This document shows, piece after piece, positions 1 through 64,000 of a stretch of DNA of 64,000 nucleotides. The position numbers and the translations under genes are program-made. The stretch comes from Umezawaea tangerina (GTDB lineage: Bacteria > Actinomycetota > Actinomycetes > Mycobacteriales > Pseudonocardiaceae), in NCBI RefSeq assembly GCF_003002815.1, contig NZ_PVTF01000012.1:124001-188000 (forward strand), given 5' to 3'. Within the stretch, counting starts at the first letter, position 1, and each line of letters opens with the position of its first letter. The notes under the pieces are model-generated. The model was not told where the DNA came from, searched no databases, and saw only the letters and a program-made list of their open reading frames with translations.

Positions 1-198
1 CGTCGCGGTGTTCGTCGCCCGCCGCAGATCGGACGCGACCACCAGCTCGGGGGCGAACCCGGTGAGCACGGGCACCGCGAACCTGGCCTGGTTCCACCCC
101 GTCTCGGTCAACGCCGAGTCGAGGTGGCCCTGCCAGCGTCCCGTGGCGTTGTAGTCCGTCTCACCGTGCCGCCACAGCACGAGCCGGTTCAAGGTCAT
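1..198 (-). CDS. Histidine phosphatase family protein (GpgP-like), C-terminus outside window
   Basis: The first 66 codons of a phosphoglycerate-mutase-type histidine phosphatase are visible. The N-terminus carries the RHGET phosphohistidine signature (LVLWRHGETDYN) near residues 6-17, followed by a GRWQGHLDSALTETG segment and SDLRRATNTA, which are standard for this family. The start is the ATG at 198, just below the rsfS stop at 206-208. In M. tuberculosis the gene next to rsfS (Rv2419c) is the glucosyl-3-phosphoglycerate phosphatase GpgP, so gene order suggests the same role here; that specificity is inferred. The second catalytic His lies beyond the window edge and cannot be checked. Confidence 0.9.
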   Translation of the reverse strand, partial: MTLNRLVLWRHGETDYNATGRWQGHLDSALTETGWNQARFAVPVLTGFAPELVVASDLRRATNTAT

Positions 199-205
199 CG
201 GGTGC

Positions 206-601
206 TCACGCCTCCGCCGTCTCGTCCTCGGCGGGGGCGTCCGCGGACGCCTCGAACTCGATCTGCGGGCAGTCCTTCCACAGCCGCTCCAGGCCGTAGA
301 AGCTGCGCTCCTCGACGTGCTGCACGTGCACCACGACGTCGACGAAGTCGAGCAGCACCCAGCGGCCCTCGCGGGCTCCTTCGCGGCGCACCGGCTTGCG
401 GCCGGCCTCCCGCATCTTGTCCTCGATGTTGTCCACGATCGCGCCGACCAACCGCTCGTTGGGAGCGGAGGCGATCACGAAGCAGTCCGTGATCACGAGC
501 TGGTCGGACACGTCGAGCACGATCACATCGTGCGCCTTCTTCTCGTCCGCCGCGCTAGCGGCGACCAGCGCCAACCGTCGTGCCTCGTCGGTGGCTGCCA
601 C
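206..601 (-). CDS. rsfS: Ribosome silencing factor RsfS
   Basis: 131-residue RsfS/Iojap (DUF143) protein. In this family it binds ribosomal protein L14 on the 50S subunit and blocks joining to 30S during slow growth or starvation. The core is complete: ADEKKAHDVIVLDVSDQLVITDCFVIASA, then a basic helix, then GRWVLLDFVDVVVHVQHVEERSFYGLERLW, with an acidic tail typical of actinobacterial homologues. I place the start at GTG 601 because AGGAG lies about five bases upstream; an in-frame GTG at 613 is an alternative. It lies between nadD and the phosphatase, as in mycobacteria, and only 7 nt separate its stop from the phosphatase start. Confidence 0.95.
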   Translation of the reverse strand: MAATDEARRLALVAASAADEKKAHDVIVLDVSDQLVITDCFVIASAPNERLVGAIVDNIEDKMREAGRKPVRREGAREGRWVLLDFVDVVVHVQHVEERSFYGLERLWKDCPQIEFEASADAPAEDETAEA

Positions 602-698
602 ATCTCTCCTCACCAGCGACCCGTGGATCCGGGTCGTACATCAATTCGATGCGCGCGGATACGCCCGCACGAGTTAATGAGGGTACCGGCGAGCGGAC

Positions 699-1295
699 CT
701 AGTCCGGCACCGAGTAGAGCCCGCGCTTGGAGATGTACTGCACGACACCGTCCGGGACGAGGTACCAGACGGGCATGCCGGAGGCCGTGCGCGCCCGGCA
801 GGCGGTCGAGGAGATGGCCATGGCGGGCACCTCCACGAGGGACACGGACCCCTCCGGCAGGTGCTGGCCGTTGAGCTCGTAACCCGGTCGGGTGACGCCG
901 ATGAAGTGCGCGAGGTGGAACACGTCGGCCGCCCGCCGCCACGACACGATCTGCTCCAGCGCGTCCGCGCCGGTGATGAAGAACAGGTCGGCGTCCGGGT
1001 GGGCGGCCTTCAGGTCGGTGAGGGTGTCCACCGTGTACGTGGGCCCGTCGCGGTCGATGTCGACCCTGCTGACCGAGAACCGCGGGTTCGACGCGGTCGC
1101 GATGACCGTCATCAGGTAGCGGTCCTCGGACGCGCTGACCACCCGCGACGTCTTCTGCCACGGTTCGCCGGTGGGGACGAAGATGACCTCGTCGAGGTCG
1201 AACCTCGCCTGCACCTCGCTGGCCGCGACCAGGTGACCGTGGTGCACCGGGTCGAAGGTGCCGCCCATGACCCCGAGTCTGCGCCGGTTCGACAT
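699..1295 (-). CDS. nadD: Nicotinate-nucleotide adenylyltransferase NadD
   Basis: 198-residue NadD, which adenylates nicotinate mononucleotide with ATP to give deamido-NAD in cytosolic NAD biosynthesis. The nucleotidyltransferase signature [11 protein letters not shown] is at residues 11-21 with the (H/T)xGH motif intact, and the C-terminal ISSTACR adenylate-binding motif starts near residue 161. The ATG at 1295 is chosen because the protein then begins nine residues before the glycine loop, as in other NadDs; the open frame continues upstream but without family similarity. It is followed by rsfS after a 97-nt gap that could hold a separate promoter. A strong stem-loop (1321-1358) separates it from the P450 cassette upstream. 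Confidence 0.96.
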
Positions 1296-1320
1296 GGCTG
1301 GGCAGCCTACGGTGCCGGCT

Positions 1321-1358
1321 CGCGGGTGGCCGTCCGCTCCCGTGGACGGCCACCCGCG
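1321..1358. terminator. Perfect stem-loop between ferredoxin gene and nadD
   Basis: Two perfectly complementary 15-base arms (1321-1335 and 1344-1358) flank an 8-base loop. The hairpin lies about 150 bases beyond the ferredoxin stop and 25 bases before the nadD start, so it probably ends the P450/ferredoxin transcript. There is no T-run on either side, so it could also act as an mRNA stabiliser or a rho-assisted terminator. Confidence 0.6.
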
Positions 1359-1505
1359 TCGCACTGACTCCCCGTCCGCGGCCCTGGGGAGTGGGCCGCC
1401 TCCGGGCACCCGGCCCACCCCGAAGCGGAGCCGCGTGCACCGGAGGAACGACGACGGCCCGTGGCCATGACGCCGGTCGGGAGAACTTTTTTCACCGGTT
1501 CGGGA

Positions 1506-1727
1506 TCACGGCTCCGGCGCGATCACCACTCCGTCACCGTCGCGCACCAGGATCGCCTCCATCGGGCAAGACTCGGCGGCGTCGGTCACGAGCTCGTCGG
1601 GTTCGACGAAGTCCTGCACGGCCGTCGACTTGCCGTTCTCCAGCCTGAAGTAGGCCGCCGCGCTGGACGCGCACATCCCGGTGCCGATGCACGCCTCGCG
1701 GTCGACCTGGACCTGCCACTTCGACAT
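1506..1727 (-). CDS. 3Fe-4S ferredoxin, P450 redox partner
   Basis: 73-residue single-cluster ferredoxin of the actinobacterial P450-partner type. The cluster ligands are Cys13, Cys19 and Cys54 in a C-x5-C...C-P arrangement (CIGTGMC, then ESCPMEAI). The usual second and third Cys of a 4Fe-4S motif are absent, with Thr at the position that varies between such ferredoxins, so a 3Fe-4S cluster is expected. It starts four bases after the stop of the P450 at 1732-2928 and must be co-transcribed with it. Its likely job is to carry single electrons from a ferredoxin reductase, not encoded in this window, to one or both neighbouring P450s. Confidence 0.94.
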   Translation of the reverse strand: MSKWQVQVDREACIGTGMCASSAAAYFRLENGKSTAVQDFVEPDELVTDAAESCPMEAILVRDGDGVVIAPEP

Positions 1728-1731
1728 GGGA

Positions 1732-2928
1732 CTACCACCTCACCAGGAGCTGGTCCGGACCGCGCACCAGCCTGCCCTTGCGGAACGGCACCTCGTCGGC
1801 GGGGACCGCGAGCTCCAGCGTCGGGAACCGGCGCAGCAGCGTGCCGATGCCGACCTGCAGCTCCATCCGGGCCAGCGGGGCGCCGATGCAGTGGTGCACA
1901 CCGTGCCCGAAGGCCACGTGGGCGTTGTTCTCCCGGTGGAAGTCGATCTCGCCGGGGCGGTCGAACACCGCCGGGTCGCGGTTGCCCGCCTGGCCGATGA
2001 ACACCGCGTCACCCGCCTTGACCGTCACGCCGCTCAGCTCGACGTCCTCGACGGCGATCCGGGGGAAGCCCGCCGAGCCGCCCAGGGGCGTGATGCGCAA
2101 CAGCTCCTCCACCGCGGCCGGGACCAGGTCGGGGTCCGCGCGCAGCTCGGCCAGCCGCTCGGGGTGGGTGAGCAGCTGGTAGGTGAAGTTGCCCAGCTGG
2201 TTGGCCGTGGTCTCGTGCCCCGCGACCAGCAGCGTGACGCCGAAGTTGACCAGCTCTTCCTCGGACAGCCGGTCGCCCTCGTCGCGAGCCGTGACGAGGG
2301 TGCCCAGGACGTCCTCGGTCGGCGACTTGCGGCGTTCGGCCACCAGCCCGGCGATGTAGTCCTGGAGGCTCTCGAACGCCGAGGTGATCTCCTCGGGCGT
2401 GAACGCCGTGATCGCCAACGCGCGGTCCGACCAGTTCCGGAACTCGCCGCGGTCCTCGTAGGGGACGCCGAGCAGCTCGCAGATGATCGTGATCGGCAGC
2501 GGCATGTTCAGCGCCTCGACGAGGTCCGCGGGCGCGCCCTTGGCCTCCACGTCGTCCAGCAGGCCGTCCACGAGGTCCTGGGCGCGTTCCCGCAGCTGCT
2601 CGACGCGGCGCATGGTGAAGCCCTTGGCCACCAGCTTGCGCAGCCTGCCGTGCTCCGGCGGGTCCATGTTCAGGATCGACGGCCTGCTCATGATCGCGGG
2701 CGACGCCCTCGGCACGTCGCGGCCGACCACCGCGGCCCGGCTGAAGCGCAGGTCGCCCAGCACGGTCCTCACGTCGTCGTACTTGGTGAGCAGCCACGCG
2801 TCACCGCCGTAGGGCAGGCGGACCCTCGACACGGGCTCCGTCTCCCGCAGCTGCTCGTACGTCGGGTCGAGGTCCAGCCGGACGGCTTCGCCGAAGGGGT
2901 AGCTCCTCGGCTGTTGACTCGTCGTCAT
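1732..2928 (-). CDS. Cytochrome P450 (first of tandem pair)
   Basis: 398-residue soluble class I bacterial P450. The I-helix oxygen-activation motif AGHETTANQ, the K-helix region (EELLRI) and the haem loop FGHGVHHCIGAPLAR with the thiolate ligand Cys347 are all intact. The sequence is of the CYP105/CYP107-like actinobacterial type; the substrate cannot be read from sequence. It is clearly paralogous to the P450 at 3017-4198 along its full length, pointing to an old tandem duplication. It has its own promoter region with a palindrome at 2955-2974 and is followed after four bases by the ferredoxin gene. Confidence 0.96.
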   Translation of the reverse strand: MTTSQQPRSYPFGEAVRLDLDPTYEQLRETEPVSRVRLPYGGDAWLLTKYDDVRTVLGDLRFSRAAVVGRDVPRASPAIMSRPSILNMDPPEHGRLRKLVAKGFTMRRVEQLRERAQDLVDGLLDDVEAKGAPADLVEALNMPLPITIICELLGVPYEDRGEFRNWSDRALAITAFTPEEITSAFESLQDYIAGLVAERRKSPTEDVLGTLVTARDEGDRLSEEELVNFGVTLLVAGHETTANQLGNFTYQLLTHPERLAELRADPDLVPAAVEELLRITPLGGSAGFPRIAVEDVELSGVTVKAGDAVFIGQAGNRDPAVFDRPGEIDFHRENNAHVAFGHGVHHCIGAPLARMELQVGIGTLLRRFPTLELAVPADEVPFRKGRLVRGPDQLLVRW

Positions 2929-2954
2929 GCCCCCGCACTCCTCCCAAAGCGCTC

Positions 2955-2974
2955 ATGTAATCAAGTGATTACAT
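2955..2974. promoter_or_regulatory. Palindromic operator upstream of first P450
   Basis: Perfect 9-base inverted repeat ATGTAATCA / TGATTACAT with a 2-base spacer, ending 27 bases above the P450 start. It has the same layout and the same downstream flank (TTACATATTTCGA) as the palindrome at 4215-4242. It is probably a binding site for the TetR-type regulator encoded at 4294-4857. Confidence 0.75.
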
Positions 2975-3016
2975 ATTTCGACGATAGACTTCCACTCACG
3001 CTCCGTCAACGAACGA

Positions 3017-4198
3017 CTACCACTTCACCGGAAGGGTCAACGGCCCGCGGACCAGCCGGCCGCGCTTGAACTCGACGTCCTCGACGGGCACGGCCAGCTC
3101 CAGCGTCGGGAACCGGCGGAACAGCGTGCCGATGGCGACCTGCAGCTCCATCCGCGCCAGCGGAGCGCCCAGGCAGTGGTGCACGCCGTGCCCGAAGGCG
3201 ATGTGGGGGTTCACCCCGCGTTGGAAGTCGATCTTCTCCGGGGTATCGAACACCGACGGGTCGCGGTTGGCCGCGGCCATGCTGACCAGCACGGTCTCCC
3301 CCGCGCGCACCGTGACGCCGCCGATCTCGACGTCCTCCAGCGCCACCCGCGGCAACGCGACCATCGCGGCCAGCGGGATCGCCCGCGCGAGCTCCTCGAC
3401 GGCGGGCCGCAGCAGGTCCGGGTCCTCCACCAGCGACCGCAGCAGCGTGGGCTGCTCGAACAGCGTGTAGATCGCGTTGCCGAGCAGGTTCGCGGTCGTC
3501 TCGTGGCCCGCGACCAGCAGCGTCACGCCGAAGACGACCAGCTCCTCCTCGGACAGCCGGTCCTCCTCGTCGTGCGCCTCCACCAGCGCGCCGAGCATGT
3601 CGTCGGACGGGGTGCGGCGGCGTTGCGCGACCATCCCCGCGATGTACCCCTTGAGGCTGTCCAGCGCCGCCCGGATCTCCTCCGCGGTGGACACGCCGAA
3701 CCCGAGCAGCACGTCGGTCCAGCCCTGGAACTCGCCCCGCTCCCCCTCGGGCACGCCGAGCATGTCGCAGATGAGCGTGATCGGCAGCGGCATGTTCAGC
3801 GTCGACACGAGGTCCGCGGGCGGCCCCTGCGCCTCGATGTCGTCGAGCGCCGCGTCCACGACCTCCTGCGCGCGCACCCGCAGCTGCTCGACCCGGCGGG
3901 TGGTGAACGCCTTCGCGACCAGCTTGCGCAGCCTGCCGTGCTCCGGCGGGTCCATCGCCAGGATGTTCGGGTTCTCCAGCACCGGCGACGTCCTCGGCAC
4001 GTCCTTGCCCACCGTCGCCCACCGGCTGAACCTCGGGTCGGCCAGGACCATCCTGACCTCCTGGTAGCCGGTGGCGAGCCAGCCCTCGCCGCCGAACGGC
4101 ATGCGCACCCAGGAGACCGGCTCGGTCCGCTGGAGCCGCAGGTAGGTGGGGTCCAGGCGCAGTCGGTCGGCCTCGCTGAAGGGGTAGGTCGTGGTCAT
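3017..4198 (-). CDS. Cytochrome P450 (second of tandem pair)
   Basis: 393-residue P450 with all core motifs: I-helix AGHETTANLLG, K-helix EELAR, and haem loop FGHGVHHCLGAPLAR with Cys342. The start is the ATG at 4198, which has GAGGAG seven bases upstream; an in-frame start eleven codons earlier would fall inside the operator palindrome and is rejected. It is similar to its downstream neighbour throughout, for example in the HGRLRKLVAK segment and the C-terminal FPTLELAVP block. It lies between the TetR gene and the second P450. A ferredoxin reductase and a tailoring context are missing, so catabolic, steroid, lipid or natural-product roles all remain open. Confidence 0.95.
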   Translation of the reverse strand: MTTTYPFSEADRLRLDPTYLRLQRTEPVSWVRMPFGGEGWLATGYQEVRMVLADPRFSRWATVGKDVPRTSPVLENPNILAMDPPEHGRLRKLVAKAFTTRRVEQLRVRAQEVVDAALDDIEAQGPPADLVSTLNMPLPITLICDMLGVPEGERGEFQGWTDVLLGFGVSTAEEIRAALDSLKGYIAGMVAQRRRTPSDDMLGALVEAHDEEDRLSEEELVVFGVTLLVAGHETTANLLGNAIYTLFEQPTLLRSLVEDPDLLRPAVEELARAIPLAAMVALPRVALEDVEIGGVTVRAGETVLVSMAAANRDPSVFDTPEKIDFQRGVNPHIAFGHGVHHCLGAPLARMELQVAIGTLFRRFPTLELAVPVEDVEFKRGRLVRGPLTLPVKW

Positions 4199-4214
4199 CG
4201 CACGCTCCTCGGGC

Positions 4215-4242
4215 AAATATGTAAGCACCTGCTTACATATTT
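4215..4242. promoter_or_regulatory. Perfect 28-bp operator upstream of second P450
   Basis: Two perfect 13-base arms, AAATATGTAAGCA and its complement, separated by CC. The site lies between the TetR stop (4294) and the P450 start (4198), overlapping where promoter or early leader should be. The half-site core ATGTAA-CA is shared with the palindrome at 2955-2974. The AT-rich sequence stands out from its surroundings. Confidence 0.8.
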
Positions 4243-4293
4243 CGAGCCTAGAGATGCCCGCTACGGACCGTCAACGGACCGTCTCTTTAGGTG

Positions 4294-4857
4294 CTACTGC
4301 TCCGTGCGCTCGAGCAGCGTGCAGGCCGCCCCCAGGACCAGGCGGATGACTTCCTCGGTGTCCGCGCGGCGCAGGACGTCCCGGTGCGCGCTCGCGCGCA
4401 GCATGCTGATGCCGACCACCCAGCCGAGCACCAGCTCGGCCCGCAGCTCGCCGTTCTCGGCATCGGTCAACGTGCTCAGGGCGCGCACGTAGTCGTCGCC
4501 CAGCTCCTCGCGGATCCCGGCGGCGGCGTTGTCCATGCCGCCGGGCTGCAACGCGGTGAACAGCAGGTGGTTGGCCTGCCGGGGCCCCGTCTCCAGCAGC
4601 CGCCGCAGCACCCCTTCCAGCAGCCGCCCCGCGGAGTCGTCGAGCAGCTCACGGCCCTGCCCGGCCATCACCGAGGCGTACAGGGCGTCCTTGCTGCCGA
4701 AGTACCGGAACAGCAGCGCCTGGTTCACGCCCGCCCGCGCGGCGATGTCGCGGACGGTCGTGTGGTCGAAGCCGCGCTCGGCGAACAGCGCCGTCGCGGC
4801 GTCCAGGAGCGCGGCACGGGTGGCCGCCGAGTCGCGGCGACGGGGTTCGGCGGTCAC
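4294..4857 (-). CDS. TetR family regulator of the P450 cassette
   Basis: 187-residue TetR-type repressor. The N-terminal helix-turn-helix is clear: [44 protein letters not shown] at about residues 16-59. The C-terminal ligand-binding half is helical and not assignable to a ligand. The GTG start at 4857 overlaps the proA stop by four bases (GTGA), so translation is coupled to proA. This is unusual for a cassette regulator, because repressor supply becomes tied to a housekeeping proline gene. It is followed at 96 bases by the first P450, with palindromes in front of both P450s as the obvious targets. Confidence 0.9.
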
Positions 4858-6125
4858 GACGTCGGCCGGACGTGCCCCTCGCCCCAGACGACCCACTTGG
4901 TCGAGGTGAGCTCGGCCAGCCCCATCGGGCCGCGGGCGTGCAGCTTCTGGGTGGAGATGCCGATCTCGGCGCCCATGCCGAACTCGGCGCCGTCGGTGAA
5001 CCCGGTCGAGGCGTTCACCATCACCGCCGCCGCGTCCACCCGCGTGGTGAACCGACGGGCGGCCTTCACGTCCGAGGTCACGATCGCCTCGGTGTGGCCG
5101 GTGCCGTGCTCGTTGATGTGCGCGATGGCCTCGTCGAGGGTGCCGACGACCTTGGCCGCGATGTCGAGGGACAGGTACTCGGTGTCCCAGTCCTCGTCCG
5201 TCGCGGCCACGACCTCGGTGCCGGACAGGCCGGCGAACACCGGGTCCGCGTGCACGGTGACGCCCGCGGCGTGCAGCGCCTCGGCGATGCGCGGCACGAA
5301 CACGTCCGCGATGTCGGCGTGCACCAGCAGCGACTCCGCGGAGTTGCACACGCTGGTGCGGCGGGTCTTGGAGTTGAGCACGATCGCCTCGGCGTCGTCG
5401 AGGTCCGCCGCGGCGTCCACGTACACGTGCACGTTGCCGACGCCGGTCTCGATCGTGGGCACGGTGGCGTTCGCGACGACGGTGGAGATCAGGCCAGCAC
5501 CGCCGCGCGGGATCACCAGGTCGACCAGGCCTCGCGCGGTGATCAGGTAGTTGACCGACGCCCGGTCCTGGCACGGCAGCAGCTGCACGCAGTCCGCGGG
5601 CAGGCCGACCGCCTCCAGCGCGTCGCGCAGCACGGCGACCAGCGCGGTGTTGGAGTTCTCCGCCGACGAGGACCCGCGCAGCAGCGCCGCGTTGCCGGAC
5701 TTCAGCGCCAGACCGGCCGCGTCGACGGTCACGTTCGGACGGGCCTCGTAGACCATGCCGACCACGCCGAGCGGGACGCGCACCTGGCGCATCTCCAGGC
5801 CGTTGGGCAGCAGGCCGCCGCGCAGCACCTCGCCCACCGGGTCGGCCAGGCCCGCCACGGTCAGCAGGCCCTCGGCGACGCCGTCGATGCGCTGCTCGGA
5901 CAGTGCCAGGCGGTCGAGCATGTTCTCCGTCAGCCCGGCGGCGCGACCGGCCTCCAGGTCCGCGGTGTTCGCCTTGAGGATCTCCTCGGACCGCTCGCGC
6001 AGCGCGGCGGCCATCTCGCGCAGCGCGGCGTCCTTGCGCTCACGGGTCGCCAGCACCAGGTCCTCGGCGGCGACACGGGCCCGGCGGGCGGCGGCGTGCA
6101 CCTCTTCGCGCAGTTCAGCGGTCAC
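4854..6125 (-). CDS. proA: Gamma-glutamyl phosphate reductase ProA
   Basis: 423-residue ProA, which reduces gamma-glutamyl phosphate with NADPH to glutamate semialdehyde, the second step of proline synthesis in the cytosol. It belongs to the aldehyde dehydrogenase fold and shows the cofactor-region [16 protein letters not shown] and the catalytic-cysteine segment [11 protein letters not shown] near residue 270. It is full length for the family and begins with GTG at 6125. Its stop overlaps the TetR start. The kinase partner proB lies 6 kb away at 12224 in the same orientation, separated by an accessory insert; in mycobacteria the two are also unlinked but nearby. Confidence 0.97.
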
Positions 6126-6220
6126 GTCCTCAAGCTTAGGACCAGTCGGGCGGTCCTCGCGCCGCGGTATCCCGGATGCTGAACGCGGTTTTTGTCGGTG
6201 GGACCTGTCATGGTGTGGGC

Positions 6221-8302
6221 ATGGACGAACTCGCCCTCCGGGAGCTGGCCGACGAGCGACTGCGGGCCCTCGCGGGTCCCGGAGCCGTGCTGCGCGACGA
6301 CCAGTGGACCGCGATCCACGCGCTGGTGGCGGAGCGCAGGCGCGCGCTGGTGGTGCAGCGCACAGGATGGGGCAAGTCGGCGGTGTACTTCATCGCGACC
6401 GCGTTGCTGCGCGAGCTGGGCGAGGGGCCGACGGTGATCGTGTCGCCGCTGCTCGCGCTGATGCGCAACCAGGTCGAGGCGGCGGCGCGGGCGGGCGTGC
6501 ACGCGATGACCATCAACTCCGCGAACACCGACGAGTGGCAGCACGTGCAGGACTCCGTGGCGGCGGGCGACGTCGACGTGCTGCTGGTGTCGCCGGAGCG
6601 GTTGAACAACCCCGACTTCCGGGACAACGTGCTGCCGTCGCTGACCGCGTCGGCCGGGCTGCTCGTGGTGGACGAGGCGCACTGCATCTCGGACTGGGGC
6701 CACGACTTCCGGCCGGACTACCGGCGGCTGCGGACGCTGTTGACGGAGCTGCCGTCCGGGGTGCCGGTGCTCGCGACGACGGCGACGGCGAACGACCGGG
6801 TGGTGCGCGACGTGGCCGAGCAGCTGGGGCTCGGCTCGGGGTCGGACGCGCTGGTGCTGCGCGGGCCGCTGGACCGGGAGAGCCTGCGGCTGGCGGCGGT
6901 GCGGCTGCCGACGGCCGAGGCGCGGCTGGCGTGGCTCGGCGAGCGGCTGGCGCAGCTGCCGGGGTCGGGGATCATCTACGCGCTGACCGTGGCGGCGGCG
7001 GACGACGTGGCGGCGTTCCTGCGGGAGCGCGGGTACGAGGTGACGGCGTACTCGGGACGGACGGACCCGACGGAGCGGCAGCGGTCCGAGGAGGACCTGC
7101 TGGCGAACCGGGTGAAGGCGCTGGTGGCGACCTCCGCGCTGGGCATGGGGTTCGACAAGCCCGACCTGGGGTTCGTGGTGCACCTCGGCGCGCCCCCCTC
7201 CCCCATCGCGTACTACCAGCAGATCGGCCGTGCGGGCCGTGGCGTCGAACGGGCCGACGTGCTGCTGCTGCCGGGCCCGGAGGACAAGGACATCTGGGCG
7301 TACTTCGCGTCGCTGGCGTTCCCGCCGGAACGGGTGGTGCGGCAGGTGCTCGCGGCGTTGGCGGACGCCGGGCGGGTGTTGTCGACGGCCGCGTTGGAGC
7401 CGATGGTCGAGCTGTCGCGCAACCGGCTCGAGGTGGTGCTGAAGGTGCTCGACGTCGACGGCGCGGTGAAGCGGGTGCGCGGCGGGTGGGAGTCGACGGG
7501 GCAGGAGTGGTCCTACGACGCGGAGCGGTACGACCGCATCGGCGAGGCCCGGCAGGTCGAGCAGCAGGCGATGCTGGACTACCTGGGCACGTCCGGCTGC
7601 CGGATGGAGTTCCTGCTGCGGCAACTCGACGACCCGAGCGCGAAGCCCTGCGGGCGGTGCGACAACTGCACCGGCGAACGTGTTTCCGCCGAGGTGTCGT
7701 CGGGAGCGGCCACGGTCGCGCGCGAACGGCTGATGCGGCCGGGCGTGGACGTGGCGCCGCGCAAGCTGTGGCCGAGCGGGATGGCGGCGCTCGGCGTGCC
7801 GTTGTCGGGCAAGATCGCCGCGGGCGAGTCGGCGGAGGCCGGGCGGGCGTTGGGGCGGCTGACCGACATCGGGTGGGGCAACAGGCTGCGGGCGCTGTTC
7901 GCGGCCGACGACCAGCCGATCCCGGACGACGTGTTCCAGGCCTGCGTGAAGGTGCTGAGCTCGTGGGGCTGGGCGGAACGGCCGGTCGGGGTGGTGACCG
8001 TGGGATCGCGGAGCAGGCCGTCGCTGGTGGGGAGCTTCGGTGAGCGCATCTCGGAGATCGGGAGGCTGCCGTTGCTGGGGCAGGTGTGGGTGGGAGAGGC
8101 GACGCACCGGGCGAACAGCGCTCAGCGGTTGGCGGGACTGTGGAACGGGGTGCGGGTGCCGGATCTGTCCGATGTGGACGGGCCGGTGCTGTTGATCGAT
8201 GATCGGATCGATACGGGGTGGACTATGACTGTGGCGGGGAGGGCGTTGAGGAAGGCGGGGGCGGGGGCGGTGTTGCCGTTTGCTTTGGCGGTGACGACGT
8301 AG
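6221..8302 (+). CDS. RecQ family DNA helicase with C-terminal phosphoribosyltransferase-like domain
   Basis: 693-residue ATP-dependent helicase. Walker A (TGWGKS, Lys52), the DEAH box at 151-154 ([20 protein letters not shown]), motif III (ATTATAN) and motif VI (QQIGRAGRG) are intact, giving a 3'-5' SF2 helicase core over residues 15-340. A zinc-binding segment follows (SGCRMEF...CGRCDNC) near 460-485. Instead of an HRDC domain, the C-terminus ends in a phosphoribosyltransferase-like fold with a PRPP-loop-like segment [13 protein letters not shown] near residue 655, resembling ComF-type domains. The start ATG 6221 is preferred over one 15 codons upstream because family similarity begins there. 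It is divergent from proA. The role is presumed DNA repair or recombination. Confidence 0.9.
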
Positions 8303-8306
8303 GGGG

Positions 8307-8408
8307 CACCCCGGTCGCCGAGTGTTCTATGGTTGCCGCCCCTTGTCAAGACGATAGGGCTGTCTTGACAAGGGGCGGCAACCATAGAGATGGCTTCTTG
8401 TCGGGGTG
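8307..8408. repeat. 102-bp palindromic element, copy 1
   Basis: The element begins CACCCCG and ends CGGGGTG, and contains a perfect 27-base inverted repeat (arms 8326-8352 and 8362-8388) around a 9-base loop (GATAGGGCT). It starts four bases after the recQ stop. A second copy of exactly the same length is at 56687-56788 with the same ends, loop frame and conserved blocks (CGCCGAGTGTTCTA, TTGTCAAGAC, AGAGATGGCTTC). It could be a small non-autonomous mobile element that also serves as a strong transcription terminator. No target duplication is evident. Confidence 0.85.
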
Positions 8409-8790
8409 CGTGGGGGAAGGGTGGGTTTCGGGGGCATCAGGCTGCGCCTGACAGGGCATCCTCGGCTTCGCCGTTGGACCAGGCATCCTTGCTGCGCTGC
8501 GGACAAGGCCCCAGGCGCTCCGCGCCGGATGCGCGCTGGCGGGCTGCGCCCGACGACGGATCCTCGGCTGCGCCATCGGACACTGCATCCTCGGCTTCGC
8601 CGTTGGACAGGGAAGGCATCCTCGCTGCGCGTCGGACACTGCATCCTCGGCTGCGCCGTCGGACAGGGCATCGGCTGGCGCCGAGTGGGCAGTCTTGCTT
8701 CGCTTCGGACCATGCGGTGGGGCGCTTCGCGCCGGATGCGAGGTTGCGGGCTTTGCCCGCTCCACTCGGTGGTCTCGGGCGGATCTGGTG
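8409..8790. repeat. Hairpin-rich degenerate repeat tract after copy 1
   Basis: There is no credible gene here. A degenerate unit of about 24-30 bases, close to CATCCTCGGCTGCGCCG followed by TCGGACA, recurs at least five times between about 8455 and 8670. It is interspersed with tiny hairpins of the type GGGCTGCGCCC, GGCGCTTCGCGCC and GCGGGCTTTGCCCGC. Open frames crossing it are repetitive and lack family similarity. Confidence 0.7.
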
Positions 8791-8811
8791 GTGTCGGCTG
8801 AATGGGGGTGG

Positions 8812-9516
8812 GTGGTGTTGGAGCAGCGGTTGGTTGGTGGGTTTGTGAACGAGGTTGTGCGTGTTGGGGACACGGTGCGCAGGGCGGGGGTGGGTGGGTT
8901 TGCGCATCGGGTGTTGGAGCACTTGGAGGGGTGGGGTGGTGCGCCGCGGTTGTTGGGGGTGGATTCGCGGGGGCGGGAGGTGTTGGAGTTTTTGGATGGG
9001 CATGTGGCGTGGGAGCGCGAGCAGCCTGGCGCGGTGGGGTCGGAGGAGAGTCTTGCGGTGGTTGCGCGGTTGGTGCGTGAGTTCCACGATTTGACCGTGG
9101 GGCTGGCAGGCGAAGCGGAAGTGGTTTGTCACAACGATCTTTCGCCCAAGAACACGGTCTACCGGGATTTGGGCGAGGGGTTGAGGCCGGTGGCGTTCAT
9201 CGATTGGGACGGGGCGGCGCCGGGTCGGCGGGTGCAGGACGTGGCGCATGTGTGTTGGCAGTACACGGGGATGGGGCCCGGTGCGGAGGTCGGGGTGGTG
9301 GCGCGGGGGATTCGGGTGATCTGCGAGGCGTACGGGCTTGATGACCGGGGTGAGCTGGTGGACACGATCCTGTGGTGGCAGGACCGGTGTTGGCGCGGGA
9401 TCGTCGCGGATGAGGGGCCGGCCGGGGTGCGGTTGCGGGCGGCGGGGGTGGTGGAGGGGGTTCAGGAGACGTACGCGTGGGTGGTGGAGCACCGGGGTGA
9501 GTTGGAGCCGGGGTGA
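8812..9516 (+). CDS. Aminoglycoside phosphotransferase-family (APH/choline kinase fold) protein
   Basis: 234-residue small-molecule kinase-like protein. The Brenner motif CHNDLSPKNTVY (catalytic Asp near residue 108) and the metal-binding FIDWDGA segment are intact, and it lacks eukaryotic-type kinase extensions. This fold phosphorylates hydroxyls of small molecules; the substrate is unknown and antibiotic resistance should not be assumed. The start is uncertain: GTG 8812 is chosen by similarity (the family usually begins close to LVGGFVNEVVRVG), with GTG 8791 and 8815 possible and no clear ribosome site. The coding strand is strikingly G-rich (GGG, GTG and TTG codons) compared with flanking genes, suggesting recent transfer or local mutational bias. 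The MHS transporter follows 105 bases later. Confidence 0.8.
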   Translation: MVLEQRLVGGFVNEVVRVGDTVRRAGVGGFAHRVLEHLEGWGGAPRLLGVDSRGREVLEFLDGHVAWEREQPGAVGSEESLAVVARLVREFHDLTVGLAGEAEVVCHNDLSPKNTVYRDLGEGLRPVAFIDWDGAAPGRRVQDVAHVCWQYTGMGPGAEVGVVARGIRVICEAYGLDDRGELVDTILWWQDRCWRGIVADEGPAGVRLRAAGVVEGVQETYAWVVEHRGELEPG

Positions 9517-9621
9517 TCGGGCAGACCTGAGTTGGTCGTGAGGGATCCCAAGAGCCGGCACAGCGAAGCGGTGGTGAGCGGGAGCCTGGTCAGTGGGGCT
9601 GGGCTGTGGGATGGTCCGAAG

Positions 9622-10902
9622 ATGGTGGAGGTGGCGGGGCAGAGGCATCGGCTTCCGGTTCGGAAGCTGATCGCGGCGAGCATCGGGAACGCGATCGAGT
9701 GGTACGACTGGACGATCTACGCGACGTTCAGCATCTACTTCGCGACGGCGATCTTCCCCTCCGGCAACGCGGAGCTGGCGTTGATCAACACGTTGGCGAC
9801 CTACGCGCTGGCGTTCTTCTTCCGGCCGCTGGGCGGGTACCTGCTGGGGCGGTTCGCGGATCTGCGCGGGCGGAAGACGGCGATGATCCTGACGATCGGG
9901 CTGATGGCGGGCGGGTCCACGGCGATCGCGGTGTTGCCGACCTACGAACAGGTGGGGCGGTTGGCGCCGGTCCTGCTGCTGCTGGCGAGGATCGCGCAGG
10001 GGTTGTCGTTGGGCGGGGAGGTGTCCAACGCGTCGGCGTACCTGGCGGAGATCGCGCCGCCCGAACGGCGGGGGCGCTACTCGTCGTTCTTCTACATCTC
10101 CACGGGGACGGCGGTGCTGGTGGCGTCGCTGATCGGGTTCACGTTGGCGCGGACGATGGACAAGGCGCAGCTCGGGTCGTTCGGGTGGCGGATCCCGTTC
10201 CTGGTGGGTGGCGTGCTGGGACTGGTGGGGCTGTGGTTGAGGCGCAGCCTGGCGGAGACGGAGCAGTTCGAGCAGAACAAGGTGAAGGCCGAGGCGCTCA
10301 AGCGGCCGCTGACGACGACGCTGCGGGAGCACCCGAAGGCCGTGGGGCGGCTGGTGGGCTTCAGCATGCTGTCGACCCTTTGCTACTACACGTTCTTCTC
10401 CGCGCTGACGCCGTTCGCGGTGAAGAACCGGGGCGTGGACGCGGTGGACGTGTTCCTGGCGCTCTCGATCGCGACGACCCTGTTCATCGCGTTGCAGTAC
10501 CCGATGGGCGCGTTGTCGGACCGGGTCGGGCGCAAGCCGCAACTGCTGGTGTGGTCGGCGGCCACGGCCGTGCTGATCGTGCCGCTGTCGTCGTTGATCA
10601 AGCCGGGCCTGACGGGGCCGTTGGTCGTGTTCTGCGTCGGGTTGGGGCTCTACACGATGATGACGTCGATCGCGCCGGCGGCGATGAGCGAGCTGTTCCC
10701 GACCGAGCTGCGCGGACTCGGCATCGGCGCCTGGTACAACCTCACGGTGGCGCTGTTCGGCGGCACGGCACCGCTGGTGATCGCCGCGCTGGCCAACCGG
10801 GGGCTGTCGGACGTGTACTTCTACTACGTGGCGGCGGGTGCGACGGTCGCGTTCCTGGTGATCCTCACCCTGCCGGAGACCAAGGGGTCAGAGCTGCGCT
10901 GA
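9622..10902 (+). CDS. MFS transporter, metabolite:H+ symporter (MHS) family
   Basis: 426-residue inner-membrane transporter with about twelve predicted helices. It opens with KLIAASIGNAIEWYDWTIYA, the hallmark of MHS transporters such as KgtP, ShiA and ProP, and has the loop 2-3 motif GRFADLRGRKTAM and its repeat GALSDRVGRKPQL. These carriers import carboxylates, shikimate, proline/betaine or aromatic acids with protons; the substrate here is not readable. The ATG at 9622 puts the first helix about 17 residues in. An ATG-free extension to 9532 is open but unlike the family. The gene is convergent with the TetR gene and overlaps its 3' end by 15 bases. Confidence 0.92.
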   Translation: MVEVAGQRHRLPVRKLIAASIGNAIEWYDWTIYATFSIYFATAIFPSGNAELALINTLATYALAFFFRPLGGYLLGRFADLRGRKTAMILTIGLMAGGSTAIAVLPTYEQVGRLAPVLLLLARIAQGLSLGGEVSNASAYLAEIAPPERRGRYSSFFYISTGTAVLVASLIGFTLARTMDKAQLGSFGWRIPFLVGGVLGLVGLWLRRSLAETEQFEQNKVKAEALKRPLTTTLREHPKAVGRLVGFSMLSTLCYYTFFSALTPFAVKNRGVDAVDVFLALSIATTLFIALQYPMGALSDRVGRKPQLLVWSAATAVLIVPLSSLIKPGLTGPLVVFCVGLGLYTMMTSIAPAAMSELFPTELRGLGIGAWYNLTVALFGGTAPLVIAALANRGLSDVYFYYVAAGATVAFLVILTLPETKGSELR

Positions 10903-11427
10903 GCGCAGGCCGGTGAACACGACCGCGAGCGTGCGCTCGCGGAGGTCGGCGTCCCAGCCGGAGTGCAGCGCGCCCTGACTGGTGGCGGCGAGCAGGGCCA
11001 TCACCTCGTCGAGCCGCACGCCCGGCCGGACCACGCCCGCGGCCTGCGCCTGGTCGAGCAGGATGCCGACGGCCTCGCGCAGCAGCTGGAGCTGGTCGGA
11101 GACCCGGATGTCGATGCCGAGCAGCTCGACGACGGTCTTGCGGGACGCCGCGCGCTCGACCAGGTGGGCGAAGAAGGTGAACAGCGACGTGGCCGGATCC
11201 CCTTGGCGAACAAGGGACTCGACCTCCTCGGCCAGTTCGCGGACGAGCTCCTTCATGAGCGCGGACAGCAGGTCGTTCTTGGTCGGGAAGTGCCGGAAGA
11301 CGGTGCCGATGGCCACGCCCGCCTTGGCCGCGACCTCCTCGGTCGACGCGGACGCGCCCTTCGAGGCGAAGACCTCGTCGGCGGCGGCCAGGATGCGTGC
11401 CCGGTTCCGCTGGGCATCCGCGCGCAT
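10888..11427 (-). CDS. TetR family regulator divergent from SnoaL-like gene
   Basis: 179-residue TetR-type repressor. The HTH spans about residues 9-50 (ILAAADEVFASKGASASTEEVAAKAGVAIGTVFRHFPTKNDLL), followed by a helical effector domain of the TetR_C type seen in many actinobacterial repressors. The start ATG 11427 has GAAGGGA nine bases upstream; an in-frame TTG seven codons earlier is less likely. Only 82 bases separate it from the divergent gene at 11510, and that gap contains a perfect 14-bp palindrome. It most likely represses itself and the SnoaL-like gene. Confidence 0.92.
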   Translation of the reverse strand: MRADAQRNRARILAAADEVFASKGASASTEEVAAKAGVAIGTVFRHFPTKNDLLSALMKELVRELAEEVESLVRQGDPATSLFTFFAHLVERAASRKTVVELLGIDIRVSDQLQLLREAVGILLDQAQAAGVVRPGVRLDEVMALLAATSQGALHSGWDADLRERTLAVVFTGLRSAQL

Positions 11428-11450
11428 CGAACATCCCTTCGTTGACAACC

Positions 11451-11464
11451 TGAGTCATGACTCA
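11451..11464. promoter_or_regulatory. Perfect palindrome TGAGTCATGACTCA in divergent promoter
   Basis: A 14-bp perfect palindrome lies 24 bases above the TetR start and 46 above the SnoaL-like start. A further half-site, TTGAGTC, lies at about 11477-11483 towards the SnoaL-like gene, so two repressor dimers may bind. The placement is typical of TetR autoregulation. Confidence 0.8.
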
Positions 11465-11509
11465 TTATCGTCCAAGTTGAGTCTTCGCTCACCTTACTGG
11501 AGGGTCTTG

Positions 11510-11905
11510 ATGAACGCACGAGAGGTCTACGCGTCGATGAGCCGGGGGTGGCTCGACCCGGCGGTCCTGGACGACCTGTGGGCCGACGACGTCGTCGTGG
11601 AGACGCCGTTCGCCGCGCCGGGCAGGCCGAAGCGGATCGAGGGGCGGGACGCGTTCCTCTCGCTCGCCAAGGCGGGCCGCGAGGCGATGCCCGTGCGGCT
11701 GGTGGACCACCGCGAGGTGGCGATCCACGAGACCACCGACCCCGACGTGATCGTCGTCGAGTACGAGCTGGTGGGTGAGTCGACGGTCACCGGCAGGCAG
11801 AGCGCGGCGTCGTTCATCGGGGTGTTGCGGGTGCGCGACGGCAAGATCGCGCACTGGCGCGAGTACCAGGACACGATGGGCATGGCCGCCGCGCTGGCGG
11901 GCTGA
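11510..11905 (+). CDS. SnoaL-like / NTF2-fold protein
   Basis: 131-residue member of the nuclear-transport-factor-2 fold superfamily (SnoaL-like). The pattern of an N-terminal helix (REVYASMSRGWLDPAVLDDLWADDVVVETPF), a central strand pair and the closing GVLRVRDGKIAHWREYQDTMGM is characteristic. Members act as cyclases, isomerases, epoxide hydrolases or ligand-binding proteins; no specific catalytic residues can be assigned. ATG 11510 has a good GGAGG nine bases upstream. It is controlled from a palindromic promoter shared with the divergent TetR gene, so it probably handles the small molecule sensed by that regulator. A 27-bp repeat tract starts directly at its stop codon. Confidence 0.85.
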   Translation: MNAREVYASMSRGWLDPAVLDDLWADDVVVETPFAAPGRPKRIEGRDAFLSLAKAGREAMPVRLVDHREVAIHETTDPDVIVVEYELVGESTVTGRQSAASFIGVLRVRDGKIAHWREYQDTMGMAAALAG

Positions 11906-12082
11906 GCCTCGACCACGCCCTCGCGGACGAGCGTCGAACATCGCCTCCACGGACCGAGCGCCGAACACCGCGTTAGCGGGCCGAGCGCCGGACACCGGCC
12001 TCGTGGGCCAAGGCTCGAACACCACTCTCGCAGGCCGGGTGTCGGGCGCGGGCTTCGCCGGGCCGGGTGTCGAACACAGCCT
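11906..12082. repeat. Degenerate 27-bp tandem repeat (about six units)
   Basis: Beginning right after the SnoaL-like stop, a unit of 26-28 bases built on TCGAACACCGC and a variable middle ending GGGCCGAGC is repeated about six times with 60-80% similarity by eye. Because the period is 27, translation in one plus frame gives a nine-residue repeat (GRAPNTALA-like). There is no start or Shine-Dalgarno, so it is treated as non-coding. The stretch 12083-12223 up to the proB stop holds nothing recognisable. Confidence 0.75.
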
Positions 12083-12223
12083 CTGGTGGCGTGCTTGGGG
12101 CCGGCATCGTCTGCGGGGCATGGCATCGGATGTCACCTGCGGGTCGGGCGTTGACCACGGCCAAGGCGAGCTGCCCGGCGGAGGACGGCGCAGGTCGGGA
12201 ACGGCGGGGCCGTTCGACTGGGC

Positions 12224-13351
12224 TCAGGAGCGGTGCAGGGCGACCAGGTCGTCGGCGTGCACGACCTCGCGGCGCTGTTCCGCGGGTAGTTCGTGGCTGG
12301 ATCGGCCGATCAACCCCGGCAGCTCGGTGGCGTCGTAGGCCACCACTCCCCTGGCCACGACCTGGCCCGCCGTGTCGGCGAGCTCGACCACGTCACCGGC
12401 CTCGAACGCGCCCTCGACGGCGGTGATGCCGGCGGCCAGCAGGGATCGCCTGCGGCCGACCACGGCGGAGACGGCGCCGTCGTCGAGGATGAGCTTCCCG
12501 GTCGCGTCGGCGGCGTAGCCGAGCCAGAAGCGGCGCGCGGTCAGCCGGGACCCGGTGGCGGCGAACGCCGTACCCACGTCGGTGGGCCCCAGTGCCCGCG
12601 CCGCGTCACCGGAACCGGCCAGCAGGACCGGGATGCCCGCGGACGCCGCCAGGGTCGCCGCGGCCAGCTTGGAGGCCATGCCGCCGGTACCCAGCGCGCC
12701 GCCGGTGCCCGCGCGAACGCCGTCCACGTCGTCCGGGCCGCCGACCTCGGTGATCCGGCGGGCCTCGGCCAGCCGGGGGTCACCGTCGTACAGGGCGTCC
12801 ACGTCGGAGAGGAGGAACAGCGCGTCGGCGCCGATCAGGTGCGCCACCAGGGCCGCGAGCCGGTCGTTGTCGCCGAACCGGATCTCCTCGGTGGCCACGG
12901 TGTCGTTCTCGTTCACCACCGGCACCACGCCCAGCGCGAGCAGGCGCGAGAACGTGCGCTGCGCGTTGCGGTAGTGCGAACGCCGCACCACGTCGTCCGC
13001 GGTCAACAGGACTTGCCCGACGGTCAACGAGTAGCGGCCGAACGAGTTGCCGTAGGCGTGGGCCAGTGCCAGCTGGCCCACGCTGGCGGCGGCCTGCTGG
13101 GTCGCCAGGTCCTTCGGACGGCGGGTCAGCCCCAACGGGGCCAGGCCCGCGGCGATGGCACCCGAGGAGACGAGCACGATCTGGCTCCCCGCGGCCCGGC
13201 GGGCGGCGAGCGCGTCCACCAGTGCGTCCAGCCGGGCCGGGTCGAGCCCGCCCTCGGCCGTCGTCAGCGAGGAGGACCCGACCTTCACGACAACCCTGGT
13301 GGCCGAAGCGACCGCCTTGCGGGCCAACGAGACCTCCACGCTGCCGATCAT
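12224..13351 (-). CDS. proB: Glutamate 5-kinase ProB with PUA domain
   Basis: 375-residue glutamate 5-kinase, which phosphorylates glutamate with ATP in the first step of proline synthesis and is usually feedback-inhibited by proline. The amino acid kinase domain (residues about 12-260) shows [11 protein letters not shown], the VSSGAIAAG loop, [17 protein letters not shown] and [12 protein letters not shown]. The C-terminal PUA domain follows (about 275-365: [13 protein letters not shown] to [14 protein letters not shown]). The ATG at 13351 overlaps the obg stop by one base (TGATG), which indicates translational coupling to obg. An in-frame GTG one codon earlier is possible. Confidence 0.97.
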
Positions 13352-14802
13352 CACTCCTCGAAGTCGTCCTCGTCGTACACACCGGGCAGCCGGCGGGCCT
13401 TCTTGAGCGCCTTGCGCTCGTGCGCGCCGATCCGGTCGTTGCTCTCCAGCCGCAGGTCCGTGCCGCGACCGGTCATGGTCATCGCGATACCGGCGGGCGT
13501 CGACGGCTCCCAGTCGAACACCAGGTCGCCGATCGTGACCTGGGCGCCGGGCACCGCACCGCGCTTGACCAGCACCTCTTCGACGCCCATCCGGGCGAGG
13601 CGGTCCGCCAGGTAGCCGACGGCCTCGTCGTTGGAGAAGTCCGTCTGCCGGATCCAGCGCTCGGGGCGGTCGCCCTTGACGATGAAGCCGCCCTCGGTGT
13701 CCGGGTCGTCCACGACGGTGAAGCCGTCGTCGTCCACGGCGGTCGGCCGCAGCACGATCCGGGTGGACTCCTGCTTCGGCTTGGTGGCGCGGTACTCCTC
13801 GACGACGGCGCCAAGGGCGTAGGTCAGCTCGCGCAGGCCCTCTCGGGTCGCGGTCGAGATCTCCAGCACCTGAAGGCCGCGCGCCTCGATGTCCGCGCGC
13901 ACCAGCTCCGCCAGCTCACGGGCCTCGGGCACGTCGATCTTGTTCAGCACCACCAGCCGCGGCCGGTCGCTCAGGTCGCCGCCCAGCGAGGGGGTGTACT
14001 TCGCGAGCTCCTCCTCGAGCGCGTCGATGTCCGACAACGGGTCGCGGCCCGACTCGAACGTCGCGCAGTCGACGACGTGCACGAGGACCGCGCAGCGCTC
14101 GATGTGGCGCAGGAAGTCCAGGCCCAGGCCCTTGCCCTCGCTGGCGCCGGGGATCAGGCCGGGGACGTCCGCCATGGTGAAGACGGTGGCGCCCGCGGTG
14201 ATCACACCGAGGTTCGGGACCAGCGTGGTGAACGGGTAGTCGGCGATCTTCGGCTTGGCCTCGGAGAGGACCGAGATCAGCGACGACTTGCCCGCCGACG
14301 GGAACCCGAGCAGGCCGACGTCCGCGACGGACTTCAGCTCCAGGACGAAGTCGCCGAACTCGCCGGGCTCGCCGAGCAGCGCGAAACCGGGCGCCTTGCG
14401 GGCCTTCGACGCGAGCTGCGCGTTGCCCAGGCCGCCGCGGCCGCCGCGCGCGGCGATCATCCGGGTGCCCTCGCCGACGAGGTCGGCGACGACCTTGCCG
14501 TCCTCGGTGAGGACCACGGTGCCGTCCGGCACGCGCAGCTCGAGGTTCTCGCCGTTCGCGCCGTCGCGGTTGGCGCCCTGGCCCTGCTTGCCGTTGGTGG
14601 CGGAGGCGTTCGGGCGGAAGTGGAAGTCCAGCAGCGTGTGCACGTTGGAGTCGACGACCAGGACGACGTCGCCGCCCTTGCCGCCGTTGCCGCCGTCAGG
14701 ACCGCCCAGCGGCTTGAACTTCTCCCGGTGCACCGACGCGCAACCGTTGCCACCCTCGCCAGCGGCTACGTGGATAACCACCCGGTCGACGAATCGGGAC
14801 AC
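13351..14802 (-). CDS. obg: GTPase Obg/CgtA
   Basis: 483-residue essential GTPase that binds the 50S subunit and links ribosome assembly with stress signalling and, in actinomycetes, development. The glycine-rich Obg fold is at residues 1-158, and the G domain carries G1 [10 protein letters not shown]3 DVPG and G4 NKID between about 160 and 330. A C-terminal OCT domain (about 350-430, including [28 protein letters not shown]) and a charged tail follow, as in mycobacteria and Streptomyces. It lies downstream of rpmA, from which a strong hairpin terminator separates it, and is coupled to proB. Confidence 0.98.
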
Positions 14803-14852
14803 GGGAACTCACTTCCAAAGGACTAGACGAAGCAAAAAAGGGGGGTCAAACG

Positions 14853-14894
14853 CCGAGCGCCGTGTGTCCGCGTTGGCGGACACACGGCGCTCGG
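14853..14894 (-). terminator. Rho-independent terminator after rpmA
   Basis: Perfect 19-bp stem (14853-14871 with 14876-14894) and a four-base loop GTTG. On the minus strand it lies 14 bases after the rpmA stop and is followed about 17 bases later by a run of six T. Expression of obg downstream therefore needs readthrough or its own promoter in the 50 bases before 14802. Confidence 0.85.
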
Positions 14895-14908
14895 GGGAAC
14901 CAGGTCGG

Positions 14909-15178
14909 TTACGCGGCGACCTTGGCCTCGACCGGCACGATGTTGACGGTCTTGCGACCGCGCTTCGTGCCGAACTCGACCGCGCCGGGGGCGAGGGCGA
15001 ACAGCGTGTCGTCCTTGCCGCGGCCGACGTTCACACCGGGGTGGAACTTGGTGCCGCGCTGGCGGATCAGGATCTCGCCGGCCTTGACGACCTGACCACC
15101 GAACCGCTTGACACCCAGGTACTGGGCGTTGGAGTCGCGGCCGTTACGGGAGCTGGATGCACCCTTTTTGTGTGCCAT
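14909..15178 (-). CDS. rpmA: 50S ribosomal protein L27
   Basis: 89-residue L27, with the N-terminal tail that reaches the peptidyl-transferase centre and supports tRNA placement. [29 protein letters not shown] is the canonical start of the family, and there is no N-terminal extension of the Firmicutes type needing cleavage. It follows rplU by 14 bases in the same transcript, and its own transcript end is a strong hairpin. Confidence 0.99.
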
Positions 15179-15192
15179 GGCTAGTCAGGTCC

Positions 15193-15504
15193 TCACTTAC
15201 CGGTGATGCCGGTAACCTCGACGCGGGTCAGCTTCTGACGGTGACCCTGCCGCTTGTGGTAGCCGGTCTTGTTCTTGAACTTGTGGATGCGGATCTTGGG
15301 ACCCTTGGTCTGCTCGACGACCTTGCCGGTCACCAAGAACTTCCCGAGGGCCTCAGCGTCTGCGGTGACGTCAGTGCCGTCCACGACGAGTAGCGCCGGG
15401 AAAGTGAACTCAGTGCCCGGGGCGCCCTCGAGCTTCTCGACCTCGACGACGTCGCCGACAGCCACCTTGTACTGCTTGCCGCCAGTCTTGACGATCGCGT
15501 ACAT
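15193..15504 (-). CDS. rplU: 50S ribosomal protein L21
   Basis: 103-residue L21, a 23S rRNA-binding protein of the large subunit. [14 protein letters not shown] at the start and [30 protein letters not shown] at the end are diagnostic. AGGAG lies about 11 bases upstream of the ATG at 15504. It is the first gene of the rplU-rpmA pair and is preceded by a 342-base gap where its promoter must lie. Confidence 0.99.
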
Positions 15505-15846
15505 CAGGACGGAAGTCTCCTGCTACTCGACGGTGACGGGGCCGCGCGCGCCCAGGCTTTCGTGAATCACCATTACGTGAGTCAGAGTCGCCGGGCTACA
15601 CACGACAGGGCCCACCGGACGGCGGGCCGTGTACCAGGTTACGTGGGTATGCACGGCGAGGTCAAACTGGGGTGTGGGTAGTCCGATTCCCCTGGTCAGC
15701 AGCGGAAACGGGGACACCGCGACGTACGGATCCGACGGCTTTCGCACGCCTTCCGCGAGCCGCCGGATGTGCCCGACGCCACACTCCCCCGCCAACGCCG
15801 AGGGCCCGCACCGGTATCGGCACGGGCCCTCGGCGGACGAGCGACG
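15505..15846. other. Intergenic region rne-rplU with stem-loop
   Basis: No gene is supported. The rplU promoter is expected near 15540-15620 on the minus strand, but no convincing -35/-10 pair is visible. A stem-loop with perfect 12-base arms (15797-15808 and 15823-15834; GCCGAGGGCCCG type) lies 13 bases after the rne stop and is the probable rne terminator, without a T-run. Confidence 0.6.
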
Positions 15847-18735
15847 TCAGCCCTCGGTCACGCCCACGGGCGGGCCCGCGGGACGGGTCGCCGCACGACG
15901 CGACGTCCGGCGCCGGGGCGCGATCACGGTCGGCGGTTCCGGCTCGGACTGCTCCGGCGCCGCGTGGCCGTTCAGCGCCTGCTGCGGCGCGACGGCCTCA
16001 GCCTGCGCGACGACCGGAGCCTCAACCGGTGCAACGACCTCGACAACCGCTGGAGCCTCGACAGCAGCCGCCACGACAGTCTCAGAAGCATCACCTACGG
16101 GCTCCTGGGTCTGCTGCTTCGCGGCACCCGCGTCCCGGCGCGCCCGGCGCCGCTCCCGGTTGCGGTCGCGCCGGTCGCGCTTCGCACCGTCCTGAGCGGA
16201 CTGGGCGTCCTGGTCCAGCAGCACCGCGGGCTCGGTGGTGTCCACGACCAGGTCGCCGACCGGCTCGTCCGAAGTGGACGGAGCGGGCCGGGTCGCCTGC
16301 GCGGGCTGCACCGGGGGCGCGGTCTCGACGACCTCGGCCACGGGCTCGTCCACGACGGCCGGGGCCTCGGTGTGCTCGCCGCCGTCGCCGCCACCGCGGT
16401 TGCGCTGGCGGGACTTCCGGCTCGGCTGCTGCTGGGTCTGCTGCTGCTGGGGAGCGCTGGGGGCCGTGGCGGGCGCGCCGCCGCCACCGTGCGAGTGCAC
16501 GGGGTCGGTGGACACGACGACGCCGCGACCGCGGCAGTGCTCGCACGTGGTGCTGAACGCCTCGAGCAGACCGGTGCCGACCCGCTTGCGGGTCATCTGC
16601 ACCAGGCCGAGCGAGGTGACCTCGGCGACCTGGTGGCGGGTGCGGTCCCGGCCGAGGCACTCGGTCAGGCGGCGCAGCACCAGGTCGCGGTTCGACTCCA
16701 GCACCATGTCGATGAAGTCGATGACGATGATGCCGCCGATGTCGCGCAACCGGAGCTGGCGGACGATCTCCTCCGCCGACTCCAGGTTGTTCCGGGTCAC
16801 CGTCTCCTCGAGGTTGCCACCCGATCCGGTGAACTTGCCGGTGTTGACGTCGATGACCGTCATCGCCTCGGTGCGGTCGATGACCAGGTAGCCGCCCGAG
16901 GGCAGCCAGACCTTGCGGTCGAGCGCCTTGAGCAGCTGCTCGTCGATGCGGTGCTCGACGAACGCGTCCGAGCTGCCGATGTGCTTGCGCAGCCGGTCCT
17001 GGAGGTCGGGTGCCACGTGGCGGACGTAGGAGTCGATCGTCTCCCACGCGTCCGCGCCCTGGACGATCAGCGCGGAGAAGTCCTCGGTGAACAGGTCGCG
17101 GACGACCTTCACCAGCAGGTCCGGCTCTTCGTAGAGCAGCTGCGGCGCCTGCGCCTTGGGCGTGGCGGCCTTGTCCTTGATGACCTGCCACTGCGCCTGC
17201 AGGCGGGTGACGTCGCGGCCCAGCTCCTCCTCGGCGATGCCCTCCGACGCGGTGCGGATGATCACACCGGCGTCCTCGGGGACGACTCGCTTGAGGATGT
17301 CCTTGAGGCGCTTGCGCTCGTTGTCCGGCAGCTTGCGGCTGATGCCGGTCGCGCCGCCGCCGGGCACGTACACCAGGAAGCGGCCGGGCAGGCTGATCTG
17401 GGTGGTCAGGCGGGCGCCCTTGTGGCCGACCGGGTCCTTGGTGACCTGGACGAGCACGCTGTCGCCGCTGGAGAGGGCCTGCTCGATCTTGCGGGACTTG
17501 CCCTCGAGACCGGCGGCGTCCCAGTCGACCTCACCGGCGTACAGCACGGCGTTGCGGCCGCGGCCGATGTCGATGAACGCGGCCTCCATGCTCGGGAGCA
17601 CGTTCTGCACCCGGCCGAGGTAGACGTTGCCGACCAGCGAGCCGGTGCCGGACGAGGTCACGAAGTGCTCCACGAGGACACCGTCCTCCAGGACACCGAT
17701 CTGGGTGCGGTCGCCGCGCTCGCGGACGACCATGGTGCGCTCGACGGCCTCCCGGCGGGCCAGGAACTCGGCCTCCGAGAGCACCGGCACGCGGCGGCGA
17801 CCGGCCTCGCGACCGTCGCGGCGGCGCTGGCGCTTGGCCTCCAGGCGGGTCGAGCCCCGGATGCTGCGCACCTCGCTCTGCGCGGCCTCGGAGTCGGCCT
17901 TGTCGTCGCGCGCGTCGCGGGTCTCCCGGACCTCGCGGACGTGCACGACCGTGTTCGGCGGGTCGTCCTCGGTGATCGCGGGCTCGTCCTCGGCGCCGGT
18001 CTTGCGGCGACGACGGCGACGGCGACGACGGCTGCCGCCGTCCGTCCCCTCATCCGACCCCTGGTCGTCCTGGTCGGCCGACGCCTCGGCGTCGTCCTCC
18101 TCGGACTCCTCGGTGCCCTCGCCGTCCTCACCGGTGTCCTCGGCGCCCTTGCCACGACCGCGGCCACGACGGCCACGACGGCGGCGGCGACGGCTGTCGC
18201 TGTCCTCACCGGACTGGTCGTCGTCGCCCTCCTGCTGGTCAGCGGCGTCGTCGTGCTGGTCGTCCGCGTCGTCGTAGCGGTCGGCGGGCTCCTCCTCGAC
18301 GACCGGCTTGGCCCGACCGCGGCCCCGCTTGGGCGCGGGCTCCTCGTCCTGGGCGGGCGCCGGCGCGGCGGGCGAGAGGAACACCGCGGACGGCGGCGCG
18401 AACAGCGGGGTGAGGGCGGCCAGGTCCCTGACCTGCCTCGCCGGGACCGCGGGCTCCTCGTGCACCTCGACGTCGACCTCACCGGAGACGACGTCGTCCC
18501 AGTTCAGCAGGCTCTCGGCGACCTTCAGCGCGATGTCCCGGCTCACGCTGGACTGGACCCCGCGCACCGTCTCGCCCAGGTCGGCGAGCGCGGCCACGAC
18601 GTCCTTGCTGCTGGCACCCAGCAGCTTCGCCAGCGCGTGCACCCTGAGCTTGGCGGGCAGATCCGCCAGCTCCGGGTGTGCGGATGTGACGTTATCCCCG
18701 CCGGGGTTACCGGCAGGCTTGTCCGTGTTCGACAT
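15847..18735 (-). CDS. rne: Ribonuclease E/G with IF2N-like N-terminal domain
   Basis: 962-residue endoribonuclease that processes rRNA and tRNA precursors and initiates mRNA decay. Residues about 28-75 (KLRVHALAKLLGASSKDVVAALADLG) resemble the IF2 N-terminal domain, an arrangement known in actinobacterial RNase E. Residues 110-320 are low-complexity acidic and arginine-rich runs. The S1 domain is at about 340-440, the catalytic DNase I-like subdomain has magnesium ligands in VIDVNTG (near 628) and IIVIDFIDM (near 672), and the zinc-link is TCEHCRGRG near 731. From about 750 to the end is a disordered P/A/E/R-rich scaffold tail, as in mycobacterial RNase E. The start is the ATG at 18735. Confidence 0.97.
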   Translation of the reverse strand: MSNTDKPAGNPGGDNVTSAHPELADLPAKLRVHALAKLLGASSKDVVAALADLGETVRGVQSSVSRDIALKVAESLLNWDDVVSGEVDVEVHEEPAVPARQVRDLAALTPLFAPPSAVFLSPAAPAPAQDEEPAPKRGRGRAKPVVEEEPADRYDDADDQHDDAADQQEGDDDQSGEDSDSRRRRRRGRRGRGRGKGAEDTGEDGEGTEESEEDDAEASADQDDQGSDEGTDGGSRRRRRRRRRKTGAEDEPAITEDDPPNTVVHVREVRETRDARDDKADSEAAQSEVRSIRGSTRLEAKRQRRRDGREAGRRRVPVLSEAEFLARREAVERTMVVRERGDRTQIGVLEDGVLVEHFVTSSGTGSLVGNVYLGRVQNVLPSMEAAFIDIGRGRNAVLYAGEVDWDAAGLEGKSRKIEQALSSGDSVLVQVTKDPVGHKGARLTTQISLPGRFLVYVPGGGATGISRKLPDNERKRLKDILKRVVPEDAGVIIRTASEGIAEEELGRDVTRLQAQWQVIKDKAATPKAQAPQLLYEEPDLLVKVVRDLFTEDFSALIVQGADAWETIDSYVRHVAPDLQDRLRKHIGSSDAFVEHRIDEQLLKALDRKVWLPSGGYLVIDRTEAMTVIDVNTGKFTGSGGNLEETVTRNNLESAEEIVRQLRLRDIGGIIVIDFIDMVLESNRDLVLRRLTECLGRDRTRHQVAEVTSLGLVQMTRKRVGTGLLEAFSTTCEHCRGRGVVVSTDPVHSHGGGGAPATAPSAPQQQQTQQQPSRKSRQRNRGGGDGGEHTEAPAVVDEPVAEVVETAPPVQPAQATRPAPSTSDEPVGDLVVDTTEPAVLLDQDAQSAQDGAKRDRRDRNRERRRARRDAGAAKQQTQEPVGDASETVVAAAVEAPAVVEVVAPVEAPVVAQAEAVAPQQALNGHAAPEQSEPEPPTVIAPRRRTSRRAATRPAGPPVGVTEG

Positions 18736-18900
18736 GCAGCTCCTCCGCCCCCGGGCGCGTCTAGTCGAAGACGCGGCCGCGCAGGGGCCTCTCTAGTCCA
18801 CTCTCCGCCGCGGCTGGCGGCGGGAATCCTTGCCAACGCCGACCGGTATCCGTGCTCTTCGAGCACGGGCGCACAGCCGGCAGGTCCTTCGACGACGCCC

Positions 18901-19662
18901 TTAGCGGCGCTCCTGCTCCCCGGCCACCGGCTCGGACTCCGCCACCCTGTCCGGGGCCAGCGGGTCTACCAGTCCACCATCGTCGTCGAGCCGTCCCTGC
19001 GCCATCCGGGTCGCCTTCGCGGGCACCGGCGGAGCCAGGTCGGCGACGACGCGGAGCGCGCTCAGCACGTCATCGGGTCGCACGGTAGGCGTTGTCTGCC
19101 GTACGACCGTCACGAGTATCCCACACGGCTGTGACAAATCAGGCCCATCGTGGCCTGCGTCGCTCGATTGGTCCTCGACCAGGGCCGACACCACGGCCGG
19201 GCGGACGTCCAAGATCCGCTTCCCGTCCTTGGTCGCGCGCTCCACCTGGACCGACTCCGCGGCCATCAGCGCGGCTACGGCGACCCGAAGCTCGTCGGGC
19301 GACACGCCGGGCAGCTCGACCCGCCAGGAGCTCGCCTCGATGCGCTCGGTGAGGTTCCCACCGGTCGAGACGACGACCTCCAGCACGTCCAGCCCCGGCG
19401 GCAGCGCCTCGTCCAGGACGAGCCGCAGCTTCTCCAGGTCCACGAGCCGGACGACCTGGAACTCCACGTACTCGGCCTCGCTGGCGACCCCGGTCGGCGA
19501 GGCGCCGATCCAGGACACCTTCGGACGGGGGCTGAACCCCTGCGAGTACGCCATCGGCACCCCGGCGCGCCGGAGGGCGCGTTCGAAGCTGCGCGCCACG
19601 TCGCGGTGCGAGGTGAAGCGCAGCCTCCCGCGCTTGGCGTAGCGCAACCGGAGCTTCTGCAC
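18901..19662 (-). CDS. TIGR03936 / DUF2344 family radical-SAM-linked protein
   Basis: 253-residue protein of the DUF2344/TIGR03936 family. The diagnostic N-terminus RLRYAKRGRLRFTSHRDVARSFERALRRAGVPMAYSQGFSPRPKVSW is present, with the central ELPGVSPDEL region. The biochemical role is not established. In most bacteria it is encoded directly beside, or fused to, the B12-binding radical SAM protein TIGR03960. Here that partner is at 26846, over 7 kb away. GTG 19662 is used as the start; family similarity begins at once after it. The last ~50 residues are variable. It lies 165 bases upstream of rne, in the same orientation. Confidence 0.9.
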   Translation of the reverse strand: MQKLRLRYAKRGRLRFTSHRDVARSFERALRRAGVPMAYSQGFSPRPKVSWIGASPTGVASEAEYVEFQVVRLVDLEKLRLVLDEALPPGLDVLEVVVSTGGNLTERIEASSWRVELPGVSPDELRVAVAALMAAESVQVERATKDGKRILDVRPAVVSALVEDQSSDAGHDGPDLSQPCGILVTVVRQTTPTVRPDDVLSALRVVADLAPPVPAKATRMAQGRLDDDGGLVDPLAPDRVAESEPVAGEQERR

Positions 19663-19890
19663 CGGCGGGGCCGACGGGTTGTTGGGCTGCTGCTGGCGGC
19701 TCAGTGCTGCTCCTCGGTGCGTGGCGGGGGTGGTGGCACCCCAACGGCCCAGGCTGCTACTCCAGCAGGACGGTACCGTGGTGGGGTTCGGGCCGTTGAG
19801 GTTGTCTGGTCACGCGCACGTGGTTACCGTCCGCCTACAACGGTCACCCGGCGCCGTCGAACGCAGTACGCCCAGCCATGGAGGTCCCCC

Positions 19891-21366
19891 GTGCCTCTGC
19901 TCCGCCGCGCCCGAGCGGTCGCGGTCAGCGCAGTGCTGCTCGTCAGCGGTAGCCAGGTGGCCTCCGCCGCCGTCTCCGCGCAGGCCGAGCAGTCCTCCAC
20001 CCCGATCGCCGCGTGCACGCAGCCGGGCCCGGTGCTGCGCTACCTCGTGGTGTTCGACGAGGGCACCAGCCAGCCGCTGGCCGAGGCGGAGATAACGGCG
20101 TCGTGCGGCACGCCGCTCGTGTACTACCCGCAGATCGGCGTGGCCGTGGCGACCTCGCCGGACCCGTCGTTCGGCAGGCGGATGGGACCCGACCGGGCGT
20201 ACAGCGCGCAGGCGGAGGCGATCTCCAAGCACACCGGCGCGGTCGTGCGGAAGAAGGTCGACGAGACCGAGATGGGCAAGGCCTCCCGCACCGGCGCCGT
20301 GGACCGCACCGTCGAGCAGTGGGACATGGACCTGATCAGGGCCGCCGAGGCGCACGCCGTGAACAACGGCAGCCGCGACGTCGTCGTGGGCGTCCTCGAC
20401 TCCGGCATCGACCCCAACCACCCCGACCTCGTCGGGGCGCTCGACCCCGGCCTGTCCGCGGGCTGCGCGACCGGCAAGGCCGACACGTCGGTGGCGGCCT
20501 GGTCCCCGACCACCTCGGCGCACGGCACCCACGTGGCGGGCACCATCGCCGCCGCCGACGACGGCCGCGGCACCACCGGCGTCGCACCGGGCGTGCGGAT
20601 CGCGTCGGTGAAGGTCGTGGACGACGACGGGTACATCTACCCGGAGTACGCGGTGTGCGGCTTCATGTGGTCGGCCGTGCACGGCATGACCATCACGAAC
20701 AACAGCTACTTCATCGACCCGTGGGTCTTCACCTGCCAGAACCAGGTCGGCCAGAAGGTCGTCTACGAGGCCGTGCGCCGCGCCGTCGAGTACGCGTCGG
20801 GCCGCGGCGTGCTGACCGTCGCCGCCGCGGGCAACGGCGCCACCGACCTGAGCAAGCCCGGCCGCGACTCGCAGAGCCCGACCAACGCCGAGGAGGTCAG
20901 GCCGCGCGCCCTCGACAACACCTGCCTCGTCCTGCCCGCCCAGCTGCGGTCGGTCGTGGCCGTGTCGTCGGTCGGCGCGGACAAGGTCAAGGCGGGCTAC
21001 AGCTCGTACGGCCTGGGCGCGGTCGACCTCACGGCCCCCGGCGGCGACCGCAAGCAGGTGCCCGAGGGCAAGACCGACGGCTGCGTGCTGTCCACGGTCC
21101 CCGCCGGCTACGACTACTCCTGCGGCACGTCCATGGCGACCCCGCACGTGTCGGGCGTGGCGGCGCTGCTGGCGTCGGTGCACCCGGAGGCCACCGCGCC
21201 GGAGCTGAGCCGGATGCTGAACGTGCAGTCGGAGACGCTGCCCTGCCCGGCGGACTACGACCTGAACGGGACCGGCGCGCAGGACGCGTACTGCACGGGG
21301 TACTCGGAGTACAACGGGTTCTACGGCCACGGGCTGGTCGACGCCCTCACCGCCGTGACGAAGTAG
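19891..21366 (+). CDS. Secreted S8 (subtilisin-like) serine peptidase
   Basis: 491-residue exported protease. A Sec-type signal (LLRRARAVAVSAVLLVSGSQVASAAVSA) covers residues 3-30, followed by an inhibitor-I9-like propeptide (RYLVVFDEG to about residue 130). The catalytic domain has Asp170 (VLDSGID), His211 (SAHGTHVAG), the oxyanion Asn in AAAGNG near 312, and Ser414 (CGTSMATPHVSG). Several Cys in the mature part suggest disulfides. GTG 19891 has GGAGG eight bases upstream; no other start gives a signal peptide. It is the first gene of the insert that splits the radical-SAM-linked pair and is convergent with the large LuxR-type regulator. Confidence 0.94.
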   Translation: MPLLRRARAVAVSAVLLVSGSQVASAAVSAQAEQSSTPIAACTQPGPVLRYLVVFDEGTSQPLAEAEITASCGTPLVYYPQIGVAVATSPDPSFGRRMGPDRAYSAQAEAISKHTGAVVRKKVDETEMGKASRTGAVDRTVEQWDMDLIRAAEAHAVNNGSRDVVVGVLDSGIDPNHPDLVGALDPGLSAGCATGKADTSVAAWSPTTSAHGTHVAGTIAAADDGRGTTGVAPGVRIASVKVVDDDGYIYPEYAVCGFMWSAVHGMTITNNSYFIDPWVFTCQNQVGQKVVYEAVRRAVEYASGRGVLTVAAAGNGATDLSKPGRDSQSPTNAEEVRPRALDNTCLVLPAQLRSVVAVSSVGADKVKAGYSSYGLGAVDLTAPGGDRKQVPEGKTDGCVLSTVPAGYDYSCGTSMATPHVSGVAALLASVHPEATAPELSRMLNVQSETLPCPADYDLNGTGAQDAYCTGYSEYNGFYGHGLVDALTAVTK

Positions 21367-21391
21367 GGCTGCCCGGAACGGGGGTCCCCGG

Positions 21392-21410
21392 GTCGGGAGG
21401 CCCCCCCGAC
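21392..21410. terminator. Weak stem-loop between convergent genes
   Basis: GTCGGG (21392-21397) pairs with CCCGAC (21405-21410) around a 7-base loop, 26 bases after the protease stop. The stem is short, GC-rich and followed by no T-run, so it is only a possible bidirectional terminator. Confidence 0.35.
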
Positions 21411-21457
21411 GCACACGGTACGCGTGGGGTACGACAGTTCCGGTGGCGCACAAGGGG

Positions 21458-21471
21458 TGGGAGCGCTCCCA
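21458..21471. promoter_or_regulatory. CebR-like palindrome TGGGAGCGCTCCCA
   Basis: Perfect 14-bp palindrome identical to the consensus recognised by the LacI-family cellobiose repressor CebR of Streptomyces. It lies 10 bases beyond the stop of the LuxR-type regulator and 91 beyond the protease stop, in a convergent gap with no promoter expected. A near-copy lies at 26817-26830. Confidence 0.65.
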
Positions 21472-21481
21472 AGAACCTGGT

Positions 21482-24286
21482 CTACTCCTGTCCCCGGTGT
21501 TGGCTCAGCGCCTCCGCCAGGTCCGTGCGCCCGGTGATCCCCAGTTTCCGGTAGGCCCCCGACAGGTGCAGCTCCACCGTGCGGCGGGTCAGGAACAGCG
21601 CCTCCGCGATCTGCCGGTTGGTCAGCCCCTGCGCCGCCATCCCGGCCACCCTGGTCTCCTGCTTGGTGAGCCCGTGCACGGTGCCCTCGGCCGTGACGGG
21701 CTCGCAGGCGCGCAGCTCGTCGCCCGCCAGCCGGATCAGCGGCTGCGACTCGCACTTCGCGCTCAGCTCCACGGCCCGGCGCAGGTGCGGGATGGCGCGA
21801 TCCGGCTGCCCACGCCTGCGGAGCTGGGCCCCCAGCTCGAAGAACGCCTCGGCGAGCGTCAGCTTGGCGGTCGACTCGGACAGGAACTCGGTCGCCTTGA
21901 GCAGCGCCCTGGTGGCCGCGTCCTCGTCGTCGGCACTCAGACCGACCGACAGCAGCGCGGTGCCGAGCGACCGGGGAGTCCCCCACTGCCGGGCCATCTC
22001 GTGGTCTTCCTTCGCCAGCGCCGCGGCGGGTTCGCGCTGCCCCTGGGCCAGGTAGGCCCGGACCGCGAGGGCGCGCCACGGGATCACGGCGGGGCTGTCG
22101 ACGGCGGAGGCCTCGAGGCGGCGGCCGCATTCGAGGAGGTCCGCGAGGGCGCCCGACGGGTCGTCCAGGGCCAGCTTGAGCTTGCCCCGCGAGTACAGCA
22201 CGAGGTTGTGCTGGAACAGCTCGGGCAGCTCGCCCGCGAAACCGCTGCGCGCCAACAGGTCCCGCGCCTCGTCGGCGCGGCCGAGGTCGACGAGCACCTC
22301 GGTGAGCCTGGCGGCGCAGAGGATGGCCATCGGGCAGTCGCGCACGGCGTCGAGCTCCTCGAACAGCCGCATCTGCCACTTGAGGAACGTCTTCGCCCTG
22401 ATCAGCTCGCCGGACGCGAGGAAGTCCATGCCGTGCGCCAGGGACACGACGGTTCCCTTGCGCAGGTGGAAGTCGTGGGGCTCCTCGGTGCTGCCGATCA
22501 TCCGCCGGAACTTGTCCGACAGCTCCGGCGCGTCGACGAGGAAGCAGGTGGAGAGCGTGAACACGAAGGGCTGCACGAAGACGTCGGTGCGCTCGCCCGC
22601 GAGCGCCTGGTCGGCCCACTTCACGGCCTCCAGCGCCGAGTCGCCGCGCAGCGCGTGGCCGAGCGACATGATCACCGCGTGCAGCTGGCGCAGCCGGGGG
22701 TCGTCGGGCTGCTCGGACTCCAGGTCGTCGGTGAACAGGCTGGCGCGCAACGCCAGGCCGAGGTCGTTGCCCGCCGCGGCGAGGTAGCACATGGCGCGCA
22801 GCTCCCAGAACTCGTCCTTCTCCTGGGAGCTGAGCCGGGACTGGACCTGGAGGCCGATGGAGAGCGCGAGGCGGGCCTCGTGCGCGGTGCACGACCGCAG
22901 CAGCATCGTCACGGCCTGGCCGACGGCCGAGCGGACGTCGTCGGCGTGCGCGAGCGCCTCGCGCAGCCGCGCCATGCCCTTCACCGAGTCGCCGAGGAAC
23001 TCCGCGTGCACCAGCTCGAGCTGCACGGCCAGCCGCTGGTCGGGGGTGAGGGGTTCGTCGAGCGCGCGTTCGAGGAGGTCGCGGGCCAGCTCCAGCCTGC
23101 GGTGATGGGCGGCGTCGCGAGCCGCGCGGCGCAGGACCTCCAGCCCCCACGGGATGCGGATGCCGCGCGCCTCCAGCAGGTGCCCCGCGACCTCCACGTC
23201 GGAGGAGCCGGCGTCGGCGAGCAGCCGGGCGGCGCGGGCGTGGTCCGCGGCGCGGGTCGCGACCGGCAGGTCGCCCAGCACCGAGTTGCGGACGAAGGGG
23301 TGCTGGAAGGACACGGTGTGGCTGTTGCAGAGGATCCGCAGGCGCACCAACGCGTCGATGCCGCGCAGCGCCTGGGCGTAGTCCACACCGGACATCGCGG
23401 CGACCATGTCCACGGTGGCCTCGTCGCCGAGGACGGCCACCGCGCGGACCAGCTCGGCGCAGCCGGGCAGCGGGCGCAGCCGGACGCGGAGCTGCTCGCC
23501 GATGTCGGCCGACGCCAGCTCGCGCACCTCGGCGGGCGTGACGGCGCCGATCTCGTCGCCGAAGTGCAGGCGCAGCGCGCCGAACATGGACTGCAGCAGG
23601 TAGGCGTTGCCGCAGGTGACCTCCAGGCAGGCCGCGGCGAGGTCGGCGTGCACCGGCGCGGAGATGTTGGCCCTGAGCAGTTCCGTGACGCCGTGGATGT
23701 CGAGTCCACCCAGGACGACGGTCTCCGCGCTGCACCCGGTCAGCTCCTGCAACGACACCTCGCGCGCGGGCGGGTGGCCGGTGGTCGAGCCGAGCAGGAT
23801 CAGCACGGGCTGGTCGGTGATCCGGCGGCGGATGTAGGCCATGGACCGCATCGACCAGATGTCGGTGACGTGGATGTCGTCGATGATGATCAGCACCGGC
23901 CGCTGGTCCGCCGCCTGGCGGACCAACCGGTAGAACGCCTCCAGCGACGACACGCGGTCGGGGCGGAGGTCGACGCCCTCGCCGTCGAGGTCGTCGGCGA
24001 GCTGGCGGATCACACCGCCGTCGAGGTGCGTCTCCAGCCTGGCCCCGTGCCCGACGGCGACGGCGAACCCCATCGTCCTGGCCAGTTCGGCGGTGGCCTC
24101 CAGCAGGACGGACTTCCCTACGCCCAGCTCGCCGGTCATGGTGACAATCGCCGAGCGCCCCGCGGCCGCCTTCGCCAGCATGGTCCGCATCGTGCGCAGC
24201 TCGACCTCGCGACCGAGGCAGGCGGACTGGGCCGCGGGCACGAGCACGGGTCTGTGGACCACCCACGCGGGCACTGGGGATGTCAC
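21482..24286 (-). CDS. Large ATP-binding LuxR family regulator (LAL/AfsR-like STAND type)
   Basis: 934-residue LAL-type regulator. Residues about 24-330 form an AAA/STAND ATPase with Walker A GELGVGKS (52-59), Walker B VLIIIDDIH and a winged-helix-like region. The middle (about 400-840) is TPR-like helical repeats. The C-terminal LuxR/GerE helix-turn-helix is at about 868-925 (LTKQETRVAGMAAQGLTNRQIAEALFLTRRTVELHLSGAYRKLGI). GTG 24286 is chosen because GGAG lies just upstream and the protein then starts shortly before the ATPase domain. Such proteins activate exported-enzyme or secondary-metabolite genes on sensing an unknown ligand. Candidate targets are the neighbouring protease and redox genes. 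Confidence 0.92.
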   Translation of the reverse strand: MTSPVPAWVVHRPVLVPAAQSACLGREVELRTMRTMLAKAAAGRSAIVTMTGELGVGKSVLLEATAELARTMGFAVAVGHGARLETHLDGGVIRQLADDLDGEGVDLRPDRVSSLEAFYRLVRQAADQRPVLIIIDDIHVTDIWSMRSMAYIRRRITDQPVLILLGSTTGHPPAREVSLQELTGCSAETVVLGGLDIHGVTELLRANISAPVHADLAAACLEVTCGNAYLLQSMFGALRLHFGDEIGAVTPAEVRELASADIGEQLRVRLRPLPGCAELVRAVAVLGDEATVDMVAAMSGVDYAQALRGIDALVRLRILCNSHTVSFQHPFVRNSVLGDLPVATRAADHARAARLLADAGSSDVEVAGHLLEARGIRIPWGLEVLRRAARDAAHHRRLELARDLLERALDEPLTPDQRLAVQLELVHAEFLGDSVKGMARLREALAHADDVRSAVGQAVTMLLRSCTAHEARLALSIGLQVQSRLSSQEKDEFWELRAMCYLAAAGNDLGLALRASLFTDDLESEQPDDPRLRQLHAVIMSLGHALRGDSALEAVKWADQALAGERTDVFVQPFVFTLSTCFLVDAPELSDKFRRMIGSTEEPHDFHLRKGTVVSLAHGMDFLASGELIRAKTFLKWQMRLFEELDAVRDCPMAILCAARLTEVLVDLGRADEARDLLARSGFAGELPELFQHNLVLYSRGKLKLALDDPSGALADLLECGRRLEASAVDSPAVIPWRALAVRAYLAQGQREPAAALAKEDHEMARQWGTPRSLGTALLSVGLSADDEDAATRALLKATEFLSESTAKLTLAEAFFELGAQLRRRGQPDRAIPHLRRAVELSAKCESQPLIRLAGDELRACEPVTAEGTVHGLTKQETRVAGMAAQGLTNRQIAEALFLTRRTVELHLSGAYRKLGITGRTDLAEALSQHRGQE

Positions 24287-24527
24287 CTGGAGCTCCGATC
24301 TGCGGCGCCTGGCAGGGTGCACGCGAGGCCGTGGGAGCGGGGAGCACCACCGTATGGCATCTGTCCAGACCGGGCGTTCGCCTCGACCTTCGGTACCGAG
24401 AGCCGTGTCGGGGGCAGACCTGAATTTCCTTCGGTACCCACCGTAGAGACCTGGGCGGCCCGGTGAGCCAGACTTGGCGCCACGAGCTCTTGGGCCGATC
24501 GGCGGTACGGCGCGATCGGACGGTGGG

Positions 24528-24890
24528 TCAGACCCACGACACGGACACCGACGAGGCGCTGGAGAGGTGGTCGCCGGCCGGGAGAGCCCCGGAGATGGCC
24601 AGCACCGCCGCCACGGCCACGAGCAAGAGGCTCGCCGCGATGAGCAGCAGACCACGCACCGGCACACCGCAGTAGCCGCGCTTCCGCCTGTCCGATCCGG
24701 AGACGGCGGGAATTCGCCGCGCCAACAATCCGAATTGTTCCGCCGTGGTGAGCAACCTGGGAATTGTCTGGAATTCGACAAGGTCGCGCTGACAACGGGT
24801 ACAACCGGACAGATGGTCGTTAAATGCGAGCTCGGCGCCCTCGTCGAGGACGCCGAGCAGGTACGCGGCGACGTCCGAATGCGACGACAT
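24528..24890 (-). CDS. Zinc-finger anti-sigma factor, single-pass membrane
   Basis: 120-residue anti-sigma factor. The ZAS zinc motif is His26-x3-Cys30-x2-Cys33 (NDHLSGCTRCQRDL) within an N-terminal helical anti-sigma domain. One transmembrane helix spans about residues 79-100 (GLLLIAASLLLVAVAAVLAI). Only about 18 residues remain outside, far shorter than the sensor domains of most membrane anti-sigmas, so release may depend on cytoplasmic zinc/thiol redox rather than regulated proteolysis of a large ectodomain. It starts 18 bases after the sigma-factor stop in the same transcript. Confidence 0.9.
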   Translation of the reverse strand: MSSHSDVAAYLLGVLDEGAELAFNDHLSGCTRCQRDLVEFQTIPRLLTTAEQFGLLARRIPAVSGSDRRKRGYCGVPVRGLLLIAASLLLVAVAAVLAISGALPAGDHLSSASSVSVSWV

Positions 24891-24908
24891 CATCCGCCCC
24901 TTCGGGGG

Positions 24909-25469
24909 TCAGCTGCGCTCGCGCAGCGCACCGCGGAGAATCTGCATGGCCTTGTACAGGCGGGACTTCACGGTGCCTTCCGGAATCCCCAGCTCGGCGG
25001 CGGCCTCTTTGATCGTCCGGCCGCGGACGTAGGTCTCGTAGATCGCGGCGCGGTGCTCCTCGCCGAGGCTGCCGATCACCTGGGTGATCACCATGAGTGA
25101 GAGGGCCTGGTCGGTCTCGTCGGGGGCTTCCATGCTGTCCGGCGAGGTCAGCTCCACCTCTTGGGGCCGGGCCTGCCGCGTGCGCCACCCGTCGATCACG
25201 ATCCGGCGGGCCACCGTGAGTAGCCATCCGCGCAGCATGCGCGGGTCGCGGACGAGGTTCTCCGAGTTCTGCCAGGCTCTGATGAGCGTCTCCTGCACGA
25301 CGTCCTCGGTCCATTGCCGATCATGGCCGGTGAGACCGAGCACGTGGGCGAACAACGCGCCCTTGAACTGTCCGTAGAGCTCGGTGACCAGCTCCTCGGC
25401 GTGCCTCTTGGAGGTGAAGCCCGTGACGTGCCGACGTTGATCCGCCAAGGCTCCGCCCATCGCATTCAT
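24909..25469 (-). CDS. ECF (SigL/SigK-like group) RNA polymerase sigma factor
   Basis: 186-residue ECF sigma factor. Region 2 (ELYGQFKGALFAHVLGLTGHDRQWTEDVVQETLIRAWQN) occupies about residues 28-95, and region 4 (SLGEEHRAAIYETYVRGRTIKEAAAELGIPEGTVKSRLYKAMQIL) about 128-180. ATG 25469 has GGGAGG eleven bases upstream; a second ATG three codons in is possible. It is followed by its zinc anti-sigma gene. The promoter region upstream is AT-rich and faces the divergent haem/ferredoxin gene, a natural target. It is most similar in layout to SigL-RslA type thiol-oxidative-stress modules; that comparison is from memory. Confidence 0.93.
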   Translation of the reverse strand: MNAMGGALADQRRHVTGFTSKRHAEELVTELYGQFKGALFAHVLGLTGHDRQWTEDVVQETLIRAWQNSENLVRDPRMLRGWLLTVARRIVIDGWRTRQARPQEVELTSPDSMEAPDETDQALSLMVITQVIGSLGEEHRAAIYETYVRGRTIKEAAAELGIPEGTVKSRLYKAMQILRGALRERS

Positions 25470-25806
25470 GGAGAAACCAACCTCCCGGAGTCCAAGCGGC
25501 GGATGGGGCGCCCAGTGTCGTTTCGACGGCCGGAAGCGCACCTGCGATCTAATTGATACAACAGGATCGTACGGCACGCTAGATGACAATCCAAATCTCT
25601 GATAAAAACTTCGGTACACGTATCTTTCGGAAAGCCACCGACAGACTTCTAGGGGTCTCAGGCCAACTTGGAAGGAGGTTACGCAAGTAAACTGTGATAC
25701 AGATCACAGTAAGGATAGGCTACTTGATCGAACCACTCCGACGCCGGTTCGTAGTACTTATCGGGCCGCACACTAAAACGATCTAGACCTTGTCGGGGGA
25801 AATGTT
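25470..25806. other. Divergent promoter region, sigma factor / haem-ferredoxin gene
   Basis: A 337-base gene-free gap, markedly richer in A+T than the surroundings, which serves both neighbouring genes. It contains a CRP-type palindrome at 25692-25709, described separately. I could not fix an ECF-type -35/-10 pair on either strand. Confidence 0.7.
25692..25709. promoter_or_regulatory. Perfect CRP/FNR-type binding site
   Basis: CTGTGA-TACAGA-TCACAG matches the TGTGA-N6-TCACA consensus of CRP-family regulators exactly, with one extra base pair on each side. It lies 98 bases above the ATG of the membrane-haem/ferredoxin fusion. A candidate -10 (TAGGCT, about 25716) follows. This is the only such perfect site I noticed in the window. 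Confidence 0.8.
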
Positions 25807-26694
25807 ATGAACGCTCACATCGTGCAAACGGTTGTAGCGGCCACCTCGTACGACGCCGGCGTGCGCGCGGTGTCGGCGTTGTCGGCGCGCATGGCCTACG
25901 TCGCGATGTGCCTGACCCTGTGCTGGGGCGTGCTCACGGCCACCGGCTGGGTGCACCGGTTGACGGGTAGACAGGCGCTGCGCGGCGGGCACATCGTGCT
26001 GGCCACGTTCACCCTGGCGACCGGTCTGACGCACGGGTTGGCGTTCCTGCTGCTCGACTCGGGCGGCCTCGGTTTCCTCCAGGTCGTCCTGCCGTTCGTC
26101 GACGGCGGACTCGCCCGGCACGCGCTGGGCATCGTCGGGCTGGAGCTGATGATCGCCGTCGCGATCACCGCGGGCCTGCACCGGGTGCTGGAGACCTCGC
26201 AGTGGGTCAACTTCCACCGCTTCTCCTACGTGGGCGTGTGGCTCGTGGCCATGCACTCCTGGCTCGGCGCCGCCGCGAACGGCTCGGTGTCCACGCTCTG
26301 GCTGGGCGGCATCACGCTGCTCGCGCCCGCGATCACGTTGACGGTGCTGCGTTTCCTGCCGCCCGAGCACCTCGCGCGCATCGGCCTGGTGGACACCCCG
26401 CACGTGGAGGTCGACAACTCCCCCGCGCCCGAGGAGCCCGCCCCGAAGCCCGGCGACCCGCTGTCGGCGACCGTGCGCACCGAGGTGAAGGACAAGATCG
26501 CCGTCAGCGTCGACCACCAGCGGTGCCACCACTACGGCATCTGCGGCTCGCAGGCGCCGAAGGTGTTCCGGCTGCTGGAGGACGGGCGGCTGCGCTACGC
26601 CAAGAACCCCGAGGCCTCCCAGACCCCGCTGGTCGAGGCCGCGGCGCACGCCTGCCCCATGCGCGCCATCAAGGTGAACCGCGTCAAGGACTGA
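25807..26694 (+). CDS. Membrane ferric-reductase-like haem protein fused to 3Fe-4S ferredoxin
   Basis: 295-residue fusion. Residues about 25-190 form roughly five membrane helices. Two helices carry spaced histidines as in haem-b reductases: GGHIVLATFTLATGLTHG (His-x13-His) and FHRFSYVGVWLVAMH (His-x12-His). A Pro-rich linker (about 205-235) joins a ferredoxin domain with ligands in CHHYGIC (C-x5-C) and HACPMRAI. The variable cluster-side residue is Tyr. The ferredoxin half resembles the P450 ferredoxin at 1506. The protein may pass electrons between the membrane quinone or haem pool and a cytosolic oxidase. The start is the ATG at 25807. It faces the ECF sigma pair and has a CRP-type site upstream. 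Confidence 0.85.
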   Translation: MNAHIVQTVVAATSYDAGVRAVSALSARMAYVAMCLTLCWGVLTATGWVHRLTGRQALRGGHIVLATFTLATGLTHGLAFLLLDSGGLGFLQVVLPFVDGGLARHALGIVGLELMIAVAITAGLHRVLETSQWVNFHRFSYVGVWLVAMHSWLGAAANGSVSTLWLGGITLLAPAITLTVLRFLPPEHLARIGLVDTPHVEVDNSPAPEEPAPKPGDPLSATVRTEVKDKIAVSVDHQRCHHYGICGSQAPKVFRLLEDGRLRYAKNPEASQTPLVEAAAHACPMRAIKVNRVKD

Positions 26695-26816
26695 GCGACC
26701 GCAAGGGAATTGCGCGTTCGCCGTCGCTTTCTTGCGTCCTATCCGGACTCGAACCGGGTGCGCGCGAACGACCATTGTTTCGCACGCGACCCGGCCCGTT
26801 TTCCTTCCACCGGTTC

Positions 26817-26830
26817 TGGGAGCGTTCCCG
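26817..26830. promoter_or_regulatory. CebR-like palindrome, imperfect copy
   Basis: TGGGAGCGTTCCCG differs from the palindrome at 21458 at two positions. It also lies in a convergent gap, between the haem/ferredoxin gene (stop 26694) and the radical SAM gene (stop 26846), close to the right end of the insert. It is not upstream of any gene. Confidence 0.45.
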
Positions 26831-26845
26831 GTATGCCCTGACGCG

Positions 26846-28813
26846 TCAGGGTTTGGCGAGCAATGCCGTGTCGCGCACCGGGGAACCGCCACCGACCGGC
26901 GTGAGGGGCAGCAGGGTGCGACCCGTCGGACCCACCTCGATGTCCGTTCCCATCGCCGGGCAGACACCGCAGTCGAAGCACGGGGTCCAGCGGCAGTCGT
27001 CCTGCTCGCGCTCGTCCAGCGCGTCGCGCCAGTCCGCCCAGAGCCATTCCTTGTCCAGGCCCGAGTCCAGGTGGTCCCACGGCAGGACCTCCAGCTCCTC
27101 GCGCTCGCGCGTGGTGAACCACGCCAGGTCGACTCCGAGCTCCGGCAGCTCGGCCTCGGCGGCGCCCACCCAGCGCTGGTAGGAGAAGTGCTCGGACCAG
27201 CCGTCGAAACGGCCGCCCTCGCGCCACACGCGCTCGATCACGCGGCCGATGCGGCGGTCGCCCCGCGACAGCAGTCCCTCGATCAGCGAGGGCTTGCCGT
27301 CGTGGTAGCGCATGCCGATGTTGCGGCCCAGGCTGCGGTCGGAGTTGATCGCGGAGCGCAGCTTGGCCAGCCTGCTGTCGACCGTGTCCGGGTCGCACTG
27401 CGACGCCCACTGGAACGGCGTGTGCGGCTTGGGCACGAACCCGCCGATGGAGATGGTGCAGCGGATGTCCTTGCGGCCGCTGACCTCGCGGCCCGCGCGG
27501 ATCACGTTCTTCGCCATCTCGGCGATCTGCAGGACGTCCTCGTCGGTCTCGGTCGGCAGGCCGCACATGAAGTACAGCTTCACCTGCCGCCAGCCGTTCG
27601 CGAACGCCGTGCTGACCGTCCGGATGAGGTCCTCCTCGGACACCATCTTGTTGATCACCCGGCGCAGCCGCTCGCTGCCGCCCTCCGGCGCGAACGTCAG
27701 ACCGGACCGGCGACCGCCGCGGGACAGCTCGTTGGCCAGGTCGACGTTGAACGCGTCGACGCGGGTGCTCGGCAGCGACAGGCCGGTGTTGGTGCCCTCG
27801 TAGCGGTCGGCGAGGCCCTTGGTGATCTCGGCGATCTCCGAGTGGTCCGCGCTCGACAGCGAGAGCAGGCCGACCTCCTCGAAACCGGTCGCCTCCAGGC
27901 CGCGCTGGACCATCGCGCCGATGCCCTCGATGGAGCGCTCGCGCACCGGGCGGGTGATCATGCCCGCCTGGCAGAACCGGCAGCCGCGGGTGCAGCCGCG
28001 GAAGATCTCCACGCTCATCCGCTCGTGCACGCTCTCGGCGAGCGGCACCAGCGGCTGCTTCGGGTACGGCCACGCGTCGAGGTCCATCGTGGTCCGCTTG
28101 AACACCCGGTACGGCACGCGCTCGCGGTTGGGCACCACGCGCTGGATGCGGCCGTCGGGGAGGTACTCGACGTCGTAGAAGCGCGGCACGTACACGCCGC
28201 CGGTCTCGGCGAGGCGGGTCAGCACCTCGTCGCGGCCGCCGGGACAGCCCTCGGCCTTCCACGCGCGGACGATGTCGGTGATCTCCAGGACGGCTTCCTC
28301 GCCGTCGCCGAGCACGGCGCAGTCGACGAAGTCCGCGATGGGCTCCGGGTTGAACGCCGCGTGCCCGCCCGACACGACGATCGGGTGCTCGTCGGTGCGG
28401 TCCTCGGAGTGCAGCGGGATGCCCGCGAGGTCGAGCGCCGTCAGCATGTTCGTGTAGCCCAGCTCCGTCGCGAAGCTGATGCCCATCAGGTCGAACGCGC
28501 CGAGCGGGCGGTGCCCGTCGACGGTGAACTGCGGGACGCCGTGCTCGCGCATCAGGGCCTCGAGGTCCGGCCACACCGCGTAGGTGCGCTCGGCGAGCAC
28601 GTCCGGCAGCTCGTTGAGGATCTCGTACAGGATCATGACGCCCTGGTTGGGCACCCCGACCTCGTAGGCGTCCGGGTACATGAGCGCCCAGCGGACGGTA
28701 GCGCTCTCCCAGTCCTTGACGGTCGCGTTCAGCTCGCCCCCCACGTACTGCACGGGCTTCGAGACCCTGGGCAGGAGGGGTTCCAACATGGGGAAGACCG
28801 ACTCGACCGTCAC
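26846..28813 (-). CDS. TIGR03960 family B12-binding radical SAM protein
   Basis: 655-residue radical SAM protein. The N-terminal part is a cobalamin-binding-like domain (about 40-190). The 4Fe-4S/SAM motif is CTRGCRFC near residue 275, preceded by SVEIFRG, and GGGSE-like and PTETDEDV segments follow. A cysteine cluster at the C-terminus (CRWTPCFDCGVCPAMGTDIEVG) is typical of TIGR03960. The function is not established; it normally sits next to, or is fused with, the TIGR03936 protein, found here 7 kb away at 18901. I use GTG 28813 because homologues begin with a VESVFP-like segment; an ATG at 28834 with GGAG very close is an alternative. Confidence 0.9.
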   Translation of the reverse strand: MTVESVFPMLEPLLPRVSKPVQYVGGELNATVKDWESATVRWALMYPDAYEVGVPNQGVMILYEILNELPDVLAERTYAVWPDLEALMREHGVPQFTVDGHRPLGAFDLMGISFATELGYTNMLTALDLAGIPLHSEDRTDEHPIVVSGGHAAFNPEPIADFVDCAVLGDGEEAVLEITDIVRAWKAEGCPGGRDEVLTRLAETGGVYVPRFYDVEYLPDGRIQRVVPNRERVPYRVFKRTTMDLDAWPYPKQPLVPLAESVHERMSVEIFRGCTRGCRFCQAGMITRPVRERSIEGIGAMVQRGLEATGFEEVGLLSLSSADHSEIAEITKGLADRYEGTNTGLSLPSTRVDAFNVDLANELSRGGRRSGLTFAPEGGSERLRRVINKMVSEEDLIRTVSTAFANGWRQVKLYFMCGLPTETDEDVLQIAEMAKNVIRAGREVSGRKDIRCTISIGGFVPKPHTPFQWASQCDPDTVDSRLAKLRSAINSDRSLGRNIGMRYHDGKPSLIEGLLSRGDRRIGRVIERVWREGGRFDGWSEHFSYQRWVGAAEAELPELGVDLAWFTTREREELEVLPWDHLDSGLDKEWLWADWRDALDEREQDDCRWTPCFDCGVCPAMGTDIEVGPTGRTLLPLTPVGGGSPVRDTALLAKP

Positions 28814-28891
28814 GGTGGTCCAGGGTAACGGCATCACTCCGGACGGACTAACCGGAGAGTGGCCCGGTAGGCGTCCGACCAGGTCCGGGAC

Positions 28892-29737
28892 TCATTTGAG
28901 CAGCAGCGTTCCCAACCTCCTCGCCGCGATCACGAGCCCGACCGCGGCCATGACGGCGAAGTAGACGAGGTCGCCGAGCATGCTCCAGCTCGGGACGCCC
29001 GTCGTGAGACCGCGCAGCAGCTCGACGGCGTGGTAGAGCGGCGTCCACGTCACGACGGTCCGCACCGCGCTCGGGTAGACCGACAGCGGGTAGAACGTGG
29101 TGGAGAACAGGAACAGCGGCAGCACCACGAGCTGGACCAGGTCGAAGTCCTGCCAGGAGCGCATGAACGTGGTCGCGGCCATGCCGACCGCGGCGAACGC
29201 GAACGCGACGACCAGGCAGGCGGGCAGGGCGAGCAGCGCCCACGCCGAGGTCACCAGGCCCATCCCGAGCATGACCGACAGGAACGCCGCCGAGTACATG
29301 CCGCCGCGCAGCAGCGCCCAGGAGATCTCGCCGACCGCGATGTCCAGCGGGCCGAGCGGGGTGGCCAGCATGGCGTCGTAGAGCTTGGCGTACTTGAACT
29401 TGAAGAAGATGTTGTAGGTCGCGTCGAACACCGCGCCGTTCATCGCCGACGCCGCGAGCAGCGCGGGCGCGACGAACACCGGGTAGCTGAGCAGGTGCCC
29501 GCCGGGACCCTCGACCTCCGTGACCAGCCTGCCGAAGCCGTAGCCCAGCGACAGCAGGAAGAACAGCGGCTCGAAGAACCCGGACACGAACGACAGCCAC
29601 GCCCGCCGGTACACGAGGAACGAGCGCTCCACGAGCACCCGCGCCCGCCCCGCGTACAGGCCCGGCGGCACGATCCGCAGGAACAGCCCCGAACCGGGAC
29701 GGACCTCCGCGCTCTCCTGGTCGATCGTCCGCGTCAC
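28892..29737 (-). CDS. ABC-2 type transporter permease (DrrB/NodJ-like), distal
   Basis: 281-residue integral membrane subunit with six predicted helices and the ABC-2 C-terminal signature region LYPLSVYPSAVRTVVTWTPLYHAVELLRGL. GTG 29737 starts two bases after the stop of the preceding permease. It pairs with the permease at 29740 to form a heterodimeric channel powered by the ATPase at 30549. The DrrAB/NodIJ type exports drugs, polyketides or glycolipids; the substrate here is unknown. The order ATPase-permease-permease with 1-2 base spacings is a complete operon. Confidence 0.93.
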   Translation of the reverse strand: MTRTIDQESAEVRPGSGLFLRIVPPGLYAGRARVLVERSFLVYRRAWLSFVSGFFEPLFFLLSLGYGFGRLVTEVEGPGGHLLSYPVFVAPALLAASAMNGAVFDATYNIFFKFKYAKLYDAMLATPLGPLDIAVGEISWALLRGGMYSAAFLSVMLGMGLVTSAWALLALPACLVVAFAFAAVGMAATTFMRSWQDFDLVQLVVLPLFLFSTTFYPLSVYPSAVRTVVTWTPLYHAVELLRGLTTGVPSWSMLGDLVYFAVMAAVGLVIAARRLGTLLLK

Positions 29738-29739
29738 GT

Positions 29740-30549
29740 CTACACCGCCAGCCTGCGTCGGAAGTACTTGCGCCCCAGCACGATCCCGACCGCGGCCATC
29801 ACCAGCAGGTATCCGAGGTGCGCGAGGGCCGGGAGGAGCTGGAGGGTGCCGAACGCGGCGCCGCGGGCGAGTTCGACGCCGTGCCACATCGGGGTGATCC
29901 AGGCGACCGGCCGCAGCCACCCCGGCAGCTGCGTGATCGGGAAGAACGCGCCGGTGAACAGGGTCATCGGGATGACCACGAACCGGAACAACCCGGTGAA
30001 GCCCTCCGCGGTCTCCCTGGTCGCGCTGAACGCGACCACGGGCGCCGCGAACGCCAGGCCCGCCAGCACCGCGAACGGCAGCGCCAGCAGCACACCGGGC
30101 CCGCTGACCGCGCCGAGCAGGGCCGCGACGGCCAGGAACACCACGGCGCTGCTGACCAGCCGCAACCCGATCCAGGTCAGCTGGCCGTAGAAGATCTGCG
30201 CCGGGGTGATCGGCGTGACGACCGCGCCCCAGTACGACTTCTGCCAGATGAACGAGGACAGGATCGCGTACGTCGACTCCCACGTCGCGTTCTGCACCGC
30301 CGTCACGACCACCAGCGCGGGCGCCAGGTAGACGAGGTAGGAGTGGCCACCGGTGGCCTCGCCCGGCTGCACCTGCGAACCGAAGCCGACGCCCATGGCC
30401 AGCAGGAACAGCACCGGCTGGAGGAAGCTGGAGATGGCCGTGGACCGCCAGTTGCGGCGGTACCAGGTCCAGTGCTTCTCGACGCCGAGCAGGACGGCGC
30501 GCACCGGGCCGACGACGACGCCGGTCGACCGGCTGGGGATCGTGTCCAT
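29740..30549 (-). CDS. ABC-2 type transporter permease, proximal
   Basis: 269-residue ABC-2 permease with six helices. The family block GAFFPITQLPGWLRPVAWITPMWHGVELARG lies near the C-terminus, and an N-terminal amphipathic segment (VLLGVEKHWTWYRRNWRSTAISSFLQPVLFLLAMGVGFG) precedes helix 1. Its ATG at 30549 overlaps the stop of the ATPase gene by one base (TGATG). It is paralogous to the next permease. Confidence 0.93.
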   Translation of the reverse strand: MDTIPSRSTGVVVGPVRAVLLGVEKHWTWYRRNWRSTAISSFLQPVLFLLAMGVGFGSQVQPGEATGGHSYLVYLAPALVVVTAVQNATWESTYAILSSFIWQKSYWGAVVTPITPAQIFYGQLTWIGLRLVSSAVVFLAVAALLGAVSGPGVLLALPFAVLAGLAFAAPVVAFSATRETAEGFTGLFRFVVIPMTLFTGAFFPITQLPGWLRPVAWITPMWHGVELARGAAFGTLQLLPALAHLGYLLVMAAVGIVLGRKYFRRRLAV

Positions 30550-31484
30550 CAGTCCACCAACGTGCGGCCGGTGAGGTGGAGGAAGACGTCCTCCAGCGTG
30601 CTGCGGCGCACCAGGCTCGACAGCGGGCGCACGTCGCGCGCCTGCGCCGCGGCCAGCGCGCCCTCGCCGTCCTTGGTGTAGAGCAGCAGCCGGTCCGGCA
30701 GCACCTCCACCCGTTCGGCGAGGTCGACCACCGACGGCACCACCGCGTCCTGCGTGCCGGGCGTGAACCGCAGCTCCAGCACCTCGCGGGTCGAGTACCG
30801 GTTGATCAGCTCGCTCGGCGAGCCCTCCGCGGCGATCCGGCCGCCGTCCATGACGACCAGCCGGTCGCACAGCTGCTCGGCCTCGTCCATGTAGTGCGTG
30901 GTGATGATCAGCGTGACGCCGGACTGCTTGAGCCGGAACAGCCGCTCCCACAGCAGGTGCCTGGCCTGCGGGTCGAGCCCCGTCGTCGGTTCGTCGAGCA
31001 GCAGCAGGTCCGGGTCGTTGATCAGCGAGCGGGCGATCGTCAGCCTGCGCTTCATGCCGCCCGAGAGCGGCTCCACCTCGTGGTCCGCCCGGTCGGTGAG
31101 CTGCGCGAACTCCAGCAGCTCCGCCGCCTTCTCGCGCACCGTCGACCGGGACAGGCCGAAGTACCGGCCGTAGGTGTGCAGGTTCTGCCGCACCGTCAGC
31201 TCGGTGTCGAGGTTGTCCGTCTGCGGCACCACCCCCAACCGCGCCCGGATCCGCGGGCCGTCGGTGTCCGGGTCCAGCCCCAGCACGCTCAGCTCGCCAC
31301 CGGTGCGCGGCGACGTGCAGGAGATCATCCGCATCGTCGACGACTTGCCCGCGCCGTTGGGCCCCAGGAACCCGAACGCCTCGCCTCTGCGCACCTCGAC
31401 GTCGATCCCCCGAACGGCCTCGAAGTCGCCGAAGTGCTTGGTCAGGGCGCCTGCCCTGACGAGGACGGGTTCGGGTGTGGTCAC
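30549..31484 (-). CDS. ABC transporter ATP-binding protein (DrrA/NodI-like)
   Basis: 311-residue nucleotide-binding subunit. Walker [11 protein letters not shown]-loop VVPQTDN, signature LSGGMKRRL, Walker [13 protein letters not shown] and the H-loop [11 protein letters not shown] are all intact over residues 12-230. The C-terminal extension (about 240-311) is the DrrA-type regulatory tail. GTG 31484 is the start. It is the first gene of the exporter operon, energising the two permeases. The 57-base divergent gap to the GNAT gene holds the promoter. Confidence 0.95.
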
Positions 31485-31541
31485 GGGTGCGACATTAACC
31501 GGGTGCACCGACAAATCCGGTGCCGTTTTAGCCTGCACCCC

Positions 31542-32132
31542 ATGGAGATCGAGCTGGGCTGGCCGGAGGACGCCGACGAACGGCTGCGGCACGAGGTGCA
31601 CGACGTGCTGCACGCCGTGGTCGCCGCCGGTGGCGCGATCGGCTGGCAGCGCCCACCCGGCAGGCCCGACACCGACGCCTGGCTGGACCGCCTGCTGCCG
31701 CGCGTCCGCAAGGGCGACGCCGCCCTCGTGGTCGCCCGCGTCGACGGCGTCGTCCGCGCCACCGCCACGTGGCAGCGCGACCCGGCCCAGGTGTTCGAGA
31801 ACTGCGCCGAGCTCGGCAAGGTCACCACCCACCCCTCCACCCGCGGCCTCGGCCTCGGCCGCGTGGTGGTCGCCGCCGCCGTCGACCACGCGAGGACCGC
31901 CGGCCTGGAGGTCGTGTACCTCGGGGTGCGCGGCAACAACCTCGGGGCGATCGAGCTGTACGAGTCGCTGGGCTTCCGCGAGTGGGGCAGGCTGCCGAAC
32001 TCCATCGCCGTGGGCGACACCCGCTTCGACTCGGTGCGCATGCACCTCCCCCTCGGCTACGCCCCGCACGTCGTCCTGCACGGCTCGACCCCCGGCGGTC
32101 TGGGGTCGTCGCCCAGCAGGCGCACGCCGTGA
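31542..32132 (+). CDS. GNAT family N-acetyltransferase
   Basis: 196-residue acetyltransferase. The acetyl-CoA-binding motif A is in [25 protein letters not shown] (about residues 95-120; the R-G-x-G-x-G part is RGLGLG), and the motif B segment is [19 protein letters not shown]. It acetylates amino groups of small molecules or proteins; the substrate is unknown. It is divergent from the ABC exporter operon. The ATG at 31542 has no strong ribosome site. The last 20 residues are Ser/Pro-rich and outside the domain. Confidence 0.9.
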
Positions 32133-32191
32133 GGGGTTAGCGATACCGGCCCGGCAGCACAACGGCCCGGACCGCAGCGCGATCCGGGACG

Positions 32192-32312
32192 GGACGAGGT
32201 TGAACTGGATCTCGAGGCCGAAGTCGCCGTGGATGGCGCGGGTGCCCTCGACGACCATCACGACGAGCGGGCCGCCGGTGATGAACTCGACGAGGTCGCC
32301 GAAGAACGGCTT
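32192..32312 (-). pseudogene. Displaced ndk 3'-part remnant
   Basis: 121 bases with close similarity to the middle and distal part of the intact ndk gene at 33346. They read [16 protein letters not shown] onward to the GDFGLE-QFNLV segment. A 63-base in-frame deletion has occurred between two GGATGG direct repeats (33447 and 33510 in the intact copy). The start region (before KPFF) and the last 20 codons are missing. A GC-rich hairpin follows (about 32145-32175), resembling a displaced terminator. Confidence 0.85.
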
Positions 32313-32348
32313 AGTCGAGTGTGCGCATGGCCGCAATCGAGCACCAGA

Positions 32349-33212
32349 CTATTTGCCCAGTTCAGAGTGACTATCCCCTGATCCCGGGAGAGCAGCCGCA
32401 GGAGGTGCTGATGGTGGCATGGCCAAGACATCGGACACACAGTCATCAACGCCTAGATAGCCCGCGACCGCGAGAAGGTCACGTAGCACCGGTTCGATCA
32501 CGGCCTGCGGCTTGACGTTCGGCCGTACTGACCGCAGCCTCTCGGCCCCATACCCCTCAGGCGGGCATGGGGTCCATCGGTTGGCCGCTCGGAACTCAGG
32601 CTCACGACCAGGAAAAACAATCTTCGACCAGGGTACTTGCCCGCCTTGGTCGCTGACGTGTGGAGCAAGCCCGACACGCCAATCGAGGCGGCGGCGACTA
32701 CCTGCCCAACGCTTCTTGCAGAGTGCTCGAAATGCATCCTGTCGGGCAACGTCCAGCACGCGATGGAGCACCGTCATCACCTCGGCGAGCGGCAGTTCCG
32801 CAGCGCCGTCGACAACCGGCATGTCCAGTCCCCACCGGAGATCGACCAATCCGGAACGATGAACGTCCAGGATGTGCATCGCGAGCGATGGCGTATCGAG
32901 GGCAGGCACCAGGAAGCGGGCGAGGTCACCATCGAAGTAGTCCAGTTCGAACGGCTCCGGCAGAACAAGACTGGCGAGTCTCTTCGCCCAGGAACCGAAG
33001 TCTCCCCGCTGCAGTTGCTTCGGCGCCCTTGTCGGCGCAACCGCCACGAAGAGCCAGAACCGCCCCTGAGTGGTGTGGTGCACCGGCTTCGCCGCCTGGA
33101 TCGCGGAGTGATCTCCACCAGACACGCGTTTCACCCAGGCCAACCCGCGAGGTATGAGCCGGACCGCAGGAGCAACCTGCTTGACTACCGCCGCCTCAAA
33201 ACCAGATAGCAC
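32349..33212 (-). CDS. Orphan hypothetical protein between ndk and its remnant
   Basis: 287-residue protein of unrecognised family. It is rich in Trp and Arg, without signal peptide, transmembrane helices or a metal or nucleotide motif I can name. A compact region FELDYFDGDLARFLVPALDTPSLAMHILDVHRSGLVDLRWGLDMPV (about 90-140) looks like an ordered alpha/beta core, and the C-terminal ~20 residues are Pro/Ala/Ser-rich. Codon use is clearly less GC-rich than in its neighbours, and long AT-richer flanks accompany it, indicating transfer. The start at 33212 is the first usable codon and uncertain. Whether it is a defence, toxin or cargo gene cannot be decided from sequence. Confidence 0.6.
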   Translation of the reverse strand: MLSGFEAAVVKQVAPAVRLIPRGLAWVKRVSGGDHSAIQAAKPVHHTTQGRFWLFVAVAPTRAPKQLQRGDFGSWAKRLASLVLPEPFELDYFDGDLARFLVPALDTPSLAMHILDVHRSGLVDLRWGLDMPVVDGAAELPLAEVMTVLHRVLDVARQDAFRALCKKRWAGSRRRLDWRVGLAPHVSDQGGQVPWSKIVFPGREPEFRAANRWTPCPPEGYGAERLRSVRPNVKPQAVIEPVLRDLLAVAGYLGVDDCVSDVLAMPPSAPPAAALPGSGDSHSELGK

Positions 33213-33302
33213 GACGACCTCAACGCTGTAGGACGGTTGCTCGGCTACACGAGCCTCTGACCAACTCTACGCATAGACCATCCGCACCAACTGACGACAT
33301 TC

Positions 33303-33331
33303 CGGCCCGACCCCAGCAAGGAGCCGGGCCG
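33303..33331 (-). terminator. Stem-loop after ndk
   Basis: CGGCCCG (33303-33309) pairs with CGGGCCG (33325-33331) around a 15-base loop, 15 bases beyond the ndk stop. No T-run follows. It is a plausible ndk terminator. Confidence 0.5.
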
Positions 33332-33345
33332 TTGTCGTCCGCAGC

Positions 33346-33756
33346 TCAGAGAGCCGGGAACCAGAGCTTGATCTCGCGTTCGGCGGACTCGGGGGAGTCG
33401 GAGCCGTGGACGAGGTTGAACTGGACCTCGAGGCCGAAGTCGCCGCGGATGGTGCCGGGCGTGGCCTTCTCGACGGGGTCGGTGCCGCCTGCGAGCTGGC
33501 GGAAGGCGGGGATGGCGCGGGTGCCCTCGACGACCATCGCGACGAGCGGGCCGCCGGTGATGAACTCGACGAGGTCGCCGAAGAACGGCTTGCCGTCGTG
33601 CTCGGCGTAGTGCTGCTCGGCGGTGGCGCGGTCGACGGTGCGCAGCTCGAGTGCGGCCAGGGTCAGGCCCTTGCGCTCGATGCGGGCGATCACCTCGCCG
33701 ACCAGACCACGGCTGACGCCATCGGGCTTGACCAGGACCAGGGTGCGCTCAGACAC
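33346..33756 (-). CDS. ndk: Nucleoside diphosphate kinase
   Basis: 136-residue Ndk, which moves the gamma phosphate of ATP to other NDPs through a phosphohistidine. [18 protein letters not shown] at the start, the [15 protein letters not shown] segment and the catalytic histidine in [16 protein letters not shown] are all intact. GTG 33756 has AAGGAG about ten bases upstream. In mycobacteria it lies between rne and the DUF4233 gene; here long inserts separate it from both. Its distal part is the one partly duplicated at 32192-32312, so the present 3' end may have been brought in by the insert. Confidence 0.98.
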
Positions 33757-33862
33757 GGCCGTCTGTACTCCTTCGTACGGGGAATGGCGGAACCCGTGAC
33801 ACGGGCGGCCACGCACAGGGTAGCGACCGACCGCGGGGCGCCCCGATGGGATAGTGCTCGCC

Positions 33863-34534
33863 GTGACGGAGACGACCGAGCCCGCCAAGAGCCACGCGGG
33901 CTCGATGCTGACCAGTGCCGCCGTGCTGTTCGTGCTGCTGCGGCTGCTGGCGGTGGCGCACTACGACTGGCACACGGCGTTCGCGCTGCTGCACACGCTG
34001 GACCTGGACGACGCGCCCGGCCTGTTCCTCGGCACGTTCATGGCGGACCGGCGGATCAGCAGCGTGCTGCTGATCGTGGCGCTGCCGTTCACCGTCGCGT
34101 ACCTGCAGGCGACCCGCGTCGACCGGACGCGGATGCGGTTCGGCGGGACGTTGCTGCTGGTCGTGCTGGTGGCGATGCTGATCTCGCACATCAAGACCTA
34201 CCACCTCTGGTGGGTCCCGGCGGGCGCGGCCGCGCTGGCCGCCGTGCTGGTGGTGCTGGAGCGCGCCCACCGGCACCCGCGGCTGCGCGACCCGATCGCG
34301 TTCGTGCTGCACCGGTCCGGCGCCTCGACGGTGATCGCGGCGCTGGTCGTCGCCGCCGTGGTCGCGACGCCGTGGGTGCCGCTGGAACGGGTGGAGACGA
34401 CCAGCGGCACCCACGAGTACTACGTGGTGGACACGCCGCCCGGCTTCCTCAAGGTGCTGGAGGCCAAGAGCCGCAAGTTCGTGATCCTGCGGGACGACGA
34501 CGTCCGCTCGCGCGAGGAGCTGACCGACCACTAG
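33863..34534 (+). CDS. Hypothetical membrane protein
   Basis: 223-residue protein of unrecognised family with four or five predicted transmembrane helices (about 18-35, 75-92, 100-118, 125-145, 170-190). An extracytoplasmic or cytoplasmic C-terminal tail ([32 protein letters not shown]) follows. GTG 33863 is the likely start; a GTG three codons earlier is possible. It is divergent from ndk and convergent with the DHA2 exporter, whose stop it overlaps by four bases. Confidence 0.75.
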
Positions 34535-35979
34535 TGCACGACCACCGGTCGGGGCGCTTCCGCCGTGGCCGGGATGGGTCGGATCACCGTGACGGCCACG
34601 ACGACGGCGAGCGCGACCAGTGCCGCGCTGATGCCGAACGCCAGGTGGAAGCCGCTGGTCAGGGCTTCGGGAGTCGGCACGCCCTCGGCGAGCAGCGCCG
34701 TCGTGCGGGACGTGGACGTGGTGGCCAGGACAGCCAGCCCGAGCGCGCCGCCGACCTGCGCGGTCGTGTTGACCAGTCCGGACGCCAGGCCCGCGTCGTC
34801 CGGTGTCGCGCCGGACATGGCCAGCGTCATCAGCGCGGGGAACGACATGCCGAACCCGATCCCCAGCGGCAGCATCACCGGCAGCAGGTGCTCGACGTAG
34901 TGGCCGTCCACGGGCGCGCGCACGAACACCAGCAGCCCCACGAGGATCAGCCCCATGCCGACCAGCAGCACCCGCGGTTCGCCGAACCGGGCGTTGAGCC
35001 GGGCGGAGAAACCGACCGAGAGCGCGCCGATCGACACCGCGATCGGCAGGAACGCGAGCCCGATCTGCAGGGCGTCGTAGCCCAGCACCAGCTGCATGTA
35101 GAGGGTGCCGAGGAAGAACATGCCGAACATCCCGGCCACCAGCAGGATCTGCGCGCCGTTCGCCCCGGCGACGTTGCGCGACCGGAACACCCGCAGCGGC
35201 AGCAGCGGGTTCACCGCCTTCGCCTGCCGCACCACGAACCCGACCAGCAGCGCCACGGCCACGGCGCCCAGCACGAGGGTGTGCGCCGAGCCCCAGCCGT
35301 GCGTCTCGGCCTTGACGATCGTGTAGACGCCGAGCATGACCGACGCCGTGATCAGCACCGCGCCGACGACGTCCGCGCCCCCGCCGAGCCCGATGCCCGG
35401 CTTGGCCGGGATGAGCCGGGTGGCCAGCAGCACCGCGGCGACGCCGATCGGGATGTTCACGAAGAAGATCCAGTGCCAGGTCAGCACCTGGGTGAGCACC
35501 CCGCCCAGGAGCAGCCCGATCGAGGCGCCCGCGGCGGCGACGAAACTGAACACGCCGATCGCCTTGGCCTGCTCCCCCGGCTCCGGGAACATCCGCACGA
35601 TCATGCCCAGCGTCACGGCCGTCGACAGCGCGCCGCCGACGCCCTGCACGAAGCGCGCCCCGATGAGCAGCTCCGGTGCCGTCGCGAGACCGCAGAGCAG
35701 TGACGCGACGGTGAACACGACCAGCCCCAGCACGAACACGCGCTTGTGGCCGATCAGGTCGCCGAGGCGACCGGCGAGCAGCAGCAGGCCGCCGAACGCG
35801 ATCAGGTAGGCGTTCACGATCCACGCGAGCCCGGCCTGGCTGAAGCCGAGGTCGGTCTGGATCGCGGGCAGCGCCACGTTCACGATCGTCTGGTCCAGGA
35901 CGATCATCAGCATCCCGGCGCACAGCACCACGAGGGCGAGCCATCTCGGGTCCGCGGGCCGTCGGGTGGTGTCAGTCAT
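34531..35979 (-). CDS. MFS transporter, DHA2 (EmrB/QacA) family drug:H+ antiporter
   Basis: 482-residue exporter with 14 predicted helices. It shows the DHA2 features: motif D1 (LDQTIVNVALPAIQTDLG), motif A (LGDLIGHKRVF) and motif C-like glycines (ARFVQGVGGALSTAVTLG). ATG 35979 is preferred because GGGGGA lies seven bases upstream. The MarR gene ends 62 bases before it, and an imperfect inverted repeat lies in that gap, so the pair is probably a self-regulated efflux module. The substrate is unknown. Confidence 0.93.
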   Translation of the reverse strand: MTDTTRRPADPRWLALVVLCAGMLMIVLDQTIVNVALPAIQTDLGFSQAGLAWIVNAYLIAFGGLLLLAGRLGDLIGHKRVFVLGLVVFTVASLLCGLATAPELLIGARFVQGVGGALSTAVTLGMIVRMFPEPGEQAKAIGVFSFVAAAGASIGLLLGGVLTQVLTWHWIFFVNIPIGVAAVLLATRLIPAKPGIGLGGGADVVGAVLITASVMLGVYTIVKAETHGWGSAHTLVLGAVAVALLVGFVVRQAKAVNPLLPLRVFRSRNVAGANGAQILLVAGMFGMFFLGTLYMQLVLGYDALQIGLAFLPIAVSIGALSVGFSARLNARFGEPRVLLVGMGLILVGLLVFVRAPVDGHYVEHLLPVMLPLGIGFGMSFPALMTLAMSGATPDDAGLASGLVNTTAQVGGALGLAVLATTSTSRTTALLAEGVPTPEALTSGFHLAFGISAALVALAVVVAVTVIRPIPATAEAPRPVVVH

Positions 35980-36019
35980 CGGTCCCCCTGGTTGGTCCAT
36001 CACCAGAAGTGACCGTAGC

Positions 36020-36043
36020 AGATAGTTCCGAACGGGACGATCT
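36020..36043. promoter_or_regulatory. Imperfect inverted repeat between marR and exporter
   Basis: AGATAGTTCC (36020-36029) and GGGACGATCT (36034-36043) form an 8-of-10 inverted repeat with a 4-base spacer. It overlaps the marR stop codon and lies 41 bases above the exporter start. The spacing fits a MarR-type operator for a promoter internal to the operon. Confidence 0.5.
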
Positions 36044-36524
36044 ATTTCTTAACCACCGACCGCACCGCCCGCCGCCGCGGCGGGCTGTCGCACGGCACCT
36101 TCTCCGCCAACCGCCCGGCGAGCAGCCCGGACAGCCCGTCCACCAGGGCCTCGCTCTGCTCGTCCGGCAACGTCCCCAGCACGTCCTCGTACAGCTCCTG
36201 CACGACCTGGTGCGCCTTCCCGACGATCTCGCGCCCCTCGTCGGTCACCACGATGATCCGCGCCCGCCGGTCGGTGCTCGACAGCCGCCGCTCGGCCAGC
36301 CCCGCCTTCTCCAGCGCGTCCATCGTCACGACCATCGTGGTCTTGTCGAGGTTCGACAGCTCCGCCAGCTCGCTCTGCGTCCGCTCCCCCGCCGCCGCGT
36401 TGGTCAGCACGCAGTGCGCCCGCGGCGAGACCCCGATCGCCGCCAGCCGGGCGGCCATCTCGGTCTCCAGCGCGTGGCTGGTGAGCTGCAGCAGCATCAG
36501 GAGGTCGACGTTTCGCGGGGTCAT
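36042..36524 (-). CDS. MarR family transcriptional regulator
   Basis: 160-residue MarR-type winged-helix repressor. Core elements are the first helix (VDLLMLLQLTSHALETEMAARLAAIGVSPRAHCVL), the recognition helix region QSELAELSNLDKTTMVVTMDALEKAGLAERR and the wing SSTDRRARIIVVTDEG. The C-terminus is a basic tail. ATG 36524 is the start. It lies directly upstream of the DHA2 exporter and downstream of the amylopullulanase stop (36593), all on the minus strand. Confidence 0.92.
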   Translation of the reverse strand: MTPRNVDLLMLLQLTSHALETEMAARLAAIGVSPRAHCVLTNAAAGERTQSELAELSNLDKTTMVVTMDALEKAGLAERRLSSTDRRARIIVVTDEGREIVGKAHQVVQELYEDVLGTLPDEQSEALVDGLSGLLAGRLAEKVPCDSPPRRRAVRSVVKK

Positions 36525-36592
36525 GGCTCCAGGGTACCGGGATCGTCTACAGCAGGATTGTTTTCTTGCGGAACGTTCTGATGACACCGTTC

Positions 36593-42139
<5,547 letters not shown>

Positions 42140-42253
42140 GGCGACCTCCTTGTCGCAAAAGCTTGCGCAACCACCCGCACGACGTCCGGGCGAACGCACC
42201 AAACCACGACAACGTTGGGCCGACAAGCGCCGACGGGCTGCAAATAGTTGCGA

Positions 42254-43528
42254 CTACGGGGTCTTGTGCGGGTTCGGTCCGAACGACAGGCACAGCCGCG
42301 ACGGGTGCAGGTCCCACGTGGTCGTGGCGTACATCGCGAGCAGACCACCGCCGCGGATGGTCTCCGGGCTCGCCGGTCCGCTCATCGTCTGGCCGGTCGC
42401 GTTCTCGTGCACGAGCTGGTCGTGCCAGATCGGCGCCTCGTCGGGCACCGGCGCCGTCTCCACCACGGAGAACATCTGCCCCTTGTGCTGCCGCACGATC
42501 ATCAGCACGTACGGCTTCTCCCGGTAGGTCACCCCGCCCGGCTCGACGGCGACGTACTCGCCGCGCTCGGCCGCCGCCTCGGACACCAGGCCGACCCAGC
42601 GGAAGGCGTCCAGCACCGTCTCCGCCGTCACGGCCGACCGCGCCTCGGCCTCGGGGACGCGCACCAGCGGGCTCAGCCCGCCGGACATCCCGCCGTCCTC
42701 GGAGCCGTAGCGGTCGGCGAGCATGATCGTGGAGCTGCCCTCGTCGAGCGCGACGAGGTCGCGGAACCTGGTGTCCAGCACCGGAACGCGGGCCAGCGCG
42801 CCCTTCCCCAGCTTGCCGAGCACGGTGCCGGGGTCGGTCATCCGCCAGTAGCTGACGTCGTCGTCGTCCAGCCACAGCGGCAGGTACCCGCCGATCGGGA
42901 TGCCCGGCACGACGGTCGTGAGCGTGGCGCCGACGTCGGGGACCGGCTCGAACGGCGGCAGCGCGGCGAACCGGGGGTCGACCGTGCCGGTCCGCGCCAC
43001 GTGGTGCGCCCACGCCCGCGCGCGCGACAGCGGGTGCTGCGGGAACTGGGCGTCCCAGCGCGGGTCGTCGCCGATGTGGAACGGCAGCTTCCCCTGCAGC
43101 TCCGGGGCGTAGGGGTGCGGCTGGAACCAGTTGTCGAACCCCAGCTGCCCCATCAGCACGGCCTCGCGCACGCCGGTCGCGCCCTGCTCGATCGCCTGGA
43201 ACTTCAGCACCGCGCTCGCGTTCGCCCTGGGCACGGTGAACGTCGCCAGGAACGCCTGCCCGCTCGGCTGGTTCGGGATCGGCAGCTTGACGATCTGGAA
43301 CAGCGCGGGCTCCCCGCCCAGGTGCACGACGTGCGCCTCGATCAGGCAGCCCGCCTCGGCCGTCAGGTGCGCGAGCCCGTGCCGCAGCACCCCGAGGTCG
43401 TCCAGGGCCGCGGGCAGGTCGGGCACCACGTCGAAGTAGTCCAAGCTGACCTGGTCGTTCGTGACGGGGTTGTACCAGGTCGTCTGGTCGTGCTGCTGCA
43501 AACCGGTGGTGTCGAACGCGATGGGCAC
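42254..43528 (-). CDS. Hypothetical protein, unrecognised family
   Basis: 424-residue soluble protein without signal peptide or transmembrane helices. I recognise no domain. Repeated short hydrophobic strands, WF/WL motifs (FDNWFQPHPYAP, YLPLWLDDDDVSYWRM) and an acidic loop suggest a beta-rich fold. GTG 43528 is the start. It lies 21 bases after the PhoD gene and 114 bases before the amylopullulanase start, all on the minus strand, so co-transcription with phoD is likely. A structural search would be the quickest way to place it. Confidence 0.75.
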   Translation of the reverse strand: MPIAFDTTGLQQHDQTTWYNPVTNDQVSLDYFDVVPDLPAALDDLGVLRHGLAHLTAEAGCLIEAHVVHLGGEPALFQIVKLPIPNQPSGQAFLATFTVPRANASAVLKFQAIEQGATGVREAVLMGQLGFDNWFQPHPYAPELQGKLPFHIGDDPRWDAQFPQHPLSRARAWAHHVARTGTVDPRFAALPPFEPVPDVGATLTTVVPGIPIGGYLPLWLDDDDVSYWRMTDPGTVLGKLGKGALARVPVLDTRFRDLVALDEGSSTIMLADRYGSEDGGMSGGLSPLVRVPEAEARSAVTAETVLDAFRWVGLVSEAAAERGEYVAVEPGGVTYREKPYVLMIVRQHKGQMFSVVETAPVPDEAPIWHDQLVHENATGQTMSGPASPETIRGGGLLAMYATTTWDLHPSRLCLSFGPNPHKTP

Positions 43529-43549
43529 CCGAACACCCTATGTGCCCCG

Positions 43550-45073
43550 TCAGCGAGGTCGAAGGGTTTCCCCCCACAACGCCGTCCCGGTGGCATCCCT
43601 GAGCCACACGGTGAGCTCCCCGCTGCGACCGTCCACAGCGATCTCGCCGAAGTGCTGGAACCCGTCCAGCGGCGAGGTGTTCGCGACCGGTGGCGCGTGC
43701 ACGAACACGGCCTCCGGTCCGAAAGTGGGATCGAGTGCGTTGGGCCCGAACGCCCCGGCGTGCAGCGGACCGGACACGAACTCCCAGAACGGGTCGAAGT
43801 CGCCGACGGCGGCGCGGTCGGGCGAGTAGTGGTGGGCGGCGGTGTAGTGCACGTCCGCGGTCAGCCACACGACGTTGCGGACGCGGCGCTTCCTCAGCTC
43901 GCGCAGCACGCCCGCGAGCTCGTGCTCACGCCCTCCCGGCGCACCGGGCAGTCCGTTGGCCACACCCTCGATGTCCACGCCGTCGGGCACGGTCAGCCCG
44001 ATCGGCAGGTCCGCAGCGACGATCTTCCACGTGGCCCGGCTGCGCGCCAGCGAGTCGACCAGCCACCGCGCCTGCCGCTCCCCCAGGACGTGGCCGACGC
44101 CGTCGCGCGGCGCGGTGTTCGCGTCCTTGTAGCTGCGCATGTCGAGCACGAACACCTCGACGTGCGCGCCGTGGGAGAACCTGCGGTAGACCCGTCCGTC
44201 CACAGCACGCCTCGGGTCGATCGGCTGCCACTCGTGGAACGCCCGGAACGCCCGCGCGGCCAGCACGTCGACCCGCTTCTCGGTGTACTGGGGCAGGTCC
44301 AGGATCTCGCCGGGGTACCAGTTGTTGGTGACCTCGTGGTCGTCCCACTGCACGACCATCGGCACCGCGGCCGCGAAGTCGCGGTACTTCGCGTCCAGCA
44401 GGTTGTAGGCGAACTGGCCGCGGTACTCGTCCAGCGTCTCGGCGACCTTGGACTTCTCCGGCGTCACGACGTTGCGCCAGACCCGGCCGTCGGGCAGCAC
44501 CACCTCGGGGAGCAGCGGCCCGTCGGAGTACACGGTGTCGCCGCTGTGCAGGAAGAAGTCGGGGTTGCGCGCGGCCATCGCGGCGAAGATCGGCATCCCG
44601 CCGAGGTCGGGGTTGCTGCCCCAGCCCTGGCCCGCGACGTCGCCCGCCCAGGTGAACCGGACGTCCTGTCGTCCCACGGGCGCGGTGCGGAACGTGCCGG
44701 TGACGGCCTGGCTGCGGGTGCGGCCGTCGAGGTCCTCGGCGACCACGCGGTAGTGCGCACGGGTTCCGGGCGGCAGGTGGTCCAGGCGCACCCGGCCGGT
44801 GCCGCCGGTGTCCGGGGTGAGCAGCGGCCCGCGCACCCACCGCGAGTGCCGGAACGACGGGTCGGTGGCGACCTCCACGAGCATCCGCGACGGCCGGTCC
44901 GCCCGCGTCCACACCAGCGCGCCGTCGGTGGCCACGTCACCGGACTGCACGCCGTGCGTCAGGACCGGCCTGCCCGTCCGCGCCAGCGCCACGCCGGGCA
45001 GGAACGCGCCCGCGACACCGAGTCCGCCGGCGCGCAGCAGCGTCCGCCGGTTCACCGCCCGCTCATCAGCCAT
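43550..45073 (-). CDS. phoD: Alkaline phosphatase D (PhoD) family phosphodiesterase/phosphatase
   Basis: 507-residue exported metalloenzyme. A Tat signal (NRRTLLRAGGLGVAGAFLPGVALA, residues 8-31) is followed by a PhoD N-terminal domain (TGRPVLTHGVQSGDVATDGALVWTRAD). The metallophosphatase core has FTWAGDVAG, FFLHSGDTVYSDG, WDDHEVTNN and LTADVHYTAAHHY, the usual Fe/Ca ligand positions. It releases phosphate from mono- and diesters outside the cell under phosphate limitation. No clear PHO box is visible upstream. The start is the ATG at 45073. Confidence 0.94.
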   Translation of the reverse strand: MADERAVNRRTLLRAGGLGVAGAFLPGVALARTGRPVLTHGVQSGDVATDGALVWTRADRPSRMLVEVATDPSFRHSRWVRGPLLTPDTGGTGRVRLDHLPPGTRAHYRVVAEDLDGRTRSQAVTGTFRTAPVGRQDVRFTWAGDVAGQGWGSNPDLGGMPIFAAMAARNPDFFLHSGDTVYSDGPLLPEVVLPDGRVWRNVVTPEKSKVAETLDEYRGQFAYNLLDAKYRDFAAAVPMVVQWDDHEVTNNWYPGEILDLPQYTEKRVDVLAARAFRAFHEWQPIDPRRAVDGRVYRRFSHGAHVEVFVLDMRSYKDANTAPRDGVGHVLGERQARWLVDSLARSRATWKIVAADLPIGLTVPDGVDIEGVANGLPGAPGGREHELAGVLRELRKRRVRNVVWLTADVHYTAAHHYSPDRAAVGDFDPFWEFVSGPLHAGAFGPNALDPTFGPEAVFVHAPPVANTSPLDGFQHFGEIAVDGRSGELTVWLRDATGTALWGETLRPR

Positions 45074-45136
45074 GCGGGAGTTCTAGCGGGCCAACACCGA
45101 CAGCGGCCCAACCCCGGTCGACGGGCGGGTGAACGA

Positions 45137-45526
45137 TCAGACCTGCTGGCTGGGCAACCGGCCCTCGGCCATCCGCTTGGCCAGGTCGCGACGCATCCAG
45201 AACACGCACGCCCACACCAGGCTGAAGACCACGCCGACGGCGCCGAGCGCGGTGAGCGCGAACCACGACGCGACCATCACCACGTGCAGGCCGACGATCA
45301 GCCAGAAGCTCCACCTGTGCTTGAGCAGCGCGCAGGTGGCGATGAGCCCGGCGATCAGGACGAACGCCAGCAGGCCCGCCGTGGTGGTGAACCCGCCGCC
45401 GAGCTTGGCGATCACCGGGAGCGCCAGCGCCACCACGATGACCTCGATGATCAGCGTGCCCGCGGTGATGCCGCGGAACGCCTTCATCGGGTCCTTGGGC
45501 GGTGGCTTGACCGGTGGGGTGGTCAT
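45137..45526 (-). CDS. DUF4233 membrane protein
   Basis: 129-residue membrane protein with four predicted helices and a basic C-terminus (FWMRRDLAKRMAEGRLP). It matches the DUF4233 protein encoded after folC in mycobacteria (Rv2446c). The function is unknown. Its ATG at 45526 overlaps the folC stop by four bases (ATGA), so it is translated with folC. Confidence 0.92.
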   Translation of the reverse strand: MTTPPVKPPPKDPMKAFRGITAGTLIIEVIVVALALPVIAKLGGGFTTTAGLLAFVLIAGLIATCALLKHRWSFWLIVGLHVVMVASWFALTALGAVGVVFSLVWACVFWMRRDLAKRMAEGRLPSQQV

Positions 45527-46884
45527 GACGGCTCCTTGCCGAACAGGGCGCGGGCCTCGCCCGCCGTGACGACGGACCCGGTGACGATCACGCCGCCGCC
45601 GGACACCACGCCCTCCTCGTCGTCCTCCTCGGTGCGCTGCACGGCCTCCTCGATGGCGTCGGCCAGCGAGGGCTGCACGAACACGCGCTCCTCGCCGAAC
45701 GACTCCATCGCCAGGTCCCCCAACGTGTCCGCGTCCATGGCGCGCGGCGAGGAGTTGCCGGTCACGACGACCTCGTCGACGACCGGCTCCAGCGCGGCGA
45801 GGATGCCCGCCGCGTCCTTGTCGTCCATGACGCCGACGACCGCGATGAGCTTGCGGAAGCCGAACTCCTCCTTGAGCGCCGCCGCCAGCGCGCCCGCGCC
45901 GTGCGGGTTGTGCGCGGCGTCGACCAGCACGGTCGGCGCGCTGCGCACCCGTTCCAGCCTGCCCGGCGAGGTCACCGAGGCGAACGCCTCGCGGACCGCG
46001 TCGATGTCGAGCGGCTGGTCCTTGCCCGCGCCGAAGAACGCCTCCACGGCCGCGAGCGCGAGCGAGGCGTTGGACGCCTGGTGCGCGCCGTGCAGCGGCA
46101 GGAAGACCTCGTCGTACACGCCGCCGAGCCCTTGCAGGCGCAGCACCTGGCCGCCGACGGCGACCGCGCGGTCCAGGACGCCGAACTCCATGCCCTGGCG
46201 GGCGACCATCGCGTCGACCTCGGTGACCCGCTCGATCAGGATCCGGGCCACCTCGTTGGTCTGCTCGGCGAGGATCGCGACGGAGCCGGGCTTGATGATC
46301 CCGGCCTTCTCCCGCGCGATGCCCTCGATGTCCGGGCCGAGGTACTCGACGTGGTCGACGCCGATCGGGGTGATCACCGCGACCTTGCCGTCCGCCACGT
46401 TCGTCGCGTCCCACCCGCCGCCGAGGCCGACCTCGACGACGGCGACCTCCACCGGGGCGTCCGCGAACGCCGCGAACGCCATCCCGGTGAGGACCTCGAA
46501 CTTCGTCATCGGGATGTCGCTGTCACCGTCCACCATGGACAGGAACGGCTTGATGTCCCGGTAGACCTCGACGTAGCGCTCGGGCGTGATCGGCTCGCCG
46601 TCCACGCTGATCCGCTCGGTCGCGAGCTGCAGGTGCGGGCTGGTGTAGCGGCCCGTGCGGAGGCCGACGCGCGAGAGCAGCGCGTCGACCATCCGCGACG
46701 TGGACGTCTTGCCGTTGGTCCCGGTGATGTGGATGACCGGGTACGCGTGCTGGGGGTCGCCCAGCACGTGCGTCAACGCCCTGATCCGGTCCAGCGACGG
46801 CTCGATCTTCGTCTCGGGCCAGCGCTCGTTCAGCTCCGACTCGACGGCGCGGAGCGCCTCCAGCGCCGTCGGGTCGGTGCTCAC
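45523..46884 (-). CDS. folC: Folylpolyglutamate synthase / dihydrofolate synthase FolC
   Basis: 453-residue Mur-ligase-fold enzyme that adds glutamate to dihydropteroate and folates. The ATP loop [12 protein letters not shown] is at about residues 47-58, followed by the TSPHL motif and [13 protein letters not shown]. The C-terminal domain carries [13 protein letters not shown] and the [12 protein letters not shown] ending. GTG 46884 overlaps the valS stop by four bases (GTGA). The valS-folC-DUF4233 string is conserved in actinobacteria. A stretch of Glu/Asp near the C-terminus (RTEEDDEEG) is local. Confidence 0.97.
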
Positions 46885-49532
46885 TTCGGCTCCGGCAGCG
46901 CGGCGATCCGCGCGTTGAGGCGTTCGATGTCGGCGTTGGCGACGGCCAGGCGGGCCTGGATCTTCGCCACGACGTCGGCGGGCGCCTTGTCGGTGAACGA
47001 GGCGTTGTTGAGCTTGCCCTCGCACTGCGCGCGTTCCTTCTCCGCCACCGCGAGGTCCTTGGTCATCCGCTTGCGCTCGGCGACCACGTCGATCGTGCCG
47101 GAGGTGTCCAGCTCGACCGTCACGGTGCCCTTGGGCAGGCCGACCTCCAGCGACGCGGACACGGCGAAGGCCTCGCCGGGCTCGGTCATCCTGGTCAGCG
47201 CCTTCACCGACGGCACCTGGTCGAGCAGGTCGACGCAGCACGCGCCGCGCACCTTGCCCTCGACCTTCTGCGTCGGGCGCAGGCCCTGGTCGGAGCGGAA
47301 CCGGCGGATCTCGGTGACGAGCTTCTTCAGCCCCTCGATCCGGGCCGCCGCGGTCCCGTCGCGCTCGGCGCCGGACGGCTTCGGCCACTCGGCGACCACC
47401 AGCGACTCGCCACCGGTCAGCGTCTTCCACAGCGTCTCGGTGATGAACGGCGTCAACGGGTGCAGCAGCCGCAGCACGACGTCGAGCACGTGCCCGAGCA
47501 CCGACTGGGTCGCCTCGGCGCGCTCGCCGCCCTCGGCGATCTGGACCTTCGCCAGCTCCAGGTACCAGTCGCAGAACTCGTCCCAGGTGAAGTGGTAGAG
47601 CGCTTCGGACAGCTTGGCGAACTGGAACGCCTCGAACTGGCCGTCCACATCGGACACCAGCTGGTCGAGCAGGTCCAGGATCCAGCGGTCGGCGTCGGTC
47701 AGCGCGTCGCGGGCGGGCAGCGGCCGGTCGACCGCGGCGCCGTTGGAGAGCGCGAACCTGGTGGCGTTCCACAGCTTCGTGGTGAAGTTGCGGGCGCCCG
47801 CCGCCCACTCCTCGGCGACAGCCAGGTCCGAGCCGGGGTTCGCGCCGCGCAGCAGCGTGAACCGGGTGGCGTCGGCGCCGTAGCTGTCGATCCAGGCGAG
47901 CGGGTCGATGCCGTTGCCGCGCGACTTCGACATCTTCTTGCCGTTGGCGTCGCGGATGAGGCCGTGCAGGTAGACGTGCTCGAAGGGCACAGCCTGAATG
48001 GCCTCACGGTCCTTCATGGCGTACAGGCCGAACATCATCATCCTGGTGACCCAGAAGAAGAGGATGTCGTAGCCCGTCGACAGCACGGAGGTCGGGTAGA
48101 ACTTGGCCAGGTCGGCCGTCTTCTCCGGCCAGCCCAGCGTGGAGAACGGCCACAGGCCCGACGAGAACCACGTGTCGAGCACGTCCTCGTCCTGGCGCCA
48201 GCCCTCGCCGGACGGCGGCTGCTCATCCGGTCCGACGCAGACGACCTCGCCCTCCGGGCCGTACCAGACCGGGATGCGGTGGCCCCACCACAGCTGGCGC
48301 GAGATGCACCAGTCGTGCAGGTTGTCGACCCAGTCGAAGTAGCGCTTGGTCAGGTCGGCCGGGTGCACGGTCGTGCGGCCGTCGCGGACGGCGTCACCGG
48401 CGGCCTTGGCGATGCCCTCGACCTTCACCCACCACTGCAGCGACAGGCGCGGCTCGACGACCGTGCCGCAGCGCTCGCAGTGGCCGACGGAGTGCACGTA
48501 CGGGCGCTTCTCGGCCACGATCCGACCCTGGTCGCGCAGCGCGGCGACCACGGCGGGCCGCGCCTCGAAGCGGTCCAGGCCCTCGAACGGGCCGCGCACC
48601 GTGATGACGCCCCGGCCGTCCATGACGGTCAGGTTCGGCAGGCCGTGGCGCTGGCCGATCTCGAAGTCGTTCGGGTCGTGCGCGGGCGTCACCTTGACGG
48701 CGCCGGTGCCGAACTTCGGGTCGACGTGCTCGTCGGCGACGATCGGCACGCGGCGACCGGTCAGCGGCACCTCGACCTCGGTGCCGATCAGGTGCGCGTA
48801 CCGCTCGTCCTCGGGGTGCACCGCGACGGCCGTGTCACCGAGCATCGTCTCGGCGCGCGTGGTCGCGACGACGATCGAGTCCGCGCCGTCGCCGTAGCGG
48901 ATCGACACCAGCTCGCCGTCGTCGTCGGAGTGCTCGACCTCGATGTCCGACAGGGCCGTCTGGCAGCGCGGGCACCAGTTGATGATGCGCTCGGCGCGGT
49001 AGATCAGACCGTCGTCGAACATCTTCTTGAAGATCGTCTGCACGGCGCGGGACAGGCCCTCGTCCATGGTGAACCGCTCGCGGCTCCAGTCGACGCCGTC
49101 GCCGAGGCGGCGCATCTGGTCGAGGATCTTGCCGCCGTACTCCTCCTTCCACTCCCACACGCGCGCGACGAACTTCTCGCGGCCGAGGTCGCCGCGGGAG
49201 AGCCCGTTGTTCGCCAGGTCGCGCTCCACCGCGTTCTGGGTCGCGATGCCCGCGTGGTCCATGCCGGGCAGCCACAGGACCTCGTAGCCCTGCATCCGGC
49301 GCCTGCGGGTGAGGGCGTCCATGACGCTGTGGTTGAGGGCGTGGCCCATGTGCAGGCTGCCCGTCACGTTCGGCGGCGGCAGCACGATCGTGAACGGCGG
49401 CTTGTCGCTGCCCGCGTCGGCGGTGAAGTACCCGCGGTCGACCCAGCCCTGGTACAGCTCCGCCTCTACCTCGGACGGCTGCCACGCCGGAGGGAGATCA
49501 GGACGCTGTGGAGTGGTGCTGGATTCGGTCAC
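46881..49532 (-). CDS. valS: Valyl-tRNA synthetase
   Basis: 883-residue class Ia synthetase. The HIGH motif is in [17 protein letters not shown] (near residue 50) and the KMSKS loop is [12 protein letters not shown] (near 533). The CP1 editing domain (about 190-340), the anticodon-binding domain and the C-terminal coiled coil ([29 protein letters not shown]) are intact. GTG 49532 is the family-like start; an ATG at 49577 fifteen codons earlier is open and has AGG close by. Its stop overlaps folC. It is divergent from the membrane-anchored protein at 49642. Confidence 0.97.
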
Positions 49533-49641
49533 GACTGAAGAGTCTACGAAGTGCGCGCCATCGCTTTCGAGCGACATACCTGCTAACGCCCGCACCCCGC
49601 CGTCCGATCTGCTGAGAGCGGGTAGCTACTGGGGAGTCAAC

Positions 49642-50583
49642 GTGAGAACACATCACATCGAGGGCCACCCGGTGTGGCTGCGGGCGGCGAGCAGGCGCAT
49701 CGCCCGCGAGCTGCGCCGGATGCGGCGAAGAACCTGGCTGGACCGCCACGGGAACAAGGTCGTGTCCGGTCTGGCGCTGCTCGCGATCGCCGCGCTCCTG
49801 GTCGGCGTCTACGCCACGCGGAAGCCCGTACCCGAACCCGCGCCCGCCGCCGCCCCCAGCACGATCTCCCGCGTCGACCTGGCGGACCCGTTCCGCAACA
49901 CCCCCGCCGAGACGTGGGCCGACGGCGAGGCGGGCCTCACACCGCCCGAGGCCGCCCCGGTGGGGCCGTTCAGCGCCCAGCAGGTCGCGGACGCCTACCG
50001 GCGCGCCCGCGCCGCCGTGGTGGCCGCCAGGCTGGACCGGCGGGTGCTGGAGGGCCACGACGTGGAACCGCTGCTCAGCCTCTTCGCGGTGGACGACCAG
50101 GAGGGCCTGCGGCCGCTGTTCGCGGGCGGGCGGGACGACGAGGCGGGGCTGATCGCCACCAGGGTCGCGTCCGGCTGGGCGCTGCTGCCGGTGGCGCCGA
50201 AGGTGGACGGCGCCATGACCGCCGAGGCCAAGGGCCCCGGCGAGCTGGTCGTGCACACCGACTACGTGTTCGCCTACGCGTTCGCCACCCCGGACGTGGA
50301 GAAGCTGCGCGGTCCGATGGACATCGTCGCGGTGACCAGGATCAGGTACGACTACGTGATGCGGTCCGGCCCCGACTTCCGGCCGGAGAGCCAGGGCATG
50401 TGGTCCGGCCCGGCCACCGGGCACAGCTACTCGATCGGCTGCACGGCCTCGCGGGAGGGCTTCCTCGCGCCGTCGATCGCCGAGCCGCGGACCCAGCGCG
50501 GCTCGACCCAGGAGGAGGGCAGGCCGGAGGACTACTTCGACCCGGACAAGCCCATGCCGACGATCAACACCTGCCCCGGCTAA
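49642..50583 (+). CDS. Hypothetical single-pass membrane-anchored secreted protein
   Basis: 313-residue protein: a basic N-terminus (SRRIARELRRMRRRTWLDRHGNK), one transmembrane helix (about 37-54, VVSGLALLAIAALLVGVY), then a Pro/Ala-rich linker and an extracytoplasmic domain of about 230 residues ending in CPG. Two Cys in the distal part (GCTASREG and NTCPG) could form a disulfide. I do not recognise the domain. GTG 49642 has GGGGAG seven bases upstream. It is divergent from valS and not obviously linked to the molybdoenzyme downstream. Confidence 0.75.
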   Translation: MRTHHIEGHPVWLRAASRRIARELRRMRRRTWLDRHGNKVVSGLALLAIAALLVGVYATRKPVPEPAPAAAPSTISRVDLADPFRNTPAETWADGEAGLTPPEAAPVGPFSAQQVADAYRRARAAVVAARLDRRVLEGHDVEPLLSLFAVDDQEGLRPLFAGGRDDEAGLIATRVASGWALLPVAPKVDGAMTAEAKGPGELVVHTDYVFAYAFATPDVEKLRGPMDIVAVTRIRYDYVMRSGPDFRPESQGMWSGPATGHSYSIGCTASREGFLAPSIAEPRTQRGSTQEEGRPEDYFDPDKPMPTINTCPG

Positions 50584-50864
50584 GTCACCCGAACGGTTGC
50601 TGCGCTCCTGTTGTGACCCAGTTCACACTTGACAGGATTGGCCAGCTCAGCGGGTGTCGACGACGGATTCACGGACTCGACCGAACCCCTTGGAGCCCGT
50701 GACAGCGGTCCGCTCCGCCCGCCTCGGCGCGCCGGTCTGCGACCCACCGCCGCGCTTTCGCGGAGCGCGGCGGTGGGACGTGCCACCCCGTCCGGTCCAG
50801 GACGCCGATCGGGATCACAGGGCTGCGATCGGCCTCCTGGATCGGACAGGGCGATACTGGCGTC

Positions 50865-53156
50865 ATGACCCGGAAGCCACCGCAGCAGGACGTCGACGAG
50901 TCCCGGATCGAGGTGGGCAAGCCGAAGGGCTGGGCCGCCGGCATCCCCGGTGTCGCGGTGTCGCTCAAACGCGGCGTCGAGCAGATGGGCGTGGCCCGCA
51001 CGGCGAGCACGCTGCGGCTGCTCAACCAGCGCGAGGGCTTCGACTGCCCCGGCTGCGCGTGGCCGGAACCCCAGGGCCACCGCAAGCTCGCGGAGTTCTG
51101 CGAGAACGGCGCCAAGGCCGTGGCCGAGGAGGCCACCCGGCGCCGGGTCGGACGGGAGTTCTTCGCCGAGCACCCGATCGCGGACCTCGCGGACAAGACC
51201 GACTTCTGGCTCGGCCAGCAGGGCCGGATCACCGAGCCGTTCGTGCTGCGCGACGGCGCGACCCACTACGAGCCGATCGCGTGGGACGCCGCGTTCCGGC
51301 TGGTCGCCGAGCACCTCAACGGGCTGGCCAGCCCGGACGAGGCGGTGTTCTACACCTCCGGCCGCACCAGCAACGAGGCCGCGTTCCTCTACCAGCTGCT
51401 GGTCCGCTCCTACGGCACGAACAACCTGCCGGACTGCTCCAACATGTGCCACGAGTCCTCCGGCGCGGCGCTGAGCGCCACCACCGGCATCGGCAAGGGC
51501 TCGGTCAGCATCGACGACGTCCACCACGCCGACCTGATCGTCGTGATGGGCCAGAACCCCGGCACCAACCACCCGCGGATGCTGTCCGCGCTGGAGGAGG
51601 CCAAGGGCAACGGCGCGAAGATCGTCGCGATCAACCCGCTGCCCGAGGCCGGGCTGATGCGGTTCAAGAACCCGCAGAACGTGCGCGGGCTGGTCGGCAA
51701 GGGCACGCCGCTGGCCGACGAGTTCGTGCAGATCAAGCTGGGTGGCGACCAGGCGCTGTTCCAGGCGATCGGCAACCTGCTGCTGTCGTGGGGCGCCGAG
51801 GACACCGCGTTCATCGAGCGGTACACGCACGGGTTCGAGGACTACCGGGCGCACGTGGCCGAGCTCGACTGGGACTCCGTCGACGAGGCCACCGGGCTGT
51901 CGCGGGAGCAGGTCGAGCTGGTCGCGCGGATGTTCGCCGACTCGGAGCGGACGATCGTGTGCTGGGCGATGGGGCTGACGCAGCACAAGCACTCGGTGCC
52001 CTCCATCCAGGAGATCACCAACGTCGTGCTGCTGCGCGGCATGATCGGCAAGCCCGGCGCGGGCCTGTGCCCGGTGCGCGGGCACTCCAACGTGCAGGGC
52101 GACCGGACCATGGGCATCTGGGAGAAGATGCCGGAGAAGTTCATGTCCGCGCTGGAGCAGGAGTTCTCCATCCGGGTGCCGCGCAAGCACGGGTTCGACA
52201 CCGTGGCGGCGATCAGGGCGATGCGCGACGGCGACGCGCGGGTGTTCTTCGCCGTCGGCGGGAACTTCGTCGCCGCCTCGCCGGACACCGCGGTGACCGA
52301 GAAGGCCATGCGCGGCTGCGACCTGACCGTGCACGTGTCGACGAAGCTCAACCGGTCGCACGTCGTCACCGGCAGGGTGGCGCTGGTCCTGCCCACGCTG
52401 GGTCGCACCGAGAGCGACCTGCAGCACTCCGGCGAGCAGTTCGTCACCGTCGAGGACTCCATGTCCGTGGTGCACCGCTCCCGCGGCAGGCTCGCGCCCG
52501 CCAGCGACGACCTGCTGTCCGAGGTGTCGATCGTCTGCCGGCTGGCCCGCGAGGTGCTCGGGACCGAGCACCCGGTGCCGTGGGAGGAGTTCGAGAAGGA
52601 CTACGACACCATCCGCGACCGGATCGCCAACGTCGTGCCGGGGTGCTCGGACTACAACGCGCGGGTCCGGCAGCCGGACGGCTTCGTCCTCCCGCACGCA
52701 CCGCGTGACGCGCGGGAGTTCAACGCCACCAAGTCCGGCAAGGCGAACTTCACCGCGAACGAGCTGACCGTGCTGCGGGTGCCCGAGGGCAGGCTGCTGC
52801 TGCAGACCATGCGCAGCCACGACCAGTACAACACCACCATCTACGGCCTGGACGACCGCTACCGCGGCGTCAAGGACGGCAGGCGCGTCGTGTTCGTCAG
52901 CCCCACCGACCTGACCTCGCTGGGGTTCGCCGACGGCGAGGTCGTGGACATCGTCAGCGAGTGGCCCGACGACCCGACCGGGGTCACCGACCGGCGCGCC
53001 GAGTCGTTCCGGATCGTGTCGTACCCGACGGCGGTCGGCTGCGCCGCCGCGTACTTCCCGGAGGCGAACTCGCTGGTGCCGCTGGACTCCACCGCCACCA
53101 CGTCGAACACGCCGACGTCGAAGTCGATCGTCGTGCGACTGGAACACCGGGCGTAG
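50865..53156 (+). CDS. FdhF/YdeP family molybdopterin oxidoreductase
   Basis: 763-residue member of the formate-dehydrogenase-alpha-like YdeP group. The N-terminal cluster region is FDCPGCAWPEP (Cys61, Cys64), then the molybdopterin domains with FYTSGRTSNEA, NMCHESSG, VVMGQNPGTNHPR and the C-terminal MGD-binding block LLLQTMRSHDQYNTTIYG (about 640-660). Substrates of this group are not firmly known; the family name reflects homology with FDH. The start ATG 50865 is the first in frame. FdhD, which sulfurates the Mo ligand of FDH-type enzymes, is encoded 8 kb on at 60834 and could mature it. It is a single gene with its own terminator. Confidence 0.92.
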   Translation: MTRKPPQQDVDESRIEVGKPKGWAAGIPGVAVSLKRGVEQMGVARTASTLRLLNQREGFDCPGCAWPEPQGHRKLAEFCENGAKAVAEEATRRRVGREFFAEHPIADLADKTDFWLGQQGRITEPFVLRDGATHYEPIAWDAAFRLVAEHLNGLASPDEAVFYTSGRTSNEAAFLYQLLVRSYGTNNLPDCSNMCHESSGAALSATTGIGKGSVSIDDVHHADLIVVMGQNPGTNHPRMLSALEEAKGNGAKIVAINPLPEAGLMRFKNPQNVRGLVGKGTPLADEFVQIKLGGDQALFQAIGNLLLSWGAEDTAFIERYTHGFEDYRAHVAELDWDSVDEATGLSREQVELVARMFADSERTIVCWAMGLTQHKHSVPSIQEITNVVLLRGMIGKPGAGLCPVRGHSNVQGDRTMGIWEKMPEKFMSALEQEFSIRVPRKHGFDTVAAIRAMRDGDARVFFAVGGNFVAASPDTAVTEKAMRGCDLTVHVSTKLNRSHVVTGRVALVLPTLGRTESDLQHSGEQFVTVEDSMSVVHRSRGRLAPASDDLLSEVSIVCRLAREVLGTEHPVPWEEFEKDYDTIRDRIANVVPGCSDYNARVRQPDGFVLPHAPRDAREFNATKSGKANFTANELTVLRVPEGRLLLQTMRSHDQYNTTIYGLDDRYRGVKDGRRVVFVSPTDLTSLGFADGEVVDIVSEWPDDPTGVTDRRAESFRIVSYPTAVGCAAAYFPEANSLVPLDSTATTSNTPTSKSIVVRLEHRA

Positions 53157-53169
53157 AACTTGGCGAAGG

Positions 53170-53191
53170 GGCCCGTCGGTCCGGACGGGCC
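53170..53191 (+). terminator. Stem-loop terminator after fdhF-like gene
   Basis: GGCCCGTC (53170-53177) pairs with GACGGGCC (53184-53191) around a 6-base loop, 14 bases beyond the stop. The following 240 bases to 53433 hold short GC-rich hairpins with TTCG loops (CCGGTTCGCGG type, twice) and no gene. Confidence 0.6.
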
Positions 53192-53433
53192 TGCCCGATT
53201 CGCTGCGCTCGGCCCGGACGGGCCAGCCGGTTCGCGGCCGCAGGTCCGGGCGGACCTGGCCGGTTCGCGGCCGACGCGCCAGTGCCCGCCTCCCGGATCC
53301 GCTCGACCGGAGTCGGCTCCGGGGGACGAAGCCCATTGCGTGGTCCTGATCCGGTTCGACGGGAGTCGAGCCCGAGGTGGTTCATGGGGCCGTCTCGGGC
53401 GGGCTGTCGTGGACACGGGTCCGGGAGCGGGGC

Positions 53434-55419
53434 CTAGCTCAGGGACAGGGTGCGGACGGCGTCGGCGAAGCGGGCGCGTGCCCTGGCAGCGGCACCGTGC
53501 CTGCCCGCCGCGGTGAGGGTCGAGACCAGGGCGCGGTGGGCCTGCTCGTCGTAGGGGTCCTTCGCGAGCAGGCGCTGGTAGTAGTAGGCGGCCTCGTCCA
53601 CGTCCGCCGTCCCCGCGGCCAACGTCCTGGTCACCCGCAGGTAGACCGCGCGCAGCTCCTCGCGCAGGGCCACCGCCCAGTCGTCGTACGGCTCGTCCTC
53701 GAACAGGTCACCGGTGTAGGCGGCCTCGGCGGCGGCGAGCACACCGCGGTCGCCGGTGCGCAGACCGTCCTGGGCGTCGGCGAGGAAGTCCTCCAGGTCG
53801 ACCGCGGCCCGGCCGGTGTCCAGCGCGACGGTCTGCTGGTCGGCGACCACCAGGTCACCCGCCGGGTCGAGCGCCGAGCGGACCGTGGACAGGGCGACCG
53901 ACAGCCGGTGGGCGACCCGGTCGGAGTCCTCCCGCCACAGCAGCCGCCCCAGCTCCTCCCGCGCGATCCCCCGCCCGCGCCGGACCACCAGCATCCGCAG
54001 CAGGTCCCGCGCCTTGCGCGACTGCCACACCGACCTCGGCAACGGCTCGCCCGCGACCCTGACCTCGAACCGGCCGAGCGTGCGGATCACCACCGGGTCA
54101 CCCGGCACCGGTGACGGGATCCCCTGCGCGGCAAGGGCTTCGCGCGCCGCCCTGGCCGCCGCCCGGTCGTCGGCGCCCGCGTGCGGGAGCGCGCCGAGCA
54201 GCACCGTGATCCGCCGCGCGTCCGGCTCGGCACCGGTGTCCGCCCAGATCGTCCGCGCCTCGGCCAACGACACCCGCGCCCTCGCGGGCCGGGCCACCGC
54301 CACCAGCTCCAGCGCCTCGGCCAACCGCGCCCGGTCCCGGTGCAGCCGCGCCTTCCCGGCGGCCTGCCCGGCCAGGTCGGCGGCTGCCGCGTGGTCGCCC
54401 TTCCCCACGGCCACCCAGCCGAGCGCCAGCAGCGTGCGGATCGCGGCCGGGCCCTTGGCGTCGCGGTGCGCCCGGTCGGCCAGCTCCGCCGCCACGTCCG
54501 GCTCCTGGTCGGCCAGCAGCCGGGCCAGCCCCACCAGCGCGGGGACCAGCCCCTGGCGGTCGCCCCCGGTGCCGCAGACCCGGATCGCCTCCTCGTAGGC
54601 CGCCCTCGCCAGGCTGGTGCGACCGCGCACCCGGTGCACGTCCCCGAGCCCGGCCAACGGGTACGCCAGCCGCTGCGAGCCGATCCGGTGCTCCACCGCC
54701 AACGCGCGGTCGAACCGGTCCGTGGCGGCGTCCAGGTCGCCGAGGCGGAGCAGCGCGTCGCCGCCGTTGCACAGGGCGATGCCCAGCACCGCCAGGTAGC
54801 CGACGGCCTCCGCCTGCGCCACCGCCGCGTCCGCCATCACCGCGGCCTCGGCGTAGCGCGCCTCGCCCAGCAGCCGCGACGACAGGTTCGCCCGCATCCG
54901 CGCCGCCTCGACCCGGTCGTCCGCCGCCTCCGCCAGGTCGAGGGCCTTCTCGTAGTGGTGCTGCTCGGCCGCGCAGTCGCCCACCATCTCCGCCGCGAAC
55001 CCCAACGCCACGTGACTGGCCACCAGCGCCCGCCGGTCACCGGACGCGGTCGCCGCCCGCCACGCCCGGTCGGCGTGCTCCCGGCACGCCGCCTCGTCCC
55101 CGGTCGCCCAGTACGCAGTAGCCGTCCAGGCCAGCAACAACCCGTCCGCCGGTCCCCTCGCGTACCACTCCAACGCCTGCCGCGGCCTGCCCCGCCGGTA
55201 CTCCAGGTGCCCCAGCAGCCGCGCCACGTCCGGTGACGGGTCGTCCGCCAACGGCAGGAGGATCGCCGCCGCCGCGTCCAGGTCACCCGCCAACGCCAAC
55301 GCCTCGGCGTGCAGGCAGTGCACGGCCGCGGACCGCTCCGCGGGCGGAACCCGTTCCACCCACTCCACCGCCGCCCGCACACCGCACCGGGCCAGCAGCC
55401 GTCTGCCTTCGGATTCCAT
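53434..55419 (-). CDS. TPR protein with C-terminal SARP-type wHTH and BTAD domains
   Basis: 661-residue regulator with reversed SARP layout. Residues about 1-420 are alpha-helical TPR repeats (for example ALEWYARGPADGLLLAWTATAYWATGDEAACREHADRAW). A winged-helix DNA-binding domain follows (about 430-520: IRTLGRFEVRVAGEPLPRSVWQSRKARDLLRMLVVRRGRGIAREEL), then a bacterial transcriptional activation domain (about 530-655: VDLEDFLADAQDGL to DPYDEQAHRALVSTL). In classical SARPs the wHTH and BTAD come first. ATG 55419 has AAGGGGA five bases upstream. It is divergent from the secreted protein at 55504 across 84 bases and is its likely regulator. Confidence 0.9.
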   Translation of the reverse strand: MESEGRRLLARCGVRAAVEWVERVPPAERSAAVHCLHAEALALAGDLDAAAAILLPLADDPSPDVARLLGHLEYRRGRPRQALEWYARGPADGLLLAWTATAYWATGDEAACREHADRAWRAATASGDRRALVASHVALGFAAEMVGDCAAEQHHYEKALDLAEAADDRVEAARMRANLSSRLLGEARYAEAAVMADAAVAQAEAVGYLAVLGIALCNGGDALLRLGDLDAATDRFDRALAVEHRIGSQRLAYPLAGLGDVHRVRGRTSLARAAYEEAIRVCGTGGDRQGLVPALVGLARLLADQEPDVAAELADRAHRDAKGPAAIRTLLALGWVAVGKGDHAAAADLAGQAAGKARLHRDRARLAEALELVAVARPARARVSLAEARTIWADTGAEPDARRITVLLGALPHAGADDRAAARAAREALAAQGIPSPVPGDPVVIRTLGRFEVRVAGEPLPRSVWQSRKARDLLRMLVVRRGRGIAREELGRLLWREDSDRVAHRLSVALSTVRSALDPAGDLVVADQQTVALDTGRAAVDLEDFLADAQDGLRTGDRGVLAAAEAAYTGDLFEDEPYDDWAVALREELRAVYLRVTRTLAAGTADVDEAAYYYQRLLAKDPYDEQAHRALVSTLTAAGRHGAAARARARFADAVRTLSLS

Positions 55420-55503
55420 CGGTCCCCTTGAGCGAGCGCTGATCCAACCCTGACACCCGTGCGGAGTCTGGTGCCCGGCGAGAAATACCGCGTTGGAGGA
55501 ACC

Positions 55504-56601
55504 TTGAGACGGAACAGACTTGCCCTGCTCGCGACCGCACTGCTGGCACTCCTGGCGGTCCTGGCACCACCGGCCGCGGCGGACGCACCCGAGTGCGGGA
55601 CCGACGGGCGGATGAAGCGGTTCGAGTGCGGCCCCACCGCCGCCGCGACCGAGGTCTACGGCTGGGTGTGGGCCAACGAGCCAGCCCACCTGACCGGCGA
55701 GTGGTACTCGCCCAGTGCCCGCTACCAGTTCAGCTCGGTGACCGGCGGCCCGACGAACTGGGTGCGGCACGAAGGCGTCGGCACGTACACGGTGTACATC
55801 GACGGCGCCCCCGGCACGGGTGTCGCCCACGCGTCCGCGTACGGCTGGAACGTGCGGGCGCGCTGCAAGGTGACCACCACGTCGTCGTCCGGAGCGGGGC
55901 GGTACGTGGTCGTCCGGTGCTACTCGTTCGACGGGGCGTTGGTGGACAGCATGTTCACGGCCTCCTACACCTCCGTGCGCGGCCGCGACTACCGGTACGG
56001 GTACCGGTCGGCGGTCAACGGGGTGGTGACCGAGCACAACTCGTCCACCGGGGCTGTTAACTACGCCCACACGGCCGTCGGGTCGTACCTGGTGTCGTTC
56101 AAGAACCTCGGCGGGGCATCGGGTGGGACGGTGCAGGTGACCGCCACCGGGCAGACGAACGTGTGGTGCAAGACCGCTGGGTGGTACCCGGACGCGATCT
56201 TCTACAACGTGCGGGTCATGTGCTTCACGCCGGCCGGAAGCCCGGCTGACAGCGAGTTCGGGGTGACGTTCGTCGACAAGGGCAACATCGTCGGCGACAA
56301 GAACCCGAGCCTGGGGCTGGAATCGGGGTACGCGTGGGTGATGGCCACGCGGACGGCGCCCGATCCATGGGCGTTTCCAGCGTCGCCTGCGTGGGCGGTG
56401 ACGGGGTCTGCGGGGGTGTACGTGGTGGATCCGGCTGTGGTTGTCGACGGGGGGAGTTTTCAGGTGACGGCGTACGACACGTCGGCGAACTCGTGCGTGA
56501 TCGGTGGGTGGGGTGCTGCGGTGGTTGTGCAGTGTTATGACGTGGGAGGGGTGTTGGCGGAGTCGTTCTTCGACGTGGCTTATGTGGGGAAGCGGGTGTG
56601 A
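55504..56601 (+). CDS. Secreted protein with three Cys-containing repeats, TTG start
   Basis: 365-residue exported protein of unrecognised family. The signal peptide is LRRNRLALLATALLALLAVLAPPAAADA (residues 1-28). A repeated module of about 80-100 residues occurs three times, each with a Cys about 15-25 residues before a VVVRCY/VRVMCF/VVVQCY strand and a G-x-(L/P)-x-(D/E)S-x-F ending. The paired Cys imply one disulfide per repeat. Aromatic-rich strands suggest a beta-sandwich adhesin, lectin or cell-wall-binding protein. TTG 55504 is chosen because GGAGG lies four bases upstream. It is probably controlled by the divergent TPR-SARP regulator. The 102-bp palindromic element follows 85 bases after the stop. 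Confidence 0.8.
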   Translation: MRRNRLALLATALLALLAVLAPPAAADAPECGTDGRMKRFECGPTAAATEVYGWVWANEPAHLTGEWYSPSARYQFSSVTGGPTNWVRHEGVGTYTVYIDGAPGTGVAHASAYGWNVRARCKVTTTSSSGAGRYVVVRCYSFDGALVDSMFTASYTSVRGRDYRYGYRSAVNGVVTEHNSSTGAVNYAHTAVGSYLVSFKNLGGASGGTVQVTATGQTNVWCKTAGWYPDAIFYNVRVMCFTPAGSPADSEFGVTFVDKGNIVGDKNPSLGLESGYAWVMATRTAPDPWAFPASPAWAVTGSAGVYVVDPAVVVDGGSFQVTAYDTSANSCVIGGWGAAVVVQCYDVGGVLAESFFDVAYVGKRV

Positions 56602-56686
56602 CGGCCGGGGCTGGCTCGGGTTCGGTGGGTGCGGGGTAAGGCGGGCTGCGTTTGCGTCGGGCTCGCGGGTTTCGGGAACATGCCTC

Positions 56687-56788
56687 CACCCCGCTCGCCG
56701 AGTGTTCTAGACCCGCCATTGCTTGTCAAGACGATAAAGCTGTCTTGACAAGCAATGGCGTGCCCAGAGATGGCTTCGGATCGGGGTG
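56687..56788. repeat. 102-bp palindromic element, copy 2
   Basis: It has the same CACCCCG...CGGGGTG ends and the same 102-base length as 8307-8408. The inner inverted repeat is 19 bases perfect (56714-56732 and 56742-56760) around a 9-base loop (GATAAAGCT). Arms differ from copy 1 at compensating positions, so pairing is kept. It lies downstream of a plus-strand gene and directly before a repeat tract, as copy 1 does. Confidence 0.85.
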
Positions 56789-57453
56789 CAGGGGTAGGTC
56801 TGGCTACGCCAGCATCGGGCTGCGCCCGACAAAGCACCCTACTGCGGCCAGTACTGGCTCCATGCCAGGCCAGGCTTTGCCCCAACCCTCCCCAGCTCCT
56901 TGGCCCACCCAGGCCTGGTGGCGCACTTGACCCGCCCGCCCAGACCTGGCCCGGCTGGTGCGCTTGGCCTGGCTGCCCAGGCATGGCTCAGCTTGGTGCA
57001 CTTGACCCGCAGGCCCAAGCGTGGCTCGGCCTGGTGCGCTTGGCCCGCCCAAGGCGTGACCCCGCTTGGTCTCCAGACGCCGCCACACCCAGGCGTGGCT
57101 CGATCCCTCCGAACCCGTCCCTTCCCGGCCCTCCCGGCCCGCGTCCCGTCCCGGGCCGGGCCGAACTCGCCCCTCCCCTCTCACCCGTCCCAACCCGAAC
57201 CAACACCCAGCCCACCCCAGCCCGGCCCGGCACCCAACGCGGCCCAGCCCAGCGCCCGGCCCGGCGCGCGGCTCAGCACCCGGCCAGCCCGGCGCGCGGC
57301 TCAGCCCGCCCGACGCGACTCAATCCACCTCACCCAGCGTGGCTCGGCTTCCACCCCCACTCCCACCCCACCCGGCCCCCACCCCGACCCACCCCGGCGC
57401 CACCCGAACCAATCCCGTGGCGGCCGACGGTCCGCCGCGGTCTGGTCCGGGTG
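56789..57453. repeat. Low-complexity tract with 37-38-bp tandem repeats
   Basis: No credible gene is present. Between 56904 and 57049 a unit of 37-38 bases (GCCCAGGC-TGGC-C-GC-TGGTGC-CTTG-CC pattern) is repeated about four times. Beyond it, 57050-57400 is C-rich with CCCGGCC/GCGCGGCTCAGC motifs repeated irregularly. Long frames through it are Pro/Arg-rich artefacts. The minus-strand FAD enzyme ends at 57454. Confidence 0.65.
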
Positions 57454-58974
57454 TCAGGGGTGGAGGTGGTTGAGGACGGCCATGGCGGCGTTGTGGCCGG
57501 GGATGCCGCTGACGCCGCCGCCGCGGCGGGCGCCGGCTGCGCAGAGGAAGAGGTTCGGGGTGTCGGTTTCCACGCCCCAGGTGCCGATTTCGGCGTCGGT
57601 TTCGGCGAATGGCCAGGAGAGGTCGCCGTGGAAGATGTTGCCGCGGGGCATGGTCAGTTCGGCCTCCAGGTCGAGTGGGGTGCGGGCCTCGATGCAGGGA
57701 TTGCCGTTGGTGTCGGTGGCAAGGCAGGTTTCGATGGGGTCGACCAGGTGGGTGTTGAGGGCGGTCAGGTAGCGGGTGACGAGGGTGTCGCGGAGTTGGT
57801 CGTTGCGGCCTTCGAACAAGGCCGCGGGGAGGTGGAGGCCGAAGAGGGTGAGGGCTTGGTAGCCCTCCAGTGAGGGGTCGAGGATGGTGGGGTCGGTGAG
57901 GGAGTGGCAGTACATCTCGCCGGGCAGGACGGAGGGGACGGCGCCCGCCGCGCTTTCCGCGTACGCCCGCTCCAACTGGCTGTAGGACTCGTCCAGGTGG
58001 AACGTGCCCGCGAACGCGAGGGTGGGGTCGACGCCGGACTTCAGGCGGGGCAGCTTGGTGAGGAGCATGTTGATCTTCAGTTGGCAGCCCTCGCCGCGTG
58101 GCACGACCTCCTTCCCCCGCAACGAGTCCAGCACCGCCGGTGCGACGCCCGCGAGTACGGAACGGGACCTGACGAACCGGCCGTCGAACGTCACCTCGCC
58201 GGTGGTGCCGTCGGCCGACACGCGGGTCACCTCGGCGCCGGTGACGAAGTCGACGCCCGCCTCGGTCGCGACCCGGAACAGCTCGGCGGTGACCGCGCCC
58301 ATGCCGCCGACGGGCACGCGCCACTCCCCCGTGCCGTTGCCGATCACGTGGTAGAGGAAGCAGCGGTTCGCCAGCAGGTCCGGCGAACGCAGGGACGTGT
58401 GGGTGCCGATGAGGCCGTCGGTGGCGACGACACCGCGCACGACGTCGTCGGTGAACAGCTCCTCCAACGTCGTGCCGAGCGGCTGCTCGAACACCTGCGG
58501 CCACACCGGACCCGCCAGCTCGCGGAAACGCGCCCGTGAGACCAACGGCTCCAGCATGGTGGGCGCCACCGCGGCCGCCAGCTCGTCGAGGGACGCGTAC
58601 CAGGCCCGCCACCGGTCCCAGGCCTCGTCCGAGCCGGTGAGGGCGCGGAACGACCCGACCGTGTCCGGACCGGGCACGCGCTCGACCAGCAGCCCGCCGG
58701 TGCCGGCGGCCGTGTACGACGAGGCGGCGCGCGACCGGAGCTCCAGCCGCAGGCCCAGGTCGGCGACGATCCGGTCCGGCAGCAGGCTCACCAGGTAGGA
58801 GAACCGCGATAGGCGCGCGGGAACACCGGGGAACGGCGAGGCGCTGACCGCCGCGCCGCCGACCTGGCCGAGCTTCTCGACCACGAGCACCGACCGACCG
58901 GCCTTGGCCAGGTACGTCGCCGCCACCAGCGCGTTGTGCCCGCCACCAACCACCACGACGTCATAGGAGTCCAC
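57454..58974 (-). CDS. FAD-dependent amine oxidase/phytoene-desaturase-like oxidoreductase
   Basis: 506-residue flavoprotein of the NAD(P)/FAD-dependent oxidoreductase superfamily. The dinucleotide-binding motif YDVVVVGGGHNALVAATYLAKAGRSVLVVEK is at residues 4-34, and a C-terminal FAD-closing motif CAAGARRGGGVSGIPGHNAAMAV is at about 480-500. The variant GGGHNALVAA places it in the crtI-like 'FAD-dependent oxidoreductase' group rather than monooxygenases; the substrate is unknown. No carotenoid genes are nearby. ATG 58974 is preceded after nine bases by a small hydrophobic frame. Confidence 0.9.
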   Translation of the reverse strand: MDSYDVVVVGGGHNALVAATYLAKAGRSVLVVEKLGQVGGAAVSASPFPGVPARLSRFSYLVSLLPDRIVADLGLRLELRSRAASSYTAAGTGGLLVERVPGPDTVGSFRALTGSDEAWDRWRAWYASLDELAAAVAPTMLEPLVSRARFRELAGPVWPQVFEQPLGTTLEELFTDDVVRGVVATDGLIGTHTSLRSPDLLANRCFLYHVIGNGTGEWRVPVGGMGAVTAELFRVATEAGVDFVTGAEVTRVSADGTTGEVTFDGRFVRSRSVLAGVAPAVLDSLRGKEVVPRGEGCQLKINMLLTKLPRLKSGVDPTLAFAGTFHLDESYSQLERAYAESAAGAVPSVLPGEMYCHSLTDPTILDPSLEGYQALTLFGLHLPAALFEGRNDQLRDTLVTRYLTALNTHLVDPIETCLATDTNGNPCIEARTPLDLEAELTMPRGNIFHGDLSWPFAETDAEIGTWGVETDTPNLFLCAAGARRGGGVSGIPGHNAAMAVLNHLHP

Positions 58975-58983
58975 CCGGCCAAC

Positions 58984-59184
58984 CTAACGCCGCACGGGCG
59001 GATCACGGCCTGCGAAAACCAGCACCGAGCCGAAAACCCGCACCCGGCCGAGCACCCCACCAGGCACCACGAACCGACCGACCACCCAGGGGAACGGGAA
59101 CACGGCGAGGACGCGCAGCACCAGGACAGGCGGAACCACCGGCACGTGCCACAGCAGGAACAGGACCCTGGTCAGGAATATCAT
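58984..59184 (-). CDS. Possible small hydrophobic protein
   Basis: 66-codon frame ending nine bases before the FAD oxidoreductase. The product would be very hydrophobic at the N-terminus (MIFLTRVLFLLWHVPVVPPVLVL) with a basic C-terminus (RDPPVRR). No ribosome site is clear and I recognise no family. The close spacing makes a coupled leader or membrane partner possible, but a chance frame in GC-rich DNA is just as likely. Confidence 0.3.
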   Translation of the reverse strand: MIFLTRVLFLLWHVPVVPPVLVLRVLAVFPFPWVVGRFVVPGGVLGRVRVFGSVLVFAGRDPPVRR

Positions 59185-59259
59185 GGGTCAAGTAGACCGA
59201 CGGGCACCGACAAAAACCGGGGTTCACGCCGTCACTGGATCGGGTGGTCCTCGAAGGGC

Positions 59260-59364
59260 TTAGCCGCCGAACAGCGGCGTCACCCTGCGCACCAGCTCCT
59301 CCAGGCCGTAGGCCAACGGGATCCCCACCCACAGCCACGCGAAAACGATCAGCCCACGCCTCAT
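59260..59364 (-). CDS. MFS transporter small subunit (OFA-associated microprotein)
   Basis: 34-residue single-helix membrane microprotein. It begins MRRGLIVFAWLWVGIPLAYGL and ends VTPLFGG, matching the small subunit encoded after oxalate/formate antiporter-family MFS genes in actinobacteria and others. Its ATG at 59364 overlaps the transporter stop by four bases (ATGA), so the two are translated together. It probably packs against the transporter. It is easily missed because of its length. Confidence 0.85.
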   Translation of the reverse strand: MRRGLIVFAWLWVGIPLAYGLEELVRRVTPLFGG

Positions 59365-60704
59365 CGGGCGGCCTCCTCAAGCTCTGCGGACTCGTGGAAC
59401 CTCGCGTTCACCGGGCGGACGAACTCGTTCGCCACGAACCCGACCACCAGCAGCCCGATCATGATGAACAGCGAGTTGGTGTACAGGTCGGGCCCGGACT
59501 TGCCCGCCGCCTTCTGCCCGTCCGCGATCGCGTTGACGATCAGCGGTCCGAGCACACCGGCCGTGGACCACGCGGTCAGCAGCCGACCGTGGATCGCACC
59601 GACCTGGTAGGTGCCGAACAGGTCCTTCAGGTACGCCGGGATCGTCGCGAACCCGCCGCCGTAGAACGACAGGATCACCATGGCGCACACCACGAACAGC
59701 GGCGTGGACGCGTTGCCCGCCAACGCGATCACCAGGTACATGGCCGCGCCGACACCGAGGTAGATCCGGTAGATGTTCTTGCGCCCCACCAGGTCCGAAG
59801 TGGACGACCAGACGATCCGGCCCGCCATGTTCGCCAGCGACAGCAGCGCGACGAACCCGCCCGCCGCCGCGACGGCCACCGGGGTCGACGTGCCCGCGAA
59901 GAAGTCCGTGATCATCGGCGCGGCCTTCTCCAGGATGCCGATGCCCGCGGTGACGTTGAAGCACAGGATGACCCACAGCAGCCAGAACTGGGGCGTGCGG
60001 ATGGCGTTGCGCGCGGACACGTTCGCGGTCGTGATCATCTTGTTGACCACCGCGGCGGTCGGCTCCCAGCCGGGAGGCCGCCAGCCCTCCGCGGGAACGC
60101 GGATCAGCAGCACGCCGAGCGACATGAACACCGCGTAGACCACGCCGTGCACGGCGAACGACTCAGCGATGCCCGTGTGGTCCTTGCCGAACGACTTCAG
60201 CATCTGCGTCGACCACGGCGACGCGATCAGCGCGCCACCGCCGAAGCCCATGATCGCGATGCCGGTCGCCATGCCCGGCCGGTCCGGGAACCACTTGATC
60301 AGCGTCGACACCGGCGAGATGTACCCGATGCCGAGGCCGATGCCGCCGACGAAGCCGTACCCGACGACGACGAGCCAGAACTGCGAGGTCCACGCGCCGA
60401 GCGCGGAGATCAGGAACCCGGACGAGAAGCAGGCCGCGGACACGGTCATCGCCCAGCGCGGGCCGTTGCGCTCGACGAGCGTCCCGCCGAACGCCGCGGA
60501 CAGCCCGAGCATCACGATGCCCAGCTGGAACGGCAGGGCGCTCTGCGTGCCGGACAGCCCGAGCGCGCCCTCAAGGGGCGACTTGAACACGCTCCACGCG
60601 TAGGCCTGACCGATCGCGAGGTGGACCGACAGCGCCGCGGGCGGGATGAGCCAGCGGTTCCAGTCCGCGGGAGCGACTGTTCGGGAGCGGTCGAGGAAAC
60701 CCAC
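59361..60704 (-). CDS. OFA (oxalate/formate antiporter) family MFS transporter
   Basis: 447-residue transporter with 12 predicted helices. The OFA hallmark region NRWLIPPAALSVHLAIGQAYAWSVFKSPLE is helix 1, and GYGFVGGIGLGIGYISPVSTLIKWFPDRPGMATGIAIMGFGGGALI covers helices 4-5. GTG 60704 has GGAGG eight bases upstream. Family members exchange oxalate for formate or carry other monocarboxylates. The small-subunit gene overlaps its end. It is divergent from fdhD across a 129-base gap with palindromes. The overlap with a Frc-type CoA-transferase set points to oxalate or formate metabolism. Confidence 0.93.
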   Translation of the reverse strand: MGFLDRSRTVAPADWNRWLIPPAALSVHLAIGQAYAWSVFKSPLEGALGLSGTQSALPFQLGIVMLGLSAAFGGTLVERNGPRWAMTVSAACFSSGFLISALGAWTSQFWLVVVGYGFVGGIGLGIGYISPVSTLIKWFPDRPGMATGIAIMGFGGGALIASPWSTQMLKSFGKDHTGIAESFAVHGVVYAVFMSLGVLLIRVPAEGWRPPGWEPTAAVVNKMITTANVSARNAIRTPQFWLLWVILCFNVTAGIGILEKAAPMITDFFAGTSTPVAVAAAGGFVALLSLANMAGRIVWSSTSDLVGRKNIYRIYLGVGAAMYLVIALAGNASTPLFVVCAMVILSFYGGGFATIPAYLKDLFGTYQVGAIHGRLLTAWSTAGVLGPLIVNAIADGQKAAGKSGPDLYTNSLFIMIGLLVVGFVANEFVRPVNARFHESAELEEAAR

Positions 60705-60761
60705 GGTGCACACCTCCGTAACCTGGTTCGTGACCATCGGAACTTAATTGCTCGCCGATGG

Positions 60762-60775
60762 TGTTCGCACGAACA
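60762..60775. promoter_or_regulatory. Inverted repeats in divergent OFA/fdhD promoter
   Basis: TGTTCG-CA-CGAACA (60762-60775) is a perfect 6-base inverted repeat. A second pair, CCATCGG (60734-60740) and CCGATGG (60755-60761), brackets an AT-rich core. Both lie between the divergent starts at 60704 and 60834 and could bind a regulator encoded elsewhere. Confidence 0.5.
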
Positions 60776-60833
60776 AGCCCGATGAGCGGTAGGTCATTGG
60801 CGAGGAGCGGCACGAACTAAGGGGTTGGTGGCG

Positions 60834-61664
60834 GTGGGACGGGTCACGGTGAGACGTCCGGTGATCAGCTTTTCGCCGCACGGGCAGCGCAGGAAGATCG
60901 ACGCGCTGGCCGCCGAGGAGCCGTTGGAGCTGAGGGTGGACGGCCGCGCGCTGGCCGTCACCATGCGCACGCCCGGCAAGGACGTCGAGCTGGCCCACGG
61001 CTTCCTGCTCAGCGAAGGCGTGATCAGGGGCTTGGAGGACATCTCGACGGCCCGGTTCTGCGAGGGCACCGGCCCGGACGGGCAGAACACCTACAACGTG
61101 CTCGACCTGGCGCTCGCCCCCGGTGTCCCGGCGCCGGACGTCGGCGTGGAGCGCAACTTCTACACGACCTCGTCGTGCGGGGTGTGCGGCAAGGCCGCGC
61201 TGGACGCCGTCCGGCTGAAGACCGAGTTCTCCCCCGCCGCCGACCCGTGCCGGGTGGGCGTGGACGTGCTGACCAAGCTGCCGGACGCGCTGCGGGCCGA
61301 GCAGAAGGTGTTCGCCTCGACGGGCGGTCTGCACGCGGCCGGGCTGTTCACCTCGTCGGGCGAGCTGCTCGTGGTCCGCGAGGACGTGGGCAGGCACAAC
61401 GCGGTGGACAAGGTGCTCGGCTGGGCCGTGATGAACGGCCGGATCCCGCTGCGCGACCACGTGCTGATGGTGTCCGGGCGGGCGTCGTTCGAGCTGGTCC
61501 AGAAGGCCGCGATGGCCGGCATCCCGGTGCTCGCGGCGGTGTCCGCGCCCTCGTCGCTGGCGGCCGAGCTGGCCGAGGAGCAGGGCATGACGCTCGTCGG
61601 GTTCCTGCGCGGCGAGTCCCTCAACGTCTACACCGGGGCGGAGCGCGTTGTTGAAGCCCCTTGA
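60834..61664 (+). CDS. fdhD: Formate dehydrogenase accessory sulfurtransferase FdhD
   Basis: 276-residue FdhD, which takes sulfur from a cysteine desulfurase and adds it to the Mo/W centre of FDH-type enzymes. The conserved loop is SSCGVCGK with Cys115 and Cys118, and other family blocks are [36 protein letters not shown] and [33 protein letters not shown] 60834 has AAGGGG nine bases upstream. It overlaps the CoA-transferase by 17 bases. The nearest enzyme it could serve in the window is the FdhF/YdeP protein at 50865. Confidence 0.96.
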
Positions 61665-62820
61665 GGGGGTCCTGGTCGTCAGCTTCGAGCAGGCCGTCGC
61701 CGTGCCGTACGCGACGAGGCTGCTGGCCGACCTGGGCGCGCGGGTCGTCAAGGTCGAACGGCCGGGTGTCGGGGACTTCGCGCGGCACTACGACGCGGCC
61801 TGCGGCGAGGTGTCGTCCTACTTCGCGTGGACGAACGTCGGCAAGGAGTCGATGACCCTCGACCTCGCGGACGACCGCGCGGGCGAGGTGGTGGCCAGGC
61901 TGGTCGCGGCCGCCGACGTGGTGCTGTGCAACCTGTCCCCCGGCGCGGCCCGGCGGCACGGGCTGGACGCAGACACCCTGCGCGCGGGCAGGCCGGACCT
62001 GGTGGTCGGCGAGCTGTCCGGGTACGGCGAGGACGGGCCCTACGGCGGGCGGAAGGCGTTCGACGCGCTGATCCAGTCCGAGGCGGGGCTGGTGGAGCTG
62101 ACCGGCGACGGCGACGTGACCGCGCGGGCCGGGATCTCGGTCGCGGACATCGCCGCCGGGGTCCAGCTGCACTCCGCCGTGCTGGCGGCGCTGCTCGCCA
62201 AGGCGCGCACCGGGCAGGGCGCCACGTTGCGCCTGAGCCTCTTCGAGGCGCTGGCGGAGTGGATGCACCAGCCGATGCTCTACGCGGCCGGTACGGGGGC
62301 CGCGGCGCCCCGCAGCGGGGCCCATCACCCGAGCATCGCGCCCTACGGGCCGTTCCCCTGCCGGGACGGCGCGGTGCACCTGGCCGTGCAGAACGACCCG
62401 CAGTGGCGGCGGCTGTGCGCCGAGGTCCTCGACCGCGCCGCGCTGGCCGACGACCCGCGCTTCGGCACGGTCGCCGACCGGGTGCGGCACCGCGCGGAGC
62501 TGCACGCCGAGCTCGACTTCCGCACGTGGGCCGCCGCGGACCTGCTGGCCGCCCTCGACGCCGCCGACGTGCCCGCTGCCCGCACGCGCGCCGTCACGGA
62601 GCTGCTCGACCACCCGCAGCTCGTGGCGCGTGACCGACGTCACGACGTGGCCGTCCCCGGCGGGTCCGCGGTCATGCTTCGGCCGCCCGTCGACTCCGAC
62701 ACCTGGGGCTGGACGCCCGGCGCCGTCCCCGCGCGGGGTGAACACACTGAGCACGTACTGCGCACGCTCGGCTACACAGCGGAGGAGATCGCCGCCTTCC
62801 GGGACGATTCCCCGCGCTGA
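61648..62820 (+). CDS. CaiB/BaiF family CoA-transferase (formyl-CoA transferase-like)
   Basis: 390-residue class III CoA-transferase. [36 protein letters not shown] is the family start. The nucleophile is Asp139 in [16 protein letters not shown], and the YGPFPCRDG block follows at about 230. Substrates range from formyl/oxalyl to carnitine and aryl acyl-CoAs; gene context (OFA transporter, fdhD) leans to oxalate or formate. TTG 61648 begins 17 bases before the fdhD stop, with GGAG about eight bases upstream; the next codon is also TTG. No oxalyl-CoA decarboxylase gene follows. Confidence 0.92.
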
Positions 62821-62888
62821 GGAAGAACTGGGGTGTGAAACGGCGCCCGACCAGCGCACGATGTGTGGTGCGGAGGTATCGGGGGACC

Positions 62889-63800
62889 ATGGAAGAGCGG
62901 ACACGGCGCACGGGTGTGCCCAGGCGGACGGTGCTGTCGGCACTCGGCGCCGCGGGCGTGACGGCGGCCGGACTCGGGCTGACGCTCAACGGCTCGGCGC
63001 CGCTGGGCGAGGCGCTGCGGCTGGCGGTCGGCATCGCCGGGCCCAAGCCCGCGGGCAAGCGCGCCGTCGTGCGCGTGGACCGGGTGCACTCGACGGCCAG
63101 GGGCCGCGACGTGGACCTGCTGACCATCCTGCCGCCCGGCCCGACGCCGAAGAACCTGCCGATGTCGATCCTGCTGCACGGCCTGCACGGCAACGCCCGG
63201 TACGCCGCCGTCGGCGGCATGGTCGAGGTGTTCACCTCGGCCGTCGTCCGCGGCGCCGTGCCCCCGTTCGGGTTCGTGGCGGTCGACGGCGGCGACAACT
63301 ACTGGCACGAGAACATCCCCGGCGACGACCCGATGGCCATGCTGCTGGAGGAGGTGCCCCGCTGGCTCGTCGAACGCGGCCTCGGCGGCACCGGCGGCCT
63401 CCCGTTCGCCTGCACCGGCGTGTCCATGGGCGGCTTCGGCGCCCTGCTCTACGCCCGCCGCCGCGCCGAACGCCGCCGGCCGCTCCAGGCCGTCGCCACG
63501 ATCGCGCCCGGCCTGCTCACGTCGTGGCCGGAGATGGCGAAGCGCAAGGCGTTCGCCAACGCCGAGCAGTGGGCCTCCCTCGACCCGCTCAAGCACCTCC
63601 CCGACCTGGGTGACACGCCCATCGGGGTGTGGATCGGCGACAAGGACCGGTTCATCGTCGGCACGCGGCAGTTCATCAAGGAGAAGCACCCGGTCGTCGG
63701 CTCGATCGGCCCCGGCGGCCACGACGACCGCTTCTTCCGCCGCGCCGTGCCGGACGTGATCAGGTTCGTGGGGAAACGGGTGCCCAAGTCGGGCGTCTGA
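62889..63800 (+). CDS. Tat-exported alpha/beta hydrolase (esterase-D-like)
   Basis: 303-residue exported hydrolase. A Tat-like signal (VPRRTVLSALGAAGVTAAGLGLTL, residues 9-32) is followed by the fold elements SILLHGLHGNARYAA (oxyanion region), nucleophile elbow GVSMGGFG (Ser near 180), the acid in GVWIGDKDRFIV and His in GPGGHDDRF. This is typical of putative esterases related to mycolyltransferase/esterase D. The substrate is unknown. ATG 62889 is the start because GGGGGA lies just upstream; an earlier frame opening at 62835 would hide the signal. Confidence 0.9.
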   Translation: MEERTRRTGVPRRTVLSALGAAGVTAAGLGLTLNGSAPLGEALRLAVGIAGPKPAGKRAVVRVDRVHSTARGRDVDLLTILPPGPTPKNLPMSILLHGLHGNARYAAVGGMVEVFTSAVVRGAVPPFGFVAVDGGDNYWHENIPGDDPMAMLLEEVPRWLVERGLGGTGGLPFACTGVSMGGFGALLYARRRAERRRPLQAVATIAPGLLTSWPEMAKRKAFANAEQWASLDPLKHLPDLGDTPIGVWIGDKDRFIVGTRQFIKEKHPVVGSIGPGGHDDRFFRRAVPDVIRFVGKRVPKSGV

Positions 63801-63825
63801 AGACCGCCGGGGTGGCCCGAAGGGG

Positions 63826-64000
63826 TCAGCGCGGCGTGAGCGGCGTGCGGTCGCTGCGGACCCACTTCAGAACCGCGGGCCACGAGCCGTAGTCGCTGTC
63901 GGCGTTGAGGTGGCCGCCGCCGACGATGACGTCCAGGTCGACGCGGAGCGTCTCGGCGAGGAGCTTGGCCTCGGCGAGGGTGAGGTTCGGGTCGCCCTCG
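63826..64000 (-). CDS. RBBP9/YdeN family serine hydrolase, N-terminus outside window
   Basis: The last 57 codons of a small alpha/beta hydrolase of the RBBP9/YdeN family are present. EGDPNLTLAEAKLLAETLRVDLDVIVGGGHLNADSDYGSWPAVLKW is the usual C-terminus with the catalytic His in GGGHLN. The Asp of the triad would be in the D-P-N segment near the edge (DPNLTLAEA). The stop is at 63826. It is convergent with the Tat-exported hydrolase. Confidence 0.85.
   Translation of the reverse strand, partial: EGDPNLTLAEAKLLAETLRVDLDVIVGGGHLNADSDYGSWPAVLKWVRSDRTPLTPR

What the first reader, a model, noticed from the sequence alone, without database searches (positions are those of the whole stretch)
8307..8408. 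New 102-bp palindromic element family (copy 1), paired with 56687-56788
Two elements 48 kb apart are both exactly 102 bp, share CACCCCG/CGGGGTG ends, the TTGTCAAGAC inner stem and a 9-base GATA-GCT loop frame, while their arms differ with compensating changes. Such covariation implies selection on pairing. Each lies just after a plus-strand gene and is followed by a repeat tract. This looks like an uncatalogued MITE/REP-type element or a class of very strong terminators.
Basis: partly seen in the sequence, partly recalled or inferred. Interest (0 to 1): 0.75.

Follow-up and report, generated by a model that had tools for sequence, protein, structure and literature searches.

The report
Self-overwriting DNA hairpins with one-strand mutation
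A large family of roughly 100-base DNA hairpins lying between genes in soil actinobacteria keeps its places and directions while its sequence is overwritten, and most copies examined sit at the centre of a zone about a kilobase wide where cytosines on one particular DNA strand have been mutated away.

Summary
The two 102-bp elements belong to a family of about 131 scored places in this genome (a lower bound; 44 close copies), shared with two sister species, Amycolatopsis and five other genera (72 of 390 family genomes; none of 395 others drawn from the phylum).

Arms covary almost only as Watson-Crick pairs (1267 of 1320 cells; 7 G-U, 46 mismatches): pairing is kept at DNA level.

New: (1) copy 1 arrived with its repeat tract as one ~510-bp insertion; two sister species have the empty site. 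(2) In a 398-kb region, 13 of 17 elements have a G002 counterpart, all 13 in the same orientation, yet their arms differ nearly as much as between unrelated copies: they are overwritten. (3) Most copies centre a loss of cytosine (C>T, C>G) on the element's own strand, on both flanks, whatever the neighbouring gene's direction, seen on the branch carrying the element (copy 1: C 74/287, G 19/456, p=8e-18; sister lineage 12/225, 43/480). None of 42 ordinary hairpins shows it.

No Y1 transposase or reverse transcriptase was found in this genome. Best guess: a sequence-specific factor opens a one-strand gap, repaired by copying another element and by error-prone filling. That mechanism is inferred.

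The parts
8307..8408 (+). Copy 1, 102-bp hairpin element
8343..8371 (+). Copy 1 conserved core TTGTCAAGAC-loop-GTCTTGACAA
8329..8342 (+). Copy 1 variable 5' arm; its partner arm is 8372-8385
   Evidence: read from the sequence and pair table
8304..8813 (+). About 510-bp insertion (hairpin plus array) absent from G001 and G002; ends uncertain by a few bases
8440..8790 (+). Array of small hairpins behind copy 1; limits by eye
7703..8303 (+). Upstream mutation zone of copy 1 (3' part of RecQ/ComF-like gene 6176-8302)
8820..9420 (+). Downstream mutation zone of copy 1 (next gene, to about 9516)
56687..56788 (+). Copy 2, 102-bp hairpin element (arms imperfect at the outer end)
56723..56751 (+). Copy 2 conserved core
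56400..56686 (+). Upstream C-poor flank of copy 2 (composition only, no ortholog in G002)
57454..58200 (+). Downstream mutation zone of copy 2: C lost on the + strand inside a minus-strand gene (57454-58974)

Best explanation
SHOWN: a dispersed, directional, non-coding DNA element (about 102-bp hairpin; in this genus followed by a small-hairpin array) of Pseudonocardiaceae that (a) can appear at a new site as one ~0.5-kb unit, (b) keeps site and orientation between species while its sequence is overwritten by other, again palindromic, versions, and (c) in most copies lies at the centre of a zone, up to about 1.5 kb long, in which C on the element's strand is replaced by T or G. INFERRED: a sequence-specific factor recognises the conserved core (TTGTCAAGRC-loop-GYCTTGACAA), which has a direction because the loop is asymmetric. 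It nicks or removes the opposite strand and leaves the element's strand single-stranded over the element and both flanks. The exposed element folds into its hairpin. The gap is filled error-prone, or exposed C is deaminated, giving C>T and C>G on one strand; within the element it is often repaired by copying another genomic copy, which overwrites it. Pairing stays near perfect because whole palindromes are copied or one arm templates the other; RNA selection is not needed. The factor, the nick and the polymerase are unidentified.
For: Empty sites in G001 and G002 at copy 1. Same orientation in 13 of 13 matched pairs, element identity 0.775 between pairs against 0.91 to the best paralogue in either genome, arm distance 6.5 of 12 against 7.0 for unrelated pairs, flank identity 0.91. 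GC skew in element direction falls from 0.50 to 0 over about 1.1 kb upstream in 37 copies; 19 lower-scoring own copies, 7 G002 and 7 G001 copies agree. Polarised substitutions: copy 1 p=8e-18, copy 2 p=5e-14, no such excess in the G002 lineage; three own-only elements pooled C 268/2272 against G 98/2357; two G002-only elements, G002 branch C 164/859 against G 35/921 and C 135/901 against G 45/932. Zone sign independent of gene strand and of chromosome side. 0 of 42 ordinary hairpins, against 60 of 80 elements of the genus by the same rule. G-U pairs not enriched.
Against: No factor, nick or single-stranded DNA has been seen. C>T and C>G together do not identify one enzyme. Some elements show no excess: C4:116233 (own branch C 10, G 28; shared 45, 68), C4:138433 and C4:249793 on the own branch. 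Elements do not explain all such signals: in contig C12 10 of 16 clusters with |skew|>0.4 are not beside an element, and C>T asymmetry without a core-type element occurs at 116750, 120300, 210350 and 223700. Perfect or imperfect arms made no difference to flank skew. By the strict rule (both 0-300 bp bins above 0.2) only 18 of 63 own elements pass, because the array lies in the downstream bin. In other genera the zone is weaker (8 of 28 by the rule; upstream skew positive in 25 of 28). If most loss is on the insertion branch, it may be an insertion scar rather than a lasting activity.
Confidence: 0.45

Rival explanations
1. Transcription runs through the element in its own direction and forms long R-loops; the displaced non-template strand is deaminated. 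The hairpin would be a pause or processing site.
For: C loss on one strand on both sides fits a process running through; the G-rich strand would favour R-loops; elements lie in gene gaps, mostly convergent or tandem ones.
Against: Zone sign is the same whether the upstream gene runs toward (20 of 20) or away (18 of 18), and 27 of 27 measured downstream minus-strand genes lose C on their template strand. No promoter-like site by the sigma-70 scan in 8250-8900. Does not explain overwriting.
Confidence: 0.2
2. A MITE-like transposon moved by an unidentified transposase; the mutation zone is a scar of insertion (error-prone repair of the insertion gap), and overwriting is ordinary gene conversion among copies.
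For: Clean ~510-bp insertion; for shared elements the C excess is mostly on the ancestral branch, for example 233 C against 23 G at C4:340280 (this branch is polarised by G001 alone).
Against: Excess continues after the split at some shared elements (C4:254898 own branch C 44 G 8; G002 3588286 branch C 88 G 30). No clear target duplication was seen at copy 1 and no orphan ends or autonomous copy (32 of 32 3'-end hits lie at full copies).
Confidence: 0.25
3. Two-way transcription terminators or mRNA 3'-end structures kept by RNA selection.
For: None of 57 copies lies inside a called gene; of 56 with two called neighbours, 28 are convergent and 5 divergent; very stable hairpins.
Against: No T-run after copy 1's hairpin (the scan allows loops of 3-8 only); G-U pairs not enriched; does not explain the zone or overwriting. 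Avoidance of promoters alone could give the gene context.
Confidence: 0.07
4. A mutagenic reverse transcriptase (diversity-generating-retroelement-like) copies the region through RNA with errors at one base.
For: One-base-type, one-strand substitution resembles the A-directed pattern of such retroelements (recalled).
Against: No RVT_1 (PF00078) match in this genome; G001 has 1, G002 9, G011 2. No template repeat was seen. G-U scarcity argues for DNA-level copying.
Confidence: 0.03

Closest known systems
ERIC and other MITE-like intergenic palindromes of bacteria
   Same: About 100-130 bp, single long hairpin, intergenic, dispersed, inverted ends (ERIC length and fold: passages of PMC2267715).
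   Different: No sequence relation tested or known; near-total two-sided arm variation, overwriting at fixed sites and a one-strand mutation zone are not features of ERIC as far as I recall.
REP / TnpA-REP (RAYT) systems
   Same: High-copy palindromes with arrays of small hairpins.
   Different: REPs are 20-40 bp (abstract of PMC3733652) and tied to a Y1 transposase (abstract of PMC8266576), which is absent here.
Kataegis: break-associated same-strand C mutation showers in yeast and cancer
   Same: Same-strand substitutions at C:G pairs clustered over about a kilobase (abstract of PMC3628087).
   Different: There AID/APOBEC deaminases act at scattered breaks; here a fixed, directional bacterial DNA element marks the centre and no deaminase was sought or identified.
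Diversity-generating retroelements
   Same: Localized, base-directed, strand-specific change near a structured DNA element (recalled).
   Different: No reverse transcriptase in this genome, no template repeat seen, no known benefit.

Membership tests
MITE (non-autonomous inverted-repeat transposon) | Short, non-coding, terminal inverted repeats, many copies | tested here: met
   102 bp, CACCCCG/CGGGGTG ends, 41 to about 131 places
MITE (non-autonomous inverted-repeat transposon) | Insertion at new sites with empty sites in relatives | tested here: met
   copy 1 against G001 and G002; C12:98676 about 463 bp against about 83 in G002
MITE (non-autonomous inverted-repeat transposon) | Target-site duplication | tested here: inconclusive
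   junctions at copy 1 are G-rich and ambiguous
MITE (non-autonomous inverted-repeat transposon) | Autonomous parent sharing the ends | tested here: inconclusive
   32 3'-end hits in this genome all at full copies; other genomes and other classes not scanned this way
REP / TnpA-REP | Cognate Y1 transposase (PF01797) in the genome | tested here: not met
   no match at E<=0.001 in G000, G001, G002, G011
REP / TnpA-REP | 20-40 bp hairpin with GTAG-type foot | tested here: not met
   102-bp hairpin; ends CACCCCG
Intrinsic terminator | Stem followed by T-run | tested here: not met
   none after copy 1's hairpin; other copies judged only from printed flanks
Structured RNA family | Pairing kept with G-U intermediates | tested here: not met
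   7 G-U of 1320 cells against 46 other mismatches
Structured RNA family | Match to a described Rfam family | tested here: not met
   0 matches at gathering score in the window
Diversity-generating retroelement | Reverse transcriptase in the genome | tested here: not met
   no RVT_1 match in G000
Kataegis-type mutation cluster | Clustered same-strand C changes | tested here: met
Kataegis-type mutation cluster | Cytosine deaminase acting on single-stranded DNA | not tested
   no deaminase search or wet assay was run

The most novel reading that the evidence does not exclude
A dedicated, sequence-specific bacterial system acts at these hairpins to open one chromosomal strand, producing both self-overwriting by conversion and programmed one-strand cytosine hypermutation of neighbouring genes: a non-coding chromosomal mark that sets a directional mutation field, without reverse transcriptase or known transposase.
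Probability: 0.3. Interest if true: 0.95.

Novelty: new variant of a known kind. Interest (0 to 1): 0.83.

Why it matters
Intergenic palindromes are usually treated as passive. These leave a measurable, directional mutation field on adjacent genes and are rewritten in place, so they would be fixed, repeated sites of strand-specific DNA processing on bacterial chromosomes. That makes a mutation-clustering process testable in culturable actinobacteria and gives a handle on an unknown nuclease or repair pathway. It also affects gene prediction near elements (the gene at about 8822-9516 was missed by my codon-bias caller) and warns that compensating changes in palindromes need not mean RNA structure.

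Tried and rejected
Terminator, RNA-family, TnpA-REP and reverse-transcriptase readings were tested and rejected or weakened. Replication direction as cause of the strand bias: 22 + and 23 - copies in G002 with no split point separating the strands (smallest uncorrected p 0.19). Neighbour-gene transcription as cause: not supported. Any strong hairpin as cause: 0 of 42 hairpins with stem 16 or more. A symmetric double-strand break with resection both ways should flip the strand across the break; both flanks have the same sign. A cytosine sequence context was looked for at two loci; none stood out. Viral contigs hold no exact match to one core pattern. Contig C12 3000-3300, a strong C-loss signal, lies in an 8.5-kb gene, probably a polyketide synthase by its read sequence, and was set aside as likely module conversion. 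An autonomous parent was sought in this genome and not found.

Dropped or incomplete: 38 of the 44 close copies were analysed for gene context and skew by neighbour; 37 entered the skew profile; of 20 fetched lower-scoring copies 19 were used (L078 lies too near a contig end). In one search, 3 of 17 own elements had no three-way alignable flank. In one search the own-side map of C4:97555 was caught by a paralogous element (G002 3501317); flanking blocks place it at 3363598, which one search used, and make 3501317 a G002-only element. G002 3580555 had no G002-side map and was paired from the own side. In one search, 3 of 21 loci showed no core at that setting. Searches scored at most 10 candidates a genome with strict filters, so absence there is not proof.

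Full report
WHAT IS THERE. The two elements are as described. The core pattern occurs twice in the window and in none of 100 shuffles; both strands fold far better than shuffles. blastn in the same genome (10.7 Mb, 34 contigs) gives 41 full-length copies. A covariance model built from 31 copies lists 150 rows, of which 19 are the opposite strand of places already listed (counted by eye): about 131 places, 44 of them at 85 bits or more. This is a lower bound. All 32 hits of the 3' end pattern lie at full copies.

WHERE ELSE. Both other species held from the genus carry many copies. In the family, 72 of 390 genomes match at E<=1e-6, from 7 of 46 genera: 3 genomes of the own genus, 53 of g16, 10 of g46, 2 of g41, 2 of g15, 1 of g5, 1 of g10 (split by genus counted by eye). 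g16 is Amycolatopsis: G152 is 100% identical, at the same coordinates, to the named record Amycolatopsis sp. 2-2. Of 396 genomes drawn from the phylum only the own genome matched. Elements in other genera keep the plan: variable arms around TTGTCAAGGC-GGGAAAGAT-GCCTTGACAA, or GTGTCAAGGC with a 10-base loop.

COVARIATION. In 110 distinct elements, 12 arm positions give 1320 cells: 1267 Watson-Crick, 7 G-U, 46 other mismatches; 81 distinct 5' arms; 89 elements with all 12 pairs Watson-Crick. If non-Watson-Crick cells were random, 1 in 6 would be G-U (about 9 of 53); 7 were seen. Selection on RNA pairing should leave more G-U intermediates. I read the pairing as a property of the DNA.

INSERTION. 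In G002 and G001 the stop codon of the RecQ/ComF-like gene abuts the next gene; the own genome has about 510 bp between them, hairpin plus array. At C12:98676 the own genome has 463 bp where G002 has about 83, and the first part of the array matches that of copy 1. So in these class members the array travels with the hairpin. In C12, clusters of at least 3 small-hairpin motifs occur only behind two of the four elements.

OVERWRITING. In own C4 45-443 kb, G002 3309-3709 kb and G001 contig C6, 17, 15 and 7 elements were found. Thirteen of the 17 own elements have an element at the matching place in G002, all 13 in the same orientation (1 in 8192 by chance). Element identity between these pairs averages 0.775, against 0.91 to the best paralogue in either genome and 0.71 to unrelated elements of the other species. 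Arm distance is 6.5 of 12 against 7.0 for unrelated pairs; flank identity is 0.91. Two own elements have a G001 counterpart in the same orientation, again with other arms. So places are old and sequences are replaced, nearly always by palindromes.

MUTATION ZONE. In the window every 300-bp step with |GC skew| above 0.3 lies at 7950-9600 or 56400-57900; at 57150-57300, behind copy 2, the sign is reversed. In 37 copies turned to the element's direction GC skew falls from 0.50 beside the element to 0 at about 1.1 kb upstream, and downstream, beyond the array, from 0.3 to 0.07 by 1.5 kb; 19 lower-scoring copies, 7 of G002 and 7 of G001 agree. Control genes have 0.013, sd 0.12 (3' ends, coding strand, n=235). 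By one rule applied to both, 0 of 42 other hairpins and 60 of 80 elements of the genus pass (own 45 of 63, G002 8 of 10, G001 7 of 7); with both bins next to the element, 0 of 42 and 30 of 80. In other genera 8 of 28 pass. Upstream sign is positive in 20 of 20 with a toward-facing gene and 18 of 18 with an away-facing gene; measured inside called genes only, 19 of 20, 8 of 10 and, downstream minus-strand genes, 27 of 27. In G002 22 copies are + and 23 -, without side bias. In contig C12 6 of 16 clusters with |skew|>0.4 lie at the four elements and 10 do not; several C>T-asymmetric places have no core-type element.

POLARITY. Where G001 and G002 agree, own-lineage changes within 600 bp of copy 1 are C 74/287, G 19/456, A 3/118, T 1/143 (p=8e-18; C>T 40, G>A 4; C>G 28, G>C 5); the G002 lineage at the same sites has C 12/225, G 43/480. 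Far from copy 1 the own lineage has C 11/346, G 25/536. Copy 2, inside a minus-strand gene: C 67/237, G 5/189 (p=5e-14); G002 lineage 7/177 and 9/193. Three own-only elements pooled: C 268/2272, G 98/2357 (p=2e-22; C4:257248 alone is weak, 45 against 30). G002-only 3563067: G002 branch C 164/859, G 35/921, own branch 26 and 35. Background over the region: C 3028/101772, G 3551/100974. G002-only 3501317: G002 branch C 135/901, G 45/932, own branch 27 and 37; its shared branch also has 101 against 36, so an older element lost from the own lineage is possible. C loss in own-only elements falls from about 0.3 to about 0.03 within 0.3 kb upstream and 1.5 kb downstream, while G stays between 0.00 and 0.10. 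At elements shared by own and G002 but not seen in G001 the excess is mostly on the ancestral branch (for example 233 C against 23 G at C4:340280; polarised by G001 alone), with a later excess at some (C4:254898 own branch 44 against 8) and none at others (C4:116233).

HOW IT MAY WORK. Same-strand loss on both flanks, centred on the element and set by its direction, fits single-stranded exposure of the element's strand across the site. Ordinary hairpins do not do it, so the conserved core is probably read by a factor. Overwriting by other copies fits repair of that lesion from another copy. The nick, the factor, the choice between deamination and error-prone filling, and any benefit to the cell are inferred or unknown. 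An insertion scar and R-loops are the main rivals.

LITERATURE. Ten searches of the held open-access library listed no title or abstract describing this family or such a zone. Passages of PMC2267715 were read; a word search in PMC3733652 found none of six actinobacterial names; PMC8266576 and PMC3628087 were seen only as listings with the start of the abstract. Most subscription papers and all preprints are outside that library.

Noticed in passing
8440-8790 and arrays behind other copies: Small hairpins of the type GCA-TCNNGGC-TNC-GCCNNGA-C also vary in both arms together, the same pattern at a smaller scale.
   Followed up: partly
8822-9516: The gene behind copy 1 has lost so many C that a codon-bias gene caller missed it; third codon positions changed most (33 of 60 C; 12 of 49 and 7 of 34 at the others).
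   Followed up: partly
57150-57320: Between copy 2's array and the next gene the strand bias is reversed (skew to -0.44); unexplained.
   Followed up: no
G002 chromosome (11.79 Mb): The 45 higher-scoring copies lie between 2.01 and 8.92 Mb, none in the outer parts.
   Followed up: partly
Contig C12 116750-117050, 120300-120450, 210350, 223700 (window = C12 124001-188000): One-strand C>T excess in the own genome without a core-type element; lost elements, other element families or another cause.
   Followed up: no
L220-L222 (G002 7.28-7.33 Mb): Several other very long perfect hairpins (stems 20-29, some sharing an AAACCG loop) without flank skew: another hairpin family.
   Followed up: no
L252 (G002 3522.8-3524.1 kb): Where the own genome has the C4:257249 element, G002 has about 1.3 kb of other sequence that looks like a TnpB-type gene (judged by eye).
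   Followed up: no
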